From the NCBI RefSeq assembly GCF_000218895.1, contig NC_015703.1, positions 5,283,001-5,347,000 of the forward strand: a DNA stretch of 64,000 nt, in the 5' to 3' direction. Source of the DNA: Runella slithyformis DSM 19594 (GTDB lineage Bacteria > Bacteroidota > Bacteroidia > Cytophagales > Spirosomataceae). Positions within the stretch are counted from its first letter, which is position 1. Every line of letters begins with the position of its first letter. Both the position numbers and the translations under genes were made by a program. The notes beneath the pieces were generated by a model. The model ran no database searches and was not told the origin of the DNA. It was given only the letters and a program-made list of their open reading frames with translations. This document shows positions 1-64,000 of this stretch, piece after piece.

Positions 1-194
1 TAGGGGAAAATAGAAAAAATAAACTTACCCTTTAACAGTAAAACATGAATAACATTCCATATCACAGGCAAAACATTTATACAGCTTACAATATTACATT
101 TTTCATAAAAAAATAATAGTATCAATTATGAGTCATAAGTATCTATTTATCAAGATTCTATAATAAAATAAATCAAGTTTTACTTTAATAACAA

Positions 195-1007
195 ATGAAC
201 GAAAAAGTACAAATAGAGGCTGCTTGGAATAACAGAGAATTGGCAAAAGAGCCATCAGTAATTCAGGCGATTGAGAACGTCATTGACGCACTTAATGCAG
301 GTAGCATTCGCGTTGCAGAACCGACAGAAGAAGGTTGGGTTGTAAATGACTGGATAAAAAAAGCCATTCTCCTTTATTTCCCTATAAGACAAATGGAACT
401 AAAGGAAATAGGTATCTTTGAATACCACGACAAAATGAAACTAAAGACGGGGTACAAAGCCTCGGGAGTGCGGGTAGTGCCGCCTGCAGTAGCAAGACAC
501 GGTGCGTACTTAGCAAAAGGAGTGATACTCATGCCATCCTATGTCAACATAGGAGCTTACGTAGACGAGGGAACAATGGTCGATACCTGGGCTACAGTGG
601 GAAGCTGCGCACAAATAGGAAAACATGTACACTTAAGTGGAGGCGTTGGAATAGGAGGGGTTCTGGAGCCGCCACAGGCAGCTCCGGTCATCATCGAAGA
701 CGGAGCCTTCATAGGTTCACGCTGCATTGTAGTCGAAGGGGCTCACATTGGAAAACGAGCAGTACTGGGAGCGGGGGTCACTATAACAGGAAGTTCAAAA
801 ATCCTGGACGTTACGGGTGACGAAGTAATCGAATATAAAGGATACGTTCCCGACGACTGTGTTGTTATTCCCGGAAGTTATCCAAAATCTTTTCCGGCAG
901 GCACTTTTCACGTTCCATGCGCTTTGATCATAGGAAAAAGAAAACCAAGTACTGATCTAAAGACATCACTTAATGATGCCCTCCGAGAGAACAATGTAGC
1001 TGTCTAA
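195..1007 (+). CDS. dapD: 2,3,4,5-tetrahydropyridine-2,6-dicarboxylate N-succinyltransferase
   Basis: Cytosolic enzyme that transfers succinyl from succinyl-CoA to tetrahydrodipicolinate in the succinylase branch of diaminopimelate/lysine synthesis, supplying meso-DAP for peptidoglycan. The 270-residue length is normal for DapD. An N-terminal helical domain (about 1-95) is followed by a left-handed beta-helix made of hexapeptide repeats (about 100-230); the glycine-rich stretch LSGGVGIGGVLEP lies at residues 147-159. It starts at ATG with an A-rich leader and no clear Shine-Dalgarno site, as is common in Bacteroidota. It stands alone and is followed by a strong hairpin terminator, so it is probably monocistronic. 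Confidence 0.96.
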   Translation: MNEKVQIEAAWNNRELAKEPSVIQAIENVIDALNAGSIRVAEPTEEGWVVNDWIKKAILLYFPIRQMELKEIGIFEYHDKMKLKTGYKASGVRVVPPAVARHGAYLAKGVILMPSYVNIGAYVDEGTMVDTWATVGSCAQIGKHVHLSGGVGIGGVLEPPQAAPVIIEDGAFIGSRCIVVEGAHIGKRAVLGAGVTITGSSKILDVTGDEVIEYKGYVPDDCVVIPGSYPKSFPAGTFHVPCALIIGKRKPSTDLKTSLNDALRENNVAV

Positions 1008-1030
1008 GCATAACACACATAATACGAAAC

Positions 1031-1061
1031 AAAAAAGCCACTTTAAATAAGTGGCTTTTTT
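1031..1061 (+). terminator. Rho-independent terminator after dapD
   Basis: Perfect inverted repeat: AAAAAAGCCACTT and its complement around a five-base loop, ending in a run of T. It begins 24 bases after the dapD stop. The A-run on the 5' side would also let it work on the opposite strand. Confidence 0.85.
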
Positions 1062-1234
1062 ACGTGCTTAACTTTACCCCATAAAATTACTGTCTTATCG
1101 GAAAAACCGACTTCAGCAAATCACAAATCCTCGAACAAGGCTCGGCTTACATACTCCGCAAGCTGTCTGTTATAATTTTGGTCAATTCTTTGTGCTTCTC
1201 TGTTTGACTGATACAAAGGTAATGCAGAGTTACT

Positions 1235-1533
1235 GTAAACTCCAAACAAAAAGACAATTATTTACAAATAATTACATAATACAATTTACAGACAAACTAT
1301 AGGTGACAATTTATAAAAAAGGACCGTTTAAATGCTTAAAGTCCAGATAATCAACAAATAATAGCGTTTACAATGTTTACAAATAGACTATAATTTGTTA
1401 CAAATGTAAATAATAACCATAAACACAACTGTTTACTTAAGTTATTTATGTAAACTATAAAAATTTACATTGTGAATAAATTTTTTAATTATGTAAACAT
1501 TTGTATGTTTGCACAATTAAATTCACCGTTTAC
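1235..1533. promoter_or_regulatory. Cluster of GTTTAC/GTAAAC words upstream of the HTH regulator
   Basis: In this A+T-rich, gene-free stretch (1062-1536) the hexamer GTTTAC or its complement occurs at 1235, 1366, 1375, 1431, 1450, 1493 and 1528, with several near matches (TTTACA at 1261, 1285, 1464). Some copies carry the fuller form TGTTTACA/TGTAAACA, which is itself an inverted repeat. The last two copies flank the promoter of the HTH gene. The likely reading is an array of operator sites for that regulator, that is autoregulation; this is inference from position and repetition only. Confidence 0.45.
1504..1511 (+). promoter_or_regulatory. Bacteroidota -7 promoter element of the HTH regulator gene
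   Basis: TATGTTTG matches the TAnnTTTG element exactly and is followed by C. No good -33 TTG lies at normal spacing. Transcription would start near 1516-1520, so the in-frame TTG at 1501 cannot be the start codon and the ATG at 1537 is chosen. Confidence 0.5.
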
Positions 1534-1536
1534 AAC

Positions 1537-2061
1537 ATGGCAACCTTTTCAGATTTTACAGACCTTCGATACTTAAAGAATAATAAGATTCGCGTCATTC
1601 TTCATCAGAATAACATGAATGCTTCCCAGTTTGCTGATGCCATCAAGGTTCAGCGTTCCACTATTTCACATATCTTAGCCTATCGTAATCGACCCAGTCA
1701 TGACATATTGGAAAAGATTGTCGCCTGGAATGAAAAATACAATTTGGATTGGTTTCGTACTCAATCGCCTGAAGAGGCTCAAATAATAACACAACTAATT
1801 GAAAATCAGGGATACGGAGGGGCCAAAGTCAGTAATGTAACGACGCCTGAATTGCGCGAAAAAAATTACTCCCACAAGCTATCCGGTTCATCCGATTCTA
1901 GAGCGGTTCAAATTAAGCCTGAGGTAAGCAGTCCCAATCATTCCCAGGAACCTTTGAAACCGCGTCGTGCAGTACTCATAACAATTGTTTATGACGATGG
2001 AAGCTCTCAAGTAATTCCTGTTGATCCCAATTCTAAATTCAACCAATTTTTGGGTCAATAA
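1537..2061 (+). CDS. Helix-turn-helix (Cro/CI, XRE-type) transcriptional regulator
   Basis: A DNA-binding regulator of about 174 residues. Residues 14-65 form a Cro/CI-type helix-turn-helix: the segment ASQFADAIKVQRSTISHIL is the recognition unit and RPSHDILEKI the next helix. A polar, low-complexity linker (about 80-140) leads to a short conserved-looking tail rich in V, I and acidic residues (VLITIVYDDGSSQVIP), a tail plan I associate with Bacteroidota XRE proteins. The ATG start is set by the promoter overlapping the earlier in-frame TTG. The repeated GTTTAC words just upstream suggest autoregulation. Target genes are unknown; no phage or toxin-antitoxin genes are next to it. Confidence 0.8.
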   Translation: MATFSDFTDLRYLKNNKIRVILHQNNMNASQFADAIKVQRSTISHILAYRNRPSHDILEKIVAWNEKYNLDWFRTQSPEEAQIITQLIENQGYGGAKVSNVTTPELREKNYSHKLSGSSDSRAVQIKPEVSSPNHSQEPLKPRRAVLITIVYDDGSSQVIPVDPNSKFNQFLGQ

Positions 2062-2252
2062 AAATGGGTCTGATTGATCATGCTATTCTCAAAGTGCACG
2101 ATGATATTATTCATGATAATGATTATTCCCTACTTTGTTTATAATATTTATCTATTTAATATACTAAATATAGTTTATTAAAGATGTAGATTTAGTCAAG
2201 TATTTGGACTCTTACTTTGCTAAGATTTATTATAAAGGACAAAAGGGGAGGG

Positions 2253-2317
2253 TTTAGCGTATCGTCTTCTTATCCCTAAATAAAAGGATATTTTTCAGGG
2301 ATAAGAAGACGCTAAAG
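2253..2317. repeat. Long inverted repeat (hairpin with bulge)
   Basis: The arms GTCTTCTTATCCCT (2264-2277) and AGGGATAAGAAGAC (2297-2310) are perfect complements around a 19-base loop. A second six-base pairing (TTTAGC 2253-2258 with GCTAAA 2311-2316) continues the stem after a five-base bulge on the left side. There is no T-run of terminator type. It could be a structured RNA, a distal end for the HTH transcript, or a mobile-element remnant. Confidence 0.6.
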
Positions 2318-2450
2318 TTCCACTATTTTGATCAAGTGCAAGAACAACGGCAAGTTGCTGAGTATAACCAAGTCTTCGTTTAACTCAGGAACCTCATCTT
2401 TGACATTATCTTTGACATTTTAACTGAGTGTTGGGGCATTAATACACCCG

Positions 2451-2497
2451 CGGTTCTGAATCATCTTACGCTCGATGCAAGGGTTGATTCAGAACCG
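2451..2497. repeat. 13-bp perfect inverted repeat
   Basis: CGGTTCTGAATCA at 2451-2463 is repeated inverted at 2485-2497, with a 21-base spacer. No T-run follows. The size and spacing would suit a protein-binding site or an RNA hairpin. Confidence 0.55.
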
Positions 2498-2635
2498 GTT
2501 AACACAGTACTTTTTACACTTATAATCAGTTAATTCAGTTTATATTGATTTACCGGTAGGGCAGGCCCACGACAGCTCGTAAAAAATTCATTTATCCAAG
2601 CAACAGGGCCATATACTTTATACTTTACCCCAATC

Positions 2636-2725
2636 GTGAAACGTTTTCACATACACAACATTCTGTATGTTAACACAATAGAAATGAATGTTTCACAAAA
2701 TTTTCACACTGTTCCACGTGAATAT
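2636..2725. promoter_or_regulatory. parS-like cluster
   Basis: Within 90 bases there is GTGAAACGTTTTCAC (2636-2650, near-palindrome), TGTTTCAC (2689-2696), TTTTCAC (2701-2707) and TGTTCCACGTGAATAT (2710-2725). The last matches 13 of 16 positions of the ParB site consensus TGTTnCACGTGAAACA; only the last three bases differ. No parA or parB gene is in the window, so this is a candidate only. Confidence 0.3.
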
Positions 2726-2776
2726 GATAAATATCTGGTAATCAGCTTTTAAAAAAACAGTGCATAAATGAGGTAA

Positions 2777-3403
2777 TTACCATGAAATACGATTGGAGGT
2801 ATGCAACTGACGCGCCTGAAGAGATCTCAATAATTGAGGATATTTATAATTCAATTTGTAAAATGCCTGAGATTCTATCTGTATAATTTCTGATAAAATA
2901 CCGAGACTGTTGGTTGGAATCAAAACTTCATGACGGGCAAGCGGAATGTTATGACTGTTGATTGTCGAACACACAGCATGTAAGCACTCAATGTCTTTGT
3001 ATTCAAAGCGTCCGACGTACATCAGTAATTGTGTGCCAATCTCATCTTTGTCATTCAGGATATTTAAATTGATGGCTAAGATTGAATTCATGAAATATGA
3101 GGCAATACCTTTTTGAATACCTTCTAAAGAGCGAATAACTACTTTCCCGTCGGCATAAATGGTCACAATATCCTTTACAATACGCTTTTGGCTCTCACAG
3201 AGCGAATATCTTTCATATTTACCACAGAGATGTCTTACATTACTGTTTTGCCCTATAATCAATTCTTCAGGGGAATTCTCCAGTGATTTTTCCAATTCGG
3301 CTGCATTCTGTAAATATTCCTGAATATCGTTCGGCATGGGCAGCTGCTGACGGCGGGGTTTCAGCTTAGGAACTTTTTTAGAGGTAAAAAGGTCATTTTT
3401 CAT
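2777..3403 (-). CDS. Hypothetical protein, 208 residues
   Basis: I do not recognise this family. The N-terminal 25 residues are basic and proline-rich (KKVPKLKPRRQQLPMP), followed by a helical segment (about 26-45) and a mixed alpha/beta region. There is no signal peptide or membrane segment, so it is probably cytoplasmic. A lysine/arginine-rich start and a mid-region of alternating hydrophobic strands would fit a nucleic-acid-associated protein, but that is a guess. It has a plausible own promoter (3452-3483) with a tandem repeat and lies next to the parS-like cluster. The upstream gene on the same strand is far away, so it is probably monocistronic. Confidence 0.7.
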   Translation of the reverse strand: MKNDLFTSKKVPKLKPRRQQLPMPNDIQEYLQNAAELEKSLENSPEELIIGQNSNVRHLCGKYERYSLCESQKRIVKDIVTIYADGKVVIRSLEGIQKGIASYFMNSILAINLNILNDKDEIGTQLLMYVGRFEYKDIECLHAVCSTINSHNIPLARHEVLIPTNSLGILSEIIQIESQAFYKLNYKYPQLLRSLQARQLHTSNRISW

Positions 3404-3431
3404 AGGTAGGTTGGTTTTAACGCAGGTAAAG

Positions 3432-3460
3432 GCATTTAAATATACTGCATTTAAATATAC
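3432..3460. repeat. 14-bp tandem direct repeat upstream of the hypothetical gene
   Basis: GCATTTAAATATAC occurs at 3432-3445 and again at 3447-3460, one base apart. The right copy contains the -7 element of the minus-strand promoter and the left copy lies where transcription would begin, so a regulator binding both copies could control initiation. Confidence 0.55.
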
Positions 3461-3483
3461 ATCCTATCTAAAATTGTACCAAA
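3452..3483 (-). promoter_or_regulatory. Likely promoter of the 2777-3403 gene
   Basis: Read on the minus strand: TTTG (3483-3480), 20 bases, then TATATTTA (3459-3452), close to the Bacteroidota TTTG-N(17-23)-TAnnTTTG pattern. The start of transcription would be about 40 bases before the ATG. Confidence 0.4.
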
Positions 3484-3562
3484 TATCCCTTTTAATTAAA
3501 ACTATAGCCATTTGCCGTAAAACAAATGTTATATAATTTACATTATGTTAAATAAAACACTT

Positions 3563-3597
3563 AAAAATGAAGGATGAGTATATCATCCTTCATTTTT
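3563..3597 (-). terminator. Terminator after the TPR protein gene
   Basis: AAAAATGAAGGATGA and its exact complement pair around a five-base loop, directly beyond the stop codon at 3599. T-runs on both strands make it potentially bidirectional. Confidence 0.85.
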
Positions 3598-3598
3598 A

Positions 3599-5038
3599 TT
3601 ACTTGGCTTCCTCGCAGACTATTTTCTTACCTTCAAATTCTTTCAGTATAACATCCAATTGTTTTAGGATTTCAACAACGGCTTCCTCCTCCTTGATAGC
3701 TTTTGCTTTTGTGAAATAAGGCATTGATTGCTTAAACTTGCCACACACCTTAGGTTCAATATCTTTCCCTTTGGCATTATATTCTTTCATATCCATAGCG
3801 TCAACTTCTTTTTTCATTTCAACAGCTTCGTTGAAAAAAAACACACCCATATTGTAAAGCGCATCATAGTTATTTGGATCCGAGGCCAACGCTCTGCCAT
3901 AGGCGGATTTAGCAGCTTCACGAGCTTTCATAAGCTTGCCGTTCAAATCTGCTATTTTAGCATTTGTATCGCCCAATTTGGCGATTTCTTCTTTCGTCTT
4001 AGCCAATTCAGCCTTTGCTTCTTCCAAAACAACTTTATTTTCTTTCTGCTTTGTTTCTACTTCAGCCCTTTGACGTTTCAAATCAGCATTTTTCGGCTGC
4101 TTGACAATCAAACCTGAAATACGCTTGATCTCATCTGAAAAAACTTTGTCAGTTTCTTCCGCTTCTTTAATTTTACGATCAACACTTCCGGTTTTTTTAG
4201 AGGCTTCAGCAAGCTTTTTTATTTCAGCCGTCAACTGATTAACCTCATTATCGTTCAGAATACCAAGATTAAGGGCATATTGAGCGTTTTTAGGATCTAA
4301 GGTGATTAACTCATCCAACGCTACTTTCGCTTCGTCAAGACGCTGAGTGTCTAATAATACGTTTACCCTTTCTGCTTTAAACGCGGTTTTATTTTCAGGT
4401 AAAATCTGCATCCCTTTATCCAGAATGGTCAGGGCTTTATCATTTTTCTTTTCAATACGATACAACTGAGCCAACAAAGCAAAGTTTCCGGCATCCCTCC
4501 CTCCTTTTTCAATGTATTGCTCCATCATGGTAGCTGCAATATCATTTTTTTGGCTTTGCATGGCACTGTATGCACCATAAAGGGGCGCCAACGTATCTTT
4601 TGGATTTACTTCCTGAGCAATGTTAAAGAATTTAATTGCCTCATCGTATTTTTTCGTTTGGAACTTTTCAGCTCCCTGCTTAACCAATGCAGTCCCCAAG
4701 TTTGTACCTGTATCGTCAGTTCCTCCTGATAAATATTTTTGGGCGTCTTTAGTCACTTTCCCCGGCTTTGCCGCATCTACTTCTACCGCTTTTTTAAATG
4801 ACTCATACGCTACAAGTGCGGCACTTGAATCCATATCAGTATATAAACGGGCGATTTCATCATACAATTTACCGCGATCCAACCAAGTACTTGATTTGGC
4901 ACCGGCTTTTGGATCTGTAATTGCTTTGTCGCTTTTCTCTTTTTCTTTCTTTTTCTGTTCCAGTAGTATTTTGTCTATCTGAGAAAAGGCAGAAAGGGCA
5001 AAAAAACTAAAAGCAGATGTTACGATCAACTTTTTCAT
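3599..5038 (-). CDS. Secreted TPR-repeat protein with central coiled coil
   Basis: A 479-residue exported protein. Residues 1-19 (KKLIVTSAFSFFALSAFSQ) are a typical signal peptide with no lipobox cysteine, so it is probably periplasmic. TPR-type helical repeats cover about 45-245 and resume at about 385-410. Between them lies a lysine/glutamate-rich segment (about 265-375) with strong heptad character, likely a long coiled coil. TPR scaffolds of this type mediate protein contacts; no enzymatic motif is visible. It is separated from gyrA upstream by about 157 bases and ends in a strong terminator, so it is probably transcribed alone. The specific role is unknown. Confidence 0.85.
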   Translation of the reverse strand: MKKLIVTSAFSFFALSAFSQIDKILLEQKKKEKEKSDKAITDPKAGAKSSTWLDRGKLYDEIARLYTDMDSSAALVAYESFKKAVEVDAAKPGKVTKDAQKYLSGGTDDTGTNLGTALVKQGAEKFQTKKYDEAIKFFNIAQEVNPKDTLAPLYGAYSAMQSQKNDIAATMMEQYIEKGGRDAGNFALLAQLYRIEKKNDKALTILDKGMQILPENKTAFKAERVNVLLDTQRLDEAKVALDELITLDPKNAQYALNLGILNDNEVNQLTAEIKKLAEASKKTGSVDRKIKEAEETDKVFSDEIKRISGLIVKQPKNADLKRQRAEVETKQKENKVVLEEAKAELAKTKEEIAKLGDTNAKIADLNGKLMKAREAAKSAYGRALASDPNNYDALYNMGVFFFNEAVEMKKEVDAMDMKEYNAKGKDIEPKVCGKFKQSMPYFTKAKAIKEEEAVVEILKQLDVILKEFEGKKIVCEEAK

Positions 5039-5195
5039 TTTGAGGTACGTTATAAAGTTTAAAATTTGAGTAAAAAAACGTGATTATAATTAACTTATTG
5101 TAGATTGATTGGATTTATTAATGGAAATAAGTAAGCAAATAATAGGTATTAAATAGAATTAATAGCTATTATTTACCTACTCATACCCAAAAAAA

Positions 5196-7718
5196 CTATG
5201 CCATCTGGGATTTGATCTGGGTTTCAGGAGCAACATTATTTTCTTCTCCATTCCCTTCAACAACTTCTTCTTCGGATTCTATTCGGGTGACGGAAGATAT
5301 TTCGTCCCCTTCATTTAACTTTATCAATCGAACGCCCTGTGTGTTCCGTCCGGCAACACGAATTTCGGTCACTGACATACGAATGGCAATACCCGATTTA
5401 TTGATAATCATTAAATCATCGCTGTCTGATACCTCTTTGATGGCTACCAAACTACCGACTTTCTCCGTAATATTCAGGGTAGTTACTCCTTTAGCGCCCC
5501 GGTTAGTTTCGCGGTAGTCTTCAATTTGAGAACGTTTTCCATAGCCATTTTCTGAAACAACCATCAACTGTTTTTCCAAGTTGCTGACACACAGCATTCC
5601 TATAGCTTTGTTTGAGGTTCCTTCTTCACCTAGTTCGATGCCTTTTACTCCGGCAGCCGTACGACCCATAGGACGTACCCGACTTTCATGGAATCGTACA
5701 GCTTTCCCTTCTTTTGAAGCAATGATGATCTGATTGTCACCATTGGTCAATGCTACATCTAGCAGTCGATCTCCTTCATTGATGGTAATAGCCGCAATAC
5801 CATTTGCTCTTGGCCTTGAATACGCTTCCAACAGGGTTTTCTTAATGGTTCCCTCTTCGGTACACATGATGATATAATTATTGTTGATATAATCAGCATC
5901 ACTCAGTGTCCGTACATTTATCACGGCTCGTACTTTGTCACCTGATTCAATATTGATCAGGTTTTGAATGGGTCGACCTTTTGCCGTTTTAGACCCTTCA
6001 GGGATCTCATATACTTTGAGCCAGAATAACTTACCGAATTCGGTAAAAATCAATAAATAATTCAGCATAGTTGCTGAGAATAAATGTTCAGTAAAGTCGT
6101 CGTCTTTGGTGGTAACTCCCCTTGAACCAACTCCTCCCCTGCCCTGTGTACGGTATTCGCCGATCGGTGTACGTTTTACATAGCCCTGATGCGAAATAGT
6201 AATCAACATCTCTTCATCCGCAATCATGTCCTCGTCCGCAAATTCTTCCGCTGCGTACTCAATTTTTGAACGACGAGCATCACCGTAGCGAGCTCTCAAA
6301 TCTGTAAGCTCGTCTTTGATGATTTGAAGTTTACGGCTTTCGTTACCCAAAATATCCTGTAAATCAGCAATAAACTTCATGAGTTCATCATATTCAGCAA
6401 TGATCTTGTCACGCTCCATTCCGGTCAAACGCTGCAAACGCATATCCAGAATGGCACGGGCTTGAGGTTCGCTCAGGCTGAATTGCTCAACAAGTCCGTT
6501 ACGGGCAGTCTCAGGATCACGGGCACTGCGAATAAGTTTAATGACCGCATCTAAGTTATCCAGTGCAATAAGGAGTCCCTGTAATATGTGTGCCCGTTTT
6601 TCTGCCTCCCGCAAGTCATATTGAGTCCGACGTGTAATGACCTCTACCCGGTGCTCAACATAGTACTTTATCAGGTCTTTCAGGTTCAGCAACGCCGGAC
6701 GTCCTTTAACCAAAGCAACGTTGTTAATGCTGAACGATGATTGCAGCGGCGTAAATTTGTAGAGGTGGTTAAGAACAATATTGGGAATACTGTCTTTTTT
6801 TAACTCAAATACAATCCGGATGCCGTCACGGTCAGATTCATCGCGAATCGCCGAAATACCGTCCAAACGCTTATCATTGACCATGTCGGCGATCCGCTTG
6901 ATCATATCTGCTTTATTGACCATGTACGGAATCTCCGTAATCACAATTTGCTCCCGGCCTGTACGAGTTTGTTCAAAAGTAGCGACAGCACGCATGATCA
7001 CCCTGCCTCGTCCGGTCTCATAAGCAGATCTAACGCCTTGATAACCATAGATAACAGCTCCGGTGGGAAAATCAGGTGCTTTGACATACTGAATCAATTC
7101 CTGAATAGTGATCTCATTATTTTCAATGTATGCAATGGTTCCATCAATGACCTCAGTGAGATTATGCGGAGCCATGTTTGTGGCCATTCCAACGGCAATA
7201 CCTGATGAACCGTTTAAAAGCAGATTGGGTAATTTTGCAGGCAATACAGTTGGTTCTTCGTCCGAATCATCATAATTTGGCTGAAAATTGACTGTCTCTT
7301 TATTGATATCCTGGAGCATTTCTTCCGCAATCCTTTTTAGCCTGGATTCGGTATAACGCATTGCTGCCGGAGAGTCTCCGTCCAATGATCCGAAGTTTCC
7401 CTGACCATCAATCAGCATGTATCGAAGCGACCAAGGCTGCGCCATACGAACCATGGTGTCATAAATAGACGCATCTCCGTGGGGGTGGTACTTGGCCATC
7501 ACGTCTCCGACGGTACGTGCAGATTTTTTATAAGGGCGATTGTGCAAAAAGCCCGATTCAAACATTGTATAAAGCACCCGACGGTGAACAGGTTTCAATC
7601 CATCGCGAGCATCAGGGAGTGCACGAGAAATAATGACAGACATTGAATAATCAATGTAAGCCGTACGCATCTCTTCCTCAATATTAATGGGGATAATATT
7701 ACCGGTGTTTTCTGACAT
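5196..7718 (-). CDS. gyrA: DNA gyrase subunit A
   Basis: The breakage-reunion subunit of gyrase, which introduces negative supercoils together with GyrB. About 840 residues, normal for the family. The start is taken at the ATG of MSENTGN, two codons inside the longest frame, because it puts the catalytic tyrosine ([10 protein letters not shown]) at Tyr122, the E. coli position. The C-terminal half (about 500-800) carries the repeated beta-pinwheel blades, including a GyrA-box-like [10 protein letters not shown] in place of the usual QRRGGKG. In the quinolone-resistance region the sequence is [11 protein letters not shown]: Ala at position 83 and Ser at 84, with Asp87 kept. A good promoter lies just upstream. 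Confidence 0.96.
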
Positions 7719-7742
7719 AAACAAAAATTAAATGCTTTTGTA

Positions 7743-7775
7743 CAAAAATACACCAAATACTTTATAATGGCAAAA
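7743..7775 (-). promoter_or_regulatory. Promoter of gyrA
   Basis: Minus strand: TTTTG (7775-7771), 20 bases, TATTTTTG (7750-7743). Both elements and the spacing match the Bacteroidota consensus. Transcription should begin about 20 bases before the gyrA ATG. Confidence 0.65.
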
Positions 7776-8003
7776 CTAGCTCCGCTTACGCCGTTTTTCA
7801 TTTGCCTGCTCCCGTTTTTCGGCTGCGGTCCTTGGTTTTCCAAAGACATGAGGTTTCGGAAATGTGCCCCTGCCCCGCACAATTTGGCCGCCATGACTAT
7901 GTTCGTGACGCACTTTACAGCCTTTGATCGGACATTGACGATACCAGCACCCTCCTACTCCTACACATATCAAAACCCACAAAATCGGCAGTTTCTTTAA
8001 CAT
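7776..8003 (-). CDS. Small putative lipoprotein
   Basis: A 75-residue product. Residues 1-19 look like a lipoprotein signal (LKKLPILWVLICVGVGGC) with Cys19 as the lipid-bearing residue, followed by a short Cys-containing region (WYRQCPIKGC), a His-rich patch (HEHSHGG) and a very basic C-terminal tail (KREQANEKRRKRS). Its stop abuts the -33 element of the gyrA promoter. Overlapping frames on both strands look less protein-like. Function is unknown; the signal peptide is the main reason to believe it. Confidence 0.5.
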   Translation of the reverse strand: MLKKLPILWVLICVGVGGCWYRQCPIKGCKVRHEHSHGGQIVRGRGTFPKPHVFGKPRTAAEKREQANEKRRKRS

Positions 8004-8090
8004 TTTAGAATGCTTTATAAACCAACAATCATTAAGCTAAGTGAAAGTACGAACTATTGAATAATAGTTCATTAAGAAGCACAAAAAGAA

Positions 8091-8116
8091 AAAGCCGACA
8101 CTTTCGTATCGGCTTT
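8091..8116 (-). terminator. Terminator of the tRNA-Thr pair
   Basis: AAAGCCGA (8091-8098) pairs with TCGGCTTT (8109-8116); on the minus strand a T-rich run follows the stem. It lies directly downstream of the second tRNA gene in transcription order. Confidence 0.7.
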
Positions 8117-8118
8117 AG

Positions 8119-8191
8119 AGCCCCCAGCCGGGATCAAACCAGCGACCTACTGATTACAAGTCAGTTGCTCTATCAGCTGAGCTATGGAGGC
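8119..8191 (-). tRNA. tRNA-Thr (anticodon TGT), second copy
   Basis: A 73-base cloverleaf on the minus strand. The acceptor stem pairs GCCTCCA with TGGGGGC (one G-T pair), the D arm contains AGCTCAGCTGATAGAGC, the anticodon loop is CTTGTAA giving anticodon TGT, and the T arm has GGTTTGATCC. The 3' CCA is not encoded. Identical to the copy at 8232-8304. Confidence 0.95.
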
Positions 8192-8231
8192 TTGTTTCTA
8201 TTTAGTTAAAGTGCAAATAGTAACACTTTAG

Positions 8232-8304
8232 AGCCCCCAGCCGGGATCAAACCAGCGACCTACTGATTACAAGTCAGTTGCTCTATCAGCTGAGCTATGG
8301 AGGC
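8232..8304 (-). tRNA. tRNA-Thr (anticodon TGT), first copy
   Basis: Identical in all 73 bases to the copy at 8119-8191, which follows it after a 40-base spacer; both are probably on one transcript from the promoter at 8372-8402. The duplicated block extends a few bases beyond the 3' end (CTTTAGAG on the plus strand in both), consistent with a recent tandem duplication or gene conversion. Confidence 0.95.
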
Positions 8305-8371
8305 AAGCAGTTTCACGAACAAATAAGGATTTTGCAAATTGTAACTTGCATCATTTTCATTTTTCGTGGTG

Positions 8372-8402
8372 CAAAAATAGTATAATATACTGCTTTACAC
8401 AA
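8372..8402 (-). promoter_or_regulatory. Promoter of the tRNA-Thr pair
   Basis: Minus strand: TTG (8402-8400), 20 bases, TATTTTTG (8379-8372) followed by C. This is a near-ideal Bacteroidota promoter about 70 bases before the first tRNA. Confidence 0.65.
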
Positions 8403-8419
8403 GTTTCAAACGATTTTTT

Positions 8420-10297
8420 TTATAAAGCTTCCCGAATAATTTTCAGTTGGTGCTTTAAATCAGCCAGTTGCTTTTGAGCCACTTCGATTTTTTTCACAAA
8501 CTCCGCACGAACTTTCTCGCCATTTTTCGAACGGCCAAAAAATTCAATATTGTTTTGCCAAATGGTTAAATCATTTTCAATTTGAGTCATCCGACGTCGA
8601 ATATCTGCCTCTTTCCGTTGCAGGCTCCGTGACGATTCTCCATCTGACACCATTGATACCTCATTTTCGAGAATCACCTGCTCTCTTTCTCTTGAAGATA
8701 GCTTCCCAATGGCACTTACATAAGCATTTACGGCATCAATATAACGTTTATTGATAGCCTGCATATCTTTTTTAGGTACAAATCCAATGCCGGCCCACTC
8801 TGATTTAAAGGCATTGAGATCCCCTAAATTTGCTTCGCCTGATTTGGCACCGGCCTCTATCGTTGCACACAGTGCTTGCTTTTTAGTCAGGTTTTCTACG
8901 AATTCTTTTTCAACCTCAGAATTTTTCGCACGCTTACGATCAAAATACGCATCGCAGGCTTTCTTAAAACGATTAAAAATGGAGTCCTTGAATTTTTCAG
9001 GCACCTGCCCTACCTGTTTCCATTGTTTTTGGAGCGCAATTACTTTATCCGTGTTACTGGATGTATCCTCACCGGTAGCTAAAATTTCTTCAACCGCTTC
9101 GCAAAGTTCTGTTTTCAACTTCAGGTTCTGCTCACGTTTAGCTTCCAGCTGACGAAAAAACTCACCCTTGTTATGGAAGAAGGTCTTCAGGGTTGCCCAG
9201 AATTTTTTACTCAACTCCCTTCCTTCATCCCGTAACATCTGGCCTTTGGCATTTACCCACTGCTCCTGCAACGCTACTACCTCCTTGGTCTTATCATTCC
9301 ATTCGTTGATACTGCCGGACGTAAATGCCGTGTATGGTACTAATGCTTCGTATATCTTAGACTTTATTTCGTAATTCTGCGAAAGCAATTGTTTCTGGTC
9401 TTCAGTCTGTGCTCTGCGGGCATCATATAAAACGTCTAAAGCCGCTTTCATACGTTGCCATAGGACTTCCTGCTCTGCTTTAGGGCCGGGTCCGATGTGC
9501 TTATATTCTTCAAAATGGGCATTGGCTTCTTCCAATACACCACGACTGAGGGGCTTACCTTCCAAACTTTTGGCAAGCGCTTCCACTTTTTCTACTAACT
9601 CGCCCTTGAGCTGTAAATTTTTCTTGCGGTCAAGTTCTTTGAGTTCAAAATAGATGTTTCGATTGCTGTAATATCGGTCGATCAATGCATGAAAGGTAGC
9701 CCATAATGTACTGTTGTGAGGAGAGGCAATATTTCCTGCGGCTTTCCACTCATCCTGAATTTTTTTGAACTCCTGCCAGCTGGAGCCCGGGTTTTTGGTA
9801 TTTGCTTCATCAGCATCGACCAATTCACGAAGGCGCTGAAGAAGTTGTGTCTTTACCGAGAAATTTTTATCTTTAAACTTCTCTAAATCCTGAAAGTAGT
9901 GATTTTTGACGTCTTTAATTTGACGATACAAAGATTCAAAACGCAGGGATAAGTCATCAGGTTTAAATTCAAATCCTTCTTCTGAGCCAGTTTCAGCGAT
10001 ATAGCGTTGTTCTGCTTCGTCACGTTCCGTTTTCCTGATTTGATCGAAAAACCCTTTAACCTCCTTGAGTATTTCGTCTGTTCGCTTAAAGTCAGCAGGT
10101 TTGGCCCCCTCACTTTTCGCGATTATTAGTTGGTTTTCTAATAAATTCACAAGTCCCTTTTTGTCAAGTTGAGTATAATCAACTGACTGTTCTTCAACCA
10201 CGTCAAGTTCTTCCATGGCTGCAACACTCTGCTGAGTGAGTTGTTCGCTTTCGCTTAATTCTGCTCCGTCGTTAATCATCGTAAATGTGGTAGTCAT
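8420..10297 (-). CDS. DUF349 repeat protein
   Basis: A 625-residue, highly charged, helical cytoplasmic protein. It contains several copies of the roughly 75-residue DUF349 helical unit, recognisable by repeated patterns of the type W-x-x-x-G-x-[IV]-x-x-x-x (DEWKAAGNIA, EQWVNAKGQM, KQWKQVGQVP, SEWAGIGFVP) followed by a helix with FxxxxDxYF/Y. The N-terminal 50 residues are acidic, and the C-terminal 80 form a predicted coiled coil. DUF349 proteins are common in Bacteroidota; the function is not established. The gene is divergent from pdxH; a perfect -7 box TATTTTTG lies at 10317-10310 on the minus strand. Confidence 0.88.
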   Translation of the reverse strand: MTTTFTMINDGAELSESEQLTQQSVAAMEELDVVEEQSVDYTQLDKKGLVNLLENQLIIAKSEGAKPADFKRTDEILKEVKGFFDQIRKTERDEAEQRYIAETGSEEGFEFKPDDLSLRFESLYRQIKDVKNHYFQDLEKFKDKNFSVKTQLLQRLRELVDADEANTKNPGSSWQEFKKIQDEWKAAGNIASPHNSTLWATFHALIDRYYSNRNIYFELKELDRKKNLQLKGELVEKVEALAKSLEGKPLSRGVLEEANAHFEEYKHIGPGPKAEQEVLWQRMKAALDVLYDARRAQTEDQKQLLSQNYEIKSKIYEALVPYTAFTSGSINEWNDKTKEVVALQEQWVNAKGQMLRDEGRELSKKFWATLKTFFHNKGEFFRQLEAKREQNLKLKTELCEAVEEILATGEDTSSNTDKVIALQKQWKQVGQVPEKFKDSIFNRFKKACDAYFDRKRAKNSEVEKEFVENLTKKQALCATIEAGAKSGEANLGDLNAFKSEWAGIGFVPKKDMQAINKRYIDAVNAYVSAIGKLSSREREQVILENEVSMVSDGESSRSLQRKEADIRRRMTQIENDLTIWQNNIEFFGRSKNGEKVRAEFVKKIEVAQKQLADLKHQLKIIREAL

Positions 10298-10383
10298 CGC
10301 TTAGATTTGCAAAAATAATAATAATGACCGTTTTTCGATGTTTCAAAACCGGTTTTTCAATTTTTAATCTAAATTAATCAAAA

Positions 10384-11028
10384 ATGGCAGGTACAAAACT
10401 GGCTGATTTACGAAAAGACTACACTTTAAACGGATTGAGTAAGCAAGATGTTTTAACGAATCCATTCAAACAATTTGAAAAGTGGTTTCTGGAAGCTCAA
10501 TCGGCCGAAGTAATTGAACCCAATGCAATGGTTCTAAGCACCTTGGGAGAGGATGGATACCCTCATGGCCGCGTTGTACTCCTAAAAGAGGTAGATTCGA
10601 CGGGCTTTTTGTTTTATACTAATTACAATAGCCACAAGGGGGCTGATTTAAAAATCCATCCGGTAGCCTCACTTACCTTTTGGTGGTCAGCACTCGAACG
10701 ACAGGTTCGGGTAACAGGTCCCGTAGAAAGGGTTCAGGATGAGGAATCAGACGCATATTTCAGCATTCGACCCCGTGGGAGCCAACTGGGAGCCTGGGTA
10801 TCTGAACAAAGTGAAGTGATCGAAAATCGGTCTTTTCTAACCGAACGACTAGCTCACCTCGAACAGCGATTTCAGGATCAACCTATACCTCGCCCACCGC
10901 ATTGGGGAGGCTATCGGGTAACTCCTATAGAAATTGAATTCTGGCAAGGCCGCCCAAGCCGTTTACACGATCGTATCAGATACCGTCTTGAAAAGACTGA
11001 ATGGAAGATTGAACGTTTATCCCCTTAA
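10384..11028 (+). CDS. pdxH: Pyridoxamine/pyridoxine 5'-phosphate oxidase
   Basis: FMN-dependent enzyme that oxidises pyridoxamine or pyridoxine 5'-phosphate to pyridoxal 5'-phosphate, the last step of vitamin B6 synthesis and salvage. The 214 residues match the family length. Visible motifs: the FMN-binding RVVLLKEVD (about 63-71), YTNYNSHKGADL (about 78-89), the substrate-contact region WVSEQSEVI (138-146) and the hallmark C-terminal EFWQGRPSRLHDR. It stands alone between the divergent DUF349 gene and the NYN gene. Confidence 0.96.
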   Translation: MAGTKLADLRKDYTLNGLSKQDVLTNPFKQFEKWFLEAQSAEVIEPNAMVLSTLGEDGYPHGRVVLLKEVDSTGFLFYTNYNSHKGADLKIHPVASLTFWWSALERQVRVTGPVERVQDEESDAYFSIRPRGSQLGAWVSEQSEVIENRSFLTERLAHLEQRFQDQPIPRPPHWGGYRVTPIEIEFWQGRPSRLHDRIRYRLEKTEWKIERLSP

Positions 11029-11164
11029 AAACTAAGTGTAATAGCTATCAAAATAATATCCCGAAAATTAAGAGTTTAATGTGTCTACTAACCAAGTGCA
11101 GCATTCAAAACGTAAATAGTTAAATAGTAAGCCCCTTCCGGGCTTTCCATTACAATCATAACTC

Positions 11165-12109
11165 ATGCATTATAGAAACCCCAATAGCTTAACCCGTATC
11201 GGTGTCTTTTACGACGGAAATTATTTTTTACACGTCAGTAATTACTATAACTATACTCATGAACGTCGCAGTCGAATCAGCATTAACGGGCTACATGATT
11301 TTATCCGGCAAAAAGTGGCTGAAGTAGAAAAAAGTGAGACGCGCCTCTGCCAAATTGTTGATGCTCATTATTTTCGAGGACGCCTAACGGCGGGCGAAGC
11401 AAGTCAGCGGGGTGATTTACTTTACTATGAACGGGTTTTTGATGATATTTTAATGTCTGAGGGAGTAACAACTCACTATTTACCTGTACGAAGCACGCTG
11501 GGAAAAAAACACGAAAAAGGAATTGACGTTTGGCTGGCGCTGGAAGCCTTTGAAATGGCTTTCTACAAACGCTTCGACGTTTTGGTACTTATTGCGGCAG
11601 ACGGCGATTATGTACCTCTGGTAAGAAAATTAAACACCCTTGGTACTCGGGTAATGGTATTGGGATGGGATTTTGAATATACCGATGAGGAAGGTGGACG
11701 TTTTTATACCCGTACATCTCAGGACCTGTTGGCGGAAGTGACCTATCCTGTCGCTATGCAGGAAATCATTAACAATCGAGGGGAAGAATTGGATAGTAAC
11801 CTTTTTGTGCCGCGCAATAAAGGGAAGGTGTTCACAAAACAGGGTGAAACTCCCAACGAAGAAATTTCCGAGGAATCCAATACAGCACTGCTAAACGATG
11901 AAGAGCGGAAGGAAAGCTTTATATTATCCCTTAAAGAAGGATTCGGGTTTATAAAATACCCTCCCAATAATGTCTTTTTTCATTATACCAGCCTACGTGA
12001 CTATGATTTCAACGACCTCGCTATCGGAGATCGGGTTCAGTTTACCCTTGATGAAAAAGATGGCAAGCGGGCCGTTGGACACGATGTTCTGGTATTGCAT
12101 GAAAAATAA
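11165..12109 (+). CDS. NYN-domain (LabA/DUF88-type) putative ribonuclease with C-terminal cold-shock-like domain
   Basis: A 314-residue two-domain protein. The N-terminal NYN/PIN-like fold (about 10-195) has the expected acidic positions: Asp17 and Asn19 in VFYDGNYF, Asp121 in KGIDVWLALEA, and Asp146/Asp148 in LIAADGDYVPL. NYN proteins of this class are thought to be metal-dependent RNases. After a polar linker, residues about 250-310 carry a cold-shock-like OB fold (GFGFIKYPPNNVFFHYTSL, then GDRVQFTLDEKDGK), an RNA-binding module that could deliver substrate. It is followed by a convergent terminator shared with the next gene. Target RNAs are unknown. Confidence 0.85.
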   Translation: MHYRNPNSLTRIGVFYDGNYFLHVSNYYNYTHERRSRISINGLHDFIRQKVAEVEKSETRLCQIVDAHYFRGRLTAGEASQRGDLLYYERVFDDILMSEGVTTHYLPVRSTLGKKHEKGIDVWLALEAFEMAFYKRFDVLVLIAADGDYVPLVRKLNTLGTRVMVLGWDFEYTDEEGGRFYTRTSQDLLAEVTYPVAMQEIINNRGEELDSNLFVPRNKGKVFTKQGETPNEEISEESNTALLNDEERKESFILSLKEGFGFIKYPPNNVFFHYTSLRDYDFNDLAIGDRVQFTLDEKDGKRAVGHDVLVLHEK

Positions 12110-12119
12110 AATTTTATGT

Positions 12120-12150
12120 GCAAAGAGGATGAGTACGTTTTCCTCTTTGC
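12120..12150. terminator. Bidirectional terminator between convergent genes
   Basis: GCAAAGAGGA pairs with TCCTCTTTGC around an 11-base loop; it sits between the stop codons of the NYN gene and the epimerase gene. The plus strand continues with CTATTTTT. Confidence 0.75.
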
Positions 12151-13323
12151 CTATTTTTCCAATCTTCTTACGATTTCATAGCACGCACGACTGTTATGGT
12201 AAGGGCATTTCCAAAAACTCACTTTTGCATTTCGTACAGGAGTTAAATCAGGCTTTACAGTCCCAAACCAATCGCCTTTTTGAGTATCCATCACGTATTT
12301 TTTGATAAACTCCCAGCTTTTCAGTGATTTGTCTTTATAGTGTGATTCCCCCGTAAGCTCATACGCATTGTAAAATCCAACCATTTGTTCGGCCAAGACC
12401 CACCAACTTCGTTCGTGATTGCGGTGATTGGCAGCGGGGTCAAATTCATAATCCAGCGCACCGTCTTCTCCCAATCCCGTACAGGCTGCTTCTGCCATTT
12501 TGATGCACAACTGCTTTACTTTTTGACTTCGTTCATGATCATTGAGTACTTCTGCGGTTTCCCACAGCAGCCAGGAAGCTTCAATGTCGTGACCGTAAGA
12601 AATGGTTTCATCTTTCGGTTGCCAGTCTCGATCAAAGAACAGGCGCAAACGATACGTTTCAGGACTGACCAATTTTTCCATAAACGCGTCTGTAAGATGA
12701 ACTACCCGTTTCTTAAGAAGAGCATCAGGCCAAACGCGGTACAAATTGGTAAACGCTTCTATGATATGCAAATGAGTGTTTTGGGATTTATTCCAAGGCA
12801 TCTTACTCAAAATCAGATCGTCAACGGTTTCCCAACTTGGACCGAAGGCTTCAAAATATCCGCCTTTTTCAGCATCGTATCCGTGTTTATCAACGGTCTG
12901 AAACAATTCCTGCGCAAAATCCAAAGCAGGTTTAAATTTAGAAGCTGCGTAATATTCACTCAATCCGTAGATGGCAAAAGCGTGACCATAAAGTTGTTTA
13001 CGGGTTTCGAGCGGTACACCTGCTGCCGTAACCGACCAATAAACACCCCCGTTTTTTGTGTCACGAAAATGATTATACAAATAATGATAAGCTCTGTCTG
13101 CAAGGACCAGATAACGTCGGCGGTGGAAATGTCGGTACGCCAGGGAAAAAGTCCATAAGATACGACTGATTAAAATAATTGAACGAGAAGCATCTAATAC
13201 GGGCTGATTATCATAATTAACCTGCCCATGAAAGCCTCCCCGCTGATAGTCGGGCGAAAATTTTTCCCAGTAAGCTAAGATACGTTTCCACTCGGTCAGG
13301 TTTTCGCGGGCAAATCGGTCCAT
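12151..13323 (-). CDS. AGE-family epimerase, cellobiose 2-epimerase-like
   Basis: An (alpha/alpha)6-barrel sugar epimerase of 390 residues. The pattern of conserved segments fits cellobiose 2-epimerases, which interconvert the reducing-end glucose of beta-1,4-disaccharides with mannose: NTHLHIIEAFTNLY, SYGHDIEASWLLWE, NHERSWWVLAEQ and the C-terminal KVSFWKCPYHNSRAC, containing the histidines used as acid/base catalysts. No signal peptide, so cytosolic. The related N-acylglucosamine 2-epimerase is the main alternative; the SWWVLAEQ and KCPYHNSRA segments favour the cellobiose enzyme. It stands alone, so the substrate is inferred from family features only. Confidence 0.82.
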   Translation of the reverse strand: MDRFARENLTEWKRILAYWEKFSPDYQRGGFHGQVNYDNQPVLDASRSIILISRILWTFSLAYRHFHRRRYLVLADRAYHYLYNHFRDTKNGGVYWSVTAAGVPLETRKQLYGHAFAIYGLSEYYAASKFKPALDFAQELFQTVDKHGYDAEKGGYFEAFGPSWETVDDLILSKMPWNKSQNTHLHIIEAFTNLYRVWPDALLKKRVVHLTDAFMEKLVSPETYRLRLFFDRDWQPKDETISYGHDIEASWLLWETAEVLNDHERSQKVKQLCIKMAEAACTGLGEDGALDYEFDPAANHRNHERSWWVLAEQMVGFYNAYELTGESHYKDKSLKSWEFIKKYVMDTQKGDWFGTVKPDLTPVRNAKVSFWKCPYHNSRACYEIVRRLEK

Positions 13324-13399
13324 GATTCAGGAATAGTCTAAAGTGAAGAAAGATTTAACGATAAAAGCTCGACGTATAGGGAATATAATCACGAACCCG

Positions 13400-14362
13400 C
13401 TAGTTTTCGTTTTCGGGCCGAACGTTAAAAAGTCGCTGTAACCAACTTCGTTTTTCGGTTTCCTCTTCTACTTTGACAGACTCATTGCGTGAAAAGGAAG
13501 CCAAAGGACCTAAATCCGGCTGACCAGCATCAACCCAACAGGTAAACCAAAAATCTGCGACCATTTTGACCGAAGCCCGCATTTGCCGCTCTACCTGGCG
13601 GTTTAGCAATTGATGGTATTTCTGGGAAAACTCACGGGAATACGTTTTGAAGATCACACCGTTACGGTCTTCTAAAGTATATTTCAACTCCGGTTTCATC
13701 TGCTTCGACACCTCCGCTTCGAATCGTAATACGCTGTCCAATGCCGCATTGGCCTGTCGAACAGCCCGCCAGGCACGCAGCGCAATTCTTTCTTCATATA
13801 CCGCTCTCCCTACAAACATATCGTATTCTTCCGCATAAAGTTCGGGCAGGCGAGTTTCCCAGAAGGCATGAATCCCTTCCTGTCCCGTGTACTGACCGTT
13901 ATAATTGCGAGTCGTATGAAGGGGGACATTGGCATCCGCAATATAATGCCCTAAGTCTGCCGCAACACGTAAAATACGTTGGGCATTTCGCTGCCGAAAG
14001 GCTTCGGTCAACTGCGATTTATAGTGTTGAATCGCCCACGGAACAGTGCCATTCAGGGCCAGGGTATCCTCCCCAAACTTTTTTACCGCTTCATTCCAAA
14101 ACAACGGCAGTTTATAGAGGGCACTGTCGCCATAGGCTTCGGTGTCGATATAATGGCGCGGGGCCTCTCCTGCTATAGCATAACGACGCCTGTCGGGGTT
14201 CACGGCATTTTCCGTCAAATAATCAATATGTTTCTTAAAGAAGACCTGCATCTCGGGAGGCAATGAAAAAACAGCAAGCCGATTGATGCGTTGATGTGCC
14301 CAAAAACCCCATAACCCCGGGGGCTTCACGGCAAAAAAAACGAAACATAAAGGCAAAATCAT
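13400..14362 (-). CDS. Zinc-dependent phospholipase C / S1-P1 nuclease-like protein
   Basis: The longest frame opens at 14473, but the internal ATG at 14362 is preferred because it gives a hydrophobic signal segment (ILPLCFVFFAVK) directly before the mature start GLWGFWAHQRINRLAVF. In this fold the N-terminal Trp and successive His/Asp residues bind three zinc ions: WAHQ, PRHYIDTE, DLGHYIADANVPLHTT and GIHAFWE provide them here. Likely exported. The family covers phospholipases and single-strand nucleases; activity cannot be decided from sequence. Monocistronic by position; neighbours are unrelated. Confidence 0.78.
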   Translation of the reverse strand: MILPLCFVFFAVKPPGLWGFWAHQRINRLAVFSLPPEMQVFFKKHIDYLTENAVNPDRRRYAIAGEAPRHYIDTEAYGDSALYKLPLFWNEAVKKFGEDTLALNGTVPWAIQHYKSQLTEAFRQRNAQRILRVAADLGHYIADANVPLHTTRNYNGQYTGQEGIHAFWETRLPELYAEEYDMFVGRAVYEERIALRAWRAVRQANAALDSVLRFEAEVSKQMKPELKYTLEDRNGVIFKTYSREFSQKYHQLLNRQVERQMRASVKMVADFWFTCWVDAGQPDLGPLASFSRNESVKVEEETEKRSWLQRLFNVRPENEN

Positions 14363-14780
14363 AAAAAAAAATGATTTTACAGTTCCTGTTTCCGGAATAA
14401 ACCACGTCCTTATACCAAATATTATTTGGTTTGACTTAAGATTTAAATATTGCAGAATGTACTTTGCTAACATTAAATAAATGGGTTAAGTAACAAAAAA
14501 CCTGTCAAATCAATGAATATTGGTTTACTTAAATGCCTATTGATGAGCAAAAACGGTCAAAACCATTACAAAATGTGTATCATTGTGGTATTCAGGCATT
14601 GAAACCATGTTTTGCGGTTTGTTTTTGTTCCATAATTTGATTTGGCAAAACTACATTTTATCAGAATTATTACAATTTTTTATTAAAAATATACAATTTT
14701 TGAAATACATTCGTTAATTTTGCATCGTATTCAAACATCGGAAATTCGTTAAGCAGTACTTTTTTAATTCATTACTTATC
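14363..14780. promoter_or_regulatory. Intergenic region with -7 element for the Dabb gene
   Basis: Divergent intergenic DNA. The only clear signal is TAATTTTG at 14715-14722 followed by C, a perfect TAnnTTTG box 58 bases before the Dabb start. No -33 element at normal spacing is seen, and nothing else was recognised. Confidence 0.45.
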
Positions 14781-15179
14781 ATGGACAAGAAAAAATTCTT
14801 CGGATACATTAAACCTGTTTTTGGACTGTGCGTATTTATGCTCATTATTTACGGTGCCTATACTCCAAGCCAAAAAGCTGAAATTCAAAAAATCGTTTGT
14901 ATTAAATTCAAATCGGGTGCCTCAGCGGCTACCATCGAGCAGCACATGAATCAGTTTGCCCAATTGAGACGTGAAATACCTCAAATGGTAGCATATACCG
15001 GCGGAAAAACACTAAGTGTAACGGGAAAACCCGAATATGATGCCATGCATTATTTAACCTTCCGTACAGAAGATGACATTACGACTTTTCAAAATCATCC
15101 TAAGTACCGAGAGTTTGTTAAAAACAATGAAGCTATTTGGGAAAAAGAACTGGTTATTGATGCCAACATTCAGAAGTAA
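14781..15179 (+). CDS. Dabb-family (stress-responsive alpha/beta barrel) protein, membrane-anchored or exported
   Basis: A 132-residue protein. Residues about 11-28 are a hydrophobic signal or anchor (KPVFGLCVFMLIIYGAYT). The rest is one Dabb ferredoxin-like domain: IQKIVCIKFKSGASAATIEQH opens the first strand and helix, VTGKPEYDAMHYLTF is the usual central strand, and NHPKYREFVKNNEAIWEK the last helix. Dabb domains dimerise into a barrel; molecular roles vary and are mostly unknown. Its own promoter and terminator suggest a single-gene unit. Confidence 0.82.
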   Translation: MDKKKFFGYIKPVFGLCVFMLIIYGAYTPSQKAEIQKIVCIKFKSGASAATIEQHMNQFAQLRREIPQMVAYTGGKTLSVTGKPEYDAMHYLTFRTEDDITTFQNHPKYREFVKNNEAIWEKELVIDANIQK

Positions 15180-15196
15180 CTTATTTTTTGAAGCAT

Positions 15197-15231
15197 AAAA
15201 AAACGCGACTTTTTTCAAGTCGCGTTTTTTT
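15197..15231. terminator. Bidirectional terminator after the Dabb gene
   Basis: CGCGACTT and AAGTCGCG flanked by seven A and seven T form a strong symmetric terminator between convergent genes. Confidence 0.88.
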
Positions 15232-15248
15232 GTATTTTTTGATTTACG

Positions 15249-16046
15249 TTAGCCGGAAACTTTCCCCATGACATACATCTCTGATAATGTAGGACTGGGA
15301 CTGCCGCCGCGTTTCTCAAGTGTTACAGCAAAGGCTTCCGCCTGCGATGCGGCTTTCATTTTCTGCATAACACCATTGACATCAAACACTCCGAGGTCAA
15401 CCGGTTTCCCGCCAACCAAACCCCAAAGTTGATATTGCTTATCCGCTTGCGGCACCGGCAGGGAAAGAACATTGAGCCGGACTTCCTGCGTTTTAGGATT
15501 CCACACTACCCGTACCGCACTGTTAGGCGATTTTTCAACCCCTTTTAAGGTCACAAATTGATTATCCGGATTATCTAAATTGGCAATTAACTCGTTTTTT
15601 TGCGTCAGCTCAGCACTTTGCCGATCTAAGGCCGTGTTTACCGTATCCAAACGAGCATTAAAATACACCGCCGAACCGATCAATGCCACCACTGATGCGG
15701 CTGCTACCCATCCCCACTGAAATGACGATTGACGTGAATCCAATTTATACACCGGTGTTTCATCTTCCTCACTTCCTTCCAATGACGAACCATTTGATGA
15801 AACCGCCTTTTTATCAACCGCGAATTCTAACTGCACCATTATTTTACTTTTGAGCTCAGCAGGGGGTGTTACCCGATGGGCAAACGCGTAACGTTCGACG
15901 GCTTCACCGAGTTGGTCCAACTCGGTTTTAATTTCAGGATATATTTTTGAAAGACATTCTACTTCCCGCCGTTCCTGATCTGTAATATTCCCGGAAAGAT
16001 AGTCTTCCAAAATCCCCGATTCGATATATGCTTTTATGTCAATCAT
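15249..16046 (-). CDS. Anti-sigma factor, RskA family
   Basis: A single-pass membrane anti-sigma factor of 265 residues. An N-terminal cytoplasmic zinc-less anti-sigma domain (about 1-100; ESGILEDYLSGNITDQERREV) is followed by one membrane helix (about 112-132; WVAAASVVALIGSAVYF) and a C-terminal periplasmic RskA domain with the typical LSLPVPQADKQYQLWGLVGGKPVDLGV region. It overlaps the stop of the sigma gene by four bases (ATGA), so the two are co-translated. It is expected to hold the neighbouring sigma factor at the membrane until a signal releases it. Confidence 0.9.
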   Translation of the reverse strand: MIDIKAYIESGILEDYLSGNITDQERREVECLSKIYPEIKTELDQLGEAVERYAFAHRVTPPAELKSKIMVQLEFAVDKKAVSSNGSSLEGSEEDETPVYKLDSRQSSFQWGWVAAASVVALIGSAVYFNARLDTVNTALDRQSAELTQKNELIANLDNPDNQFVTLKGVEKSPNSAVRVVWNPKTQEVRLNVLSLPVPQADKQYQLWGLVGGKPVDLGVFDVNGVMQKMKAASQAEAFAVTLEKRGGSPSPTLSEMYVMGKVSG

Positions 16047-16582
16047 GTACCAAAATATTTTCTTAAATCCCTAAGAGCGCTTCTTACACGCGTTTTGACC
16101 GTACCGAGCGGGATATCAAGCCGCTGAGCCGTTTCTTCGTGTGTATAGCCACCCCAATATACCATTTCAATCAGCTTCTGCTGCTCCGGTTTCAGATGAG
16201 TAACAACCTCTCTCAGCTCTTTAGCATTCAAGTCATTATAAATTTCCTGATGCGCTTCTACCCAATATACGGCTGAAGCAATATCTTGGATTTCAGGGCT
16301 GTTAATGCGTAGATAATCAATGGATGTATTACGTGCAATGTTGAGCATCCACGTAAAAAGCCTTCCCTTTCCCACATCATACCGTGCAATATTTTTCCAA
16401 ATCTTAACGAAGATTTCCTGTAGCAAATCCTGCGCCGTTTCTTCGGTGCGAACCAATTTAAGGACTACCCCATACAAGGCATCGGAGTAATTATCATACA
16501 GGTAGTTAAATGCTTTCTGATCTTGGTGTCGGAGCATTTCAACGAGTTCGCCTTCATCGTATTTAGGCAATTTTAATCCCAT
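16043..16582 (-). CDS. ECF RNA polymerase sigma factor (SigK-like)
   Basis: A 179-residue sigma-70 family factor with only regions 2 and 4. Region 2 is seen in LYDNYSDALYGVVLKLVRTEETAQDLLQE (about 24-55) and KGRLFTWMLNIARNTSIDYLR; region 4 is the C-terminal EMVYWGGYTHEETAQRLDIPLGTVKTRVRSALRDLR with its helix-turn-helix. Pairing with an RskA-type anti-sigma points to a SigK-like group. The signal and regulon are unknown. Co-transcribed with the anti-sigma gene, which overlaps it. Confidence 0.92.
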   Translation of the reverse strand: MGLKLPKYDEGELVEMLRHQDQKAFNYLYDNYSDALYGVVLKLVRTEETAQDLLQEIFVKIWKNIARYDVGKGRLFTWMLNIARNTSIDYLRINSPEIQDIASAVYWVEAHQEIYNDLNAKELREVVTHLKPEQQKLIEMVYWGGYTHEETAQRLDIPLGTVKTRVRSALRDLRKYFGT

Positions 16583-16781
16583 ATAGTACGGTTAATACCT
16601 TTTGTTAGTTTGAGTATATATACGCCCAACGGGCCAAAGTAGACTTCGGGTTTCCTTTTTTTTTCAAAATGCACATTTAAATAAGCAAGAGCACCTTAAA
16701 TCTATCGTCATTTATCTTCCTTTGGGTAAAATGAGCCTTCTCCAATGTACGCGAATGTTGAATAGAGCAAACCTGTCTTAG

Positions 16782-17972
16782 CTATTCTACCCACAGTACC
16801 AAGCCCTTTAGATAACTGCCTTCGGGATGAAATAAATTGACGGGGTGGTCTGGGGGCTGGGTGATCTGATGCAGTACCCGAACTTGCCTGCCCGCTTCAA
16901 TTGCCGCCGCCACGATCGTATTATAAAACAGTTCACGGTCAACCACCTGCGAACAGGAAAAAGTAAACAGAATCCCATTGGCTTTTAAATGCCGTATACC
17001 CTCTGCATTCAAGCGTTTATATCCCTGCACCGCTCGATGACGAGCAGCCATACTTTTGGCAAAGGCCGGCGGGTCGAGCACCATTACATCGTACGTATCT
17101 GAGGTTTGCTTCAGGAATGCCATTACATCTTCGGCGTAGGACTGATGGGTGGCGGTTTCTCCGAAATTTGCCTGAACATTTTGATTGGTCAGCTCAATGG
17201 CCTTTTTGGAAACATCGACGGAATCTACCTGATCGGCCCCGGCCGCCAACGCATAAATGGAAAATCCGCCGGAATAACAGAAGGCATTCAGTACTTTTTT
17301 CCCTTTGGCGTAATAGGCCAACAGATCACGGTTGTTTCGTTGATCCAGAAAAAACCCTGTTTTTTGTCCGGTCTCCCAATCTATCAAAAAAGTGTGCCCA
17401 TTTTCCCGAACGGTATGAGGCACAGTACAACTCCCGAATAAATAGCTATTTTGTACATTTTTGGCAAAATTTTCGGGCAACGTCTCGGCACTTTTGTGAT
17501 AAATGGCTTTTAAGGCAATACCATACACATCCTGCAACGCAAGGGAAATATCTTCCAATACCCGATACATGCCAATGGAATGGGCCTGAACGACCGCAAC
17601 CCCGTTATAATAATCAATGATTAATCCGGGTAATCCATCCCCTTCTCCATGCACTAAGCGATAGCAATTGGTAGTATCAGCCGAATGATTGGCAAAAATA
17701 ACGTTCCGCACGGTGAGGGCATTTTGCAGTTTTTGCTTCCAAAATGCTACATCGGGCACTATTTTTTCGTAACTGAATAGCTTAACGGCAATAGTGCCAT
17801 TGTGATAGTGCCCCGTAGCCAGGTAGTTGTTACGACTATCTGTTACTTCGACAATATCACCGTCAGAAGGTTGGCCTTTCATGGAAGCAATTGCTCCTGA
17901 AAAAACCCACGGATGAAAACGGCGAACGGCTTCATCACGATTTGTTTTAAGAATAATTTGGGGAAACGTCAT
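16782..17972 (-). CDS. rlmI: 23S rRNA (cytosine-C5) methyltransferase, RlmI-like
   Basis: SAM-dependent methyltransferase of 396 residues with the RlmI architecture: N-terminal PUA RNA-binding domain (about 1-75; RRFHPWVFSGAI), a linker domain, then a Rossmann fold with motif I NAFCYSGGFSIYALAAGA, the acidic motif QVDSVDVSKKA, the DPPAF motif VLDPPAFAK and a late cysteine motif TFSCSQVV. In E. coli RlmI makes m5C1962 of 23S rRNA. It lies nine bases behind the HPr-kinase-like gene on the same strand and so is the last gene of the RiPP transcript, probably a passenger. Confidence 0.9.
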   Translation of the reverse strand: MTFPQIILKTNRDEAVRRFHPWVFSGAIASMKGQPSDGDIVEVTDSRNNYLATGHYHNGTIAVKLFSYEKIVPDVAFWKQKLQNALTVRNVIFANHSADTTNCYRLVHGEGDGLPGLIIDYYNGVAVVQAHSIGMYRVLEDISLALQDVYGIALKAIYHKSAETLPENFAKNVQNSYLFGSCTVPHTVRENGHTFLIDWETGQKTGFFLDQRNNRDLLAYYAKGKKVLNAFCYSGGFSIYALAAGADQVDSVDVSKKAIELTNQNVQANFGETATHQSYAEDVMAFLKQTSDTYDVMVLDPPAFAKSMAARHRAVQGYKRLNAEGIRHLKANGILFTFSCSQVVDRELFYNTIVAAAIEAGRQVRVLHQITQPPDHPVNLFHPEGSYLKGLVLWVE

Positions 17973-17981
17973 TGGCTTCAG

Positions 17982-18872
17982 TTAATATACCGGTACCTCC
18001 GGTCGGGAAACGTGTTCAACCCACGTTTTCAGTGCCTGATAACTGTCGGGGCGAGGAAATTTCAGGAGTTTTACGTGCTGAAGCAGTTGTTTGGTTTGCC
18101 AAAAATGGGTGAGCATTCGGCTTTCCGCCAAACATTCTTTCACCAATGGAAAATGCTTCACCAACTCTACGAACGCGTCTCCCCCCGTCAGTATTGTGGG
18201 TTTTTCCCCCAAAGATGGTGGATATAAACAATAAATGTAATCAACCCGACAATTTTTCAATTCCCGCCCCCCCCAAATGAAGCCATATTTATCTCCTTTC
18301 AAGACGTTTGAATACAGTTTATTTTTTTCAGAAAACTGAAATTCATTGGCCGAATCTTCCCATAATTTAGATTGTTTTATAAAAGAACAAATAGCAACAT
18401 TTTTAGGTCCAAGATGCTCAAATACAAGCAGATCATCTGCTACCAACTCTCCACCGGCTCTCACAAAAGCGATTGCCGTTGTAGATTTGCCGGCCCCCGA
18501 TTCTCCCACAAAAACAAAAGTCTTCTGATTGATCCTAACCGCACTTCCATGCAGCATATAAAACCCTCGCAAAAACAAAGCGATTCCGACGCCGTATTTC
18601 AGCAAAATCATGCGTTGAAATTCTGTCGTTATTTCCGTGTGTACCCGGATGTTATCACAACAAACGGTACAGGCCACTTCATGCGTCCAGCGAAAAAAGA
18701 AGGTTTCTGTATCAATCCAATAAGATTCAATGACAGAAGGGCTCAGTTCATGCTCTCTATAATCATAGCTCAACGTCAAAGGTAAGCTGTGTGTTTCAGG
18801 TGCTTTTTGGAAGAGTTCGGGAAAAAAAAGGGGAGATTGTAAATCTCCTCCAACACATTCATAGGTATACAT
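17982..18872 (-). CDS. HPr kinase-like serine kinase associated with a lasso-type RiPP locus
   Basis: A 296-residue protein with the HPr kinase/phosphorylase core: HGSAV (108-112), the P-loop GESGAGKST (123-131), the Walker-B-like LVADDLLV (143-150) and a C-terminal helical tail. Its length and the absent HPr-binding C-terminus separate it from true HPrK. In paeninodin-type clusters a homologue (PadeK) phosphorylates the C-terminal serine of the precursor peptide (established for that family). Here it lies downstream of the precursor genes and is likely to act on them; the intact precursor ends in Ser-Ala and the second in Thr-Asn, so the target hydroxyl would be penultimate. That site is inference. 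Followed after nine bases by rlmI. Confidence 0.82.
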   Translation of the reverse strand: MYTYECVGGDLQSPLFFPELFQKAPETHSLPLTLSYDYREHELSPSVIESYWIDTETFFFRWTHEVACTVCCDNIRVHTEITTEFQRMILLKYGVGIALFLRGFYMLHGSAVRINQKTFVFVGESGAGKSTTAIAFVRAGGELVADDLLVFEHLGPKNVAICSFIKQSKLWEDSANEFQFSEKNKLYSNVLKGDKYGFIWGGRELKNCRVDYIYCLYPPSLGEKPTILTGGDAFVELVKHFPLVKECLAESRMLTHFWQTKQLLQHVKLLKFPRPDSYQALKTWVEHVSRPEVPVY

Positions 18873-18904
18873 TCATAATGTAAAATAACGTCAATTCTTT
18901 TGAT

Positions 18905-19011
18905 TTAACCGTAAGTCGCGTTATCTCCACGGGTAAGCCCCTCAATGGTGCCATGTTATTTAGGAACCGGAGGGTGGCAGGAACGACTTTTTTATGAAGA
19001 CTGCTTTTCAT
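18905..19011 (-). pseudogene. Decayed third lasso-type precursor gene
   Basis: Begins at an ATG (19011) but the frame that resembles a precursor is one base off and interrupted. In that frame the residues CHPPVPK, a TAA stop (18958-18956), then HGTIEGLTRGDNATYG align position by position with YHAPQLKKYGPVANITRAD of the intact precursor. Tyr is replaced by Cys, Leu by Pro and one Lys by the stop, and the core ends after seven residues (GDNATYG), before the expected ring-closing Asp8. It is a dead copy by all these signs, lying just before the kinase gene. The alignment was made by eye. Confidence 0.55.
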
Positions 19012-19041
19012 AATATTTATTTGAATAAAGCAGGAAATTTA

Positions 19042-19187
19042 TCAGTTGGTTAAATAACCGCCAAATCCGTCAATATTTGTACCGACGTCGCCACGAACCC
19101 CCGCAACAATACCGTATTTTTTTAGTGAAAAGACTTTGTATTGACGCCGTTTAGTCCCTTTTTGCTTTTGGAAAGAATTCTTTTCAT
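19042..19187 (-). pseudogene. Second lasso-type precursor gene, frameshifted
   Basis: The frame ending at the TGA (19044-19042) encodes RRQYKVFSLKKYGIVAGV, then R, then a 16-residue core GDVGTNIDGFGGYLTN that matches the intact precursor core in length, Gly/Ala1, Asp2, Gly4-Thr5-Asn6, Asp8 and Gly11-Gly12. No start codon is in that frame; the ATG at 19187-19185 is one frame away, exactly one base short of the intact copy's spacing. The intervening run AAAAGCAAAAAGGG is an indel-prone place. Either a real one-base deletion, a sequencing error, or -1 frameshifting on the A-run would explain it. In the leader the usual Pro is Phe and the penultimate Thr is Val, which favours decay. Confidence 0.6.
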
Positions 19188-19272
19188 GAGAGATTTTTAA
19201 AGAGTATACCTTAAACAATATCTCAATAAATATATAAATAAAAAAATATACTAAAAATTTATCATTAGAAAT

Positions 19273-19314
19273 AAGGCATACAAAAGAGAATTTATCAGCT
19301 CTTTTATATGCCTT
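19273..19314 (-). terminator. Hairpin between first and second precursor genes
   Basis: AAGGCATA-c-AAAAGAG (19273-19288) pairs with CTCTTTT-a-TATGCCTT (19299-19314) around a ten-base loop, 20 bases beyond the stop of the intact precursor. On the minus strand TTATTT follows. It may partly terminate or stabilise the precursor message, giving more peptide than kinase, as often seen after RiPP precursor genes. Confidence 0.55.
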
Positions 19315-19333
19315 ACACTCACCTGATGACTGC

Positions 19334-19483
19334 CTAGGCAGATATGTCCCCCCCTAAACTATCGAGGTTGGTTCCTGAATCTGCACGAGTAATATTTGCA
19401 ACTGGACCATACTTTTTCAGCTGAGGGGCATGATAGCGCCGGCGCAGCCTGTTACTTTTGTCATTTTTGGGATTTAGTTTCAT
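19334..19483 (-). CDS. Lasso-peptide-type RiPP precursor, 49 residues
   Basis: A short gene read by translating the gap between the cyclase and kinase genes. The basic leader (residues 1-33) contains YHAPQLKKYGPVANIT (17-32), which fits the Y-x-x-P-x-L-x(3)-G-x(5)-T pattern bound by lasso B1 proteins, with Thr at the penultimate leader position followed by Arg33. The predicted core, ADSGTNLDSLGGDISA, would start at Ala34; an amide between Ala1 and the Asp8 side chain would give an eight-residue ring and an eight-residue tail. Ala1/Gly1 and Asp8 are kept in the second copy. The penultimate Ser could be the kinase target. Structure and cleavage site are inferred. Confidence 0.78.
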   Translation of the reverse strand: MKLNPKNDKSNRLRRRYHAPQLKKYGPVANITRADSGTNLDSLGGDISA

Positions 19484-19504
19484 AAGAGCAGCTTTCGTAA
19501 TATT

Positions 19505-19539
19505 GAAATATACCTTTATCCACTTAAAGATAGCACAAA
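19505..19539 (-). promoter_or_regulatory. Possible promoter of the precursor gene
   Basis: Minus strand: TTTG (19539-19536), 23 bases, TATATTTC (19512-19505), one base off the TAnnTTTG box, about 20 bases before the precursor ATG. It would let the precursor be made independently of the upstream cyclase. Confidence 0.35.
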
Positions 19540-19614
19540 TTTCTTTTTCAGCATCTTCAATTACACATTAGTATATTTTTTTTTGTTTTATTGCCCGCAT
19601 ACTTGCTTTAACAT

Positions 19615-21684
19615 TCAATATCGCTTTCTTATTTTAAAATAGTTGTCAAGCCAGTTGATGAAGAAATAGGAAAACATCAAGGATTGATATAACGGTATTT
19701 TGTGGGAGACCGGCAGCAGGTCATTATGCAATAATTGCTCATTTTTTTCAAGCATTTCCGTATCAAGGTATTCCCTGTAGAGGTGTTTCTGAGTATGAAA
19801 ATTCACTAACCACGACGGATTTACATTCGCCCAAAAATGGTACACATAAGGAGTAAACTCCACTTTAGAGGTGCGAGTGCGTACTTCTTCAGGCAAAACC
19901 CCCACCATTGCCCTTCGTAACGGGCCTCGTTTCCAGCCATTATCAAATTTAAACTCCGGAGGAATCGCCATACAAAGTTCTCGGAGACGTTTGTCTAAGA
20001 AGGGATGATTGATCTCTGATAAATAATAGCTTCCAATCGTTGCCAAGAGTTCGTTTGTATTGACCAACGACCCGGAATTTTGCAGATTATCTTTTAAAAT
20101 GTGCAAATTATCGTCGTCATAAGCAGGTTGGTAAATGCGTTGCAGTACTTCATTTACACGCTTTTTATTCAAAAAACTTGGTAACACCAACGCTGAAGCA
20201 GGAGAAAAATTCAGTATCAGGGTTACTTTTTCCCACCAATAAATCAAGGACTTACCCAACAGAGACGGGCGTTGAATAAGGCAGATTGCCATCTTGCTTA
20301 GATAAAACAATTTGCCCGAAAGAGGCTGTTGTGCCAATTCATCAAAACAATACCTCAAAAGTGTACCGTCTCGCTGTTTATCAGTACTTCCATTTTTTTC
20401 AATCATCCCGGAAATTGCCCGCTTAAATAACGTCCACTTTTTCTCTTTCAGCAATCCTCTTAAATAACTACCCCCATGCCCGACAACAGTATCTCCATCA
20501 TGACCGGTCAACAATACACGATTAGAATTTTTCAGCATTGTTTCGTATAAAGGCCTAAAGTTATGGAAATCTAAAGGAAGCGTTTCAGGATATCCCACGC
20601 ACTGGTGGTAAATATTCATCGAACCGTAAAAGTCAGCGTGTGCCTCCGTATAGACGTGGTTCATGGAAGGATACAGATTCAATACATATTCCACATAAGC
20701 GGTTTCATCCGTCATGGGCAGATTTGTTTTTAAATGGAAAGTATTCAATTGACGGCCTTGCTTTTCCAAATGATTTTGAGCTAGACAACTTACCGACGAT
20801 GAATCCAGCCCTCCGCTTAAATGCGAGCCAATGCCAAAGGGAGTTCTGATTCGGCACGCTACGGCTTCTTCAAAGTATACTTTAAAACATTCGGCAAAAT
20901 CCTCGGGCGTCTTGAGATGACTAAAGCGTTCCAATTGAAAGTCAAGATTTAATTTCAGCTCAGAGGAAGACGAATTGAATATCCCTAACTGCGAAAAATG
21001 TAACGTTTTTATATGCTTGAACATAGTATCAGTATGATAAAAGCGATAGCCTGTGAGGGCCGATAAATACACCGCCGCTTTTTCTTCGTTGAGTTGTTTA
21101 GGCACCTCCGGTAAGGCTAAGAGCGCTTTTAACTCACTCGCAAAAGCAAAGCAAACGCCGGGCTTGTGAAAATAGTAAAACGTCCGAATACCGCTGTGGT
21201 CACGCCCGCAAATAAACGATTGACGATTTTCGTCCCACAGCGCAAAGGCAAAATCCCCCACAAGGTGATACAAAAGGCCGTCACCCCATTTTTGGTATGC
21301 AGCCAGTATCAGTTCAGCATCGGTCGGCTCATCAGAGATGCTTTTTTGAATCAAATGACTTAGCGGTTGTTCCGCGATGATCGTACCGTCCGGTAGGCGC
21401 AAGGGCGAGGTGGTTTTATCAAGACCAAGTTGGGCATATAATTCTTTACGATTATCAACCCGGGCATCTGCAACAAGTACTAAACCTGACGAGCTTACCA
21501 ATGGTTGTTGCTCATAAAGCGATTCATGGGTAACATGCAGCATTAAGTGCGCTAAACCTACAGAACCATTTCGGTATAATTTTATGCCGTCGGGACCACG
21601 ATGAGAGAGTGGATGAACCATATGTTGCAGTTCGTCCTCCACTTCCCGTCCGTCAAAATAAATAATTCCGCAAATTCCGCTCAT
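19615..21684 (-). CDS. Asparagine-synthetase-like lasso peptide cyclase (C protein)
   Basis: A 689-residue protein with an N-terminal glutaminase-like domain (LSHRGPDG at 26-33; GDFAFALWD at 143-151) and a C-terminal ATP-pyrophosphatase domain with the PP-loop SGGLDSS (290-296). It begins MSGICGI: the catalytic Cys2 of true asparagine synthetase is Ser, so it cannot release ammonia from glutamine in the usual way. Such degenerate AsnB proteins next to a small precursor with a Y-P leader are lasso cyclases, which activate a side-chain Asp/Glu with ATP and close the macrolactam on the core's N-terminus. It is first in the transcript. The B1/B2 partners are absent nearby. Confidence 0.85.
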   Translation of the reverse strand: MSGICGIIYFDGREVEDELQHMVHPLSHRGPDGIKLYRNGSVGLAHLMLHVTHESLYEQQPLVSSSGLVLVADARVDNRKELYAQLGLDKTTSPLRLPDGTIIAEQPLSHLIQKSISDEPTDAELILAAYQKWGDGLLYHLVGDFAFALWDENRQSFICGRDHSGIRTFYYFHKPGVCFAFASELKALLALPEVPKQLNEEKAAVYLSALTGYRFYHTDTMFKHIKTLHFSQLGIFNSSSSELKLNLDFQLERFSHLKTPEDFAECFKVYFEEAVACRIRTPFGIGSHLSGGLDSSSVSCLAQNHLEKQGRQLNTFHLKTNLPMTDETAYVEYVLNLYPSMNHVYTEAHADFYGSMNIYHQCVGYPETLPLDFHNFRPLYETMLKNSNRVLLTGHDGDTVVGHGGSYLRGLLKEKKWTLFKRAISGMIEKNGSTDKQRDGTLLRYCFDELAQQPLSGKLFYLSKMAICLIQRPSLLGKSLIYWWEKVTLILNFSPASALVLPSFLNKKRVNEVLQRIYQPAYDDDNLHILKDNLQNSGSLVNTNELLATIGSYYLSEINHPFLDKRLRELCMAIPPEFKFDNGWKRGPLRRAMVGVLPEEVRTRTSKVEFTPYVYHFWANVNPSWLVNFHTQKHLYREYLDTEMLEKNEQLLHNDLLPVSHKIPLYQSLMFSYFFINWLDNYFKIRKRY

Positions 21685-21712
21685 CTGAATTAGGTTCGTT
21701 GATTAGCTTTTC

Positions 21713-21720
21713 CAAAAATA
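21713..21720 (-). promoter_or_regulatory. -7 promoter element of the cyclase gene
   Basis: Minus strand TATTTTTG, a perfect TAnnTTTG box, 29 bases upstream of the ATG. No clean -33 box at normal spacing. Confidence 0.5.
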
Positions 21721-21790
21721 CGCATGCCAGAACAAGTAGAAAGCCCGCGGTTCGTTTTTTTGTTGAAAACATTTAACCAATCACAATTCC

Positions 21791-22627
21791 ATGAACCGTC
21801 GGAATTTCATCAAACAATCTGCCCTTTTGGGAGTAGGCCCTGTCATCGCACCAAGTCTCTTTGCCGAAGCAAAAAAGCTCAAAAAATTTGGGGTTCAATT
21901 ATACAGTGTGCGCGACCTGATGCCGAAAGATGCCAAGGGCACCATGAAAAAATTGGCCGAATTGGGCTATACCCAGTTTGAAAGCTACGGTGGACCGGAT
22001 TTTCTTTGGGGCATGAGTCCGTCTGAATGCAAAACCTATCTAAACGACTTAGGCGTAAAGATGATAAGTACCCACTTTGATATCAATAAAGACTTGGATA
22101 AAAACATTGAGCGGGGTGCCGAAGCAGGTCTGCAATACATGCTTTGTCCGTACATCGGTCCCCAGAAAACCATAGATGCCTGGAAGAAAAAGGCCGACTT
22201 GTTCAACGAAGTTGGCGAAAAGGTCACAAAAGCAGGGATGAAGTTTGGCTACCACAATCACGATTACTCCTTCAAGCCGCTGGACGGTCAGATTCCTCAC
22301 GAAGTACTACTGGCAAATACCGACCCTAAAAAGGTAATGTTTGAACTGGATCTGTGTTGGGTCATTGCTTCCGGCCAGGATGCCGTTGCTCACCTGAACA
22401 AGTATGCAGACCGCTACGAACTGGTACACATCAAGGATATGGTAAAAGAAGGCGGCAAAGTAGTACAGAAAGACTTTGGAACAGGAACGGTCGACTACCC
22501 AACCATTCTCAAAGCAGCGAAGAAAGCGGGCATCAAGTATTATATCGTTGAGCAGGAAGAATATCCTGTCTCCTCCCTGGCAAGTATGAAAGTGGATGCT
22601 GATTGGATGAAAAAACTTTCGATTTAA
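21791..22627 (+). CDS. Exported sugar phosphate isomerase/epimerase-like TIM-barrel protein
   Basis: A 278-residue xylose-isomerase-like TIM barrel (AP endonuclease 2 superfamily). The N-terminus MNRRNFIKQSALLGVG is a twin-arginine-type signal, so export in folded form is likely. The expected acidic metal ligands are visible in FELDLCWVIASG and EQEEYP, with histidines in STHFDINKD, GYHNHDYSF and LVHIKDM. These proteins are common in Bacteroidota sugar loci and have varied substrates; none can be assigned here. Divergent from the cyclase gene and followed by a good terminator. Confidence 0.85.
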   Translation: MNRRNFIKQSALLGVGPVIAPSLFAEAKKLKKFGVQLYSVRDLMPKDAKGTMKKLAELGYTQFESYGGPDFLWGMSPSECKTYLNDLGVKMISTHFDINKDLDKNIERGAEAGLQYMLCPYIGPQKTIDAWKKKADLFNEVGEKVTKAGMKFGYHNHDYSFKPLDGQIPHEVLLANTDPKKVMFELDLCWVIASGQDAVAHLNKYADRYELVHIKDMVKEGGKVVQKDFGTGTVDYPTILKAAKKAGIKYYIVEQEEYPVSSLASMKVDADWMKKLSI

Positions 22628-22649
22628 TCCGGCAGCCCTTCTTAGACAA

Positions 22650-22687
22650 AAAAAGGCTTGGAGAGCATGTGCTTTCTAAGCCTTTTG
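22650..22687 (+). terminator. Terminator after the isomerase-like gene
   Basis: AAAAGGCTT (22651-22659) pairs with AAGCCTTTT (22678-22686), and the inner GAGAGCA/TGCTTTC extends the stem. Confidence 0.8.
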
Positions 22688-22801
22688 TATATTTAAGTAG
22701 TCAAACAAAAATTCCCAAGCAGGTAATTAAGGATAAATAGGTGACTGCAACGTTCTCTGTACAACCTTTATTCCTTTTTCCGTTTCATCAAAAATGCTTT
22801 T

Positions 22802-23515
22802 CTAAAACTTCGTTACCCGTTCCTTTTCAAGCGGGTTTTCCCTTACTCCTGCTTCGGGCTTAAGTACGTATACATCCAGCATCGCTTTGGGCCGCGCGAG
22901 ATACTCACGGATGAGGGTCTTGATGGAATATCCATTGGGGACATCCTGAGCGGCAAATCCTACGGCGTTGAGACCTTCATGATCAGCGAGGTAAAGCGCC
23001 CGGGCATTATGAAAATTTTGCGAAATCACCGTCACCCGTTCCTGACCATACACTTCCCGACAACGAATCACAGAATCATAGGTTCGGTAGCCGGCCGTAT
23101 CGAGCAGCATAGCGTCTTCAGGTACACCCAATTTAGTCAGCGCCTGTTTCATAGCTTTGGGCTCATCGTAGGTTTCGGCTTCTTTGTTGCCGCTCAATAT
23201 CAAGTATTTAACTTTCCCTTCTTTAAACAATCGCGCCGAAGCTTCCATTCGATAGCGAAAGAAAAGGTTTTCTTTGCCACGGGCTACGTATTTACTGGTG
23301 CCAAGCACCAAGCCAACATCGTTGGAAGGCAGGGTATTGATATCGAAGAAAACTTTCTCTCGGGTGGTATCCACCACGATCCAATTACATAACAATACCA
23401 ACACAACCACCGAAAAAACCATCCAAAAGCCTCCCTTGATCAGTTGTTTTACCAAGGAGACCCGTAGTTTTTTGGAACGGCGTATCGCGTTAATATGTAG
23501 CAATCCTTCTTTCAT
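22802..23515 (-). CDS. SanA/YdcF-like DUF218 membrane protein
   Basis: A 237-residue protein with one N-terminal membrane helix (about 29-50; GGFWMVFSVVVLVLLCNWIVV) and a DUF218 domain facing the periplasm. Typical segments are GLVLGTSKYVARG, LFKEGKVKYLILSGN, MLLDTAGYRTYDSV and VISQNFHNARALYLA. In E. coli SanA affects vancomycin exclusion and envelope integrity; the reaction is unknown. It lies nine bases downstream of the topoisomerase gene on the same strand, so the two are likely co-transcribed. Confidence 0.87.
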   Translation of the reverse strand: MKEGLLHINAIRRSKKLRVSLVKQLIKGGFWMVFSVVVLVLLCNWIVVDTTREKVFFDINTLPSNDVGLVLGTSKYVARGKENLFFRYRMEASARLFKEGKVKYLILSGNKEAETYDEPKAMKQALTKLGVPEDAMLLDTAGYRTYDSVIRCREVYGQERVTVISQNFHNARALYLADHEGLNAVGFAAQDVPNGYSIKTLIREYLARPKAMLDVYVLKPEAGVRENPLEKERVTKF

Positions 23516-23523
23516 TTGCTTCG

Positions 23524-26160
23524 TTAAAATAAACCTAGCTGTCCATTTTCATCGGTTGTATCGGCAGAAGAACTTTCATTTTCAGGGTTGACATCAACTT
23601 CTGATCCATTGAGTGACTCAATCACCGCGACGGGTGCGGCTTTATCAATTTCAGGCAAAGACTCCACCTGTTTTATCTCTCTTACTTTCAGGTTGGATAC
23701 TTTGTTTCCTAAAGCTTTCCATCCCCTCACGTCTACAAAAGTATCGAGTGCAACAATCTCCTTTAGGGTTTCGGCTTTACTTTTCTCGACAACTATCTCC
23801 ATTCGAGGGTGAGCATCAAGGGAAGCAAACACCAGTTTGGACCCTTTCGTATCTCCAATGAAGGAAAACTTCTTGTCGACGGTTGTGGTCTCTATTTTAA
23901 AACGTTTTGCAAAATAATTTTTCTGGGTAGCTTCAAAATAAACCGCAGAAATGGGACGGTCAGGCAAAAACTTTATAATATGGAGAATGTCCTTGGGTTC
24001 ATACCGATTGGTCAGATCATAGGTGGTCAATTCATACGTTCCTTCTTTATATACCACCAAAATCAGGTCACCATTGTCAAAATTCCCCAAGTAGCGTCCG
24101 CGATCGTCGCGGTTCAATCGTCCGAGTACACTGTCGTACCACAAATCAACACCTCCCAACGTTGATGCTCCGGCCGATTTAAAGGCTATTTTTCGTACAG
24201 GGTATTTGGTTAGTACATTGCCCATAGCCGAACGGTTCTTGATAGCGAGTTGGGCAAAATTAAAATCAAACAGTTTGATCCGGGCCGTACTTTGCGCCGT
24301 CAGATTCACCGTGATTACTTCCGCTTCTCCATTATCGTTGGCCGTAAAATACGTGATCTTGGACTTGGGCGTTCCGAGGGTTACATCATATTCTTTGTCG
24401 CGCGTAATTCCCGTCACCACAAAACGTTTGGCATAACTTGCTCCTGATTTCCCATCCAGGTACGTCACATTGTATACTTTACGTTCATCATTTTTCTTAA
24501 AGACCGCAACGTAAATAATGTCTTTACCGACAAATACTTTCTCCGTAATGCGTACTACTTTGTACTTACCATCACGGCGGAAGATAATCACATCGTCAAT
24601 ATCGGAGCAATCCATCACGTATTCGTCTTTCTTCAATCCATACCCTACAAAACCTTCCTCTCGGTTGACATACAGTTTTTGGTTTGCCGCTGCCACAACA
24701 GTAGCCGCAATGGTATTGAACGAACGAATCTCCGTACGGCGCTCACGGTTCTTACCGTATTTTTTTAACAAATCTTTGTAATATGCAATCGCAAAGCGAG
24801 TCAGGTTAGCCAAATTATCTTCTACTTCTTTCAACTCTTCCTGAAGCTTCCGCATGGCTTCATCGGCCTTAAAGCCATCGTATTTTGAGATACGTTTGAT
24901 ACGAAGCTCGGTGAGTCGCAGAATATCTTCTTCCGTAATCTCACGGTAAAAATCAGCTTTGAACGGCGTAAGCCCTGCATCAATGGTTTGGATAACGGCT
25001 TCAAAAGTTTCGCATTCTTCAATGTCCCGGTAGATTCGGTTTTCAATGAATATTTTTTCCAGGGAGCTGTACAACAGTTTTTCCTTTAATTCAAACCGTC
25101 TGATTTCCAGCTCTCTTTTGAGCAGATTTACAGTTTGGTCATTGCAAACCCGCAAAATTTCCGAAACGGTGACGAAGTGCGGACGGTCCTGAATAATGAT
25201 ACAGGCATTGGGCGAAATACTTACCTCACATTCCGTAAACGCATACAACGCATCAATGGTAATGTCAGGAGATACGTTGGGAGCCAAATGCACCAATACT
25301 TCAACGTCTTTCGACGTCAGATCTTCTACTTTCCGGATTTTAATTTTGCCTTCATCGTTGGCTTTGATGATAGAGTCTTTGACCGACGTTGTGGTAGTAC
25401 TGAACGGAATTTCCCGAATGATCAGCGTTTTTTTGTCCAGCTCTTCAATTTTAGCCCGTACCCTTATTTTCCCGCCGCGTAAACCATCGTTATAGTTGGT
25501 AACGTCAATTTGCCCGCCCGTTGGAAAATCCGGATACAGTGCAAAAGGCTGGCCTTTTAAAAGAGCAATGGAAGCTTCAACCAATTCCACAAAGTTGTGC
25601 GGCATGATCTTGGTGGAAAGCCCTACCGCAATCCCTTCAACACCCGTAGCCAACAGCAACGGAAACTTGACGGGAAGGGTAACGGGTTCGCGCTTACGAC
25701 CATCGTAACTGAGTTGCCATTCAGTGGTATCGTCGTTAAAGATAACGTCATTTCCAAACTTCGACAACCGTACTTCAATATAACGCGGTGCGGCAGCGCT
25801 GTCACCCGTCCGAATATCGCCCCAGTTTCCCTGGGTATCAAACATAAGTTCTTTTTGCCCCATGTTGACGATGGCCTCATTAATGGAGGCATCGCCGTGC
25901 GGGTGGTACTGCATTGTGGCTCCGATAACATTGGCCACTTTATTAAACCGACCGTCATCCATCTCCCGCAGGGCGTGCAGGATACGCCGCTGAACCGGCT
26001 TGAGGCCGTCTTCAACCGCGGGGACGGCACGCTCCAGGATTACGTAGGAAGCATAATCCAAAAACCAATTCTGGTACATATCCCCCACATCCGACTGGGT
26101 ATGGAGGGAATCTTTTTTAGGATGTTTTTCTTCAGGTAAGGTTTCGTTGGTCTCGCTCAT
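23524..26160 (-). CDS. parC: DNA topoisomerase IV subunit A (ParC-like)
   Basis: The DNA-cleaving subunit of topoisomerase IV, which decatenates daughter chromosomes with ParE. The frame opens at 26250 but the ATG at 26160 (MSETNETLP) is preferred, leaving 878 residues. The winged-helix and tower region contains [15 protein letters not shown] and the catalytic tyrosine in AAPRYIEVRL; a long coiled-coil and C-terminal beta-pinwheel follow (about 480-830), with an acidic, Ser-rich tail. It lacks the GyrA-box, which separates it from gyrA at 5196-7718. As in GyrA here, the residue after HPHGD is Ala instead of Ser. The partner parE is not in the window. Confidence 0.9.
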   Translation of the reverse strand: MSETNETLPEEKHPKKDSLHTQSDVGDMYQNWFLDYASYVILERAVPAVEDGLKPVQRRILHALREMDDGRFNKVANVIGATMQYHPHGDASINEAIVNMGQKELMFDTQGNWGDIRTGDSAAAPRYIEVRLSKFGNDVIFNDDTTEWQLSYDGRKREPVTLPVKFPLLLATGVEGIAVGLSTKIMPHNFVELVEASIALLKGQPFALYPDFPTGGQIDVTNYNDGLRGGKIRVRAKIEELDKKTLIIREIPFSTTTTSVKDSIIKANDEGKIKIRKVEDLTSKDVEVLVHLAPNVSPDITIDALYAFTECEVSISPNACIIIQDRPHFVTVSEILRVCNDQTVNLLKRELEIRRFELKEKLLYSSLEKIFIENRIYRDIEECETFEAVIQTIDAGLTPFKADFYREITEEDILRLTELRIKRISKYDGFKADEAMRKLQEELKEVEDNLANLTRFAIAYYKDLLKKYGKNRERRTEIRSFNTIAATVVAAANQKLYVNREEGFVGYGLKKDEYVMDCSDIDDVIIFRRDGKYKVVRITEKVFVGKDIIYVAVFKKNDERKVYNVTYLDGKSGASYAKRFVVTGITRDKEYDVTLGTPKSKITYFTANDNGEAEVITVNLTAQSTARIKLFDFNFAQLAIKNRSAMGNVLTKYPVRKIAFKSAGASTLGGVDLWYDSVLGRLNRDDRGRYLGNFDNGDLILVVYKEGTYELTTYDLTNRYEPKDILHIIKFLPDRPISAVYFEATQKNYFAKRFKIETTTVDKKFSFIGDTKGSKLVFASLDAHPRMEIVVEKSKAETLKEIVALDTFVDVRGWKALGNKVSNLKVREIKQVESLPEIDKAAPVAVIESLNGSEVDVNPENESSSADTTDENGQLGLF

Positions 26161-26297
26161 GTCTTTTACTAAGTGATTTCGCAAGCCGGCAGGGTCAAGT
26201 ATTTTTGTTTCTAAAATCCCTGTTGCGGAACGGATTGACCCGTTAATCACAAAATTTTAAAACGTAAATATACAAAAAAAGGCGTAAAAAATTGCAT

Positions 26298-27179
26298 TTA
26301 AGCCCACTCAATCCCTTTTTTAAGCAATAAAATTGTTTGACCCTCAAGGCTATCCGCAGAGGGGCGGTAATCGTATTTCCAACATGCCAATGGCGGCAAA
26401 CTCATCAAAATAGACTCGGTACGCCCGCCCGTTTCCAAGCCGAATTTTGTACCTCGGTCCCAGGCCAGATTAAATTCGGCATACCTGCCGCGCCGTACCA
26501 ACTGCCATTGCTTTTCAGTCTCCCCAAACGGCACATCTTTGTTTTTCAACATTAGATGTGTATATGTCGGAGCAAACGTTTCTCCCACCTCCTGAACAAA
26601 TCGAAAGATGGGTTGTTTTTCTTCCGATTTTAAATAATCAAAAAAGATGCCGCCTACCCCACGCGTCTCCTGACGGTGCGGTATATAGAAATAATCATCG
26701 GCCCACTTTTTAAAGCGCGGATAATACGACGGATCGTGTTTATCACAGCTTGTTTTCAATTGTTGATGAAACCACCGGGCATCTTCTTCGACCACGTAAT
26801 GCGGTGTAAGGTCAATCCCTCCGCCAAACCAGCTAAGGCCGTTGGACATCTCAAAATAGCGCACGTTCATGTGGATGATAGGCACCATCGGACTGTGGGG
26901 ATGCATCACAATGGACACGCCCGTAGCAAAATAGTCGGCCTGCTCATCGAGGTTCATCTGACGCATAAGTGCCTCTGAAGTTTGCCCCTGTACAGCCGAA
27001 AAATTAACGCCCCCTTTTTCAATGATATTGCCGTTTTCGAGTACACGGGAGCGCCCGCCCCCGCCGCTGTGGTGACTCCATTTATCTTCTTTGAATGTAC
27101 CGAGTCCGTCGGCGGTCTCTAGGGCCTGGCAGATACGATCCTGCAATTGTTGAAAGTAGGTGGCAATTGTATCGCGCAT
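26298..27179 (-). CDS. hemF: Oxygen-dependent coproporphyrinogen III oxidase
   Basis: Aerobic oxidative decarboxylation of coproporphyrinogen III to protoporphyrinogen IX in heme synthesis. The 293 residues match HemF; signatures are HSGGGGRSRVLENGNIIEKGGVNFS, FATGVSIVMHPHSPM, WFGGGIDLTPHY, and RRGRYAEFNLAWDRGTKFGL (active-site Arg/Asp region). Cytoplasmic, no cofactor. It follows the topoisomerase gene's upstream side on the same strand; the methyltransferase and RNase H genes lie behind it. Confidence 0.96.
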   Translation of the reverse strand: MRDTIATYFQQLQDRICQALETADGLGTFKEDKWSHHSGGGGRSRVLENGNIIEKGGVNFSAVQGQTSEALMRQMNLDEQADYFATGVSIVMHPHSPMVPIIHMNVRYFEMSNGLSWFGGGIDLTPHYVVEEDARWFHQQLKTSCDKHDPSYYPRFKKWADDYFYIPHRQETRGVGGIFFDYLKSEEKQPIFRFVQEVGETFAPTYTHLMLKNKDVPFGETEKQWQLVRRGRYAEFNLAWDRGTKFGLETGGRTESILMSLPPLACWKYDYRPSADSLEGQTILLLKKGIEWA

Positions 27180-27209
27180 GAATGCTATAGTTATGGATTG
27201 AATCAGCGT

Positions 27210-27956
27210 TTAAAAAATCAGGTAATATTCTTTTAATAACGTTTGAAAACCGTCGGAATACGTTCCATCCGAGTGGTGAATATAGAGAGTTTCGGGAACA
27301 GATTCGGCAAAGTGCCTTTCAAAAGTCGTAATCATCCTGAACAACGGCCTGTCGGGGCGTTGAAAAACCTCCAGTTGGCGGGTTGGCCATAACCCTTCCC
27401 GGGCGGCGATGACAGTCAGAAGTTGGGTTTCATAGGCAGGCAACAGCACGACAAAACGCCCCTTTTTCGATAGCAGTCTGTTCACTGAGATGGCCAACTC
27501 CTCCAAGGTGAGGGTATCAGAATGTAAGGCACGGTTACGAGCCTGATCGGGCGAACGCAGATGATTGGCAAAAAAAGGCGGATTGCTGATGATCAGGTCA
27601 TAAGCCAAATCGTAAGTATATAGGGCGGTATTGGCTTTTCTGTCGCTCCACTCCTGAATGGAGCTGTGATGTACGGAAATACGTCCTGCAAAGGGGCTGT
27701 GGGCTACATTGTTTACGGCCTGAATATAGTTTTGTTCCTCAATCTCAACTGCATCAGTGTACAATTCGGTATTTCTCTGCGCGGCCATCAACGCCAACAG
27801 CCCCGTGCCGGTCCCTATATCCAATGCTCTTTCAGCTCCTGCCACATCAGCATAGGCCCCCAGAATACAGGCTTCTGTACAAACCTTCAACGCGCTGCGG
27901 TCGTGCCAAACGGCAAATTGTTTAAACCGAAAAAAAGGCGATGGAATCCGGGGCAT
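27210..27956 (-). CDS. tRNA1(Val) (adenine37-N6)-methyltransferase, TrmN6-like
   Basis: A class I SAM methyltransferase. Motif I is LDIGTGTGLLALMAAQR and the N6-adenine catalytic motif is IISNPPFF. The start is uncertain: the frame is open from 28055, with ATGs at 28022 and 27956; I take 27956 because it begins MPRIPSPFFRFKQFAVWHDRSALKV, which lines up with the start of E. coli TrmN6 (YfiC, FKQFFVAHDR). The longer forms would overlap or touch the end of rnhA. Expected to modify A37 of tRNA-Val; specificity is inferred from family resemblance. Confidence 0.85.
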   Translation of the reverse strand: MPRIPSPFFRFKQFAVWHDRSALKVCTEACILGAYADVAGAERALDIGTGTGLLALMAAQRNTELYTDAVEIEEQNYIQAVNNVAHSPFAGRISVHHSSIQEWSDRKANTALYTYDLAYDLIISNPPFFANHLRSPDQARNRALHSDTLTLEELAISVNRLLSKKGRFVVLLPAYETQLLTVIAAREGLWPTRQLEVFQRPDRPLFRMITTFERHFAESVPETLYIHHSDGTYSDGFQTLLKEYYLIF

Positions 27957-28023
27957 TTTCCAGAAAGGTTTTGCCTCTCCGAGGCAGTTGTTTTGAAAAG
28001 CAGGATTACTCCGACAATTCATT

Positions 28024-28656
28024 TTACTTACGTCCAAAATCGGCGGGATTTTCACCCCAGTATTCAGTTTCCCATTTCAGGATCTGATTCGTAAATTTAT
28101 TTTTGGAAAGCCATTCTTCGGCACGTTGGAGCAATTCAAAGATCTGCTTATTGCGTGGAGTAACTTCGAGTTTGGTATTGGCATGCTTCCGTTTCAACCA
28201 GCTGATGGCCGTTCGGGAATCCGAATAGATGGGCAAGTTGCTTTGGTGTTTTTGGAGGTACGCCAATCCATGCACAAGAGCCAAAAATTCCCCGATATTG
28301 TTGGTGCCGTCTTTAAACGGCCCCTGATGAAATATCTTTTGCCCGGTACGCAGGTATACTCCCTGGTATTCGACGTCGCCGGTGGCAGTATTCCAGGCCG
28401 CATCTACCGCAATGCTTTCTAAGTTTGGGTTGCCAACTTTTGCAGGGGCTTCTATCAGAGGTCCTTTGGCCGTCTTAGGCGAAATAAAATCCCAATAATT
28501 AACTTTCAGTGCCTCCTCGGCTTCTTTTAACGTGTCAAACGATTTGAATTTTGCTTCAGGAAATCCTTTTATTTGAGCTTCACATTCGGTCCAGTCTGTA
28601 AAAACACCTCGTTTACGACCTTCCCACACTACATAGTATTTCTGTTTTTTAGCCAT
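28024..28656 (-). CDS. rnhA: Ribonuclease HI with N-terminal hybrid-binding domain
   Basis: Cleaves the RNA strand of RNA-DNA hybrids. Residues 1-50 are a hybrid-binding (caulimovirus viroplasmin-type) domain: KYYVVWEGRKRGVFTDWTEC. The catalytic RNase H fold (about 75-210) has acidic residues in AVDAAWNT, NNIGEFLALVHG, YSDSRTAI and ENPADFG. The N-terminal fusion resembles eukaryotic RNase H1 and several Bacteroidota enzymes. A perfect -7 box (TAAGTTTG) lies only five bases before the ATG, so the message may be leaderless. Confidence 0.92.
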   Translation of the reverse strand: MAKKQKYYVVWEGRKRGVFTDWTECEAQIKGFPEAKFKSFDTLKEAEEALKVNYWDFISPKTAKGPLIEAPAKVGNPNLESIAVDAAWNTATGDVEYQGVYLRTGQKIFHQGPFKDGTNNIGEFLALVHGLAYLQKHQSNLPIYSDSRTAISWLKRKHANTKLEVTPRNKQIFELLQRAEEWLSKNKFTNQILKWETEYWGENPADFGRK

Positions 28657-28660
28657 GCCA

Positions 28661-28668
28661 CAAACTTA
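28661..28668 (-). promoter_or_regulatory. -7 element implying a leaderless rnhA transcript
   Basis: Minus strand TAAGTTTG matches TAnnTTTG and ends four bases before the rnhA ATG. Transcription would begin at or very near the start codon. The -33 element is poor. Confidence 0.3.
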
Positions 28669-28779
28669 CGAAAGTACGGGTAAAAAAAGTAAATACCGGC
28701 TTTTAATCGTAGTCTATTACCCCTTTTGTTCTGTATTATACCTCAAACTGTACTTACTATTAACCATAGCACAACCTAC

Positions 28780-29811
28780 ATGAAGTCCATTTTCTGTACT
28801 GTATTCGCCTGTCTTTCATTAAACGCATTTTCCCAAAAGGCGGTCGTTTTAACGGACAAACCAGCGGACAAAAAAGTTGAGGTAATCATTGACGGCAAGC
28901 CTTTTACAGCCTATTTCTATCCCGGACCGAGTCTGCTGAAAAAAGCCGTACTTTATCCTCTCCGTACCGCCAACGGCACCGATATTACCCGTGGCTGGCC
29001 CCTTGATCCGCGCCCGGGTGAGCGTGTCGACCACCCCCACCACGTGGGGATGTGGCTGAATTATGAAGCCGTCAACGGCCACGACTTCTGGAACAATTCG
29101 CTGACGCCGCCCAGCTCAAAAGGTACATACGGCACCATTGTCCACACGGGCATAAAAAGCCTTAAAAGCGGCAAAAAGCAGGGGGAGTTGGTCGTGACCG
29201 CCGATTGGCTGGATAAAAACGGCGGACTGATGCTGACCGAAACCACCACCTACATTTTCAGCGGCGACGCTACCACCCGCACCGTAGACCGTATCACGAC
29301 CCTTACGGCTAAAACAGACCTCGTGACTTTCAAAGACGTAAAAGACGGTATGTTTGCCATTCGGGTAGCACGTCAATTGGAGCACCCTTCCAAAAGCCCT
29401 GAGGTATTCACTGATGCAAGCGGCGTAGCGACCAAGGTCCCCGTCATGGACAATACGGGAGTGTCGGGAAGCTACCGCAACAGCGAAGGTATCGAAGGCG
29501 AAGAGGTGTGGAGCAAACGCGCCCGCTGGTGCAACCTGCGCGGAAAAATGGGAAATGAAATTGTTAACATTGCCATTCTGGATCACCCAAAAAATGTGGG
29601 ATATCCTACCTATTGGCACGCCCGCGGCTACGGGCTCTTCGCTGCCAATCCACTTGGAATGAAAGTATTCAGCAACGGAAAAGAAGAATTGAACCTGCAA
29701 CTCAAAAGCGGCGAATCAACTACCTTCCGCTACCGTACCGTCATTGCCTCCGAAACCTTATCCGATGATAAGATCAATAAGATCGCGTCTGATTTCGGCA
29801 AAGTAAAATAA
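28780..29811 (+). CDS. Exported PmoA-family (DUF6807) protein
   Basis: A 343-residue exported protein; the ATG at 28780 is chosen over an earlier in-frame one (28726) because it gives a clean signal peptide (KSIFCTVFACLSLNAFSQ). The rest is a beta-rich PmoA-like domain: YPLRTANGTDITRGWPLDP, VDHPHHVGMWLNYEAVNGHDFWNN and EVWSKRARWCNLRG are characteristic. The His-rich VDHPHH resembles galactose-mutarotase-like folds. The name comes from methane-related loci, but in Bacteroidota these proteins occur in sugar-use loci; no reaction is known to me. Confidence 0.85.
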   Translation: MKSIFCTVFACLSLNAFSQKAVVLTDKPADKKVEVIIDGKPFTAYFYPGPSLLKKAVLYPLRTANGTDITRGWPLDPRPGERVDHPHHVGMWLNYEAVNGHDFWNNSLTPPSSKGTYGTIVHTGIKSLKSGKKQGELVVTADWLDKNGGLMLTETTTYIFSGDATTRTVDRITTLTAKTDLVTFKDVKDGMFAIRVARQLEHPSKSPEVFTDASGVATKVPVMDNTGVSGSYRNSEGIEGEEVWSKRARWCNLRGKMGNEIVNIAILDHPKNVGYPTYWHARGYGLFAANPLGMKVFSNGKEELNLQLKSGESTTFRYRTVIASETLSDDKINKIASDFGKVK

Positions 29812-30030
29812 CGTCTTTTCAACCCCGTAAACCCGTCAAACTACAGGGACCGGCGCTTTAGCTTATTCTCTATGCCCAAGCCATCTTTTTTTTCACTTGT
29901 TCATCCCATGACTTTATCGATTTATCCAAAGCAATACAATGTCGGGTATCGTTTATACATTGGAGTTAACATTCCATTACGTTCCGCTGCGGTATTGTAT
30001 GGTGCATTCATAGGCATAATCCCCCTCTAA
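29812..30030. other. Gene-free DNA upstream of a broken gene
   Basis: No supported feature. A 52-codon frame from 29872 looks unlike a protein and is not called. Confidence 0.4.
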
Positions 30031-30235
30031 CAACTCCTGCCGGAATTAACCTTTCGTGTGGTCGAGAAAGAAAAAGAATATTGGACCTACTATCTGCGGG
30101 GGAACATTGCCGCTAAAATAGGCAAGTACGATGTAGCATTGCCAACGCACAAAAGGGCTTGAACTGGCGAAAAAAGCCAATGACGGAGCCGATGCAATCA
30201 ACTACACAAATGTGTTGAAAGCAGGCGTGAAATAG
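30031..30235 (+). pseudogene. C-terminal remnant of a TPR-like gene, possibly DUF2911 family
   Basis: The reading frame is open from 30031 and gives EKEYWTYYLRGNIAAKIG, then KYDVALPT. One missing base near 30150 breaks the frame; restoring it continues with AQKGLELAKKANDGADA and NYTNVLKAGVK to a stop at 30233-30235. The helical repeat pattern (W-x-x-Y-L-x-x-N-I-A-A-K-x-G-x-Y, A-Q-K-G-L-E-L-A-K-K-A) fits the C-terminal end of DUF2911/TPR-type proteins. No 5' part was found in the preceding 200 bases, so it is both truncated and frameshifted. Confidence 0.55.
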
Positions 30236-30254
30236 TTAATCCGGTACATTTTCA

Positions 30255-30291
30255 CAAAAAAGGGTTGAAGTTTTGACTTCAGCCCTTTTTT
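30255..30291 (+). terminator. Terminator after the gene remnant
   Basis: AAAAAAGGGTTGAAG pairs with CTTCAGCCCTTTTTT (one G-T pair) around a six-base loop, 20 bases beyond the remnant's stop. Its survival suggests the gene broke recently. Confidence 0.8.
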
Positions 30292-30456
30292 GTTGATATT
30301 TGATAGTATTTTAGACAGCACAGTCCTAAATTTCATTGTGCCGGTTTACCTGGCTTACTTACCATTTTCGCTCAACTTCTAACGAAAACTTGCTAAGAAC
30401 TTTTTTAAAGTACCTAATTCTTTGACTGAGTAATCTTAGCTGTATTTAACATTTAT

Positions 30457-30912
30457 ATGACATTAAACTCAAAATCAGGTAAATCTATCTTTCTGGCTGA
30501 CGACGATGCGGACGACTGTCTTTTATTTGAAGACGCGTTGCGGGAAGTTTCGCAACAAATCAAACTGACAACTGCCAACGACGGAATAGAACTGATGGAT
30601 ATTTTGGATCGAAAGGTTCCTCCTCCACCTGATGTCATTTTTTTGGATCTGAATATGCCTCGAAAAAATGGTTTTGAGTGCCTGATCGAAATAAAACATA
30701 CCGACAAGCTTAAAAATATCCCTGTCGTAATATTTTCCACTTCTTCCCAGCCCGAAACCATCAATAGAGTGTATGAGCAGGGGGCTAACTACTATGTATG
30801 CAAGCCGGGGTCTTTTTCAAAGCTAAAGTTAGTGATTCAAAAGGTGTTAGACATTGACTGGAACCAGCACAAACCACCGCGCAACAAAGAGAATTTCCTG
30901 ATAACTCTCTAA
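30457..30912 (+). CDS. Single-domain response regulator (CheY/Rcp1-like)
   Basis: A 151-residue receiver domain with no output domain. Acidic residues Asp15-Asp17 (FLADDDADD), the phospho-acceptor Asp64 in IFLDLNMPRKNG, the Ser/Thr switch in VVIFSTSSQ and the Lys in VCKPGS are all present. The long loop after beta-1 and the position of the sites resemble Rcp1-type regulators, which take phosphate from phytochrome-like or hybrid histidine kinases. No kinase is adjacent. Its stop overlaps the convergent queA stop by four bases. Confidence 0.9.
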   Translation: MTLNSKSGKSIFLADDDADDCLLFEDALREVSQQIKLTTANDGIELMDILDRKVPPPPDVIFLDLNMPRKNGFECLIEIKHTDKLKNIPVVIFSTSSQPETINRVYEQGANYYVCKPGSFSKLKLVIQKVLDIDWNQHKPPRNKENFLITL

Positions 30913-32180
30913 TTGAAAACGCCATCCGCTCTCCACAGCAACGACGAATCTCCATAGCTCAAAAAACGGTAATCACTGTCCAGGGCAACCTGATAAACAG
31001 TACGCCACTGCGGACCGATAAAAGCGGCAACCAGCAACATCAAGGTTGAGCCGGGTTGATGGTAATTGGTGATGAGCCCTTGGCAAATTTTGAATTCATA
31101 GCCCGGAAAAATCATGATCTCGGTCTCTCCTACCAACTCATCCAATGGGTAGGCCGACATATACTTCAAAACCGCTTCCAGGGATTCTTTCGCCGTTGGG
31201 AGTGAATTGTAGGCCTGATACGGCATTAGCTTTTCAATAAAAAAATGTTCGCCGTCAGTTCGTTGTTTTAGTGAAGACATCAAAAGTTTTGTTCCGATCC
31301 AATAGAGGCTTTCCAAGGAGCGCATAGACGTTGTCCCAACCGCAACGATATCCGGCAGATTTTCCAAAAGGTGTTGAACCAAGCTGCGTTTAAATACTAC
31401 CTGCTCTGAGTGCATGGTATGCTCTACCGCATTCAGAACCTTTACGGGTTGAAAAGTACCGGCACCGACGTGCAGCGTTACAAAATCATGGCGAATACCC
31501 TTTTCTGTTAGCTTCCTGAAAACCCCATCCGTAAAATGAAGCCCGGCCGTAGGTGCCGCAACCGCCCCTTCCACTTTTGAGTATACGGTTTGGTACGTAT
31601 CAGCATCATGAGCGTCGGCGCTCCGACCCAAATAAGGCGGCAAAGGTATTTCTCCCAGGGCCCGGATGACTTCGGCAAAGGAAGGAGGTTGAAAAGGATA
31701 AGAAGTCCCTGACGTAGATTCCCAGCTAAACTTCACCCAATTATTCTCTACATCGGCCCATTCAGCGTTTATTCGTAATTCATAATTATTAATTCGCAAT
31801 TCTGTCGTCAAAACTTCTCCCGCTTTCCAACGCTTTTTATTTCCGACCATACAACTCCACACACAGAAGTGTGTTTGCTGCATGACGTCATTGATAATTC
31901 GGGAAGGCATTTCCGGATGCAACAGAAAAACTTCAATCATTGCTCCCGATGACTTATAGAAAAACACCCGTGCCGGAATCACCTTGGTGTCATTAAATAC
32001 CAAAAATGCGTTGTTTGGCAAATGTTCGGGCAGCGCATAGAAACGGTCGTGTTTAATCGTCCCGTTTTCATAAATCAATAACTTTGACGTATCACGCGGC
32101 TCCACGGGAAAACGCGCAATACGTTCGTCTGGCAGATCATACTGATAGTCTGCAAGAGGTATTTCAGGAAGATTTTGCAT
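30909..32180 (-). CDS. queA: tRNA preQ1(34) S-adenosylmethionine ribosyltransferase-isomerase
   Basis: Transfers and isomerises the ribose of SAM onto preQ1-tRNA to give epoxyqueuosine at the wobble position. Motifs include LADYQYDLPDERIARFP at the start, FNDTKVIPAR, the long VYSKVEGAVAAPTAGLHF, VTLHVGAGTFQPVK and LITNYHQPGSTLMLLVAAF. The start is the ATG at 32180; the frame opens with TTG at 32195. The protein is longer than E. coli QueA. Part of the extra length is ELRINNYELRINAEW, encoded by an A+T-rich repeat-like stretch (about 31768-31806), which looks like an in-frame insertion of an interspersed repeat. Confidence 0.93.
   Translation of the reverse strand: MQNLPEIPLADYQYDLPDERIARFPVEPRDTSKLLIYENGTIKHDRFYALPEHLPNNAFLVFNDTKVIPARVFFYKSSGAMIEVFLLHPEMPSRIINDVMQQTHFCVWSCMVGNKKRWKAGEVLTTELRINNYELRINAEWADVENNWVKFSWESTSGTSYPFQPPSFAEVIRALGEIPLPPYLGRSADAHDADTYQTVYSKVEGAVAAPTAGLHFTDGVFRKLTEKGIRHDFVTLHVGAGTFQPVKVLNAVEHTMHSEQVVFKRSLVQHLLENLPDIVAVGTTSMRSLESLYWIGTKLLMSSLKQRTDGEHFFIEKLMPYQAYNSLPTAKESLEAVLKYMSAYPLDELVGETEIMIFPGYEFKICQGLITNYHQPGSTLMLLVAAFIGPQWRTVYQVALDSDYRFLSYGDSSLLWRADGVFN
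31768..31806. repeat. A+T-rich repeat-like insertion inside queA
   Basis: ATTCGTAATTCATAATTATTAATTCGCAATTC-type sequence, made of a degenerate ATTCGTAATT word and its complement. Such words are common as intergenic repeats in Bacteroidota and cyanobacteria (general knowledge). Read in frame it encodes the duplicated-looking ELRINNYELRIN. Confidence 0.4.
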
Positions 32181-32198
32181 AACAGGCCTTTTCAAAAA

Positions 32199-32708
32199 CT
32201 ACATATCTTCTTCTTTCGGTTTCATCATCAACCGAACGGGAAGCGCTAAAACAATAATTAATAACAACAAAACGATCAGATAAAATAATCCTTCAAAATC
32301 ACCGACTTTAAAGGTAAACTCGTTGTTAACCGTTGCCAACGCAAAAACCGTCATGGCAATGATCGTGTTGATTATCGCCACCAGGCAATAGATCCAGTTT
32401 AAGATATGCTCATTAAGTTCGTCGCGTTGAGCAGCCCATTCCGATTGGTTAGGAATCGGCAAAAGATGGCTTGGCAATTTGATCAATTGGCGACCCAAAG
32501 CCGTAAAAAGGACATTATTGGCTAAAATTAACCCGACGATAATATAGAAAATATCAGATTTGCTCATAAACTCATCGGCCTTCCCGAAAGCATCAAAATG
32601 AACACCGACATCATTACCGAAGAGACTGTAACTATAAATGGAAGCACCGAATACCGCAATCATCGAAAAGAAGCGCCATGTGCGGATGGCTAAAGTTGTA
32701 AATTTCAT
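32199..32708 (-). CDS. Hypothetical integral membrane protein
   Basis: A 169-residue protein with about four membrane helices (about 11-27, 50-70, 104-125 and 138-160). The region VGVHFDAFGKADEFMSKSDIFYI between helices 1 and 2 resembles the HWNxxGxPDxxxSK loop of DUF1648 proteins, though it is not a clear match. The tail is charged (KPKEEDM). It lies between rng and queA on the same strand; 18 bases separate its stop from the queA start, so the two are probably co-transcribed. Function unknown. Confidence 0.75.
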   Translation of the reverse strand: MKFTTLAIRTWRFFSMIAVFGASIYSYSLFGNDVGVHFDAFGKADEFMSKSDIFYIIVGLILANNVLFTALGRQLIKLPSHLLPIPNQSEWAAQRDELNEHILNWIYCLVAIINTIIAMTVFALATVNNEFTFKVGDFEGLFYLIVLLLLIIVLALPVRLMMKPKEEDM

Positions 32709-32720
32709 AAGTAAAAAGTT

Positions 32721-32782
32721 AAGGGTTAAGAGTCAAAAGTAAAAGGTGAATATCAACCCCATACTTTTAACTCTTAACCCTT
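32721..32782. repeat. 21-bp imperfect inverted repeat between rng and the membrane protein gene
   Basis: AAGGGTTAAGAGTCAAAAGTA (32721-32741) and TACTTTTAACTCTTAACCCTT (32762-32782) match at 20 of 21 positions around a 20-base loop. Words of this kind (AAGTTAAGAGTTAAAAGT) are recurrent interspersed repeats in Bacteroidota. It may act as an RNA hairpin ending or stabilising the rng message. Confidence 0.6.
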
Positions 32783-32801
32783 TGTACATGTTTAAAAAAA
32801 A

Positions 32802-34361
32802 TCACGTTGCCGCAATTTCTATTTCTTCGCCGTATTTATCGTAAAACTTAAACTCTGTAATAGCTAAGGAGCTGTCTTTTAAAAGTTTAACCCACGATTT
32901 GTATTTAAATACCCACTTGAGTCGGGGCGACGGGAATCCCGCCGTAAAGTACGCGTGCAAGTACGGGTGCAGGGCTACCGACACCTTCTGCTCGTTTTGA
33001 CGGGTGAGGAGATATTCAAGGTTGTTTTCAATAATATCCGAAATCAGGATACTGGGCTGAATCGTTCCGGCTCCATTACACGTTGGACACACTTCACGCG
33101 TCACAATGTTAATTTCCGGACGAACCCGTTGGCGTGTAATCTGCATCAACCCAAACTTTGTCAGCGGGAGCAACGTAAACTTAGAACGGTCGGCCTTCAT
33201 TTCGGCTTTCATTTCGTCGTACAATTGCTTTTTATGTTCGGCTTTCTTCATATCAATGAAGTCCACCACGATGATTCCGCCCATATCGCGCAGGCGCAAT
33301 TGGCGGGCAATTTCTTTCGCCGCTTCGATGTTAGTGTGCAGTGCCGTATCTTCCTGACTGTCCTCGTTATTGGACTTATTGCCGCTGTTAACATCTATTA
33401 CATGGAGTGCTTCGGTATGTTCTACGATGAGATACCCTCCTCCCGGAAGGCTTACCGAGCGCCCAAACAATGATTTAATCTGCTTTTCAAGGCCTACCTG
33501 CTCAAACAGTTTGTTTTTTCCGCTGTAAAGTTTGACAATTTTCTCTTTATCAGGCGCAATGGTGTTAATAAACCCTTTAATATCCTCATACATCTCTTTG
33601 GTATCTACCGTGATACTGTCAAAAGTATCATTCAGCAGATCCCGCATAATGGACGAAGCCCGATTCATTTCGCCGATAATTCGATCGCGCGGTTTCGCTT
33701 CGGTCAGCATTTTCATCCCCGACTCCCACTTTTGGATAGAGTTTTGAATATCCCTGTCCAATTCTTCCACTTCTTTGTTGGCAGCTACCGTACGAACGAT
33801 AATGCCGAAGTTGGCGGGTTTCACCGAGCTCATCAGTCGGTGTAAGCGGGTACGTTCGGCCTTATCCGTAATTTTTTTTGAGATATTGACCGAATTTGAA
33901 AAGGGAACTAATACCGCGTAGCGTCCTGCAATGGAAATATCGCATGAAAGTCGGGGACCTTTAGTCGAAATGGGCTCTTTGACAACCTGCACCAAGATGG
34001 GCTGATTTTTGCCCAATACTTTGTCAATTTTTCCAAGTTTGTCAATTTCCGGCTCCATCTTGAAGTTATTCAATTTGCCGGAATTCATTCGCTTGGCAAT
34101 GACCTCTTTGGTCAACTTATTAAGCGATTGGACATTAGGACCTAAATCATGGTAATGTAGAAAAGCATCTTTTTCATAACCGATATCAACAAAAGCAGCG
34201 TTCAGTCCCGTAACGAGTTTTCGGACAGTTCCTAAGTAAATATCACCGACCGTAAAACTGCTCTCCGACTCCTCCACATGGTACTCCACAAGGCGCTTTT
34301 GTTGCAAAAGCGCTATGCGTGTCCCTTTTTGGGAGGCACTGATAAGTAATTCGCTACTCAA
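32802..34361 (-). CDS. rng: Ribonuclease G (RNase E/G family)
   Basis: Endoribonuclease for rRNA and mRNA maturation, 519 residues, the RNase G size without the long RNase E tail. It has the S1-like N-terminal domain (SFTVGDIYLGTVRKLVTGLNAAFVDIGYEKDAFLHY), the catalytic core with metal-binding acids in VIDVNSG and VVDFIDM, and the zinc-link CPTC in REVCPTCNGAGT. Residues that bind the RNA 5' monophosphate are not visible at this level. It precedes the 32199-32708 gene on the same strand and follows the COX24-like gene after about 140 bases. Confidence 0.95.
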   Translation of the reverse strand: MSSELLISASQKGTRIALLQQKRLVEYHVEESESSFTVGDIYLGTVRKLVTGLNAAFVDIGYEKDAFLHYHDLGPNVQSLNKLTKEVIAKRMNSGKLNNFKMEPEIDKLGKIDKVLGKNQPILVQVVKEPISTKGPRLSCDISIAGRYAVLVPFSNSVNISKKITDKAERTRLHRLMSSVKPANFGIIVRTVAANKEVEELDRDIQNSIQKWESGMKMLTEAKPRDRIIGEMNRASSIMRDLLNDTFDSITVDTKEMYEDIKGFINTIAPDKEKIVKLYSGKNKLFEQVGLEKQIKSLFGRSVSLPGGGYLIVEHTEALHVIDVNSGNKSNNEDSQEDTALHTNIEAAKEIARQLRLRDMGGIIVVDFIDMKKAEHKKQLYDEMKAEMKADRSKFTLLPLTKFGLMQITRQRVRPEINIVTREVCPTCNGAGTIQPSILISDIIENNLEYLLTRQNEQKVSVALHPYLHAYFTAGFPSPRLKWVFKYKSWVKLLKDSSLAITEFKFYDKYGEEIEIAAT

Positions 34362-34459
34362 TGGTTTGAAGGATCTAAGGTGAAAACCATTCTGTAATCC
34401 TTACGAATGGTTCAAAACAACTACATATTCCAAAAGGCATTTGGTGAAGTACATAAAAC

Positions 34460-34493
34460 CCAAAACCAAGGTAGATAAGCACCTTGGTTTTGG
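34460..34493 (-). terminator. Terminator of the COX24-like gene
   Basis: CCAAAACCAAGGT pairs with ACCTTGGTTTTGG around an eight-base loop; on the minus strand GTTTTAT follows. It begins eight bases past the stop codon. Confidence 0.75.
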
Positions 34494-34500
34494 AATAAAA

Positions 34501-34590
34501 TTACTTCTTCTTATGACGATTTTTTCTGAGGCGCTTTTTCCGTTTGTGAGTAGCGATCTTGTGTCTTTTTCTTTTTTTTCCGCAAGGCAT
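34501..34590 (-). CDS. AURKAIP1/COX24-domain small ribosome-associated protein, 29 residues
   Basis: A very short, extremely basic product beginning MPCGKKRKRHKIATHKRKK and ending in HKKK. The sequence is nearly invariant in Bacteroidota and related to the mitochondrial mS38/AURKAIP1 C-terminus (family knowledge recalled, not searched). It is likely a small-subunit ribosomal protein. Its own terminator follows closely. The overlapping plus-strand frame (34441-34653) is only its shadow. Missed by length-based gene calling. Confidence 0.88.
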   Translation of the reverse strand: MPCGKKRKRHKIATHKRKKRLRKNRHKKK

Positions 34591-34673
34591 AGCTTTACAT
34601 TTTTTAAGTTAGTTATTATTTACAGCGGTTTCGTACCGCTTTTCATCCGATGATTATTCCGCGAATAACGGTT

Positions 34674-35522
34674 TTATTTTAAGTCTTTTTCCAATTCCGC
34701 AATAGCCGACTGTATGGTGGGATCTTTTTCCTGTCCTTTCACGATCAACAGTTCTTCAAGGGCTTCTTTGTTTTTACCTGTTTGCGCCAATGAAACCCCC
34801 AAATAAAAACGAGCTTTTGAGTTGCCGGGGTTTCCTTTGAGTAATTGTCGGAATCGTTCGACCGCTTTTTCGTACTGGTTTGAGCGCATTGACAAAAGGC
34901 CCAAATTAAACAAAGCTACTTCATTGGTCGGATCATTGGCCAATACTTCTCTCAGCAGCAGAATCCCCTGCATGGGCGTTTCGGTTGAAACGTACGTCAT
35001 GGCCAGATTTGCTTTTACATTGAGAAGCGCCGGGTTCTTATCAAGTGCTTTCTGATACCATTCTCTGGCTTTAGCACCCAGCGTTGCCGATTTCTTGGTG
35101 TCAGCGGAAAAGCTGAACGCATCATAATAACGATCACCTGCCCGAACCAGGTTAGTTTCAGAAGGCTCCATTAAAGCCAATTTTTCAGCATACTTTGCCG
35201 AACTGTCGAATTTTCTGAGGTCCAGATAAAAATCAGAAAGCTGTAATACCGCATTTGTTTTTTGCTTAGAATCACGGGCGGAGATAAACTGCTGTGACAG
35301 CGAGGCAACTGTATTTTGCTGTTCGGCAGTCAAAGGAGCAGAATGAGATTCGGCAGAAGTGGTAGCCTTATCGGCCTGTTCTGTTGCAGGTACCTGAGTA
35401 CTGTCCGTTCCACCTCCGGAAAGCTTTTGTTCACGACTCTTAACAACTACCTTGGGCAGACTGTACAGCCCGCCGGTAAGTAAAGTAGCCAATAAAATAA
35501 CAATCAGAATTGAACGATTCAT
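34674..35522 (-). CDS. TPR-repeat protein with N-terminal membrane anchor
   Basis: A 282-residue protein. Residues 5-22 (ILIVILLATLLTGGLYSL) form a membrane anchor or uncleaved signal, followed by a Ser/Thr-rich linker (about 35-65) and at least four TPR units (about 75-275), for example LNVKANLAMTYVSTETPMQG and EVALFNLGLLSMRSNQYEKA. This is the plan of periplasmic TPR scaffolds. It lies directly downstream of the HU gene, 40 bases after its stop, and may be co-transcribed with it. Confidence 0.85.
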   Translation of the reverse strand: MNRSILIVILLATLLTGGLYSLPKVVVKSREQKLSGGGTDSTQVPATEQADKATTSAESHSAPLTAEQQNTVASLSQQFISARDSKQKTNAVLQLSDFYLDLRKFDSSAKYAEKLALMEPSETNLVRAGDRYYDAFSFSADTKKSATLGAKAREWYQKALDKNPALLNVKANLAMTYVSTETPMQGILLLREVLANDPTNEVALFNLGLLSMRSNQYEKAVERFRQLLKGNPGNSKARFYLGVSLAQTGKNKEALEELLIVKGQEKDPTIQSAIAELEKDLK

Positions 35523-35562
35523 AATACTTTCAGGCAGCTCCCACTACACTACATCATTAAAA

Positions 35563-35847
35563 TTATTTATCAGAGCCTTTCACTTGCTCAACAAATACCT
35601 TAGCAGGCTTAAAACTGGGGACATAATGCTCGTCAATAACGATAGCAGTATTTTTTGAAATATTACGGGCTACCTTTTTAGCGCGTTTTTTGTTAACAAA
35701 ACTACCAAAACCACGGACGTAAATATTTTCGCCTTTGGCCAATGAGTCTTTTACTACTGTGAAAAACGCTTCAACTGTTTCAGAAACGTGTGCTTTTTCA
35801 ATGCCGGTTTGATCGGCAACTGCTGCAATTAAGTCTGCTTTCGTCAC
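35563..35847 (-). CDS. HU-family DNA-binding protein
   Basis: A 94-residue nucleoid protein that bends DNA as a dimer. The fold is recognisable: MTKADLIAAVADQTGIEK helices, then the beta arm around VRGFGSFVNKKRAKKVARN, and the DNA-contact tip NTAIVIDEHYVPSFKPAKVF with Pro in the arm. Normal length for HU. A hairpin (AAGCCGA 35910-35916 with TCGGCTT 35929-35935) lies in the leader, and a perfect -7 box TACTTTTG at 35955-35948 (minus) drives it; TSS about 95 bases before the ATG. Confidence 0.92.
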   Translation of the reverse strand: MTKADLIAAVADQTGIEKAHVSETVEAFFTVVKDSLAKGENIYVRGFGSFVNKKRAKKVARNISKNTAIVIDEHYVPSFKPAKVFVEQVKGSDK

Positions 35848-35909
35848 TTTTTTAAACTTTAAGGTTATAAAACTGTTATTCTTTGTAATATTAGTTTCAA
35901 AATCCTGTA

Positions 35910-35955
35910 AAGCCGACTTGATTTACAATCGGCTTATTTTGAGCGCACAAAAGTA
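35910..35955 (-). promoter_or_regulatory. Promoter and leader hairpin of the HU gene
   Basis: TACTTTTG (minus, 35955-35948) followed within 20 bases by the stem AAGCCGA/TCGGCTT. The message would begin almost at the hairpin, which could protect the 5' end or control translation. The -33 box is not clear. Confidence 0.4.
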
Positions 35956-36020
35956 GTACAATTTCGACAAATTGCGAAAATCTTTTGTACCTTAATTTCA
36001 AAACAAACATTCGAAAACCA

Positions 36021-37082
36021 TTGAATAACAAGTTTTTTGCCAATCAACTCATTAAATGGTACGAGTATTATCATCGAGATTTACCCTGGAGACAGACCCG
36101 AAACCCGTACTATATCTGGCTCTCGGAAGTGATTCTCCAGCAAACGCGCGTTGCGCAGGGATTACCCTACTATGAACGGTTTGTTAATACCTATCCTACG
36201 GTTTTTGATTTGGCTAATGCTGCTGAGCAGGAGGTGATTCGTTTATGGCAGGGTTTGGGTTATTACTCGCGCGCGCGAAACTTGCATCAAACGGCAAAGT
36301 ACATTGCGGGGGAGTTGAACGGAGTATTTCCTCCCAACTATGCCGGATTGCTTCGTCTTAAAGGAATCGGCCCTTATACGGCCGCTGCCATTGCTTCTTT
36401 TGCTTATGATGAGCCCGTAGCGGTTGTAGACGGAAACGTATATCGAGTATTGGCAAGGGTATTCGGCATTGATAAAGACATCACCGGCGGAGAGGGTCAA
36501 CGTCAATTTTCCAAGTTGGCCTCTGAACTCATTTCCCGCGAACATCCGGCAACCTATAATCAGGCCATTATGGAGTTTGGAGCCGTACATTGCACACCCT
36601 CAGCCCCTGATTGTCTCCTATGTCCCCTCCAACAGGAATGCTTGGCTTATGCCACCGGGCGTATTCATTTACTGCCTGTAAAGGACAAAAAAACCAAGGT
36701 TCGGGAACGCTTTTTTAATTATTTTGTCATTGTCCAAAACGGGCGGATTGCCATGCGTCAACGTACCGCTAAAGACATATGGCACAAGTTATATGACTTT
36801 TATCTAACCGAGACAGAGTCAAACGTTCAATCTATTGATGAATTCTCTGATAATCAATTTCTTACGTCTATTTTTTCACAAACAATACTTACCCCTCCGA
36901 GCCGAATTTTTACGTATATCTTATCTCATCAACGCATTCAGGCACAGTTTTGGATGCTGGAAGCCTCCCCCGAAACTGTGCTGAATTTGCCATCCGATTT
37001 AACTTTTTTCAATGAAGATGAAATAGAAAATGTCCCCAAACCCGTATTGATTACGTCTTATTGGAAAGAGCATTTTTTTTGA
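36021..37082 (+). CDS. mutY: A/G-specific adenine DNA glycosylase
   Basis: Removes adenine mispaired with 8-oxoguanine. The frame has no ATG near its start; TTG at 36021 (LNNKFFANQLIKWYEYYHR) is chosen because it aligns with the usual MutY N-terminus, while the TTG at 35985 would add 12 poorly matching residues. Catalytic Glu in WLSEVILQQTRV, helix-hairpin-helix LKGIGPYTAAAIASFAY with catalytic Asp in VAVVDGNVYRV, and a C-X6-C-X2-C-X5-C iron-sulphur cluster (CTPSAPDCLLCPLQQEC). The C-terminal MutT-like domain follows. Divergent from HU. Confidence 0.93.
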   Translation: MNNKFFANQLIKWYEYYHRDLPWRQTRNPYYIWLSEVILQQTRVAQGLPYYERFVNTYPTVFDLANAAEQEVIRLWQGLGYYSRARNLHQTAKYIAGELNGVFPPNYAGLLRLKGIGPYTAAAIASFAYDEPVAVVDGNVYRVLARVFGIDKDITGGEGQRQFSKLASELISREHPATYNQAIMEFGAVHCTPSAPDCLLCPLQQECLAYATGRIHLLPVKDKKTKVRERFFNYFVIVQNGRIAMRQRTAKDIWHKLYDFYLTETESNVQSIDEFSDNQFLTSIFSQTILTPPSRIFTYILSHQRIQAQFWMLEASPETVLNLPSDLTFFNEDEIENVPKPVLITSYWKEHFF

Positions 37083-37139
37083 GTATTTTTGTAATAAAGA
37101 AAATGGAAAAAGTCGATAGTTAACCGGCAGAATTTTCCC

Positions 37140-37184
37140 GCCGGCATCCTGAAATACTATCGCTTTTCGCATCCGCATGCCGGC
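37140..37184. repeat. Short inverted repeat before ssb
   Basis: GCCGGCAT at 37140-37147 and ATGCCGGC at 37177-37184 are perfect complements separated by 29 bases; no T-run. Purpose unknown; possibly a weak mutY terminator or an ssb operator. Confidence 0.3.
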
Positions 37185-37227
37185 ACTCTTTATCTCTGAT
37201 TTGTAATTTTAAACATCAATTAATACA

Positions 37228-37704
37228 ATGGCTGGAGTAAACAAAGTAATTCTATTGGGTAATTTGGGCAGCGACCCCGAAGTGCGTCACCTGGAAAATG
37301 GCTCAGCAGTGGCTCGCTTCAATATTGCCACTTCAGAAGCCTACACCAATCGCAGCGGCGAACGTGTAGAACAGACAGAATGGCACCGAATTGAACTGTG
37401 GGACAACTTGGCTAAGATCGCCGAGCAATACCTTCGTAAGGGCAATACCGTCTATATTGAAGGAAAATTACGCACGGAAACCTGGACGGATAAAGAAGGA
37501 AAACAACGGGAAGGAAAAACCGTAAGAGCAAATACGATGCAATTGGTAGGCGGACGCAACAGCGGAGGTGAAAGTAACGATTCATACACTCAATCTCAGC
37601 CCGCGGCCCAGGCGCAGGCCAGCCGCCCCGCTTCCGCTCCAAAACCTGCCCAACCTATTTCGGCAGACCTCGGGGGAAGCGGTGATGATGATTTACCCTT
37701 CTAA
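37228..37704 (+). CDS. ssb: Single-stranded DNA-binding protein
   Basis: Binds single-stranded DNA in replication, repair and recombination. OB fold at residues 1-110 (MAGVNKVILLGNLGSDPEVR start, then TEWHRIELWDNLAKIAEQYL), a Gln/Ala/Ser/Pro-rich flexible linker, and the acidic tail DDDLPF that recruits partner proteins. 158 residues, normal. Followed directly by a strong terminator. Confidence 0.96.
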   Translation: MAGVNKVILLGNLGSDPEVRHLENGSAVARFNIATSEAYTNRSGERVEQTEWHRIELWDNLAKIAEQYLRKGNTVYIEGKLRTETWTDKEGKQREGKTVRANTMQLVGGRNSGGESNDSYTQSQPAAQAQASRPASAPKPAQPISADLGGSGDDDLPF

Positions 37705-37707
37705 AGC

Positions 37708-37743
37708 AAAAAAGCCTGACCGAAATTTCGGTCAGGCTTTTTT
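37708..37743 (+). terminator. Terminator after ssb
   Basis: A perfect palindrome: the 18 bases beginning AAAAAAGCCTGACC and their complement, with no unpaired loop beyond the inner AAATTT. Confidence 0.88.
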
Positions 37744-37755
37744 GAATGAGTTTGT

Positions 37756-37893
37756 TTACTTTTTTGCTGCTTCCATCTTCACTTCGCAGTTTTTTTGTAC
37801 ATCTGCCTCGGTAGAAGTACCCGGATAAGGTAATACTTGATTCAAAATAAAAAGATAGCTTTTATTCTGAACCAGCACCTCCAAACTATCTCG
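37756..37893 (-). pseudogene. 3' remnant of an unidentified gene
   Basis: Minus-strand frame closed upstream by a stop and lacking a start codon, yet its 45 residues look like protein: DSLEVLVQNKSYLFILNQVL, then PYPGTSTEADVQKNCEVKM to EAAKK and a stop. Reads like the C-terminal end of a small extracytoplasmic protein. No 5' part lies nearby (the region is bounded by the VOC gene at 37940). Could also be chance. Confidence 0.3.
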
Positions 37894-37939
37894 CTACAGG
37901 ACGCGCCGCTTTTCCAAACAGTTGTAATTATTTTTTAAA

Positions 37940-38323
37940 ATGTTATCAATCATCGGAATAAACCACGTAGCGCTATACGTAGCGGATGTGGAACGAAGTA
38001 TCAATTTCTACAAAACCATTGTAGGTCTTACATCTTTAGTCCGTCCGGCCTTTGATTTTCCGGGCGCTTGGTTTCGACTGGGAACCACCCAGGAACTGCA
38101 CCTCATAGGCATTCGTACGGAGGTCGTGGTCTCAGGGTCGAGAAGTAATCACTTTGCGTTGGAAGTGGATGATTTGGACGCATGGGAGGCGCATTTTAAG
38201 GCCAATGCTGCGACGTACCGCCCGCCCAAATTTCGTCCGGACGGGGTACGACAGCTATTTCTCCAAGACCCGGATGGCTATTGGATAGAATTTTTTTCTG
38301 TGAAAGGCAACCAACCCGCTTAG
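37940..38323 (+). CDS. VOC-family (glyoxalase/dioxygenase-fold) protein
   Basis: A 127-residue single VOC domain of two beta-alpha-beta-beta-beta modules. Metal-ligand candidates are His9 in GINHVALYV, His52 or neighbours in QELHLIGI, His71 in SNHFALEVDD, and Glu116 in YWIEFF. The family holds glyoxalase I, fosfomycin-resistance and extradiol dioxygenases; sequence alone does not decide. Convergent with msrB, with a shared terminator that overlaps its last codons. Confidence 0.85.
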   Translation: MLSIIGINHVALYVADVERSINFYKTIVGLTSLVRPAFDFPGAWFRLGTTQELHLIGIRTEVVVSGSRSNHFALEVDDLDAWEAHFKANAATYRPPKFRPDGVRQLFLQDPDGYWIEFFSVKGNQPA

Positions 38324-38336
38324 CTGGGTTGCCTTT
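38303..38336. terminator. Bidirectional terminator between the VOC and msrB genes
   Basis: AAAGGCAACC (38303-38312) pairs with GGTTGCCTTT (38327-38336); the stem starts inside the last codons of the VOC gene and ends next to the msrB stop. Confidence 0.7.
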
Positions 38337-38339
38337 CGG

Positions 38340-38816
38340 TTATTTTTTTTCAAACGCCAATGCGGCACCGTTCATACAGTACCGTAAGCCGGTCGGCCGC
38401 GGTCCGTCGTCGAATACGTGGCCCAGATGTGCATCACAAACGGCGCAGATCACTTCATCACGCTCCATGCCAAAACTCTTGTCTTTTTCGTCTTTTAATA
38501 CTTTTTTGTTGAGCGGTGCATAAAAGCTGGGCCAGCCGGTACCGGATTCAAACTTTGTATCAGAACTGAAAAGCGGCGTATTGCAGCAAACGCATTTGTA
38601 CGTCCCTTTCTCTTTATTGTTCCAGTACGGGCCTGTAAATGCGCGCTCAGTCCCTTTTTGCCGGGTTACGTAATACTGCATGGGAGTCAGAAGTTTCTTC
38701 CACTCTGCATCCGTCTTAACAAGGCGTTTCAATTCCTGATTTTGCTGTTGCGCCAAGGCCGGCAGCCCTGCCAATACCACTCCTCCGAGCGTACGAATGA
38801 AAATACGACGTTCCAT
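38340..38816 (-). CDS. msrB: Peptide-methionine (R)-S-oxide reductase, exported form
   Basis: Repairs methionine-R-sulfoxide in proteins. The 158 residues start with a twin-arginine-like signal [19 protein letters not shown], so the enzyme probably acts outside the cytoplasm. Two zinc CxxC pairs (CVCC and CAVC), the SGTGWPSFY motif, [10 protein letters not shown] and the catalytic cysteine in RYCMNG are present. No MsrA neighbour. Exported MsrB is consistent with periplasmic protein repair (inference). Confidence 0.93.
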
Positions 38817-38889
38817 TTTTGTTAGGTTATGCTTGTTTTGTGCTTATATTAACGTATTCGTTTATTGTATAGTTTTAATTATTGAAAAT

Positions 38890-39654
38890 ATGCTTTCAAA
38901 GTGGGATTTAACGGGCAAAGTGGCCCTAGTGACAGGCGGGACAAAAGGCATTGGACTTGCCGCAGTACAAACATTGCTTCAGCTGGGTGCCGAAGTAATC
39001 ATTGTGGCGCGAAACTCAGGTACCATTGAACGCCAACTGGCCGATTATCAAGCCAATGGCTTTAAAGTTACCGGATTTGCCGCCGATCTGAGCGATTCAA
39101 AGGCAATTCCCGAATTGGTAAAACACCTACAGCTTCGTTGGGAGAAATTAGACATTTTGGTTAACAATGTAGGTACCAACATTCGTAAGCCGACCACAAG
39201 CTATTCAGACGATGAATTTAACTTAATTATTTCTACTAACCTCACTTCCGCATTTTCATTATCACAGGCACTGTACCCGTTACTGAAAAATGCCAAAGGC
39301 TGTATTGTCAATGTCACATCGGTAGCGGGGTTAACTTCCCTCAAAAGCGGCTCCATATACGGCATGACCAAAGCCGCCTTAAATCAATTGACCCGCAACT
39401 TAGCCTGTGAATGGGCCGCCGACGGTATTCGCGTCAATGCCGTGGCTCCGTGGTACATCGAAACCCCGCTGACCGAGTCTGTTTTATCCAATAAAGATTC
39501 TCTGGCGTACATTATTTCACGTACGCCAATGCAACGCGTAGGCCAGCCCGAAGAAGTCGCATCAGCCATAGCTTTTCTGTGTTTACCGGCCGCAAGTTAC
39601 ATTACAGGCAACATTCTGACCGTAGACGGAGGTTTTGCCGTTTATGGATTTTAA
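38890..39654 (+). CDS. Short-chain dehydrogenase/reductase (tropinone-reductase-like)
   Basis: NAD(P)-dependent oxidoreductase of 255 residues. The ATG at 38890 ([17 protein letters not shown]) is chosen; 31 extra codons upstream are not SDR-like. Rossmann motif TGGTKGIG (about 14-21), NNVGTN, the catalytic Ser in VNVTSVAGL, Tyr/Lys in YGMTKAAL, and the C-terminal [10 protein letters not shown]. Cytosolic. Precedes the sugar transporter and kinase on the same strand and may oxidise a sugar or polyol intermediate (inference from position). Confidence 0.9.
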
Positions 39655-39758
39655 GTTAATTTTAAAAAAATTTAAAAAATACCGTTCAAAACTTTCAAGT
39701 GCGGAAAAAAATTCATTTTTTCGGCTTCCAAATGACCCAATAACTCCTAACACTAACC

Positions 39759-40979
39759 ATGTCAAAACCTAAACAAAGCTATGTTGGACCACTGATTATC
39801 ATTGGTTTATTATTTTTCGTATTCGGATTTGTCACGTGGGTAAACGGCACACTCATCACTTTTTTCAAAAAAGCCTTTAGCCTCGACAATACCAGCTCCT
39901 ACCTTGTTACTTTTGCTTTTTTCATCTCCTATACGGTCATGGCCATTCCTTCTTCGGAAGTATTGAAACGGACCGGGTTTAAGCGCGGCATGTCGCTGGG
40001 GTTGGGAATCATGGCCGTGGGAACGCTGATCTTTATTCCGGCCGCACGCATCGCTTCGTATCCTTTGTTTTTGGGCGGGCTTTTTACCATCGGCATTGGT
40101 CTGACATTGTTACAAACGGCTTCTAACCCTTACGCCACCATTCTCGGTCCGCGTGAAAGTGCCGCTCAGCGAATCAGTTTTCTGGGAATTGCGAATAAAT
40201 TGGCCGGAATTTTCAGCCAACGTCTCTTTGGAGGTCTTTTGTTGGCAAGCGGTGCGGCCGCCACGCCTCAGGATGAACTTCAAAAAGTTGAAACACCTTA
40301 TTTGATCCTGACGGCCGTATTGGTGGTTCTGGCCGGGGTTATTTGGTTTTCCAAGGGTTTGCCCGAAGTAAGTGAAGAGCAGGAAGAAGCCCCGGGAAAT
40401 GCAGTAAAAGTGAACCGCACCAGTGTGTTTTCATTTCCGAACTTAGTATTAGGAGTCATTGCCCTGTTTTGTTACGTAGGCGTGGAAGTAATATCCGGTG
40501 ATACCATCATCAATTACGGTGTTTCTATGGGCTTTTCGGAAAGCGAAGCCAGTACCTTTGGCACCTATACCCTGTGGTCTATGCTCGCGGCCTATGGACT
40601 GGGTATTGTTCTTATTCCAAAATATGTTTCCCAAGTTACCTGTTTGCGGGCATCGGCCATTTTGGGGATTGTCGGAACAGTATTGGCCGTTACAACGGGC
40701 GGATTTACATCGGTTCTTTGTATTGCCTTTTTAGGCTTTGCCAACGCCCTCGTGTGGCCCGCTATGTGGCCACTGGCGCTGGACGGTCTCGGCAAATTTA
40801 CCAAAACAGGCTCTGCCCTGCTTATCATGGGGATTTCGGGAGGAGCAATATTGCCGTTGATTTACGGCAATATTGCCGATTCTATCCAAAGTACTCAGCA
40901 AGCCTATTGGGTCATGATGCCCCTCTATTTGTTTATTTTGTATTATGCCTTTATTGGCTATAAAAAACGCAGTTGGTAA
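39759..40979 (+). CDS. Sugar MFS transporter, FHS family (FucP/GluP-like)
   Basis: A 406-residue secondary transporter with about 12 membrane helices. The start region LLFFVFGFVTWVNGTLITFF and LLQTASNPYATILGPRESAAQR are signatures of the fucose/glucose/galactose:H+ symporter family. A charged cytoplasmic loop (about 205-228) separates the two halves. It is probably a proton-driven monosaccharide importer; its pairing with the GHMP kinase 67 bases downstream suggests import then phosphorylation of the same sugar. Confidence 0.9.
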   Translation: MSKPKQSYVGPLIIIGLLFFVFGFVTWVNGTLITFFKKAFSLDNTSSYLVTFAFFISYTVMAIPSSEVLKRTGFKRGMSLGLGIMAVGTLIFIPAARIASYPLFLGGLFTIGIGLTLLQTASNPYATILGPRESAAQRISFLGIANKLAGIFSQRLFGGLLLASGAAATPQDELQKVETPYLILTAVLVVLAGVIWFSKGLPEVSEEQEEAPGNAVKVNRTSVFSFPNLVLGVIALFCYVGVEVISGDTIINYGVSMGFSESEASTFGTYTLWSMLAAYGLGIVLIPKYVSQVTCLRASAILGIVGTVLAVTTGGFTSVLCIAFLGFANALVWPAMWPLALDGLGKFTKTGSALLIMGISGGAILPLIYGNIADSIQSTQQAYWVMMPLYLFILYYAFIGYKKRSW

Positions 40980-41007
40980 TTTCCTCATTTAAACAGGCCT
41001 CTTGCCG

Positions 41008-41042
41008 CCCTCTCTTTTCTTAAAAAGAGAGGGAATTTTTTT
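41008..41042 (+). terminator. Hairpin between sugar transporter and kinase genes
   Basis: CCCTCTCTTTT pairs with AAAAGAGAGGG, followed by AATTTTTTT. It sits only a few bases before the kinase ATG, so it may attenuate the kinase relative to the transporter. Confidence 0.7.
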
Positions 41043-41046
41043 ACCT

Positions 41047-42132
41047 ATGAAAATCAGTACACCGGGCCGAATTTGTTTGTTTGGCGAACATCAGGATTAT
41101 TTAGGATTACCGACCATTGCCGCCGCTATTTCGCGCCGTATCAGTATTGAAGGCGGTCATCGACCGGATGAGCAGATTATTATCCATTTGCCCGACCTGC
41201 TTCAACAGGAGTCGTTTACACTTTCCAATGCGTCTGTATATGTCAAAGATCGGGACTATTTCCGCAGTACGCTCAATGTACTTCGACGTCGCGGATTTTT
41301 TTTCAGTAGGGGTGTGGAATGTGAAGTACACGGCAATATTCCCATCAATTCCGGAACATCAAGTTCGTCAGCCCTAATTGTTTCCTGGGCAAATTTTCTT
41401 GCCCGCCACGCCGACAATCCGGCGGTTATTTCTGCCAAGGAACTTGGCGAAATCGCCAATGAAGCTGAAGTCCTTGAATTTGGAGAGCCGGGCGGTATGA
41501 TGGACCACTACTCTACCGCCATTGGCCATGTAATTTACCTCGAATCTACTCCTGCCATTTACGTTGAGGCATTAACTCCAACACTGGGTACATTTGTTTT
41601 GGGCGATTCACAACAACCCAAAGACACACTGGGTATTTTGGCCCGTTGCCGCTTCGGAATGGAAGCCATTATTCAAAAAGTCAAGGCATTTGACCCGTCT
41701 TTTTCCATCTTTCATACCCCCTATTTACAGGTTTCCGACTATTCATCATTGCTTTCGGCAGATGAGTTGGGACTTTTGAAGGCCAATTTGGAAGACAGAG
41801 ACTTGTTAATGGAAGGTAAAAAATTACTTCAACAGGACAGTCAGTCCGGAAAGGAAACCATCGATATCGACGCGACTTTCGGGCAGTTGCTGTACCGACA
41901 TTTTACCAACCTCCGCGATCATAAGCAAACCTCCACAGACAAAATCAATCGTATGGTAGAAGCCTCCATGAAGGCAGGCGCGCTGGGAGGTAAAATAAAC
42001 GGCTCCGGCGGCGGTGGCTGTATGTTTATGTACGCTCCTACGGGTGCCGAAGAGGTAGCCGAAGCCATACGGCGTGAGGGAGGAATCCCCTACATCATTA
42101 CGGTCGATGAAGGTACAAAACCGGAACAATAA
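41047..42132 (+). CDS. GHMP-family sugar kinase (galactokinase/mevalonate-kinase-like)
   Basis: ATP-dependent small-molecule kinase, 361 residues from the ATG at 41047 (an upstream in-frame start adds 15 unrelated residues). Motif 1 is PGRICLFGEHQDYLGLPTI, close to the GEHxDYxG of galactokinase; motif 2 (ATP) is INSGTSSSSALIVSW; motif 3 is LGGKINGSGGGGCMF. The substrate cannot be told; galactose or another aldose is possible. Co-oriented with the FHS transporter. Confidence 0.87.
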   Translation: MKISTPGRICLFGEHQDYLGLPTIAAAISRRISIEGGHRPDEQIIIHLPDLLQQESFTLSNASVYVKDRDYFRSTLNVLRRRGFFFSRGVECEVHGNIPINSGTSSSSALIVSWANFLARHADNPAVISAKELGEIANEAEVLEFGEPGGMMDHYSTAIGHVIYLESTPAIYVEALTPTLGTFVLGDSQQPKDTLGILARCRFGMEAIIQKVKAFDPSFSIFHTPYLQVSDYSSLLSADELGLLKANLEDRDLLMEGKKLLQQDSQSGKETIDIDATFGQLLYRHFTNLRDHKQTSTDKINRMVEASMKAGALGGKINGSGGGGCMFMYAPTGAEEVAEAIRREGGIPYIITVDEGTKPEQ

Positions 42133-42175
42133 GACGGTTTATCCGTTTTTAGTTACTGTATAATAAATCTTTTAG

Positions 42176-42223
42176 GGTGTTTGAGTCGTTTATTAAAGTT
42201 AATACGACTCAAACACCTTTTTT
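42176..42223 (+). terminator. Terminator after the sugar kinase
   Basis: GGTGTTTGAGTCGT and ACGACTCAAACACC pair perfectly around a 14-base loop, followed by a T-run. Confidence 0.88.
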
Positions 42224-42267
42224 CATTCAGCAAAAAGCATATTTGATATCCGAGAGCCGGGAGAAAC

Positions 42268-42295
42268 AAAAAAGAGCCGGCGAATCGCCTGCTCT
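42268..42295 (-). terminator. Terminator of the small membrane protein gene
   Basis: GAGC-c-GGCG pairs with CGCC-t-GCTC; on the minus strand TTTTTTGTTTC follows, giving a terminator downstream of the 42327-42485 gene. Confidence 0.6.
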
Positions 42296-42326
42296 CTCCA
42301 TAAATAATTTCTTAGCTGTTAACAGG

Positions 42327-42485
42327 TTAGAACAATAAACCTTTACTGAACATAGGATAAATAAAGTATAACATAATGTATCCAATCACTAAAAGTGTTA
42401 AGGCCGCTAACCAAACAGTTTGATCCAACATGACCGGGGCCTTTCGATTACCGGGATGTATACGGTACGACTTTGCGGTTTTCAT
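42327..42485 (-). CDS. Small membrane protein, 52 residues
   Basis: Read by translating the gap. Residues 1-20 are basic and hydrophilic (KTAKSYRIHPGNRKAPVML); residues about 24-44 are one membrane helix (VWLAALTLLVIGYIMLYFIY). The terminator placed after it supports a real gene. Function unknown; not linked to the neighbouring sugar genes. Confidence 0.55.
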   Translation of the reverse strand: MKTAKSYRIHPGNRKAPVMLDQTVWLAALTLLVIGYIMLYFIYPMFSKGLLF

Positions 42486-42653
42486 AATGCGAGTATTTAG
42501 ACGTTGTGTGCCACAAAGTACCGGTCTTTTTTTAAAATACTTTAGCGTAAAACTACGTATTCTTCCGGAAAGTTATCTAACGGTCGGAGGACCGACCTTT
42601 GACGAACAATTCATTGCTTTTATTTATATTTATATAATTACTTATTTTCGCGA

Positions 42654-43769
42654 ATGCCATCCTATATCACCTCTATCGGAACTGCCGTCCCGGAACATTG
42701 CATCGAACAATCGTCCATCGCTGACTTTATGGTCAGGGCATCGCAGTTAGATACCGTAGAAGCACGTAAACTGCGCGTTTTGTATCGAAGTACCAAAATC
42801 CACAAACGATATTCCGTACTGAAAGATTACAGCAAAACGAGCGACTTTAAATTTTATCCCAACACCATTGATCTGGAGCCTTTTCCGAGTGTTTCTCAAC
42901 GGATGATGGCCTATCGAAAATACGCATTACCATTGGCATTGAAAGCCGTTTATTCAGCCTTGGATTCCTTAAAAATCGACAATCGACAATCGCAAACCCT
43001 TCCATTCACCCACCTCATCACGGTCAGTTGCACAGGTTTATATGCCCCGGGATTAGACATTGAATTGGTGGAAGCCTTGGGGTTATCACGGCAAATTCAA
43101 CGCACTTCTATCAATTTCATGGGTTGCTACGGGGCATTTAATGGGCTTAAAATGGCCAATACAATTGTGAAAGCTGATCCACTCGCCAAGGTTTTGTTGG
43201 TTTGTATTGAATTGTGTACACTGCATTTTCAAAAAAAGATTGACGACAACTACCTGATTTCCAACGCTCTTTTTGCGGATGGTGCGGCGGCGGTCATCAT
43301 TGAAGGCCAACCCACTGACCAAACGCAGGGGTTGTCGCTGTCTATGGAATCCTTTCACTGCGATTTACTTTTTGAAGGTCGCAATGATATGGCTTGGCAC
43401 GTCGGGGATTTTGGGTTTGAAATGGTGCTGAGTTCGTACATTCCGCGTCTGGTCAAAGGCGGATTGGGTGAACTGATGTCCCAACTGCGTCACAATACGA
43501 CATTACCCCATTTTGATTTTTACGCCATTCATCCGGGCGGGCGGGCCATCCTCGAAGCAGCCGAATCTCAACTGGGTCTTACGGCCGAAGATAACCGTTA
43601 TGCCTACGAGATCTTACGCGATTACGGCAATATGTCTTCGTGTACGGTACTGTTCGTTCTTCAAAAATTGCTGCAAGAGCGTACGCAGCAAGATATTGAT
43701 AAACATATTTTCAGTTGTGCCTTCGGCCCGGGACTAACGCTCGAAACGGGTATCTTCAAAATCGTCTAG
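42654..43769 (+). CDS. Type III polyketide synthase (chalcone-synthase-like)
   Basis: A 371-residue homodimeric ketosynthase-fold enzyme. The catalytic triad is visible: Cys in NFMGCYGAFNGLKMA (about 165), His in YAIHPGGRAILE (about 302) and Asn in YGNMSSCTVLFVL (about 335), with the C-terminal FGPGLTLETG. These enzymes condense malonyl-CoA onto an acyl-CoA starter to give resorcinols or pyrones. Related bacterial loci usually carry a methyltransferase and an oxidoreductase behind the synthase; here there is none, and an ECF sigma gene follows instead. Product unknown. Confidence 0.92.
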   Translation: MPSYITSIGTAVPEHCIEQSSIADFMVRASQLDTVEARKLRVLYRSTKIHKRYSVLKDYSKTSDFKFYPNTIDLEPFPSVSQRMMAYRKYALPLALKAVYSALDSLKIDNRQSQTLPFTHLITVSCTGLYAPGLDIELVEALGLSRQIQRTSINFMGCYGAFNGLKMANTIVKADPLAKVLLVCIELCTLHFQKKIDDNYLISNALFADGAAAVIIEGQPTDQTQGLSLSMESFHCDLLFEGRNDMAWHVGDFGFEMVLSSYIPRLVKGGLGELMSQLRHNTTLPHFDFYAIHPGGRAILEAAESQLGLTAEDNRYAYEILRDYGNMSSCTVLFVLQKLLQERTQQDIDKHIFSCAFGPGLTLETGIFKIV

Positions 43770-43889
43770 CGTATTTATGACTTAACTGTAAGCACTTTAC
43801 ACATTTTCAATCAAATTATTTTTGATTGGCTGTGACTTTTGTATACTTTCTGCAACTAATACATTCAAAACCATCCGTTAACATTCGTC

Positions 43890-44396
43890 GTGGCAAAGGT
43901 ATCGTTACAGGAAGAGTTTGTTCAGCTCATCGCAAACCAGCAAAAGCTGATTCACAGCCTTTGCAGCCTTTACTTTGCCCTGCCCGAAGATCGGAAAGAT
44001 ATGTTTCAGGAAATCGTGCTACAACTTTGGAAATCCTATCCTTCGTTCAACCGACAGGCAAAAGTTTCGACGTGGATCTATCGAATTGCGTTAAATACCG
44101 TGTTTACCAAACTTCGTAAAGAAAAAGGGTGGCCAAAAAATGAATCGTATTCGGAACATGCCTATCAGATGTCCGAACCCGAAACGACTTCTGAAAACTT
44201 CCCGGCAACGGAAGAATTGTACCGTGCCATTACGCAACTATCGGATGTCGACAAGGCCATTATCATGCTTTATTTGGAAGAGCATACCTACGATGAAATT
44301 GCGGAGATGATGCAACTGAGCCGTACCAATGTCAGCACGAAGATCAATCGAATCAAGATCCAGTTACAAAAGCTCTTAAAAAATCAATTGCCATGA
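43890..44396 (+). CDS. ECF RNA polymerase sigma factor
   Basis: A 168-residue sigma factor with GTG start. Region 2: LIHSLCSLYFALPEDRKDMFQEIVLQLWKSYPSFN, then STWIYRIALNTVFTKLRK; region 4: LYLEEHTYDEIAEMMQLSRTNVSTKINRIK, a helix-turn-helix. Its stop overlaps the start of the next small gene by four bases (ATGA), the usual arrangement for sigma and anti-sigma. Signal unknown. 120 bases after the polyketide synthase on the same strand. Confidence 0.9.
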   Translation: MAKVSLQEEFVQLIANQQKLIHSLCSLYFALPEDRKDMFQEIVLQLWKSYPSFNRQAKVSTWIYRIALNTVFTKLRKEKGWPKNESYSEHAYQMSEPETTSENFPATEELYRAITQLSDVDKAIIMLYLEEHTYDEIAEMMQLSRTNVSTKINRIKIQLQKLLKNQLP

Positions 44397-44590
44397 ATAT
44401 TGATGAATTGAAGCCACTGTGGGAATCGTATAAAGAGCAGGTCGATGAAGAATCCCGATGGACCTCCAACGACCTCAGGAAACTCGTAAAAGGCTTTCCT
44501 GCGCCCATTCCCTGGTACCGAAAGGCGCAGCGGCCCATGCTCCAATTTTGTGTAAGTTTCTTTCTCGTTACCATCACTTCAGGCTGCTAA
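44393..44590 (+). CDS. Putative short anti-sigma partner, possibly truncated
   Basis: A 65-residue product, MNIDELKPLWESYKEQVDEE at the start and one hydrophobic segment at the end (LQFCVSFFLVTITSGC). The start and the four-base overlap with the sigma gene are typical of the membrane-bound partners of Bacteroidota ECF factors, which usually run to 150 residues or more with further helices. Here the frame stops inside the first membrane helix, 20 bases before lgt. It is either truncated by a deletion or a natural mini-form. Confidence 0.5.
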   Translation: MNIDELKPLWESYKEQVDEESRWTSNDLRKLVKGFPAPIPWYRKAQRPMLQFCVSFFLVTITSGC

Positions 44591-44610
44591 ACCCTCAAAA
44601 TTTGCGTTTT

Positions 44611-45474
44611 ATGTTGTGTTATATTGTTTGGGACTTCGAGCCCGATATCTATTCTATTGCCCTTTTTGGGACCACTTTCCCCATTAAGTGGTACGGGATG
44701 CTGTTTGCCTCTGCCTTTTTGGTTGGGCAGTTTATTTTAACCTCTATTTTTCATAAAGAGCGAATGGAAGAATTGCAAATCGAAACGCTCTTTTTGTACA
44801 TGGTGATTGCTACGGTTGTAGGAGCTCGATTGGGGCACTACCTGTTTTATGAATGGGAACTCCTGTTCAGTGCGCCCAAAAAATGGCTCCTGTCCATGAT
44901 CAGCCTACCGTTCAGTGGATTGGCCAGCCACGGTACCCTCTTTGCCATTCCAATTGCTTTGTACCTGTACTCACGCGGCAAAAACAGGCCGCAATTTTTA
45001 TGGTTGGTCGACCGGATCGTTATTGGAGTGGCTCTTGGCGGGGCAATGATTCGTCTGGGCAACCTCCTGAATTCAGAAATTTACGGCACCCCCACGGATT
45101 TGCCGTGGGGGTTTGTCTTTGTTCGGGAAACGGATCATACTTTTTTGCCCCTTATTCCGCGTCACCCCACGCAGTTGTACGAAGCTTGTTTCTGCCTGTT
45201 TCTTTTTGCCCTAACGTATTATTTATGGAAACAAAAAAGGCATCAACTCCCATCAGGTACGTTGACAGGGCTTTTCATGGTTTTACTTTTCAGCTTTCGT
45301 TTTCTGGTTGAATTTCTTAAAACGCCTCAGGAGGCTTTTGAAAACAACTGGCCGTTAAATATGGGACAATGGCTAAGCATTCCCGCGATTATAACAGGGG
45401 TATTACTTCTGGTTTTTATCCGTAGGGCCCCCATTTCATCCGACAATAATCATCCGGTGCCCAACACGCTGTAA
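44611..45474 (+). CDS. lgt: Phosphatidylglycerol-prolipoprotein diacylglyceryl transferase
   Basis: Attaches diacylglycerol to the lipobox cysteine of prolipoproteins, first step of lipoprotein maturation. 287 residues, about seven membrane helices. The start is the ATG at 44611, since the preceding 51 in-frame codons overlap the anti-sigma gene and are not Lgt-like. Signatures: IKWYGMLFASAFLVGQ, GARLGHYLFYEW, GLASHGTLFAIPIAL, and MIRLGNLLNSEIYGTPTD with the essential Arg and Glu. Confidence 0.93.
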   Translation: MLCYIVWDFEPDIYSIALFGTTFPIKWYGMLFASAFLVGQFILTSIFHKERMEELQIETLFLYMVIATVVGARLGHYLFYEWELLFSAPKKWLLSMISLPFSGLASHGTLFAIPIALYLYSRGKNRPQFLWLVDRIVIGVALGGAMIRLGNLLNSEIYGTPTDLPWGFVFVRETDHTFLPLIPRHPTQLYEACFCLFLFALTYYLWKQKRHQLPSGTLTGLFMVLLFSFRFLVEFLKTPQEAFENNWPLNMGQWLSIPAIITGVLLLVFIRRAPISSDNNHPVPNTL

Positions 45475-45541
45475 AAATTTCTCGGAAGAGAATAGCCCAA
45501 TTGGTCTTTCGGCAGTACTGGTACTAACCGAAAACCAATTC

Positions 45542-46711
45542 ATGAAAGAAACTTCTGCTTCGTATCCAAAAGCATTGGTCAGCAGCGCCGGTCTAACCCT
45601 TCTGCTCTTTATTCTGTTTTTAGTGACCAACCGGAACCTATTCCCCAAAGAACTGATGGTGGCAAGTCCGTATTTTCTACTTATTTATTTTCTTTTGTTT
45701 ACTGTTGGAAAGCCAGGCGTTCAATCCCATTGGAAAGAACAACTCGAAGGTACCGGCGAAAAAACCATCATTTTTCCATTGATTTTAGTTGGCATACTTT
45801 ATACCTACCTCATTGTGCACGGGCATACGCCCTTTCAGGGGTCAGCGGGTTTATTTTTGTTTTATTTAGTATTTCCAACGCTTGGATTTGTAGCCTTCAA
45901 AAAGACCGCGCTGCCGGTTACATGGTTGGATATTGTCTTTGTCTTGTTGGTGGTGATTCCTGCCACGAGTATGTCGTTCGGAGTGGGTACGTCATTGCCG
46001 TTCAACGGCTCGGGGTTCAGCAATATGATGCGTTTGGTGGTCATGATCTCAGCGGTGTATGGTTTTGGCTACATCCGTAACCTGCCCGACATCGGCTTTT
46101 ATCCGACCTTCCGTTGGCAATCACTCCTGACAGCACTCGGAGCGTGGTTGGCTTTTGTGGGCCTCATCATGGTCTTAGGCTTTTTTGGGCATTTTCTACA
46201 ACTGAGCGGACATAATATTCTATCCACCGAATTTGCTTACGATTGGGTCAAAGAGTTCGTGCGTATTTTTGTAGGTACGGCGCTGTTTGAAGAGTTATTT
46301 CTGCGGGGTTTACTCCAAAATATCCTTTCTAAAAAAATAACCCAAAGCGGAAAGTGGCCTGTGTATTGGAAATGGGGCTTTGCCCTTTTTATCGTTTTGT
46401 CGTTCGCAACAGGGTATTTTGTCCAACTCAAAATGGCGTGGTTTCCGGTACTTATTACAGTGTTAATTTTTATACCTGCGTATTTTATTGAAAAAAAACA
46501 AACGAAAGTCCACGGCCCCTACACCGCATTGGCCATTACGAGCATCTTTTTTGGGTTGGTTCACTTTCACTCGGGCTCATTGCTTTTTGTGGGCTTGGCA
46601 AGCATAGCGGGCTGGGCTTATGGGTACACCTATATGAAAACCAACAACGTTTTTTATGCGGCGCTCGTCCATGCGTTGGTCAATTCCTCGGAGTTTCTTT
46701 TTCATATTTAA
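45542..46711 (+). CDS. CPBP-family (CAAX protease/bacteriocin-processing-like) membrane metalloprotease
   Basis: A 389-residue integral membrane protein with about nine helices. The CPBP/Abi motifs lie near the end: EEXXXR as FEELFLRGLLQN (about 252), then FFGLVHFHSG and HALVNSSEF supplying the metal histidines. Such proteases process peptides or act in self-immunity to bacteriocins, but are also common in unrelated settings. No peptide locus is adjacent. It follows lgt by 67 bases on the same strand. Confidence 0.85.
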   Translation: MKETSASYPKALVSSAGLTLLLFILFLVTNRNLFPKELMVASPYFLLIYFLLFTVGKPGVQSHWKEQLEGTGEKTIIFPLILVGILYTYLIVHGHTPFQGSAGLFLFYLVFPTLGFVAFKKTALPVTWLDIVFVLLVVIPATSMSFGVGTSLPFNGSGFSNMMRLVVMISAVYGFGYIRNLPDIGFYPTFRWQSLLTALGAWLAFVGLIMVLGFFGHFLQLSGHNILSTEFAYDWVKEFVRIFVGTALFEELFLRGLLQNILSKKITQSGKWPVYWKWGFALFIVLSFATGYFVQLKMAWFPVLITVLIFIPAYFIEKKQTKVHGPYTALAITSIFFGLVHFHSGSLLFVGLASIAGWAYGYTYMKTNNVFYAALVHALVNSSEFLFHI

Positions 46712-46728
46712 TTCCATTTCAAATTCAC

Positions 46729-46768
46729 GCAGAGAGGCAAATGGGCTGATACGCAGTGGTTTCTCTGC
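46729..46768. repeat. Short inverted repeat before the GH31 gene
   Basis: GCAGAGA (46729-46735) and TCTCTGC (46762-46768) are complements within a stretch of CACGCAGAGAGGCAA-type sequence, a word often seen as an intergenic repeat in Bacteroidota. Weak evidence only. Confidence 0.3.
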
Positions 46769-46789
46769 TTGCCTTGCGAACAATCAACC

Positions 46790-48550
46790 ATGAAAAGATC
46801 CTTAAAAAAAGTCGCTAGATTCCTGCTGTATACATTACTTGTTTTGACCGTTGTAGGTTACTTTTATTTTATTCTTCCTTTTTGGGGAATGCCTTTCAAT
46901 GCCCAACGGCACGGCAATCCGCCGCTGACTCCCGCCTGGGCACTGGAATGCTGGCTATGGGAAGATGATCAAAATACGGAGGTGTATGAAGATTCACTGT
47001 TGGCAGGGTACAGGCAATATGACATTCCCGTTCGTACACTGCTGATCGACAGCCCGTGGAGCTTGCGGTACAATGATTTTGATCCTGATACCACTCGTTA
47101 TCCGGGCTATGAAAAATGGTTTACGGGATTGCAGGACCAAGGCTACCGGGTCGTTTTATGGATGACATCCATGGTCGACAGTTACAGTAAAGACACTAAA
47201 ATTCAGGAATCAGAAGATTTTTACAGAACGGCCAAAGAGAAGGGTTATCTGATCGGAAACGGCAGTGAAATCAAATGGTGGAAAGGCAAAGGCGGATTCA
47301 TTGATTACACCCATCCCGAAGCCAAAAAATGGTGGCAGGAAATGCAGCATAAAGTCCTGAAGTACGGCATCGACGGCTGGAAACCGGATGGCACCGCCAC
47401 ACTTTTTCGGAAGCAATGGGGACCGATTCCCTTCCTTTACCAAAAAGCCCATGCCGGTTGGCTCACCACGCGTCAATACATGGACCTGTATTACCGGGAA
47501 GAATATGCCAACGGCCTCCGGACGAATCCCGAATTTGTAACCTTGGCCCGTGCCATGGACCGTGGTTTTCACCCCGAGGGATTTGCCCCCATTGATGCCT
47601 CCCCGGTCAATTGGGTGGGTGATCAAAAACATTATTGGCAAAGTAATACCCTAACAAACTCCAAAGGAGAAGTTCAAAAAGACATCGCGTTGGAAGGGGT
47701 TCAGGGTTTTGAATCAGCTATTGAAAGCATTTTAAAAAGTGCTGCATTAGGTTACAGCGTCATCGGTTCCGACATTGCGGGCTTTTCGGGAGATTCCATT
47801 CCTCCGCGTCTGTACATTCGTTGGGCGCAGTTCTCTACCTTTTGCGGGCTGTTTCTCAACGGCGGTCACGGCGAGCGGGCCTTGTGGAAACGCAGTCCGC
47901 AGGAGTTGGAAATCATCCGTCGGTTTTCGTGGCTTCATACCGAATTGGTTCCTTACATGTACAGCTACGTGGTTTCTGCGCACCGAGGCGGTACCTGTCT
48001 CCAACGCCCCATCGACGGCAAATACCATTATCTGTTCGGCGACAATCTTTTTATTGCGCCTATTTACAAAGACGATCTGGAAAACGAAATTCACCTGCCC
48101 GAAGGCCAATGGCGGTATTGGTTTGATGACAAAGAGGTAGTGACCGGCGCTAAAACATTTACTGAAAAATTTCCGTTGGAAGAATTTCCTGTCTACATCA
48201 AAGAAGGAGCCATAATTCCGATGCACATCGAACGCGCCTATACGGGCATCGGCGATTCAGCATCGGCCCATTTTCTTACGTGGATCATTTACCCGAAAGA
48301 GAAAAGTGCATTTACCGTTTACGATACAAAAGACCAAACGCCCACAACGCTGACCGTTGACCAGCAAGCCAACGTGCTAAGCTTTCAATTTAAGGGCAAA
48401 AAACAGCCAAATATTCTGACGATTCACGCCTCTGCACCGCCAAAAAAGGTAACTGCAGATGGAAAGTTTATTGATTTTAAATATGAAGCTAAGCGGCAAA
48501 AATTAATTGTAAAAGCAGAATATGTTGAAAAGGTGGAAGTTTTCCAATAA
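46790..48550 (+). CDS. Glycoside hydrolase family 31 alpha-glycosidase, membrane-anchored
   Basis: A 586-residue alpha-glycosidase-type enzyme (start at the ATG 46790, which begins KRSLKKVARFLLYTLLVL, a signal or anchor helix). The GH31 TIM barrel carries the nucleophile Asp in YGIDGWKPDGT and the acid/base region SVIGSDIAGFSG; the HGERALWKRS segment and C-terminal beta domains follow. The substrate range of GH31 is wide (alpha-glucans, xyloglucan, sulfoquinovosides); no close neighbour narrows it down. Likely in the periplasm. Confidence 0.88.
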   Translation: MKRSLKKVARFLLYTLLVLTVVGYFYFILPFWGMPFNAQRHGNPPLTPAWALECWLWEDDQNTEVYEDSLLAGYRQYDIPVRTLLIDSPWSLRYNDFDPDTTRYPGYEKWFTGLQDQGYRVVLWMTSMVDSYSKDTKIQESEDFYRTAKEKGYLIGNGSEIKWWKGKGGFIDYTHPEAKKWWQEMQHKVLKYGIDGWKPDGTATLFRKQWGPIPFLYQKAHAGWLTTRQYMDLYYREEYANGLRTNPEFVTLARAMDRGFHPEGFAPIDASPVNWVGDQKHYWQSNTLTNSKGEVQKDIALEGVQGFESAIESILKSAALGYSVIGSDIAGFSGDSIPPRLYIRWAQFSTFCGLFLNGGHGERALWKRSPQELEIIRRFSWLHTELVPYMYSYVVSAHRGGTCLQRPIDGKYHYLFGDNLFIAPIYKDDLENEIHLPEGQWRYWFDDKEVVTGAKTFTEKFPLEEFPVYIKEGAIIPMHIERAYTGIGDSASAHFLTWIIYPKEKSAFTVYDTKDQTPTTLTVDQQANVLSFQFKGKKQPNILTIHASAPPKKVTADGKFIDFKYEAKRQKLIVKAEYVEKVEVFQ

Positions 48551-48560
48551 GACTTGTGAA

Positions 48561-50153
48561 TTAAACCCTTCCTTCATTCAACCGAGCCTCCTCCAGATCC
48601 AGCTCATGTTCTTTGGTGCGCAGCAGTTCATCGGAATAATGTTTTTCATTACGGAGCTTGTAGAGTTCATTTCTACGAATAGTGACCAGTTCCAGCAACA
48701 TACGGCGGTATTTAGGTAGAAAATGAGGCGTCACCACTTCTTTTTCTTCTCTCATTAATCGCCGGTTCGCAATTTCCGCCATACGCTCATAACGGTCTTT
48801 GATACGAGTATAGGCATCTATGCGATTAAGCTCATCGGCATAATTGGTTTGCAGGTGATTCAATACCGCTTCGGCCAGTCGCAACCGAATCACTACTTCG
48901 TGCTCGGCCTCTTCGTTCTCTTCTTCTTTGATATCAAGCCATCGAATAATAGGTGATAGGCTCAGCCCCTGAAACACCAGCGTAAACAGAATGACCACAA
49001 ATGTAACAAACAACAAAAGGTCGCGGTGAGGGAACGCCGATCCATTGGCCAATGTGAGCGGCACCGCCAAGGCAGAGGCCAGCGAAACCACGCCGCGCAT
49101 ACCGCTCCACGCAATCAAAAAATCATTTTCCCATTTCATCCTTCGTTCTTTATTGGACAAAAAACAGGAAAGATACGAGCCTGAAAAGACCCACACGATC
49201 CGCACAATGACGGTGACAATACTGATAATCAGCGAATAAAAAATCAATTCTACCCACGTGTACTGCTCTAATCCCGTGATGATTTGGGGCAATTGTAAAC
49301 CGATTAGGATAAATACCAGACCGTTCAGAATAAAAATCAGGGATTCCCACACCGAATAGGCCTGAATACGGGTATTGTAACTGAATATCTCGTGAGAACG
49401 GAAACTCAAAAACAACCCGCCGCTCACCACTGCCATCACCCCGGAAAAATGGTAATGCTCAGCGGCGATGTACATCAGATATGGAGAAATAACGGTCAGC
49501 GCCGTGTCAATACTCGGCGTAGTAGGCAAAAACTTATGCACTGCGTACAGCACATTGGCAATGGCTAAACCGATGGCAATCCCCAAACCTGCAACCATAA
49601 AAAAATCAGTGGTGGCTTTCATGAACGTGAACCGGCCGGTCAACACCGCCGCCAGGGCAAAACGAAAAACGATCAGCGACGAAGCATCATTGATCAGGCT
49701 TTCCCCTTCCAGTATTGTTACGACCCGCTTGGGTACTTTTATACCCTGCAAAACCGACGTAGCCGCCACGGCATCAGGGGGTGAAATAATGCCCCCCAAT
49801 AAGAACCCCAACGCCATCGGAAAATCCGGAATGAGCAGATGCGCTATCACCGCCACGGCCGTAGAGGTAAAAAATACCAGCCCAAACGCCAACATACTGA
49901 TGGACCGTCGCGCCGCCCAAAAATCCCGCCACGACGTATTCCAGGCCGCCGCATAGAGTATGGGAGGCAAAAAAAGGAGAAAAACAATATCGGGGTGAAG
50001 ACTGACGATAGGTATGCCGGGAATGATGCCGATGACCAGCCCTGCAATGACCAATAAAATAGGGTACGATATTTTCAGCTTTTCACTCAACATGGCCAGC
50101 ATCGAAACAGCGGCCAAAAGGGAAACAATCAATAGTAAATTTTCCTGAATCAT
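48561..50153 (-). CDS. CPA1-family Na+/H+ antiporter (NhaP-like)
   Basis: A 530-residue antiporter with about 12 membrane helices in the first 400 residues. Ion-binding acids lie in LLGGIISPPDAVAATSVLQG (Asp in the PPDAV motif) and GESLINDASSLIVFRFAL (NDASS motif); SGMRGVVSLASALAVPL is the other conserved segment. The C-terminal 120 residues are cytoplasmic, charged and helical, likely regulatory. It exchanges Na+ or K+ for protons to keep pH and ion balance. It stands alone. Confidence 0.9.
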   Translation of the reverse strand: MIQENLLLIVSLLAAVSMLAMLSEKLKISYPILLVIAGLVIGIIPGIPIVSLHPDIVFLLFLPPILYAAAWNTSWRDFWAARRSISMLAFGLVFFTSTAVAVIAHLLIPDFPMALGFLLGGIISPPDAVAATSVLQGIKVPKRVVTILEGESLINDASSLIVFRFALAAVLTGRFTFMKATTDFFMVAGLGIAIGLAIANVLYAVHKFLPTTPSIDTALTVISPYLMYIAAEHYHFSGVMAVVSGGLFLSFRSHEIFSYNTRIQAYSVWESLIFILNGLVFILIGLQLPQIITGLEQYTWVELIFYSLIISIVTVIVRIVWVFSGSYLSCFLSNKERRMKWENDFLIAWSGMRGVVSLASALAVPLTLANGSAFPHRDLLLFVTFVVILFTLVFQGLSLSPIIRWLDIKEEENEEAEHEVVIRLRLAEAVLNHLQTNYADELNRIDAYTRIKDRYERMAEIANRRLMREEKEVVTPHFLPKYRRMLLELVTIRRNELYKLRNEKHYSDELLRTKEHELDLEEARLNEGRV

Positions 50154-50455
50154 GCGAGGATAAAATGGCTTATAACAAAAACTTAAGATGATGGGATTAA
50201 TACAGATAAAAAGATTGAAATATCCTAATCAACGTTCTAAAATAGCCAAATTAATGTAAAATATCGCAGTGGCAGGATAAATTGCAGGAATAAACAGAAA
50301 CGATATGGCCTATATGCCCTCAACTGAGTAATTTTATATTAAAGGGATAGGTCAAAATTCCCCGAACAGGGCATTTATTTCCCCATGCCTTTGATACGGG
50401 AAGATGGATTGTTTTTTTATCAACAATTAAATATATTTCACAAAAAAAACCGGAT

Positions 50456-50575
50456 ATGAATAACTTATTCAGAGGATTACTGGCCGGTTACGGCGCCAAA
50501 AAATTAGGAGGCGGTTGCTTCAGTACCGTTCTTATTTTTATCATTTTATGGTACGTGCTGGGCCAATGTCAATAA
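50456..50575 (+). CDS. Small glycine-rich membrane protein, 39 residues
   Basis: Read by translating the gap between the antiporter and the TetR gene. NLFRGLLAGYGAKKLGGGCF is followed by one membrane helix (STVLIFIILWYVLG). A plausible promoter (TTG-N20-TATATTTC, about 50409-50440) lies upstream and a hairpin (AAAGAGGCTG 50598-50607 with CAGCCTCTTT 50623-50632) downstream. I recall similar GAKKLGGGC-type peptides in Bacteroidota but have not checked. Function unknown. Confidence 0.5.
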   Translation: MNNLFRGLLAGYGAKKLGGGCFSTVLIFIILWYVLGQCQ

Positions 50576-50597
50576 ACAACCTATTTTTTTAATGCCC

Positions 50598-50632
50598 AAA
50601 GAGGCTGTCTCCATGGTAGAGGCAGCCTCTTT
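50598..50632 (+). terminator. Hairpin after the 39-residue gene
   Basis: AAAGAGGCTG and CAGCCTCTTT pair around a 15-base loop; no T-run follows the stem beyond TTT, so termination would be weak. Confidence 0.45.
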
Positions 50633-50785
50633 GCATGATGGACCGTTCACCTCCGCCTAACAATGGTAAGTAATCAAAATTACAAAAAACAGGACGCCTT
50701 CATACACAAGGAAAAGTAGTCTTTTTACAAACCTTTTTTAGGTACAGTTCGTTGTTAACAGTGTACAGTAACAGACTACATTTCG

Positions 50786-51421
50786 ATGGAAAAAGACGAA
50801 AAAATCCGCAAAACATACGTTGAATACGTGCTCGACCACGGACAACCTCCCGCCTCATTCTACGCATTCGCCAAAAAGCTTAAAATGACCGAAGGAGAAT
50901 TATACGAATTTTATACCTCCTTTGAGTCCATTGAGATGGATATGTGGGTTTCATTTTTCAACCAAGCCCGAACCAACGCCGAAAACGACCCTACCTATCA
51001 GGGCTACTCAGTCCGCGAAAAACTTTTGGCCTTTTACTATACATGGGTAGAAATACTGAAGTCCAACCGCAGTTATGTCACGTACAGTTATCGTAAGCTG
51101 CCTCAGCCGGTGGCCGCCAAAAAACCGCAGGAACTGCGTCCGTTTAAAGAAGCTTTTATCCATTATGCCCACGACCTGATGTATGAAGGCCGCGAAAGCA
51201 GCGAGATCGTCGCGCGTCCGTACTTATCAAACCGTTATCCGGATGCTGTGTGGCTCAATACAATGTACATTTTAGATTTTTGGGTTAAAGACACGAGTCG
51301 CAATTTTGAACTGACCGACACTGCCATTGAAAAAACCGTCAACACCGCTTTTGACCTTATGGGTCGCTCCATTGTGGATACGGTCGTTGATTTAGCTAAA
51401 TTCGTGTACCAAAATAAATAG
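50786..51421 (+). CDS. TetR-family transcriptional regulator
   Basis: A 211-residue regulator with an N-terminal helix-turn-helix (about 5-55; GQPPASFYAFAKKLKMTEGELYEFYTSFESI) and an all-helical ligand-binding C-terminal half. It is followed after 60 bases by a UbiB-like kinase gene; this pairing recurs in Bacteroidota and suggests the regulator controls or senses something linked to that kinase. The ligand is unknown. Confidence 0.82.
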   Translation: MEKDEKIRKTYVEYVLDHGQPPASFYAFAKKLKMTEGELYEFYTSFESIEMDMWVSFFNQARTNAENDPTYQGYSVREKLLAFYYTWVEILKSNRSYVTYSYRKLPQPVAAKKPQELRPFKEAFIHYAHDLMYEGRESSEIVARPYLSNRYPDAVWLNTMYILDFWVKDTSRNFELTDTAIEKTVNTAFDLMGRSIVDTVVDLAKFVYQNK

Positions 51422-51481
51422 GCACGAGAAGTCAGAAAATAGGTTTCGCACTCCTGACTTCCCGCGCCTGACTTCCCACAA

Positions 51482-52816
51482 ATGAAACAGCAAAACAGCA
51501 TCCCCACCTCCAAAGTAGCCCGGGCTACTCAATTCCTGAAAACAGGGGCCAAAATCGGGGGAAATTATCTGAAATATAACGTAAAGAAGCTCATGGACCC
51601 CACCATGACCCGCGACGAACTCCACCGGGACAACGCCACGGATGTGTATGAATCGCTGAGTGAATTAAAGGGCTCGGCCCTCAAAGTAGCGCAGATGCTG
51701 AGCATGGACCGCAGTGTACTGCCGAGGCAGTACGTAGACAAGTTTCAGATGTCGCAGTATTCCGCGCCGCCGCTTTCCGGCCCCTTGGTGGTCAAAACGT
51801 TCCGTGGGTATTTTGGGAAATCTCCGCACGAACTCTACGATTCATTTGACATCAACGCTATGAACGCCGCTTCCATCGGACAGGTGCATCTTGCCATGAA
51901 AGACGGGAAGCGATTGGCGGTCAAAGTACAGTACCCGGGCGTAGCCGAAAGCATCAGTTCAGACCTTAAAATGGTAAAACCCATGGCAGTAACGCTTTTC
52001 GGATTGAACGAAAAAGACGTGGAGCGCTACACCGAAGAAGTGGAAACCAAACTGCTGGAAGAAACTGACTATGACCTGGAACTGCGCCGCTCAATCGAAA
52101 TCTCGGAGGCCTGTAAACACATCGAAGGGCTGATTTTTCCTAAATATTACCCTGAATTATCGTCCAAACGCATTTTGACGATGGATTGGTTGGAAGGGTT
52201 GCACCTGAAAGATTTCTTACAAACCAATCCTACCCAAGAAGCCCGTGACCGCATTGGTCAGTTATTGTGGGATTTTTATGACCATCAGGTGCATCAGTTA
52301 CGGCAGGTCCACGCTGACCCGCACCCCGGCAATTTCCTCATGCGCCCCGACGGAACCATGGGCGTCATTGATTTCGGGTGTGTCAAAGTCATTCCCGACT
52401 ATTTCTATGAGAATTATTTCACCCTCATCAATCCCGACACGGTAGATGACGATGCCTTGACCGAAAAGATCTTTTATAACCTTGAGTTTCTGGTCAAAGA
52501 AGATGGTCCGCGCGAAAAAGTATTATTTACCGATCTCTTCAAACAAATGATTCGACTGCTTGGTCAGCCTTTTGCATCGGAGGAGTTTGATTTCGGTGAC
52601 CATTCATATTTTGACACGGTGTACGCTTTTGCCGACGAATTGGCCAAGGTCGAAGAAATTCGTAATTCAAAAGTGGCTCGCGGCTCCAAAGATGGACTAT
52701 ACGTCAATCGGACCTATTTCGGATTATACTCCATGCTCAATGAACTTGGGGCAAAAGTAAAAACCAATCGTCCGGAATGGCTGCGCAGCCAAAAAGAAGT
52801 GGAGCAGGTTTCTTAA
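51482..52816 (+). CDS. ABC1/UbiB (AarF)-family atypical protein kinase
   Basis: A 444-residue ADCK/UbiB-like protein with an atypical kinase fold: ELKGSALKVAQMLSMD (modified KxGQ helix), the Ala-rich loop MNAASIGQVHLA, the catalytic-loop HADPHPGNFL and the metal-binding VIDFGCVK. UbiB relatives act in quinone synthesis and lipid handling, mostly by ATPase activity. The KxGQ motif is changed to K-G-S here. Co-oriented with the TetR gene, probably one operon. Confidence 0.88.
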   Translation: MKQQNSIPTSKVARATQFLKTGAKIGGNYLKYNVKKLMDPTMTRDELHRDNATDVYESLSELKGSALKVAQMLSMDRSVLPRQYVDKFQMSQYSAPPLSGPLVVKTFRGYFGKSPHELYDSFDINAMNAASIGQVHLAMKDGKRLAVKVQYPGVAESISSDLKMVKPMAVTLFGLNEKDVERYTEEVETKLLEETDYDLELRRSIEISEACKHIEGLIFPKYYPELSSKRILTMDWLEGLHLKDFLQTNPTQEARDRIGQLLWDFYDHQVHQLRQVHADPHPGNFLMRPDGTMGVIDFGCVKVIPDYFYENYFTLINPDTVDDDALTEKIFYNLEFLVKEDGPREKVLFTDLFKQMIRLLGQPFASEEFDFGDHSYFDTVYAFADELAKVEEIRNSKVARGSKDGLYVNRTYFGLYSMLNELGAKVKTNRPEWLRSQKEVEQVS

Positions 52817-52956
52817 AGGGTTTGAGCTTGTCAATATATTGAAAGAATAGCCGTTAGGTAACCTGCTCAATCTACAAAGACTAAATATTGGATATTGTAA
52901 GAATATGTATAAATGGAAGTATTTGACCTCTATTGGGCGCAAATACTTCTATTTTT

Positions 52957-54471
52957 TTATTTCTGCGCCAAGGCTTGATACACCGGATACTCCTCCCCTT
53001 CTTCATCCATAATCCCCAATGCTCCCACAGTACGAAACAGCGTTGCAGACACTGCATTAGTATGCGCCAAGTTTTGCAAAACGGCGGTCGCCCATTCCTT
53101 TGCAAAATCAGTTTTTTGACGACTATCCAATTGTTTTTCGATGGGTAACACAAAATCAGCGGGATTGGTCACGTAAGGATTGGTGCGTTTTTTCAGCGAA
53201 ATAAACGACAGGTGGACGGGTTTATGATACAGATTTTCGGCACTTTCCACCAAATACTGCACCGTTTCGGTGTTTTCCATCATCGACAAATCATCAAATG
53301 CGTGTTCTTGCGGGTGAAACGAACAGCTCACAAAATCAGCCGCCCCGATCTCGAATCGATTACGATTCAGTTCGGTAAAGTTATAGTCTGTCCCCACTCC
53401 GATCTTCACGTTTAGCAATTGCTTTTTAAAAGTCGGAATGAAGTCAATCAATGGCTGTGGCGTCACTAACCCCTTCGCTGAAAACAAAAGTAGTTGCTTT
53501 ATATTCAGGGCATTCTGCTGACAAACTCCCGCAAAGTCGGCCAGCTGAGCTTCAAAGGCCTCCGAGCAAAAGAGGGCGATTTCGAGCGGCAAGTCTAACA
53601 AAGCGGCATTCTCGCAATGGTTTGAACAGATCGTGATCCAATCCGACTCCGAAAGGTGCAAATCAATGCGATAATGACTCAATGAAAGCGACTTCAGCAA
53701 CGCTATGGCTTTCTCTGACAGTCGTTCAGTTTCGACCGAAGCTGCGATGCCTATTGCTATCTTATTCTTTATTGATAGACTCTTTTCCTCCGGTTCAGTC
53801 AATACGGAAGGTTCGGGTATGGAAATCGGACGCAAGGTAACACGTTGCCAAACGGTATCTCCCTCCTGTAGCTGAACGGGAAAAGGACGTGACAGCGGTG
53901 TACAAAAGGTTTTGTAAGAAGCATCGCCCCAATTACGCTGGTCTTCGGTCTGGAATATATCCCCCTCAAAGTCAAGGTGGTAACCGCCGCCGTTTCCCAC
54001 CTGCCACTGCATGGCCCGAATGTTCAGGAAAGGGTCCGGGGCGGAAATGTAACGGGGAAACCGAGTAGTAGTTTTGGAATCATCCTCATGAAAGATCGTC
54101 ACGGGTTGCTCTGCGGTTCCCTGAATGGGGTGAAGAATGCAAAAGCCGGCCCGGTTTCGACGCACGGCACAGAGTGCCTTTCCCTGAATTTCAAACGTGA
54201 TAGTGCCTTCTTTATCGCCTTCAATTCGTACTTTCCATTCAAAAATGGGGTCCGGCACCTCACCGACATTGGTACTTTGATACGAAATAGAGAAACTGTC
54301 TTCTCTGCTGACAATGATTTCATCTTCTATCTTTTGGGCAAATGTTCCCCAATTATGGTCCCGCAGGGCAAAATACATCATGCGCACTACTTCAGCTCCT
54401 TCATGGGTAATTTGACGAAGAAAACCATTTTGATAACCGACCTGAAAAGTCCCCGATTGGAGTAATTGCAT
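52957..54471 (-). CDS. D-apionate lactonase-like protein
   Basis: A 504-residue protein; the ATG at 54471 is preferred (an earlier one at 54513 adds 14 residues). The N-terminal beta domain has YQNGFLRQITHEGAEVVRMM and FALRDHNWGTFAQKIED, and a middle TIM-barrel-like part follows (about 240-470); this three-part plan fits D-apionate lactonase (ApnL), which opens the lactone in apiose use. Without a search I hold this as probable, not certain. It is seven bases or so behind the secreted hydrolase-like gene on the same strand, likely one operon. Confidence 0.6.
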   Translation of the reverse strand: MQLLQSGTFQVGYQNGFLRQITHEGAEVVRMMYFALRDHNWGTFAQKIEDEIIVSREDSFSISYQSTNVGEVPDPIFEWKVRIEGDKEGTITFEIQGKALCAVRRNRAGFCILHPIQGTAEQPVTIFHEDDSKTTTRFPRYISAPDPFLNIRAMQWQVGNGGGYHLDFEGDIFQTEDQRNWGDASYKTFCTPLSRPFPVQLQEGDTVWQRVTLRPISIPEPSVLTEPEEKSLSIKNKIAIGIAASVETERLSEKAIALLKSLSLSHYRIDLHLSESDWITICSNHCENAALLDLPLEIALFCSEAFEAQLADFAGVCQQNALNIKQLLLFSAKGLVTPQPLIDFIPTFKKQLLNVKIGVGTDYNFTELNRNRFEIGAADFVSCSFHPQEHAFDDLSMMENTETVQYLVESAENLYHKPVHLSFISLKKRTNPYVTNPADFVLPIEKQLDSRQKTDFAKEWATAVLQNLAHTNAVSATLFRTVGALGIMDEEGEEYPVYQALAQK

Positions 54472-54519
54472 ACGTTTTGGGTTAAATGATGGGAAGTGGG
54501 CAACAATATACAATATTTT

Positions 54520-56181
54520 TCACCTAACGATCAATACCTGCTCACTCATTCGGTAGTTGCCTGCCTGTACCTGCAACACATACATCCCCGTGGGTAAGTG
54601 ATTGACCCGTAGCTCGTGCTTTTGAAGGCCCACATTGACCGAAAACTCCTCCTCTGCCAGCAGCCGTCCGGTCATATCTACGAGTTGGCCCTTGCCGACC
54701 ATGCCGGTGGCACTTTCAAAACTGTAACTGATTTTGTCTGTGGCAGGATTGGGCGCTACCTTGAGATTCATCAATGAGGGCATATTTGGGATTGACGATA
54801 TGGTATTATAGTCAAATTTGCATAAATAAACTTCTCTCCCTTTTAAGAAAATTGTTTTTTGCCAATTTTGGTGCGAAAGCTTCACTTCGGTGACTTGAGT
54901 ATCAGAAGTGGCGTAGGGATTTTGGGCAACGATTAAAATTTCACTGCCTTTTATAACACCACGCCAAATGGCCGATTTACTTTTGGCCGATTCGACCGCC
55001 GGCTGTGGAATGACCAACTCATTATCGCCTTCAAAAAAGTTTTTAAACTGCGATAAGCGATGCAGCCCCGCAATAAAGTATTCGTAAACAGCATAATTGT
55101 CCTGTCGACTGTCTAGGGGGCCTTCCCAAAGCCACAGCCCTTTCGCCCCGGAGAAAAATGGAAAAATGGCCGTTGCTTCCGCTACAAAATTCGGGACAAA
55201 CGGAATCGTGGGATTAAAGGCATCATGGTACCTCAACCACACAAAGGGGATGATGGGTTTTGTTGACCACGCACGATTGGCTTCAATCACAAACAATATA
55301 TAAGCAAGGTAGTCTTTGCCAAAGGGTGAGGTATTGTAGTCGTAATAATAATAGCAGGAAGGCGTCAGAAAATTCAGTTGATTGTGGAACGGACCGCCCA
55401 CTTTTCCGGAAAGCGTATCGCGCATGACGTGCAGGAGGAGGTTTGGATCGCCTGTCCAGTCTCGCCACGGAGTAAGGGTCATTCCCAACCAGTTATTAAA
55501 ACTGCCGCGAATAAGGGCATCACTATAACTGGCAATTTGGGTAGACGAGGCAGTACGCTCGCGTAGATATTCGGCGGGTGCGGCGTAGAGTCGCTGAATA
55601 TCGCGCTTGTATCTTTGCACAAATTGGGCATCGTTCAGGGCACGATAATTTTCGGGAACGCGGGGATTACCCTTAATGGTCAGGATTTCCCGGTCGGTAT
55701 CATGGATACGTTCAATGTCAAGCGCAATAATGTCATACGCAGGTCGGTCAGTATCACGGGAGTCATTGAACAGATTCGCCATGTTTCTCAACTGATTATT
55801 CCATGTTTGCCGGTACAGCGTAAGGTCATTCCCCCAAGGGCTTTCCAAGTTACGTTCTGACCAGGGCTGCGTATTGGCATCGGTCGCCACGTGATACCAA
55901 GTGATAGCTCTTTTACTGACCGGCAGAGTAGCGCTTTCATTGCCCGCAAACGTAGCCAAGTGACTGAATCCTCGTTTTAATGGCATGGATTGAATGTCAC
56001 CAAAACGCGGCCCTTCGTAAATAATCGTAAATGGAAGTGAAAATTCAGGAAATTTTTCCCATTCAATGACGTTATTCCTCTGAACGGGTTTCCATTGCAA
56101 TGGCACAATGCATTCCTGAGCGTAGGAAGTTGAAAAATAGAGTACAAATACTCCCGTCAACCAACACCAATTAATTTGCAT
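54520..56181 (-). CDS. Secreted protein with type IX secretion sorting domain
   Basis: A 553-residue exported protein. Residues 1-21 (QINWCWLTGVFVLYFSTSYAQ) are a signal peptide; about 30-470 form a TIM-barrel-like domain (YDIIALDIERIHD, FVWLRYHDAF, GLWLWEGP) reminiscent of hyaluronidase-type or related glycosidases, with acidic residues in LDIERIHD; the last 80 residues (VAPNPATDKISYSF to the terminal EQVLIVR, with GMYVLQVQ) are a Bacteroidota type IX secretion C-terminal domain. It is therefore sent across the outer membrane. Substrate unknown. Confidence 0.78.
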   Translation of the reverse strand: MQINWCWLTGVFVLYFSTSYAQECIVPLQWKPVQRNNVIEWEKFPEFSLPFTIIYEGPRFGDIQSMPLKRGFSHLATFAGNESATLPVSKRAITWYHVATDANTQPWSERNLESPWGNDLTLYRQTWNNQLRNMANLFNDSRDTDRPAYDIIALDIERIHDTDREILTIKGNPRVPENYRALNDAQFVQRYKRDIQRLYAAPAEYLRERTASSTQIASYSDALIRGSFNNWLGMTLTPWRDWTGDPNLLLHVMRDTLSGKVGGPFHNQLNFLTPSCYYYYDYNTSPFGKDYLAYILFVIEANRAWSTKPIIPFVWLRYHDAFNPTIPFVPNFVAEATAIFPFFSGAKGLWLWEGPLDSRQDNYAVYEYFIAGLHRLSQFKNFFEGDNELVIPQPAVESAKSKSAIWRGVIKGSEILIVAQNPYATSDTQVTEVKLSHQNWQKTIFLKGREVYLCKFDYNTISSIPNMPSLMNLKVAPNPATDKISYSFESATGMVGKGQLVDMTGRLLAEEEFSVNVGLQKHELRVNHLPTGMYVLQVQAGNYRMSEQVLIVR

Positions 56182-56322
56182 AAAAAAAAACGTTATTTGT
56201 TAATAATCAGAGCTTAAACAAGAAATTCGCACCTCATAACATTTAAAATTAAGCCCTTTACATATGACAAAAACTAATAAATGCACTACTTTTGATTACA
56301 AAACTAACTCGTAAACTAAGCT

Positions 56323-56769
56323 ATGAAAAAATCGGCGTTTATTCTCTCTCTCCTTTTTGCCTTCTTTTTAATGGGCTGTAACCGGAATTCCCCCGGAGAG
56401 CCTACCGATGAAACATCAGCTCGGGTATTAACCACAAACCCCTGGAAAGTTGACAAAATTACGGATTTGAACGGCAATGTCATCAATCCATCCGCATTAC
56501 CTGAATCATCGAAAGCACTTTTCGGCATAAATATTCAATTCAGTGACGATAAAACCGTTCGGGCGATTGATCCCGTAGCGCGTACGGTTATCAATGGCGG
56601 CACCTGGAATTTTTTGGATAATCAAAAAGTCCTTGACATTGACATTAAAGATCTAAAGGGGCAATTCCCCATCAATACCCTTGAGCGCTCGCGGATGGTA
56701 TTATTGAACAAGGTCATTTTCAATGGGCTGAATTTCGAAGTTTATTTAGTACTGGTGCCTGCTCTATAA
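56323..56769 (+). CDS. Putative lipoprotein
   Basis: A 148-residue lipoprotein: signal KKSAFILSLLFAFFLMGC with Cys19 as the lipid site (MGCN), then a soluble domain. The segment NPWKVDKITDLNGNVINP and GGTWNFLDNQKVLDIDIKD look like small beta-barrel (lipocalin-type) strands, a common plan for Bacteroidota lipoproteins. Role unknown. It stops eight bases before the alpha/beta hydrolase gene, so the two are probably one operon. Confidence 0.75.
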   Translation: MKKSAFILSLLFAFFLMGCNRNSPGEPTDETSARVLTTNPWKVDKITDLNGNVINPSALPESSKALFGINIQFSDDKTVRAIDPVARTVINGGTWNFLDNQKVLDIDIKDLKGQFPINTLERSRMVLLNKVIFNGLNFEVYLVLVPAL

Positions 56770-56776
56770 TCCGGAT

Positions 56777-57655
56777 ATGCAACCCTCCGTAATCCGTTTT
56801 GAAACGGAACCCGGTTTTTACATTTATGCAGAGGGGTGGGGTGATGTAAGCGCCCCACCCCTTCTTTTATTACACGGGGGCGGTCAAACCCATCATTCCT
56901 GGGGCGACACCGCACGTGCCCTCGCTGAGAGAGGTTGGTACGCCGTCACCTACGACGCCCGCGGCCACGGCAGCAGCAGTTGGTCGGTCAAAGGCAATTA
57001 TTTGGTGGATGCGCTGGTCAGCGATCTGAATCATATCATTCATCAAATCGGTGGAAAACCGGCGTTGATCGGGGCATCTATGGGTGGCATCACGGCGATG
57101 ATTCTGGAAGGTGAAGTACAGGGAATGGCCTCAGCCATTGTACTGGCAGACATTGCGCCCAAGGCCGAACAAAAAGGCATTGAGCGCATTTTTGCTTTCA
57201 TGAGCGCTCATTTGGAAAGCGGTTTTGCTTCGTTGGAAGAAGCAGCCGCTGCCGTGGCGGCTTATTTGCCGCAACGTGCTAAAGAGTACAATTATTCACG
57301 CTTGGAAAAGAACCTGCGTTTTCGCAACGGACGTTACTATTGGCATTGGGACCCTACAATGCTGAAAGCCTGGAAAAATGCCACGCCCGACCAACAGACA
57401 GCCCACGAAGATCGCATGTTTTCGGCAGCTCAACAGCTTAAAGTGCCCACATTGATTGTCAGGGGAGGTATGAGTGATGTGGTCAGTGACCGGGTAATGG
57501 CTGAATTTTTGGATGCGGTGCCGCACGTGCGCAGTCTGACCGTTTCGGGGGCAGGGCATATGGTGGCCGGGGATTCAAACCACGCTTTTACCCGGGCCGT
57601 CATTCAGTTTTTGGAGGAAGTTTATCCCGGTAAAGAAAACAGGATTTCAGAATGA
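56777..57655 (+). CDS. Alpha/beta hydrolase
   Basis: A 292-residue hydrolase. Oxyanion-hole motif LLLHGGGQTHHSW (about 29-41), nucleophile elbow with Ser in LIGASMGGITAM (about 100), Asp in RGGMSDVV (about 237) and His in GAGHMVAGD (about 263). No signal peptide. The family is very broad (esterases, epoxide hydrolases, haloperoxidases); no substrate can be named. Follows the lipoprotein gene with an eight-base gap. Confidence 0.9.
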   Translation: MQPSVIRFETEPGFYIYAEGWGDVSAPPLLLLHGGGQTHHSWGDTARALAERGWYAVTYDARGHGSSSWSVKGNYLVDALVSDLNHIIHQIGGKPALIGASMGGITAMILEGEVQGMASAIVLADIAPKAEQKGIERIFAFMSAHLESGFASLEEAAAAVAAYLPQRAKEYNYSRLEKNLRFRNGRYYWHWDPTMLKAWKNATPDQQTAHEDRMFSAAQQLKVPTLIVRGGMSDVVSDRVMAEFLDAVPHVRSLTVSGAGHMVAGDSNHAFTRAVIQFLEEVYPGKENRISE

Positions 57656-57671
57656 TACCGGCCTGAAATCC
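57642..57671 (-). terminator. Terminator of the two-domain VOC gene
   Basis: GGATTTCAG (57642-57650) pairs with CTGAAATCC (57663-57671). On the minus strand TGTTTTCTTT follows. It overlaps the last codons of the convergent hydrolase gene. Confidence 0.55.
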
Positions 57672-57682
57672 CGTCTTCAAAC

Positions 57683-58735
57683 TTAATCCTTTACTTTTCC
57701 CCAGCCCAACGTAGCCACCATCCAATCGGGAAGGTGTGTTTGTTTTTTTCGCGTTTTGAGGTTAAGATAAATACCCAATTTTTTCAGAATAGGGACTCGG
57801 TGCGTTTCTACAAATTCGATCAGGGTACCGTCGGGATCTTCTACGTACGAAAAACGGCCGGCCGCCTCTCCCATATCAAACGAGTCGGCACTATCTACCG
57901 TAAACGGAAAGCCATTTGCTTCGCAACGCTCTTTGAGCGCATTCATATCAAGCGCATCAAAACACAAATGAATAAAGCCGGCGTCACCCCAATCCCGGTC
58001 TTCAAAGATTTTGCGGGGAGTACGATCAAGAACCTGAACCAATTCGATTTCGACGCTTCCCAACAATTTTCCGAACGCCCCCGCTTCTCCAAGGGTCTTG
58101 CGAAGCAGTACTCTGCGAAAGGTTTGTCGGTTTGCTTTCAGGAAATCAAAATCCTGAAATGTTCCCGTTGTATCGTACACGATTTTGTCGATTTGAAGTG
58201 TGTCAGCATAAAATCGAATGGCTTTTTCCATGTTGCTCACGCCAATCACAGCTCCGCAGACCCCCCCCGTCAATGAACCGTTGGGACGAAACCACGAGTC
58301 ATTCGGAACAATCTGCAGCAGATTTCCCCGGCAGTCTTTCAGCCAAAAATGAGGCTGCTGTTCGGGAGAGTTGCCCGGCGACGATTTAAATTCAGTATTT
58401 CCCAGTTGAGAATAAAATTTCGGAACGTCAACGCTTTTGATTTTAATGGCAAAAATTCCTAAATCACCCAACTCAGGCTCAAAAGCAGGCTCCACCGGAA
58501 CTCGATTTTTATATTGCCATATTTCCACTCCTCCTCCACCGGCCATATTTAAGGCCATTATGGCATGACGACGGCGTACTTCACCAGAAGTATACCCTGT
58601 CATTAATTTGGCATCTGCTTCATCATTAAAAATCGGCACATTCAATCCAAGCGTTTTCCGATACCATTTCCACACCTCGTTGGCGTTCGGAACGCCAATA
58701 CCCACTTGCTGGATTCCACTAATTAGGTTGTTCAT
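57683..58735 (-). CDS. Two-domain VOC-family protein
   Basis: A 350-residue protein made of two tandem VOC domains (about 5-145 and 158-330), like 4-hydroxyphenylpyruvate dioxygenase and related enzymes. Domain starts are IQQVGIGVPNANEVWKWYRK and VIGVSNMEKAIRFYADTL; metal-ligand candidates are His in FIHLCFDALD and Glu in GTLIEFVETH. The 4-HPPD C-terminal hallmarks are not all visible, so a general dioxygenase/glyoxalase label is safer. Stands alone, convergent with the hydrolase gene. Confidence 0.82.
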   Translation of the reverse strand: MNNLISGIQQVGIGVPNANEVWKWYRKTLGLNVPIFNDEADAKLMTGYTSGEVRRRHAIMALNMAGGGGVEIWQYKNRVPVEPAFEPELGDLGIFAIKIKSVDVPKFYSQLGNTEFKSSPGNSPEQQPHFWLKDCRGNLLQIVPNDSWFRPNGSLTGGVCGAVIGVSNMEKAIRFYADTLQIDKIVYDTTGTFQDFDFLKANRQTFRRVLLRKTLGEAGAFGKLLGSVEIELVQVLDRTPRKIFEDRDWGDAGFIHLCFDALDMNALKERCEANGFPFTVDSADSFDMGEAAGRFSYVEDPDGTLIEFVETHRVPILKKLGIYLNLKTRKKQTHLPDWMVATLGWGKVKD

Positions 58736-58815
58736 ATTTTTAAAATAGGAGTAAGTTATTCCCGACCAATTTACGTTATTTTTTAATACACCTGTTGCGG
58801 ATGTTTGGGTTCCGG

Positions 58816-61101
58816 CTAAAAATCTGAGGACAACTCAGGAGCGTTGTTCCCCCATGCGGTGTTTGGGCGTGGTCCCATTTTTAAACGCAATATTCCGCCT
58901 TCGGTCAATTGTTGGTGAGTTAAGTAAGGTTTTGTAAATACTTTACCGTTCAGTTCCACCGATTGAATATAACAATTTTCGGGAGAATTATCAGAAGCAA
59001 TGAGTTTAAATACTTTACCGTTCGCCATTTTCAGCGATAATTCATCAAAGCTCGGGCTGCCCAAAACATAATAAGGCTTTCCGGGACAAACAGGATAAAA
59101 TCCCATCATACTGAAAACCAACCACGATGACATTTGTCCGCCGTCTTCATTGCCGCTCAATCCACCGGGTTCGGACGTATACTCTTCCCTGATGAGTTGT
59201 CGTACCCAACGCTGGGTTTTCCAGGGAGTACCCGCATACGCGTATAAGTAGGCGGTATGGTTGCCCGGCTCGTTTCCATGCCAATAGTATCCTTTTTCAA
59301 ACATAGCGTCCAACTTTGCAATAAAGTGCTCTTTACCACCCATTATCTTCATCAATCCGCCAATGTCATGGGGTACAAACCACGTATACTGAGCGGGTGA
59401 GCCCTCCGTAATGAAGGAGACTCTCGGGGCAAATGGATCAAAATGTGTACTCCAACGCCCGTCGGCATACCGTCCCCGGGCCCAGCCGGTTTGGGGGTCA
59501 ATCACTTTTTGATAATTGGACGCCCGCAATTTCAGGGCTTTTTCATCCGCTGTTTTTCCCAATGCTTTTGCTAATGTACTAAGACAAAAATCATCATAGG
59601 CATACTCAAGCGTCCGCGACGTTTGTTCGCGTTTATGAAACGCCTGCCATACCGAATCTTCGAGCGGGATATAGTTGTATTTTAAATAACTCTCCATACC
59701 CCGACGGCCTTTTCCGGATGCATAACTTTTGGGATCGGGATTGGCCACAAACGCATTTTGTCGCAAGAAGTGATAGGCTGTCTGCACATCAAATGACCGT
59801 ATTCCTTTGGCGTAGGCATCAGCCATTACGGATGTCACGTGGTCGCCTATCATGGCCGCCGTGTAGTGATTCCAACACGGAAAAATGGGCATCCATCCTC
59901 CCTGTTCTGCCTTCTGTGTCAGCGACTGCATCAAATGTGCCGACCGTTGAGGTTCGAGTAATGCGTGTAAAGGCATGGCCGCCCGAAAGGTATCCCACAG
60001 ACTGAAATCACAGTAATAATCAAACCCTTTCGCCGTGTGAATTTGGGCATCTTCGGCAAAGCCCGGGTAGCGTCCGTCCGCATCAGAAAAGAGCCTTGGG
60101 GTATGTTTAGTGTGGTACATAGCGGTATAAAAAACGGTCTTATCCTGCTCCGTTCCGCGTACCTGCACTTTGCCCAACTCTTGGTTCCAAGCCTGTTCGG
60201 CACTTTTCACTACACGGTCGAAATCCCAGTGCGGGAGTTCGGCAACAAGGTTACGCCGAGCTCCTTCAGTATCGGTAAATGAAGAGCCTACTCGAACATT
60301 TACCACTAGATTTTCGTTGGTTTCAAATTCAACATACCCTCCAACACTCTCACGTCTTCCAACACCTTTCACCTGTCTAACAGACTGTTGAACGACGTTA
60401 GATTTCCATGTACCGTAAGATTTAAAGGGTTTTTCAAATTGCAGCACATAAAAACCGCTGAATCCTGCCGGTTGGCCGGCTCCCTGATAAATCCGGTGAA
60501 CGGGATTATACACTACGACTTCGTTTCGCTCGGGAAAAATTTCAACGTAGCCCTCTCCTTCATCGCTGTTTGGTTGTATGACTAAAAAAGCTGCTTCCTT
60601 TTGTCGATAATGAAACCGTAAAAAGCCGGCTCGTTGAGTAGCGGTGAGTTCTGCTTTGATCTTTGAATCAAGCAACTCAACAGAGTAATAGGCTGGGGTC
60701 ACGATTTCCTGCTCATGGGTAAATTGAGACGATCTTCCCTCGGCAGCAACGATCAATTTTCCCGAAAGCGGCATCACGGCCAGACTTCCGTAATCCTGAA
60801 CGCAGCTTCCGTTAAGCCAATGACTTGCCCGAAATCCATTGATCCTGGCATCGTTGTAATAGTAAGGAGCCACGCATTTTGTTTCCACCGAACGGGTTTG
60901 GGGCGTCCAGGTCGTCATGCCGTGAGGGCGCCCGATCACGGGGGCTATCTGTCCCCTCAATTCACTGGCGCCTTCGCTGTGGCGGCGTGCACTTTCTGTT
61001 GCGGCAGGAGCAGAACCTATGTAAGGATTTACGTATTGGATGGGGCTTTTTTGGGCAAAGCAACAGGAAGTAAAAAACAGGAGTACAACTAAATAGTTCA
61101 T
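58816..61101 (-). CDS. Exported alpha-1,2-mannosidase, glycoside hydrolase family 92
   Basis: Calcium-dependent exo-mannosidase type, 761 residues from the ATG at 61101, which gives a signal peptide (NYLVVLLFFTSCCFAQ); an upstream in-frame start is not needed. Signatures: the N-terminal YVNPYIGSA and RPHGMTTW, a central FSLWDTFRAAMPL, and the catalytic GLSGNEDGGQMSSWLVFSMMGFYPVCPG. Bacteroidota GH92 enzymes trim mannose from N-glycans. No neighbouring glycan locus here. Its stop is about 80 bases from the two-domain VOC gene. Confidence 0.93.
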   Translation of the reverse strand: MNYLVVLLFFTSCCFAQKSPIQYVNPYIGSAPAATESARRHSEGASELRGQIAPVIGRPHGMTTWTPQTRSVETKCVAPYYYNDARINGFRASHWLNGSCVQDYGSLAVMPLSGKLIVAAEGRSSQFTHEQEIVTPAYYSVELLDSKIKAELTATQRAGFLRFHYRQKEAAFLVIQPNSDEGEGYVEIFPERNEVVVYNPVHRIYQGAGQPAGFSGFYVLQFEKPFKSYGTWKSNVVQQSVRQVKGVGRRESVGGYVEFETNENLVVNVRVGSSFTDTEGARRNLVAELPHWDFDRVVKSAEQAWNQELGKVQVRGTEQDKTVFYTAMYHTKHTPRLFSDADGRYPGFAEDAQIHTAKGFDYYCDFSLWDTFRAAMPLHALLEPQRSAHLMQSLTQKAEQGGWMPIFPCWNHYTAAMIGDHVTSVMADAYAKGIRSFDVQTAYHFLRQNAFVANPDPKSYASGKGRRGMESYLKYNYIPLEDSVWQAFHKREQTSRTLEYAYDDFCLSTLAKALGKTADEKALKLRASNYQKVIDPQTGWARGRYADGRWSTHFDPFAPRVSFITEGSPAQYTWFVPHDIGGLMKIMGGKEHFIAKLDAMFEKGYYWHGNEPGNHTAYLYAYAGTPWKTQRWVRQLIREEYTSEPGGLSGNEDGGQMSSWLVFSMMGFYPVCPGKPYYVLGSPSFDELSLKMANGKVFKLIASDNSPENCYIQSVELNGKVFTKPYLTHQQLTEGGILRLKMGPRPNTAWGNNAPELSSDF

Positions 61102-61147
61102 GAAGTAAGGTCTATTGCCATAAAAAAGCAAAAAGACTCTTTTTTAC

Positions 61148-61378
61148 TCAAAAAAAGACTTTCTTGTACACGTTTGTTTGCTTGTTTTTTTTAGAACTGA
61201 ACAAATAAAAGACCGAAGAACAAAGTTTGGAACATAACTGGCAACGTTCACCTAGCCATTCCTCTTCCAACGACTCAATGGATACTACCCCGTTCTTTTG
61301 ATCAAGAATCTGTGTGTGGGCATTAAATGCCTCATCGTAAGAAAATTCATCCTCACATTTTACGCATACGTATTTCAT
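61148..61378 (-). CDS. Small putative zinc-ribbon protein
   Basis: A 76-residue product with two CxxC pairs: YVCVKCEDEF at the start and RCQLCSKLC in the middle, suited to bind one zinc (or iron) ion. The C-terminal 25 residues are basic. No membrane segment beyond a weak hydrophobic run. Read as a real gene because of the paired cysteines and coding-like composition; role unknown. Confidence 0.5.
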   Translation of the reverse strand: MKYVCVKCEDEFSYDEAFNAHTQILDQKNGVVSIESLEEEWLGERCQLCSKLCSSVFYLFSSKKNKQTNVYKKVFF

Positions 61379-61511
61379 GGTACTGTTAACGAATCTATGT
61401 GGTGGTGTGGACCTTCGAATGTTAAAATCGAAATAAGATTAAAACATTTTTACTGTAAATATCATTCGCTGAATAAATGTGACAATCAGTACTTAATCAG
61501 CTATAGAGCAC

Positions 61512-62231
61512 TCAATTTTCTCCAATTGATTTCATAAACTCTTCTACATACTGTTCTCCTACCGGAATAATGGCTTCACCGATGTGGATCTTAAGATTCC
61601 GCACCGATTGTATTTTATCCAATGAAACGATATAGGATTTGTGGACACGCATAAACTCATGCGAAGGCAGCTTTTGCTCGATTCCCTTTAGGGTCATTCG
61701 CGTAATAACGGGATGACGTGCCGATGTAAGAAATATTTTTACATAGTCTTTCAACCCTTCAATGTAAGTAATTTCGTCGTAGCGAATTTTCACCAAGGCA
61801 TAATTGGCATTCACAAAAAAATGCGTTGACAGTATCTCGGGAACAGGCGTTTGCTGCCGTAATTTAAAAAGTTCAAATGCCTTATTAGCAGCTTTCAGAA
61901 ATCGCTCAAAGGAAACCGGCTTCAGCAGGTAATCAACCACATCCAGTTCAAACCCTTCCAGTGCATACTGCTCATAAGCCGTTATAAAAATAACCATAGG
62001 AGAAGCAGACTGCCCCTGCAGCGATTTCAGAAACTGCACACCCGTAATTCCCGGCATTTGGATATCCAAAAAAATAAGGTCAGCCTGTTGTTCATGTAGC
62101 AGATCCATGGCTTCAAAAGCATTATGACAACCGCCCACCAATTCCAGGTAGGGAATCTGACGGATATTGTCTTCCAGCAATTCAAGCGCCAAAGGCTCAT
62201 CATCAACAGCTATACAGCGAAGTTTGTGCAT
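61512..62231 (-). CDS. LytTR-family response regulator
   Basis: A 239-residue regulator. The receiver domain (1-120) has the acidic pocket VDDEPLALELLE, phospho-Asp in LIFLDIQMPGITG, Thr in VIFITAYEQYAL and Lys in YLLKPVSFERF. The C-terminal LytTR DNA-binding domain (about 140-239) includes YALVKIRYDEITYIEGLKDYVKI and PVGEQYVEEFMKSI. Its partner kinase lies 45 bases upstream. LytTR pairs often sense cell-envelope or metabolite signals; the target here is unknown. Confidence 0.93.
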   Translation of the reverse strand: MHKLRCIAVDDEPLALELLEDNIRQIPYLELVGGCHNAFEAMDLLHEQQADLIFLDIQMPGITGVQFLKSLQGQSASPMVIFITAYEQYALEGFELDVVDYLLKPVSFERFLKAANKAFELFKLRQQTPVPEILSTHFFVNANYALVKIRYDEITYIEGLKDYVKIFLTSARHPVITRMTLKGIEQKLPSHEFMRVHKSYIVSLDKIQSVRNLKIHIGEAIIPVGEQYVEEFMKSIGEN

Positions 62232-62276
62232 AAAGTAAATAGTTAAGTTAATAAACGCACTTCGTTACGAAAGTGG

Positions 62277-63356
62277 CTACTTCAGGGTAATTTCCACATC
62301 TGTTACAAAGATGTCCTTCCCTTTAGAAATTTTTAAGGTGTGCTGTTCGGGATAGAGCAATTCCAACCGCCGCCGAACATTAGCTAAACCAATGCCCGAG
62401 TTTCCATCTTTGGATTCCGTAAACTCACTGTTAAATCGGTTTTGCACCCTGAAATGAAGCTTGTGCCGGTCGGTTACCAACGCAATTTGAATGTAGGGCT
62501 CCCGGATAAAGCCGGTTCCGTGTTTAAAGGCATTTTCAACAAAAGGAATCAGTAACATGGGTTCTAAGGCTAATCCGTTGACGGGCGTATTGAAGTCCAT
62601 TTCCACTTTTACTTTATTTCCAAAACGCATTTGTTGCAGTTCTACGTAGCTTTTCAGGTAATTCATCTCTTTGTCCAGAGGAATTTTAGCATCGTCGGAA
62701 TCATAGAGCATATAACGCAGCAGATCCGACATCTTTACGATCATCGGCTCCAGCAGATCTGATTTCTTACGTGCCAGTGCAGCGAGGCTGTTCATGAGGT
62801 TGAACATAAAATGCGGACTGATCTGAGAGCGTAAAAAGGAAAGTTCAGATTGTAAGCGCACCTTTTCCTGCTCATTTTGAAGACGGTGCTCCCGTTGATA
62901 ATCACTCAACAACTGAAAACAGGTACTGATTCCAATGACGGAAATCAATGAATAAAACGTGGAGTAGGTAAACCATGTACGTGGGGCGAAACCCATCATC
63001 CAATACCGAAAAAAATACGTAATCGTCAGGATAACAATAAACGTAGTCAGAATCATCAGCAGGTAAATGCCCAATCCGTGCTTCTTAAAAACCTTTGGCA
63101 GCAACACTTCTGAATTGGCATAAAACAGCAACACCGAGAAGAATTGACTAAAGTAAAAGGTCATTTGCCAGATTCGTTCTTTTTCGGCATTTGATAGCTT
63201 TGAGGGAGCATCTGCCGCAGGTTGTTGCGACTGAATCAAGATAAAAGGTAAGAAAACAAAACACGCCCAGAAGAAAATATGGGTAATAACCACTAAGAGT
63301 TGTCGCCAGGGTATTTTGCGGGGAGGCGCGGGTAAGGTAAGCGTTGGGGCTGACAT
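62277..63356 (-). CDS. Sensor histidine kinase of the LytS/HisKA_7TM type
   Basis: A 359-residue membrane kinase. About four membrane helices lie in residues 20-160; then a coiled linker and the kinase part: H-box region SQISPHFMFNLMNSLAALA (the His in SPHFMFN), N-box MLLIPFVENAFKHGTG and G-box GNSGIGLANVRRRLELLYP. This is the Bacteroidota LytS-type plan that phosphorylates the LytTR regulator. First gene of the pair; the 32-bp near-palindrome at 63387-63418 lies just upstream. Confidence 0.93.
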   Translation of the reverse strand: MSAPTLTLPAPPRKIPWRQLLVVITHIFFWACFVFLPFILIQSQQPAADAPSKLSNAEKERIWQMTFYFSQFFSVLLFYANSEVLLPKVFKKHGLGIYLLMILTTFIVILTITYFFRYWMMGFAPRTWFTYSTFYSLISVIGISTCFQLLSDYQREHRLQNEQEKVRLQSELSFLRSQISPHFMFNLMNSLAALARKKSDLLEPMIVKMSDLLRYMLYDSDDAKIPLDKEMNYLKSYVELQQMRFGNKVKVEMDFNTPVNGLALEPMLLIPFVENAFKHGTGFIREPYIQIALVTDRHKLHFRVQNRFNSEFTESKDGNSGIGLANVRRRLELLYPEQHTLKISKGKDIFVTDVEITLK

Positions 63357-63386
63357 AACAATACGATTTTAAAACGGTAAAGGGTC

Positions 63387-63418
63387 GGTTAAAAATTAAA
63401 TTTAATTAAATTTTAACC
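63387..63418. repeat. Near-palindrome upstream of the LytS/LytTR operon
   Basis: GGTTAAAA (63387-63394) and TTTTAACC (63411-63418) bracket an A+T-rich core that is itself almost symmetric. It lies about 31 bases before the kinase start and could be an operator, perhaps for the LytTR regulator; this is inference. Confidence 0.4.
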
Positions 63419-63542
63419 AACCTCCAGCAGAAAGTTAGTAAATAACCTTTTTTCAGTATTCATGAAGCGACGTCCTGCGTGAATAATTAGACGAAATTGC
63501 ATCTGACAGGGATATCTATTTATCAAAAGTCTTAAGGAGCAA

Positions 63543-64000
63543 TCAGCCCACCTCAATTATTTTTCCAACATTGTTTTGTTTCATCTTTTCGGGGATCACT
63601 TTTAAAATTTCCGTTTTCATGGCCTCAATAATCCCTTTTTTGAGATGATGCCGCAGCATCACGATGCTCACTTCGCGCATGGGAATCGGCGAGTGAAAAC
63701 GTCGTATCTGCAAGCGCTGAGACTCGGTCAAATCTTTAAGGGATAATTCCGGCAATATCGTTACTCCGCCATAATGCTCCACCATCCGCTTGAGTGTTTC
63801 GATGCTTCCGGCCTCGTATTCAAAATTTCTCATGTGCGAATGCTTTTTCCGTAACTCACAGATGCGTAGGATTTGTCCCCGAATACAGTGTCCTTCTTCC
63901 AAAAGCCACAGGTGATTGGGGTCAATATCTTCCGAAAGTATAAACTCCTTCTGAAAGGCTTTTTCGGATTCCGACAGGTAAGCCACAAACTCTTCATAAA
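63543..64000 (-). CDS. oxyR: Hydrogen-peroxide-inducible regulator OxyR (3' part)
   Basis: The C-terminal effector domain of a LysR-family regulator, cut by the window end; the N-terminal helix-turn-helix lies beyond 64000. The sequence EEGHCIRGQILRICELRK holds two cysteines nine residues apart, matching the Cys199/Cys208 redox pair of E. coli OxyR. The frame is open to the window end (YEEFVAYLSESEKAF). It activates peroxide-defence genes after disulfide formation. Neighbouring targets are not in the window. Confidence 0.88.
   Translation of the reverse strand, partial: YEEFVAYLSESEKAFQKEFILSEDIDPNHLWLLEEGHCIRGQILRICELRKKHSHMRNFEYEAGSIETLKRMVEHYGGVTILPELSLKDLTESQRLQIRRFHSPIPMREVSIVMLRHHLKKGIIEAMKTEILKVIPEKMKQNNVGKIIEVG

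Follow-up and report, generated by a model that had tools for sequence, protein, structure and literature searches.

Gene content of the locus

A putative lasso peptide locus occupies part of the window, which is the whole stretch of 64,000 nt analysed here (Runella slithyformis DSM 19594, NC_015703.1 5,283,001-5,347,000; coordinates are those of the window unless a contig or another locus is named). It reads on the minus strand in the order cyclase C (21684-19615), precursor-type sequences A1, A2 and A3, and kinase K (18872-17982), and lies between two genes outside the system:

21791..22627, plus strand: right flank, outside the system; xylose-isomerase-like TIM barrel, conserved in Runella, bordering the site that is empty in relatives
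19615..21684, minus strand: C, lasso macrolactam synthetase, AsnB-like, with Ser2, intact, SGGLDSSS motif present (NF033535, family-invariant columns)
19334..19483, minus strand: A1, intact precursor with leader MKLNPKNDKSNRLRRRYHAPQLKKYGPVANITR and core ADSGTNLDSLGGDISA, predicted ring Ala1-Asp8 (precursor profile)
~19042..19187, minus strand: A2, frame-broken precursor copy with the core-like sequence GDVGTNIDGFGGYLTN (profile E=0.005, shuffles)
~18905..19011, minus strand: A3, decayed precursor relic, CHPPVPK*HGTIEGLTR GDNATYG* (shuffle score, stops, frame break)
17982..18872, minus strand: K, HprK-like peptide kinase, P-loop GESGAGKST, H108/D146/D147 intact (PF07475, motif spacing)
16782..17972, minus strand: left flank, outside the system; SAM-dependent methyltransferase with a PUA-like domain, RlmI-like (name inferred), conserved in Runella

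This gene content and its motifs bear out an earlier, sequence-only reading of the DNA, which had described a coherent lasso-type locus with a cyclase, a kinase and a precursor that follows the leader rule. B1 and B2 genes are absent from the window locus, as is a transporter gene. The coding parts resemble the flanks in G+C and the precursor gap alone is low, so base composition does not support a foreign origin.

C encodes 689 aa in an uninterrupted frame beginning MSGICG. It matches the model for lasso peptide isopeptide bond-forming cyclases (NF033535) with E=1.3e-131 and 440 bits, below the cut-off of 525 bits, and ordinary asparagine synthase models match it far more weakly. In an alignment of ten cyclases C retains every family-invariant column and its synthetase motifs are intact, in agreement with the proposal of an AsnB-like cyclase. 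The Ser that was pointed out in place of Cys2 is indeed there, but it is no oddity; residue 2 is Ser in nine of the ten aligned relatives (Asn in the other), and Ser2 is therefore a family trait. A search of solved structures returned AsnB-like and HprK relatives alone, with no lasso cyclase or lasso kinase among them.

One credible precursor and two decayed copies

The leader rule is complete in A1 (Tyr-17, Pro-14, Leu-12, Gly-8, Thr-2), and positions -17, -14 and -2 of the precursors studied here agree with the numbering of BsfA (PMC10368454). A1 thus carries the YxxPxL leader motif, Thr at -2 and an Asp/Glu at core position 7-9; its core, ADSGTNLDSLGGDISA, has 16 residues with a predicted ring from Ala1 to Asp8. 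We built a precursor profile from 20 sequences of Spirosomataceae, Spirosoma and Oscillatoria, with A1 as one row and A2 not included. None of these 20 precursors departs from Tyr, Pro, Gly and Thr(-2) in the leader or from Gly at one core position. Against the whole genome of R. slithyformis the profile found A1 with E=4e-15, a value to be read in light of A1 being itself a profile row, and A2 with E=0.005. Two independent NCBIfam models also match A1, both weakly and below cut-off (lasso_cyano, E=0.0014; lasso_leader_L3, E=0.0034). The core nearest to that of A1 belongs to Oscillatoria PCC 10802, GISGSNTDGMGGNLV.

Profile and shuffle tests confirm that the gap between C and K holds three precursor-type stretches, one intact, one frameshifted and one decayed, as the earlier reading had it. 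The protein alignment of A2 with A1 scored 83 against a best shuffle of 44, and A3 scored 45 at the protein level against a shuffle maximum of 36 (1000 dinucleotide shuffles each); a spacer used as control was not significant at the protein level, with its 1000 dinucleotide shuffles not all exceeded. Alignments of A1, A2 and A3 as DNA scored no better than shuffles, and we therefore claim similarity at the protein level alone. The frame of A2 is broken from its ATG and its sole open reading starts at an upstream TTG; its leader is one residue shorter, has lost Pro-14 and has Val for Thr at -2, and the sequence ends in LTN. We set aside a programmed frameshift, because leader residues of A2 are lost as well. 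A3 carries stops and a frame break and is therefore taken as a relic. Judged from their sequences, A1 is the one credible precursor, and A2 and A3 appear as dead or nearly dead copies.

The kinase and its likely target

K (296 aa, uninterrupted frame) matches Hpr_kinase_C (PF07475) weakly, with E=6.6e-8 and 32.7 bits, just below the cut-off of 33.3 bits. It keeps all eight lasso-kinase catalytic positions (H108, G123, G126, G128, K129, S130, D146, D147) at a spacing identical to that of the BsfK motif, H148-G163-G166-G168-K169-S170-D186-D187 (PMC10368454). The weak domain match and the retained positions uphold the call of an HPr-kinase-like enzyme. K is very divergent, with an end branch of 2.77 changes per site and 25% identity with the genome's second kinase, and the activity of a protein on such a long branch may have changed or faded.

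Paeninodin-type kinases modify the C-terminal Ser of the core. The A1 core ends in ISA, without a C-terminal Ser, and has a Ser at position 3, and strict membership in the paeninodin type is rejected for want of the C-terminal Ser. Given the absence of the C-terminal Ser and a kinase motif that matches BsfK, the paeninodin label suggested earlier fits loosely; the cyclase, the HprK-like kinase and the leader rule agree with that combination, whereas the core ending and the strong divergence of the kinase do not. BsfK phosphorylates core Ser3, a reaction that the RRE of the bsf system speeds up (PMC10368454). By analogy, Ser3 would be a better guess for the phosphosite of A1 than a C-terminal Ser.

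A single B1-B2 pair elsewhere in the genome

The genome (6 contigs, 6,919,729 bases) contains a single match to PF05402 (B1, the PqqD-like RRE that binds the leader) and a single match to PF13471 (B2, the transglutaminase-like leader peptidase), adjacent to each other at C4:4067908-4068490 and 1.23 Mb from the window. The genome search for B1 and B2 that the sequence-only reading had proposed thus returned exactly one of each with these two Pfam models. B1 scores 67.8 bits with PF05402 and 67.7 bits with NF033536 (below its cut-off of 80 bits), and B2 scores 74.7 bits with NF033537 (above its cut-off of 33 bits). The gene order of this hub is C2 (a divergent cyclase on the opposite strand), B1, B2 and the second kinase. 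It retains the hub neighbourhood of relatives without a window-type C-A pair, and no precursor is visible beside it, including by the precursor-profile search of the genome. A further precursor lies apart from both loci:

C4:3581872-3582021 (L204:7873-8022): orphan intact precursor with leader MKQTLHTSKKLSSSSKRVYKSPKLRTIGKVKTLTA and core KMGSQNDTFTTFSA, adjoining a type IX sorting-domain gene

Five Runella relatives have a cyclase at the orphan site that is missing from R. slithyformis. The orphan core resembles the KxGSxxD cores of precursors that adjoin C2-type cyclases, and its leader motif is identical to that of A1.

Elsewhere, C2-type cyclases occur near a probable lipoprotein of ~230 aa (L020:3252-9191, L033, L035, L179, L189-L192), most of these loci also with a ~1080 aa protein and L020 with a C25 peptidase. 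In several hubs the gene after the kinase is of the NTP_transf_5 family (L025:3348-4568, L176:9262-10371), which is the arrangement of pseudomycoidin-type clusters; the sole NTP_transf_5 gene of R. slithyformis, at C4:4539263, is unlinked to hub and window.

Relatives within Runella

The flanking methyltransferase and TIM-barrel genes are adjacent in ten other Runella genomes, separated by a short gap with no C or K between them, and the window locus is therefore species-specific among the sampled genomes. Cyclase loci elsewhere in relatives usually carry precursors of the A1-like pattern. In Runella relatives a single block holds C, A, B1 and K. It includes B2 in L025, L026 and L030 and not in L031 or L027; in the latter two genomes K follows B1 directly and B2 is missing (L031:14412-15000, L027:9083-10144). 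Several Runella blocks have an ABC transporter, a long C25-peptidase-like protein and a lipoprotein within or nearby. A second and distinct lasso-like cluster, K-B2-C-B1, is present in three Runella genomes (L180, L181, L182).

Unlinked lasso genes across Spirosomataceae

We searched 150 Spirosomataceae genomes for C and B2 and treated genes at most 15 kb apart as linked. There were 45 C matches, 39 of them in B2-bearing genomes, where 15 lay within 15 kb of B2 and 24 lay farther away. The window C is not particularly close to any C linked to a B1-B2(-K)-type hub, with at most 37% identity. Run on 59 relatives, the precursor profile produced 54 matches, spread over 19 genomes; 6 of the 54 lay within 15 kb of B2 (48 did not) and 30 lay that close to a C. 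These counts come in part from draft genomes, in which contig breaks can mask linkage; separation on one contig was seen in G000, G009, G015, G029, G036, G558, G546, G551 and G466.

Of the 13 genomes in which no precursor is linked to B2, 12 had a B2, against 2 of 40 precursor-free genomes (Fisher p=4e-9, uncorrected for ancestry), and this co-occurrence supports maturation in trans. In one genome (G023), nine precursors and five cyclases accompany one such hub, with a second PF13471 locus of another type; in another (G036), seven precursors occur with two cyclases and a single B2.

Neighbours of the dispersed precursors

Type IX sorting domains were found in 17 of 20 scanned neighbours of dispersed precursors (one weakly) and curlin repeats in 2 of the 20, compared with type IX sorting domains in 1 of 48 window genes and 3 of 77 hub-locus genes. 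The neighbours were picked by adjacency after their C-termini had been seen and the control profile was built from the hits, and the contrast is therefore indicative and no clean test. That dispersed precursors so regularly adjoin genes for type IX-secreted or curli-like proteins suggests a putative surface role. The window locus is without such a neighbour.

At L251, L252 and L254-L261, lasso-type precursors adjoin genes for type IX-secreted or curlin-repeat proteins, the retrieved sequence encodes no lasso enzyme, and a single genome holds up to nine precursors.

A probable satellite of a remote hub

We conclude that the window locus is probably a satellite in a hub-and-satellite lasso system and borrows B1 and B2 from the hub 1.23 Mb away; we put the probability of this at about 0.7. 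In this scenario, the satellite would supply the substrate A1, the ring-closing synthetase C and the tailoring kinase K. Upon expression of A1, hub B1 would bind its leader via Tyr-17, Pro-14 and Leu-12, and K may phosphorylate a core hydroxyl, most likely that of Ser3 and possibly that of Thr5 or Ser15. B2 would cleave after Arg-1, with Thr at -2, and C would join the amine of Ala1 to Asp8 around the tail. The product would be a threaded 16-residue lasso of M 1473.66, or 1553.62 with one phosphate. For comparison, B1 and B2 of paeninodin function as separate proteins, and the affinity of its B1 for the leader is about 5 nM (PMC5067487).

Against the satellite reading stand the long branch of K, the lack of a transporter gene in the locus, the modest identity of the window C to hub-linked cyclases and the decay of two of the three precursor copies, which would equally suit a locus that is being lost. 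The locus could be a dying fragment of an imported cluster, with B1, B2 and the transporter never co-imported or since lost and A1 as the last unbroken copy, and such an origin would agree with the broken A2 and A3, the restriction to one species, the highly diverged K and the absence of B genes and a transporter nearby. We consider it unlikely, because the frames of C (689 aa), K (296 aa) and A1 are all open and their catalytic or leader residues retained, unlinked C-A pairs occur frequently among family genomes and a B1-B2 pair is present in the genome. Less probable still is that the hub is dedicated to C2 and to the orphan precursor with core KMGSQNDTFTTFSA at 3.58 Mb, with the window peptide left linear or cut by another protease. 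C2 does adjoin B1, and the orphan resembles, in its KxGSxxD-type core, the precursors found next to C2-type cyclases. However, A1 and the orphan share the same leader motif, RRE affinity resides in the leader and not the core in paeninodin (PMC5067487), and the genome search returned no further PF05402 or PF13471 gene.

The hub-and-satellite arrangement may have a counterpart across the family. We give roughly even odds to the broader proposal that in Spirosomataceae one B1-B2(-K) hub serves several dispersed cyclases and up to nine dispersed precursors, most of them encoded together with surface proteins that are type IX-secreted or curli-like, so that the lasso peptides would be accessories of surface proteins and not free antibiotics. 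The window locus would then be a kinase-bearing satellite that lacks such a neighbour.

Relation to known systems

Lasso genes are usually described as single clusters, and genome mining usually seeks A, B and C side by side; split systems would therefore be called incomplete or missed. Spirosomataceae depart from this pattern, in that their lasso genes are frequently dispersed and apparently share a single hub for processing. Should a single B1-B2 pair mature numerous precursors to which it is not linked, the pathway would be defined by leader recognition and not by gene linkage, and a whole bacterial family would offer lasso peptides that have yet to be mined and that may be phosphorylated. 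A passage in PMC7533575, citing Tietz 2017, describes Bacteroidetes as an underexplored lasso peptide source. In the part of the literature that was searched, no paper joined lasso peptides with type IX secretion or with R. slithyformis, and novelty is therefore claimed provisionally.

Paeninodin-type clusters of Paenibacillus share with the window locus an AsnB-like cyclase, an HprK-like kinase, a Tyr-x-x-Pro leader and a Cys-free core. The window core differs in ending with Ala instead of Ser, and the locus in having B1 and B2 outside the cluster, three precursor copies and a very divergent kinase. The bsf cluster of Bradymonas sediminis (PMC10368454) has the kinase motif H-G-G-G-K-S-D-D with identical spacing, leader Tyr-17/Pro-14/Leu-12, core Ser3 and no C-terminal Ser; its genes, with B1, B2, D and N among them, form a single complete cluster and its precursor has Ile at -2, whereas the window precursor has Thr at -2 and the genes are split. 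Loci of Oscillatoria PCC 10802 and Spirosoma (L044, L098) have a similar G-[ST]-N-x-D-[GS]-[FML]-G-G-like core and the same gene families, with B1 and B2 linked to C, A and K, unlike the window locus; the Spirosoma ring is predicted as Lys1-Asp7, unlike Ala1-Asp8 in A1.

Unclustered maturation enzymes are known for RiPPs, including lanthipeptide proteases (PMC8960859) and the citrulassin deiminase (reviewed in PMC9266682). The window system would share with them an enzyme that acts from another locus, but here it is the primary leader-binding and cleavage pair that is remote, and it is apparently common to many precursors.

The pairing of cyclase and kinase, previously placed in Firmicutes and Proteobacteria, is not confined to them; we found it in Cyanobacteria, archaea, Acidobacteriota, Rhodothermales, Mesorhizobium and Spirosoma. 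Archaea-labelled contigs of Euryarchaeota bins and Methanothrix carry genes for a lasso cyclase, B1, B2 and a kinase (L062, L064; L068, L072).
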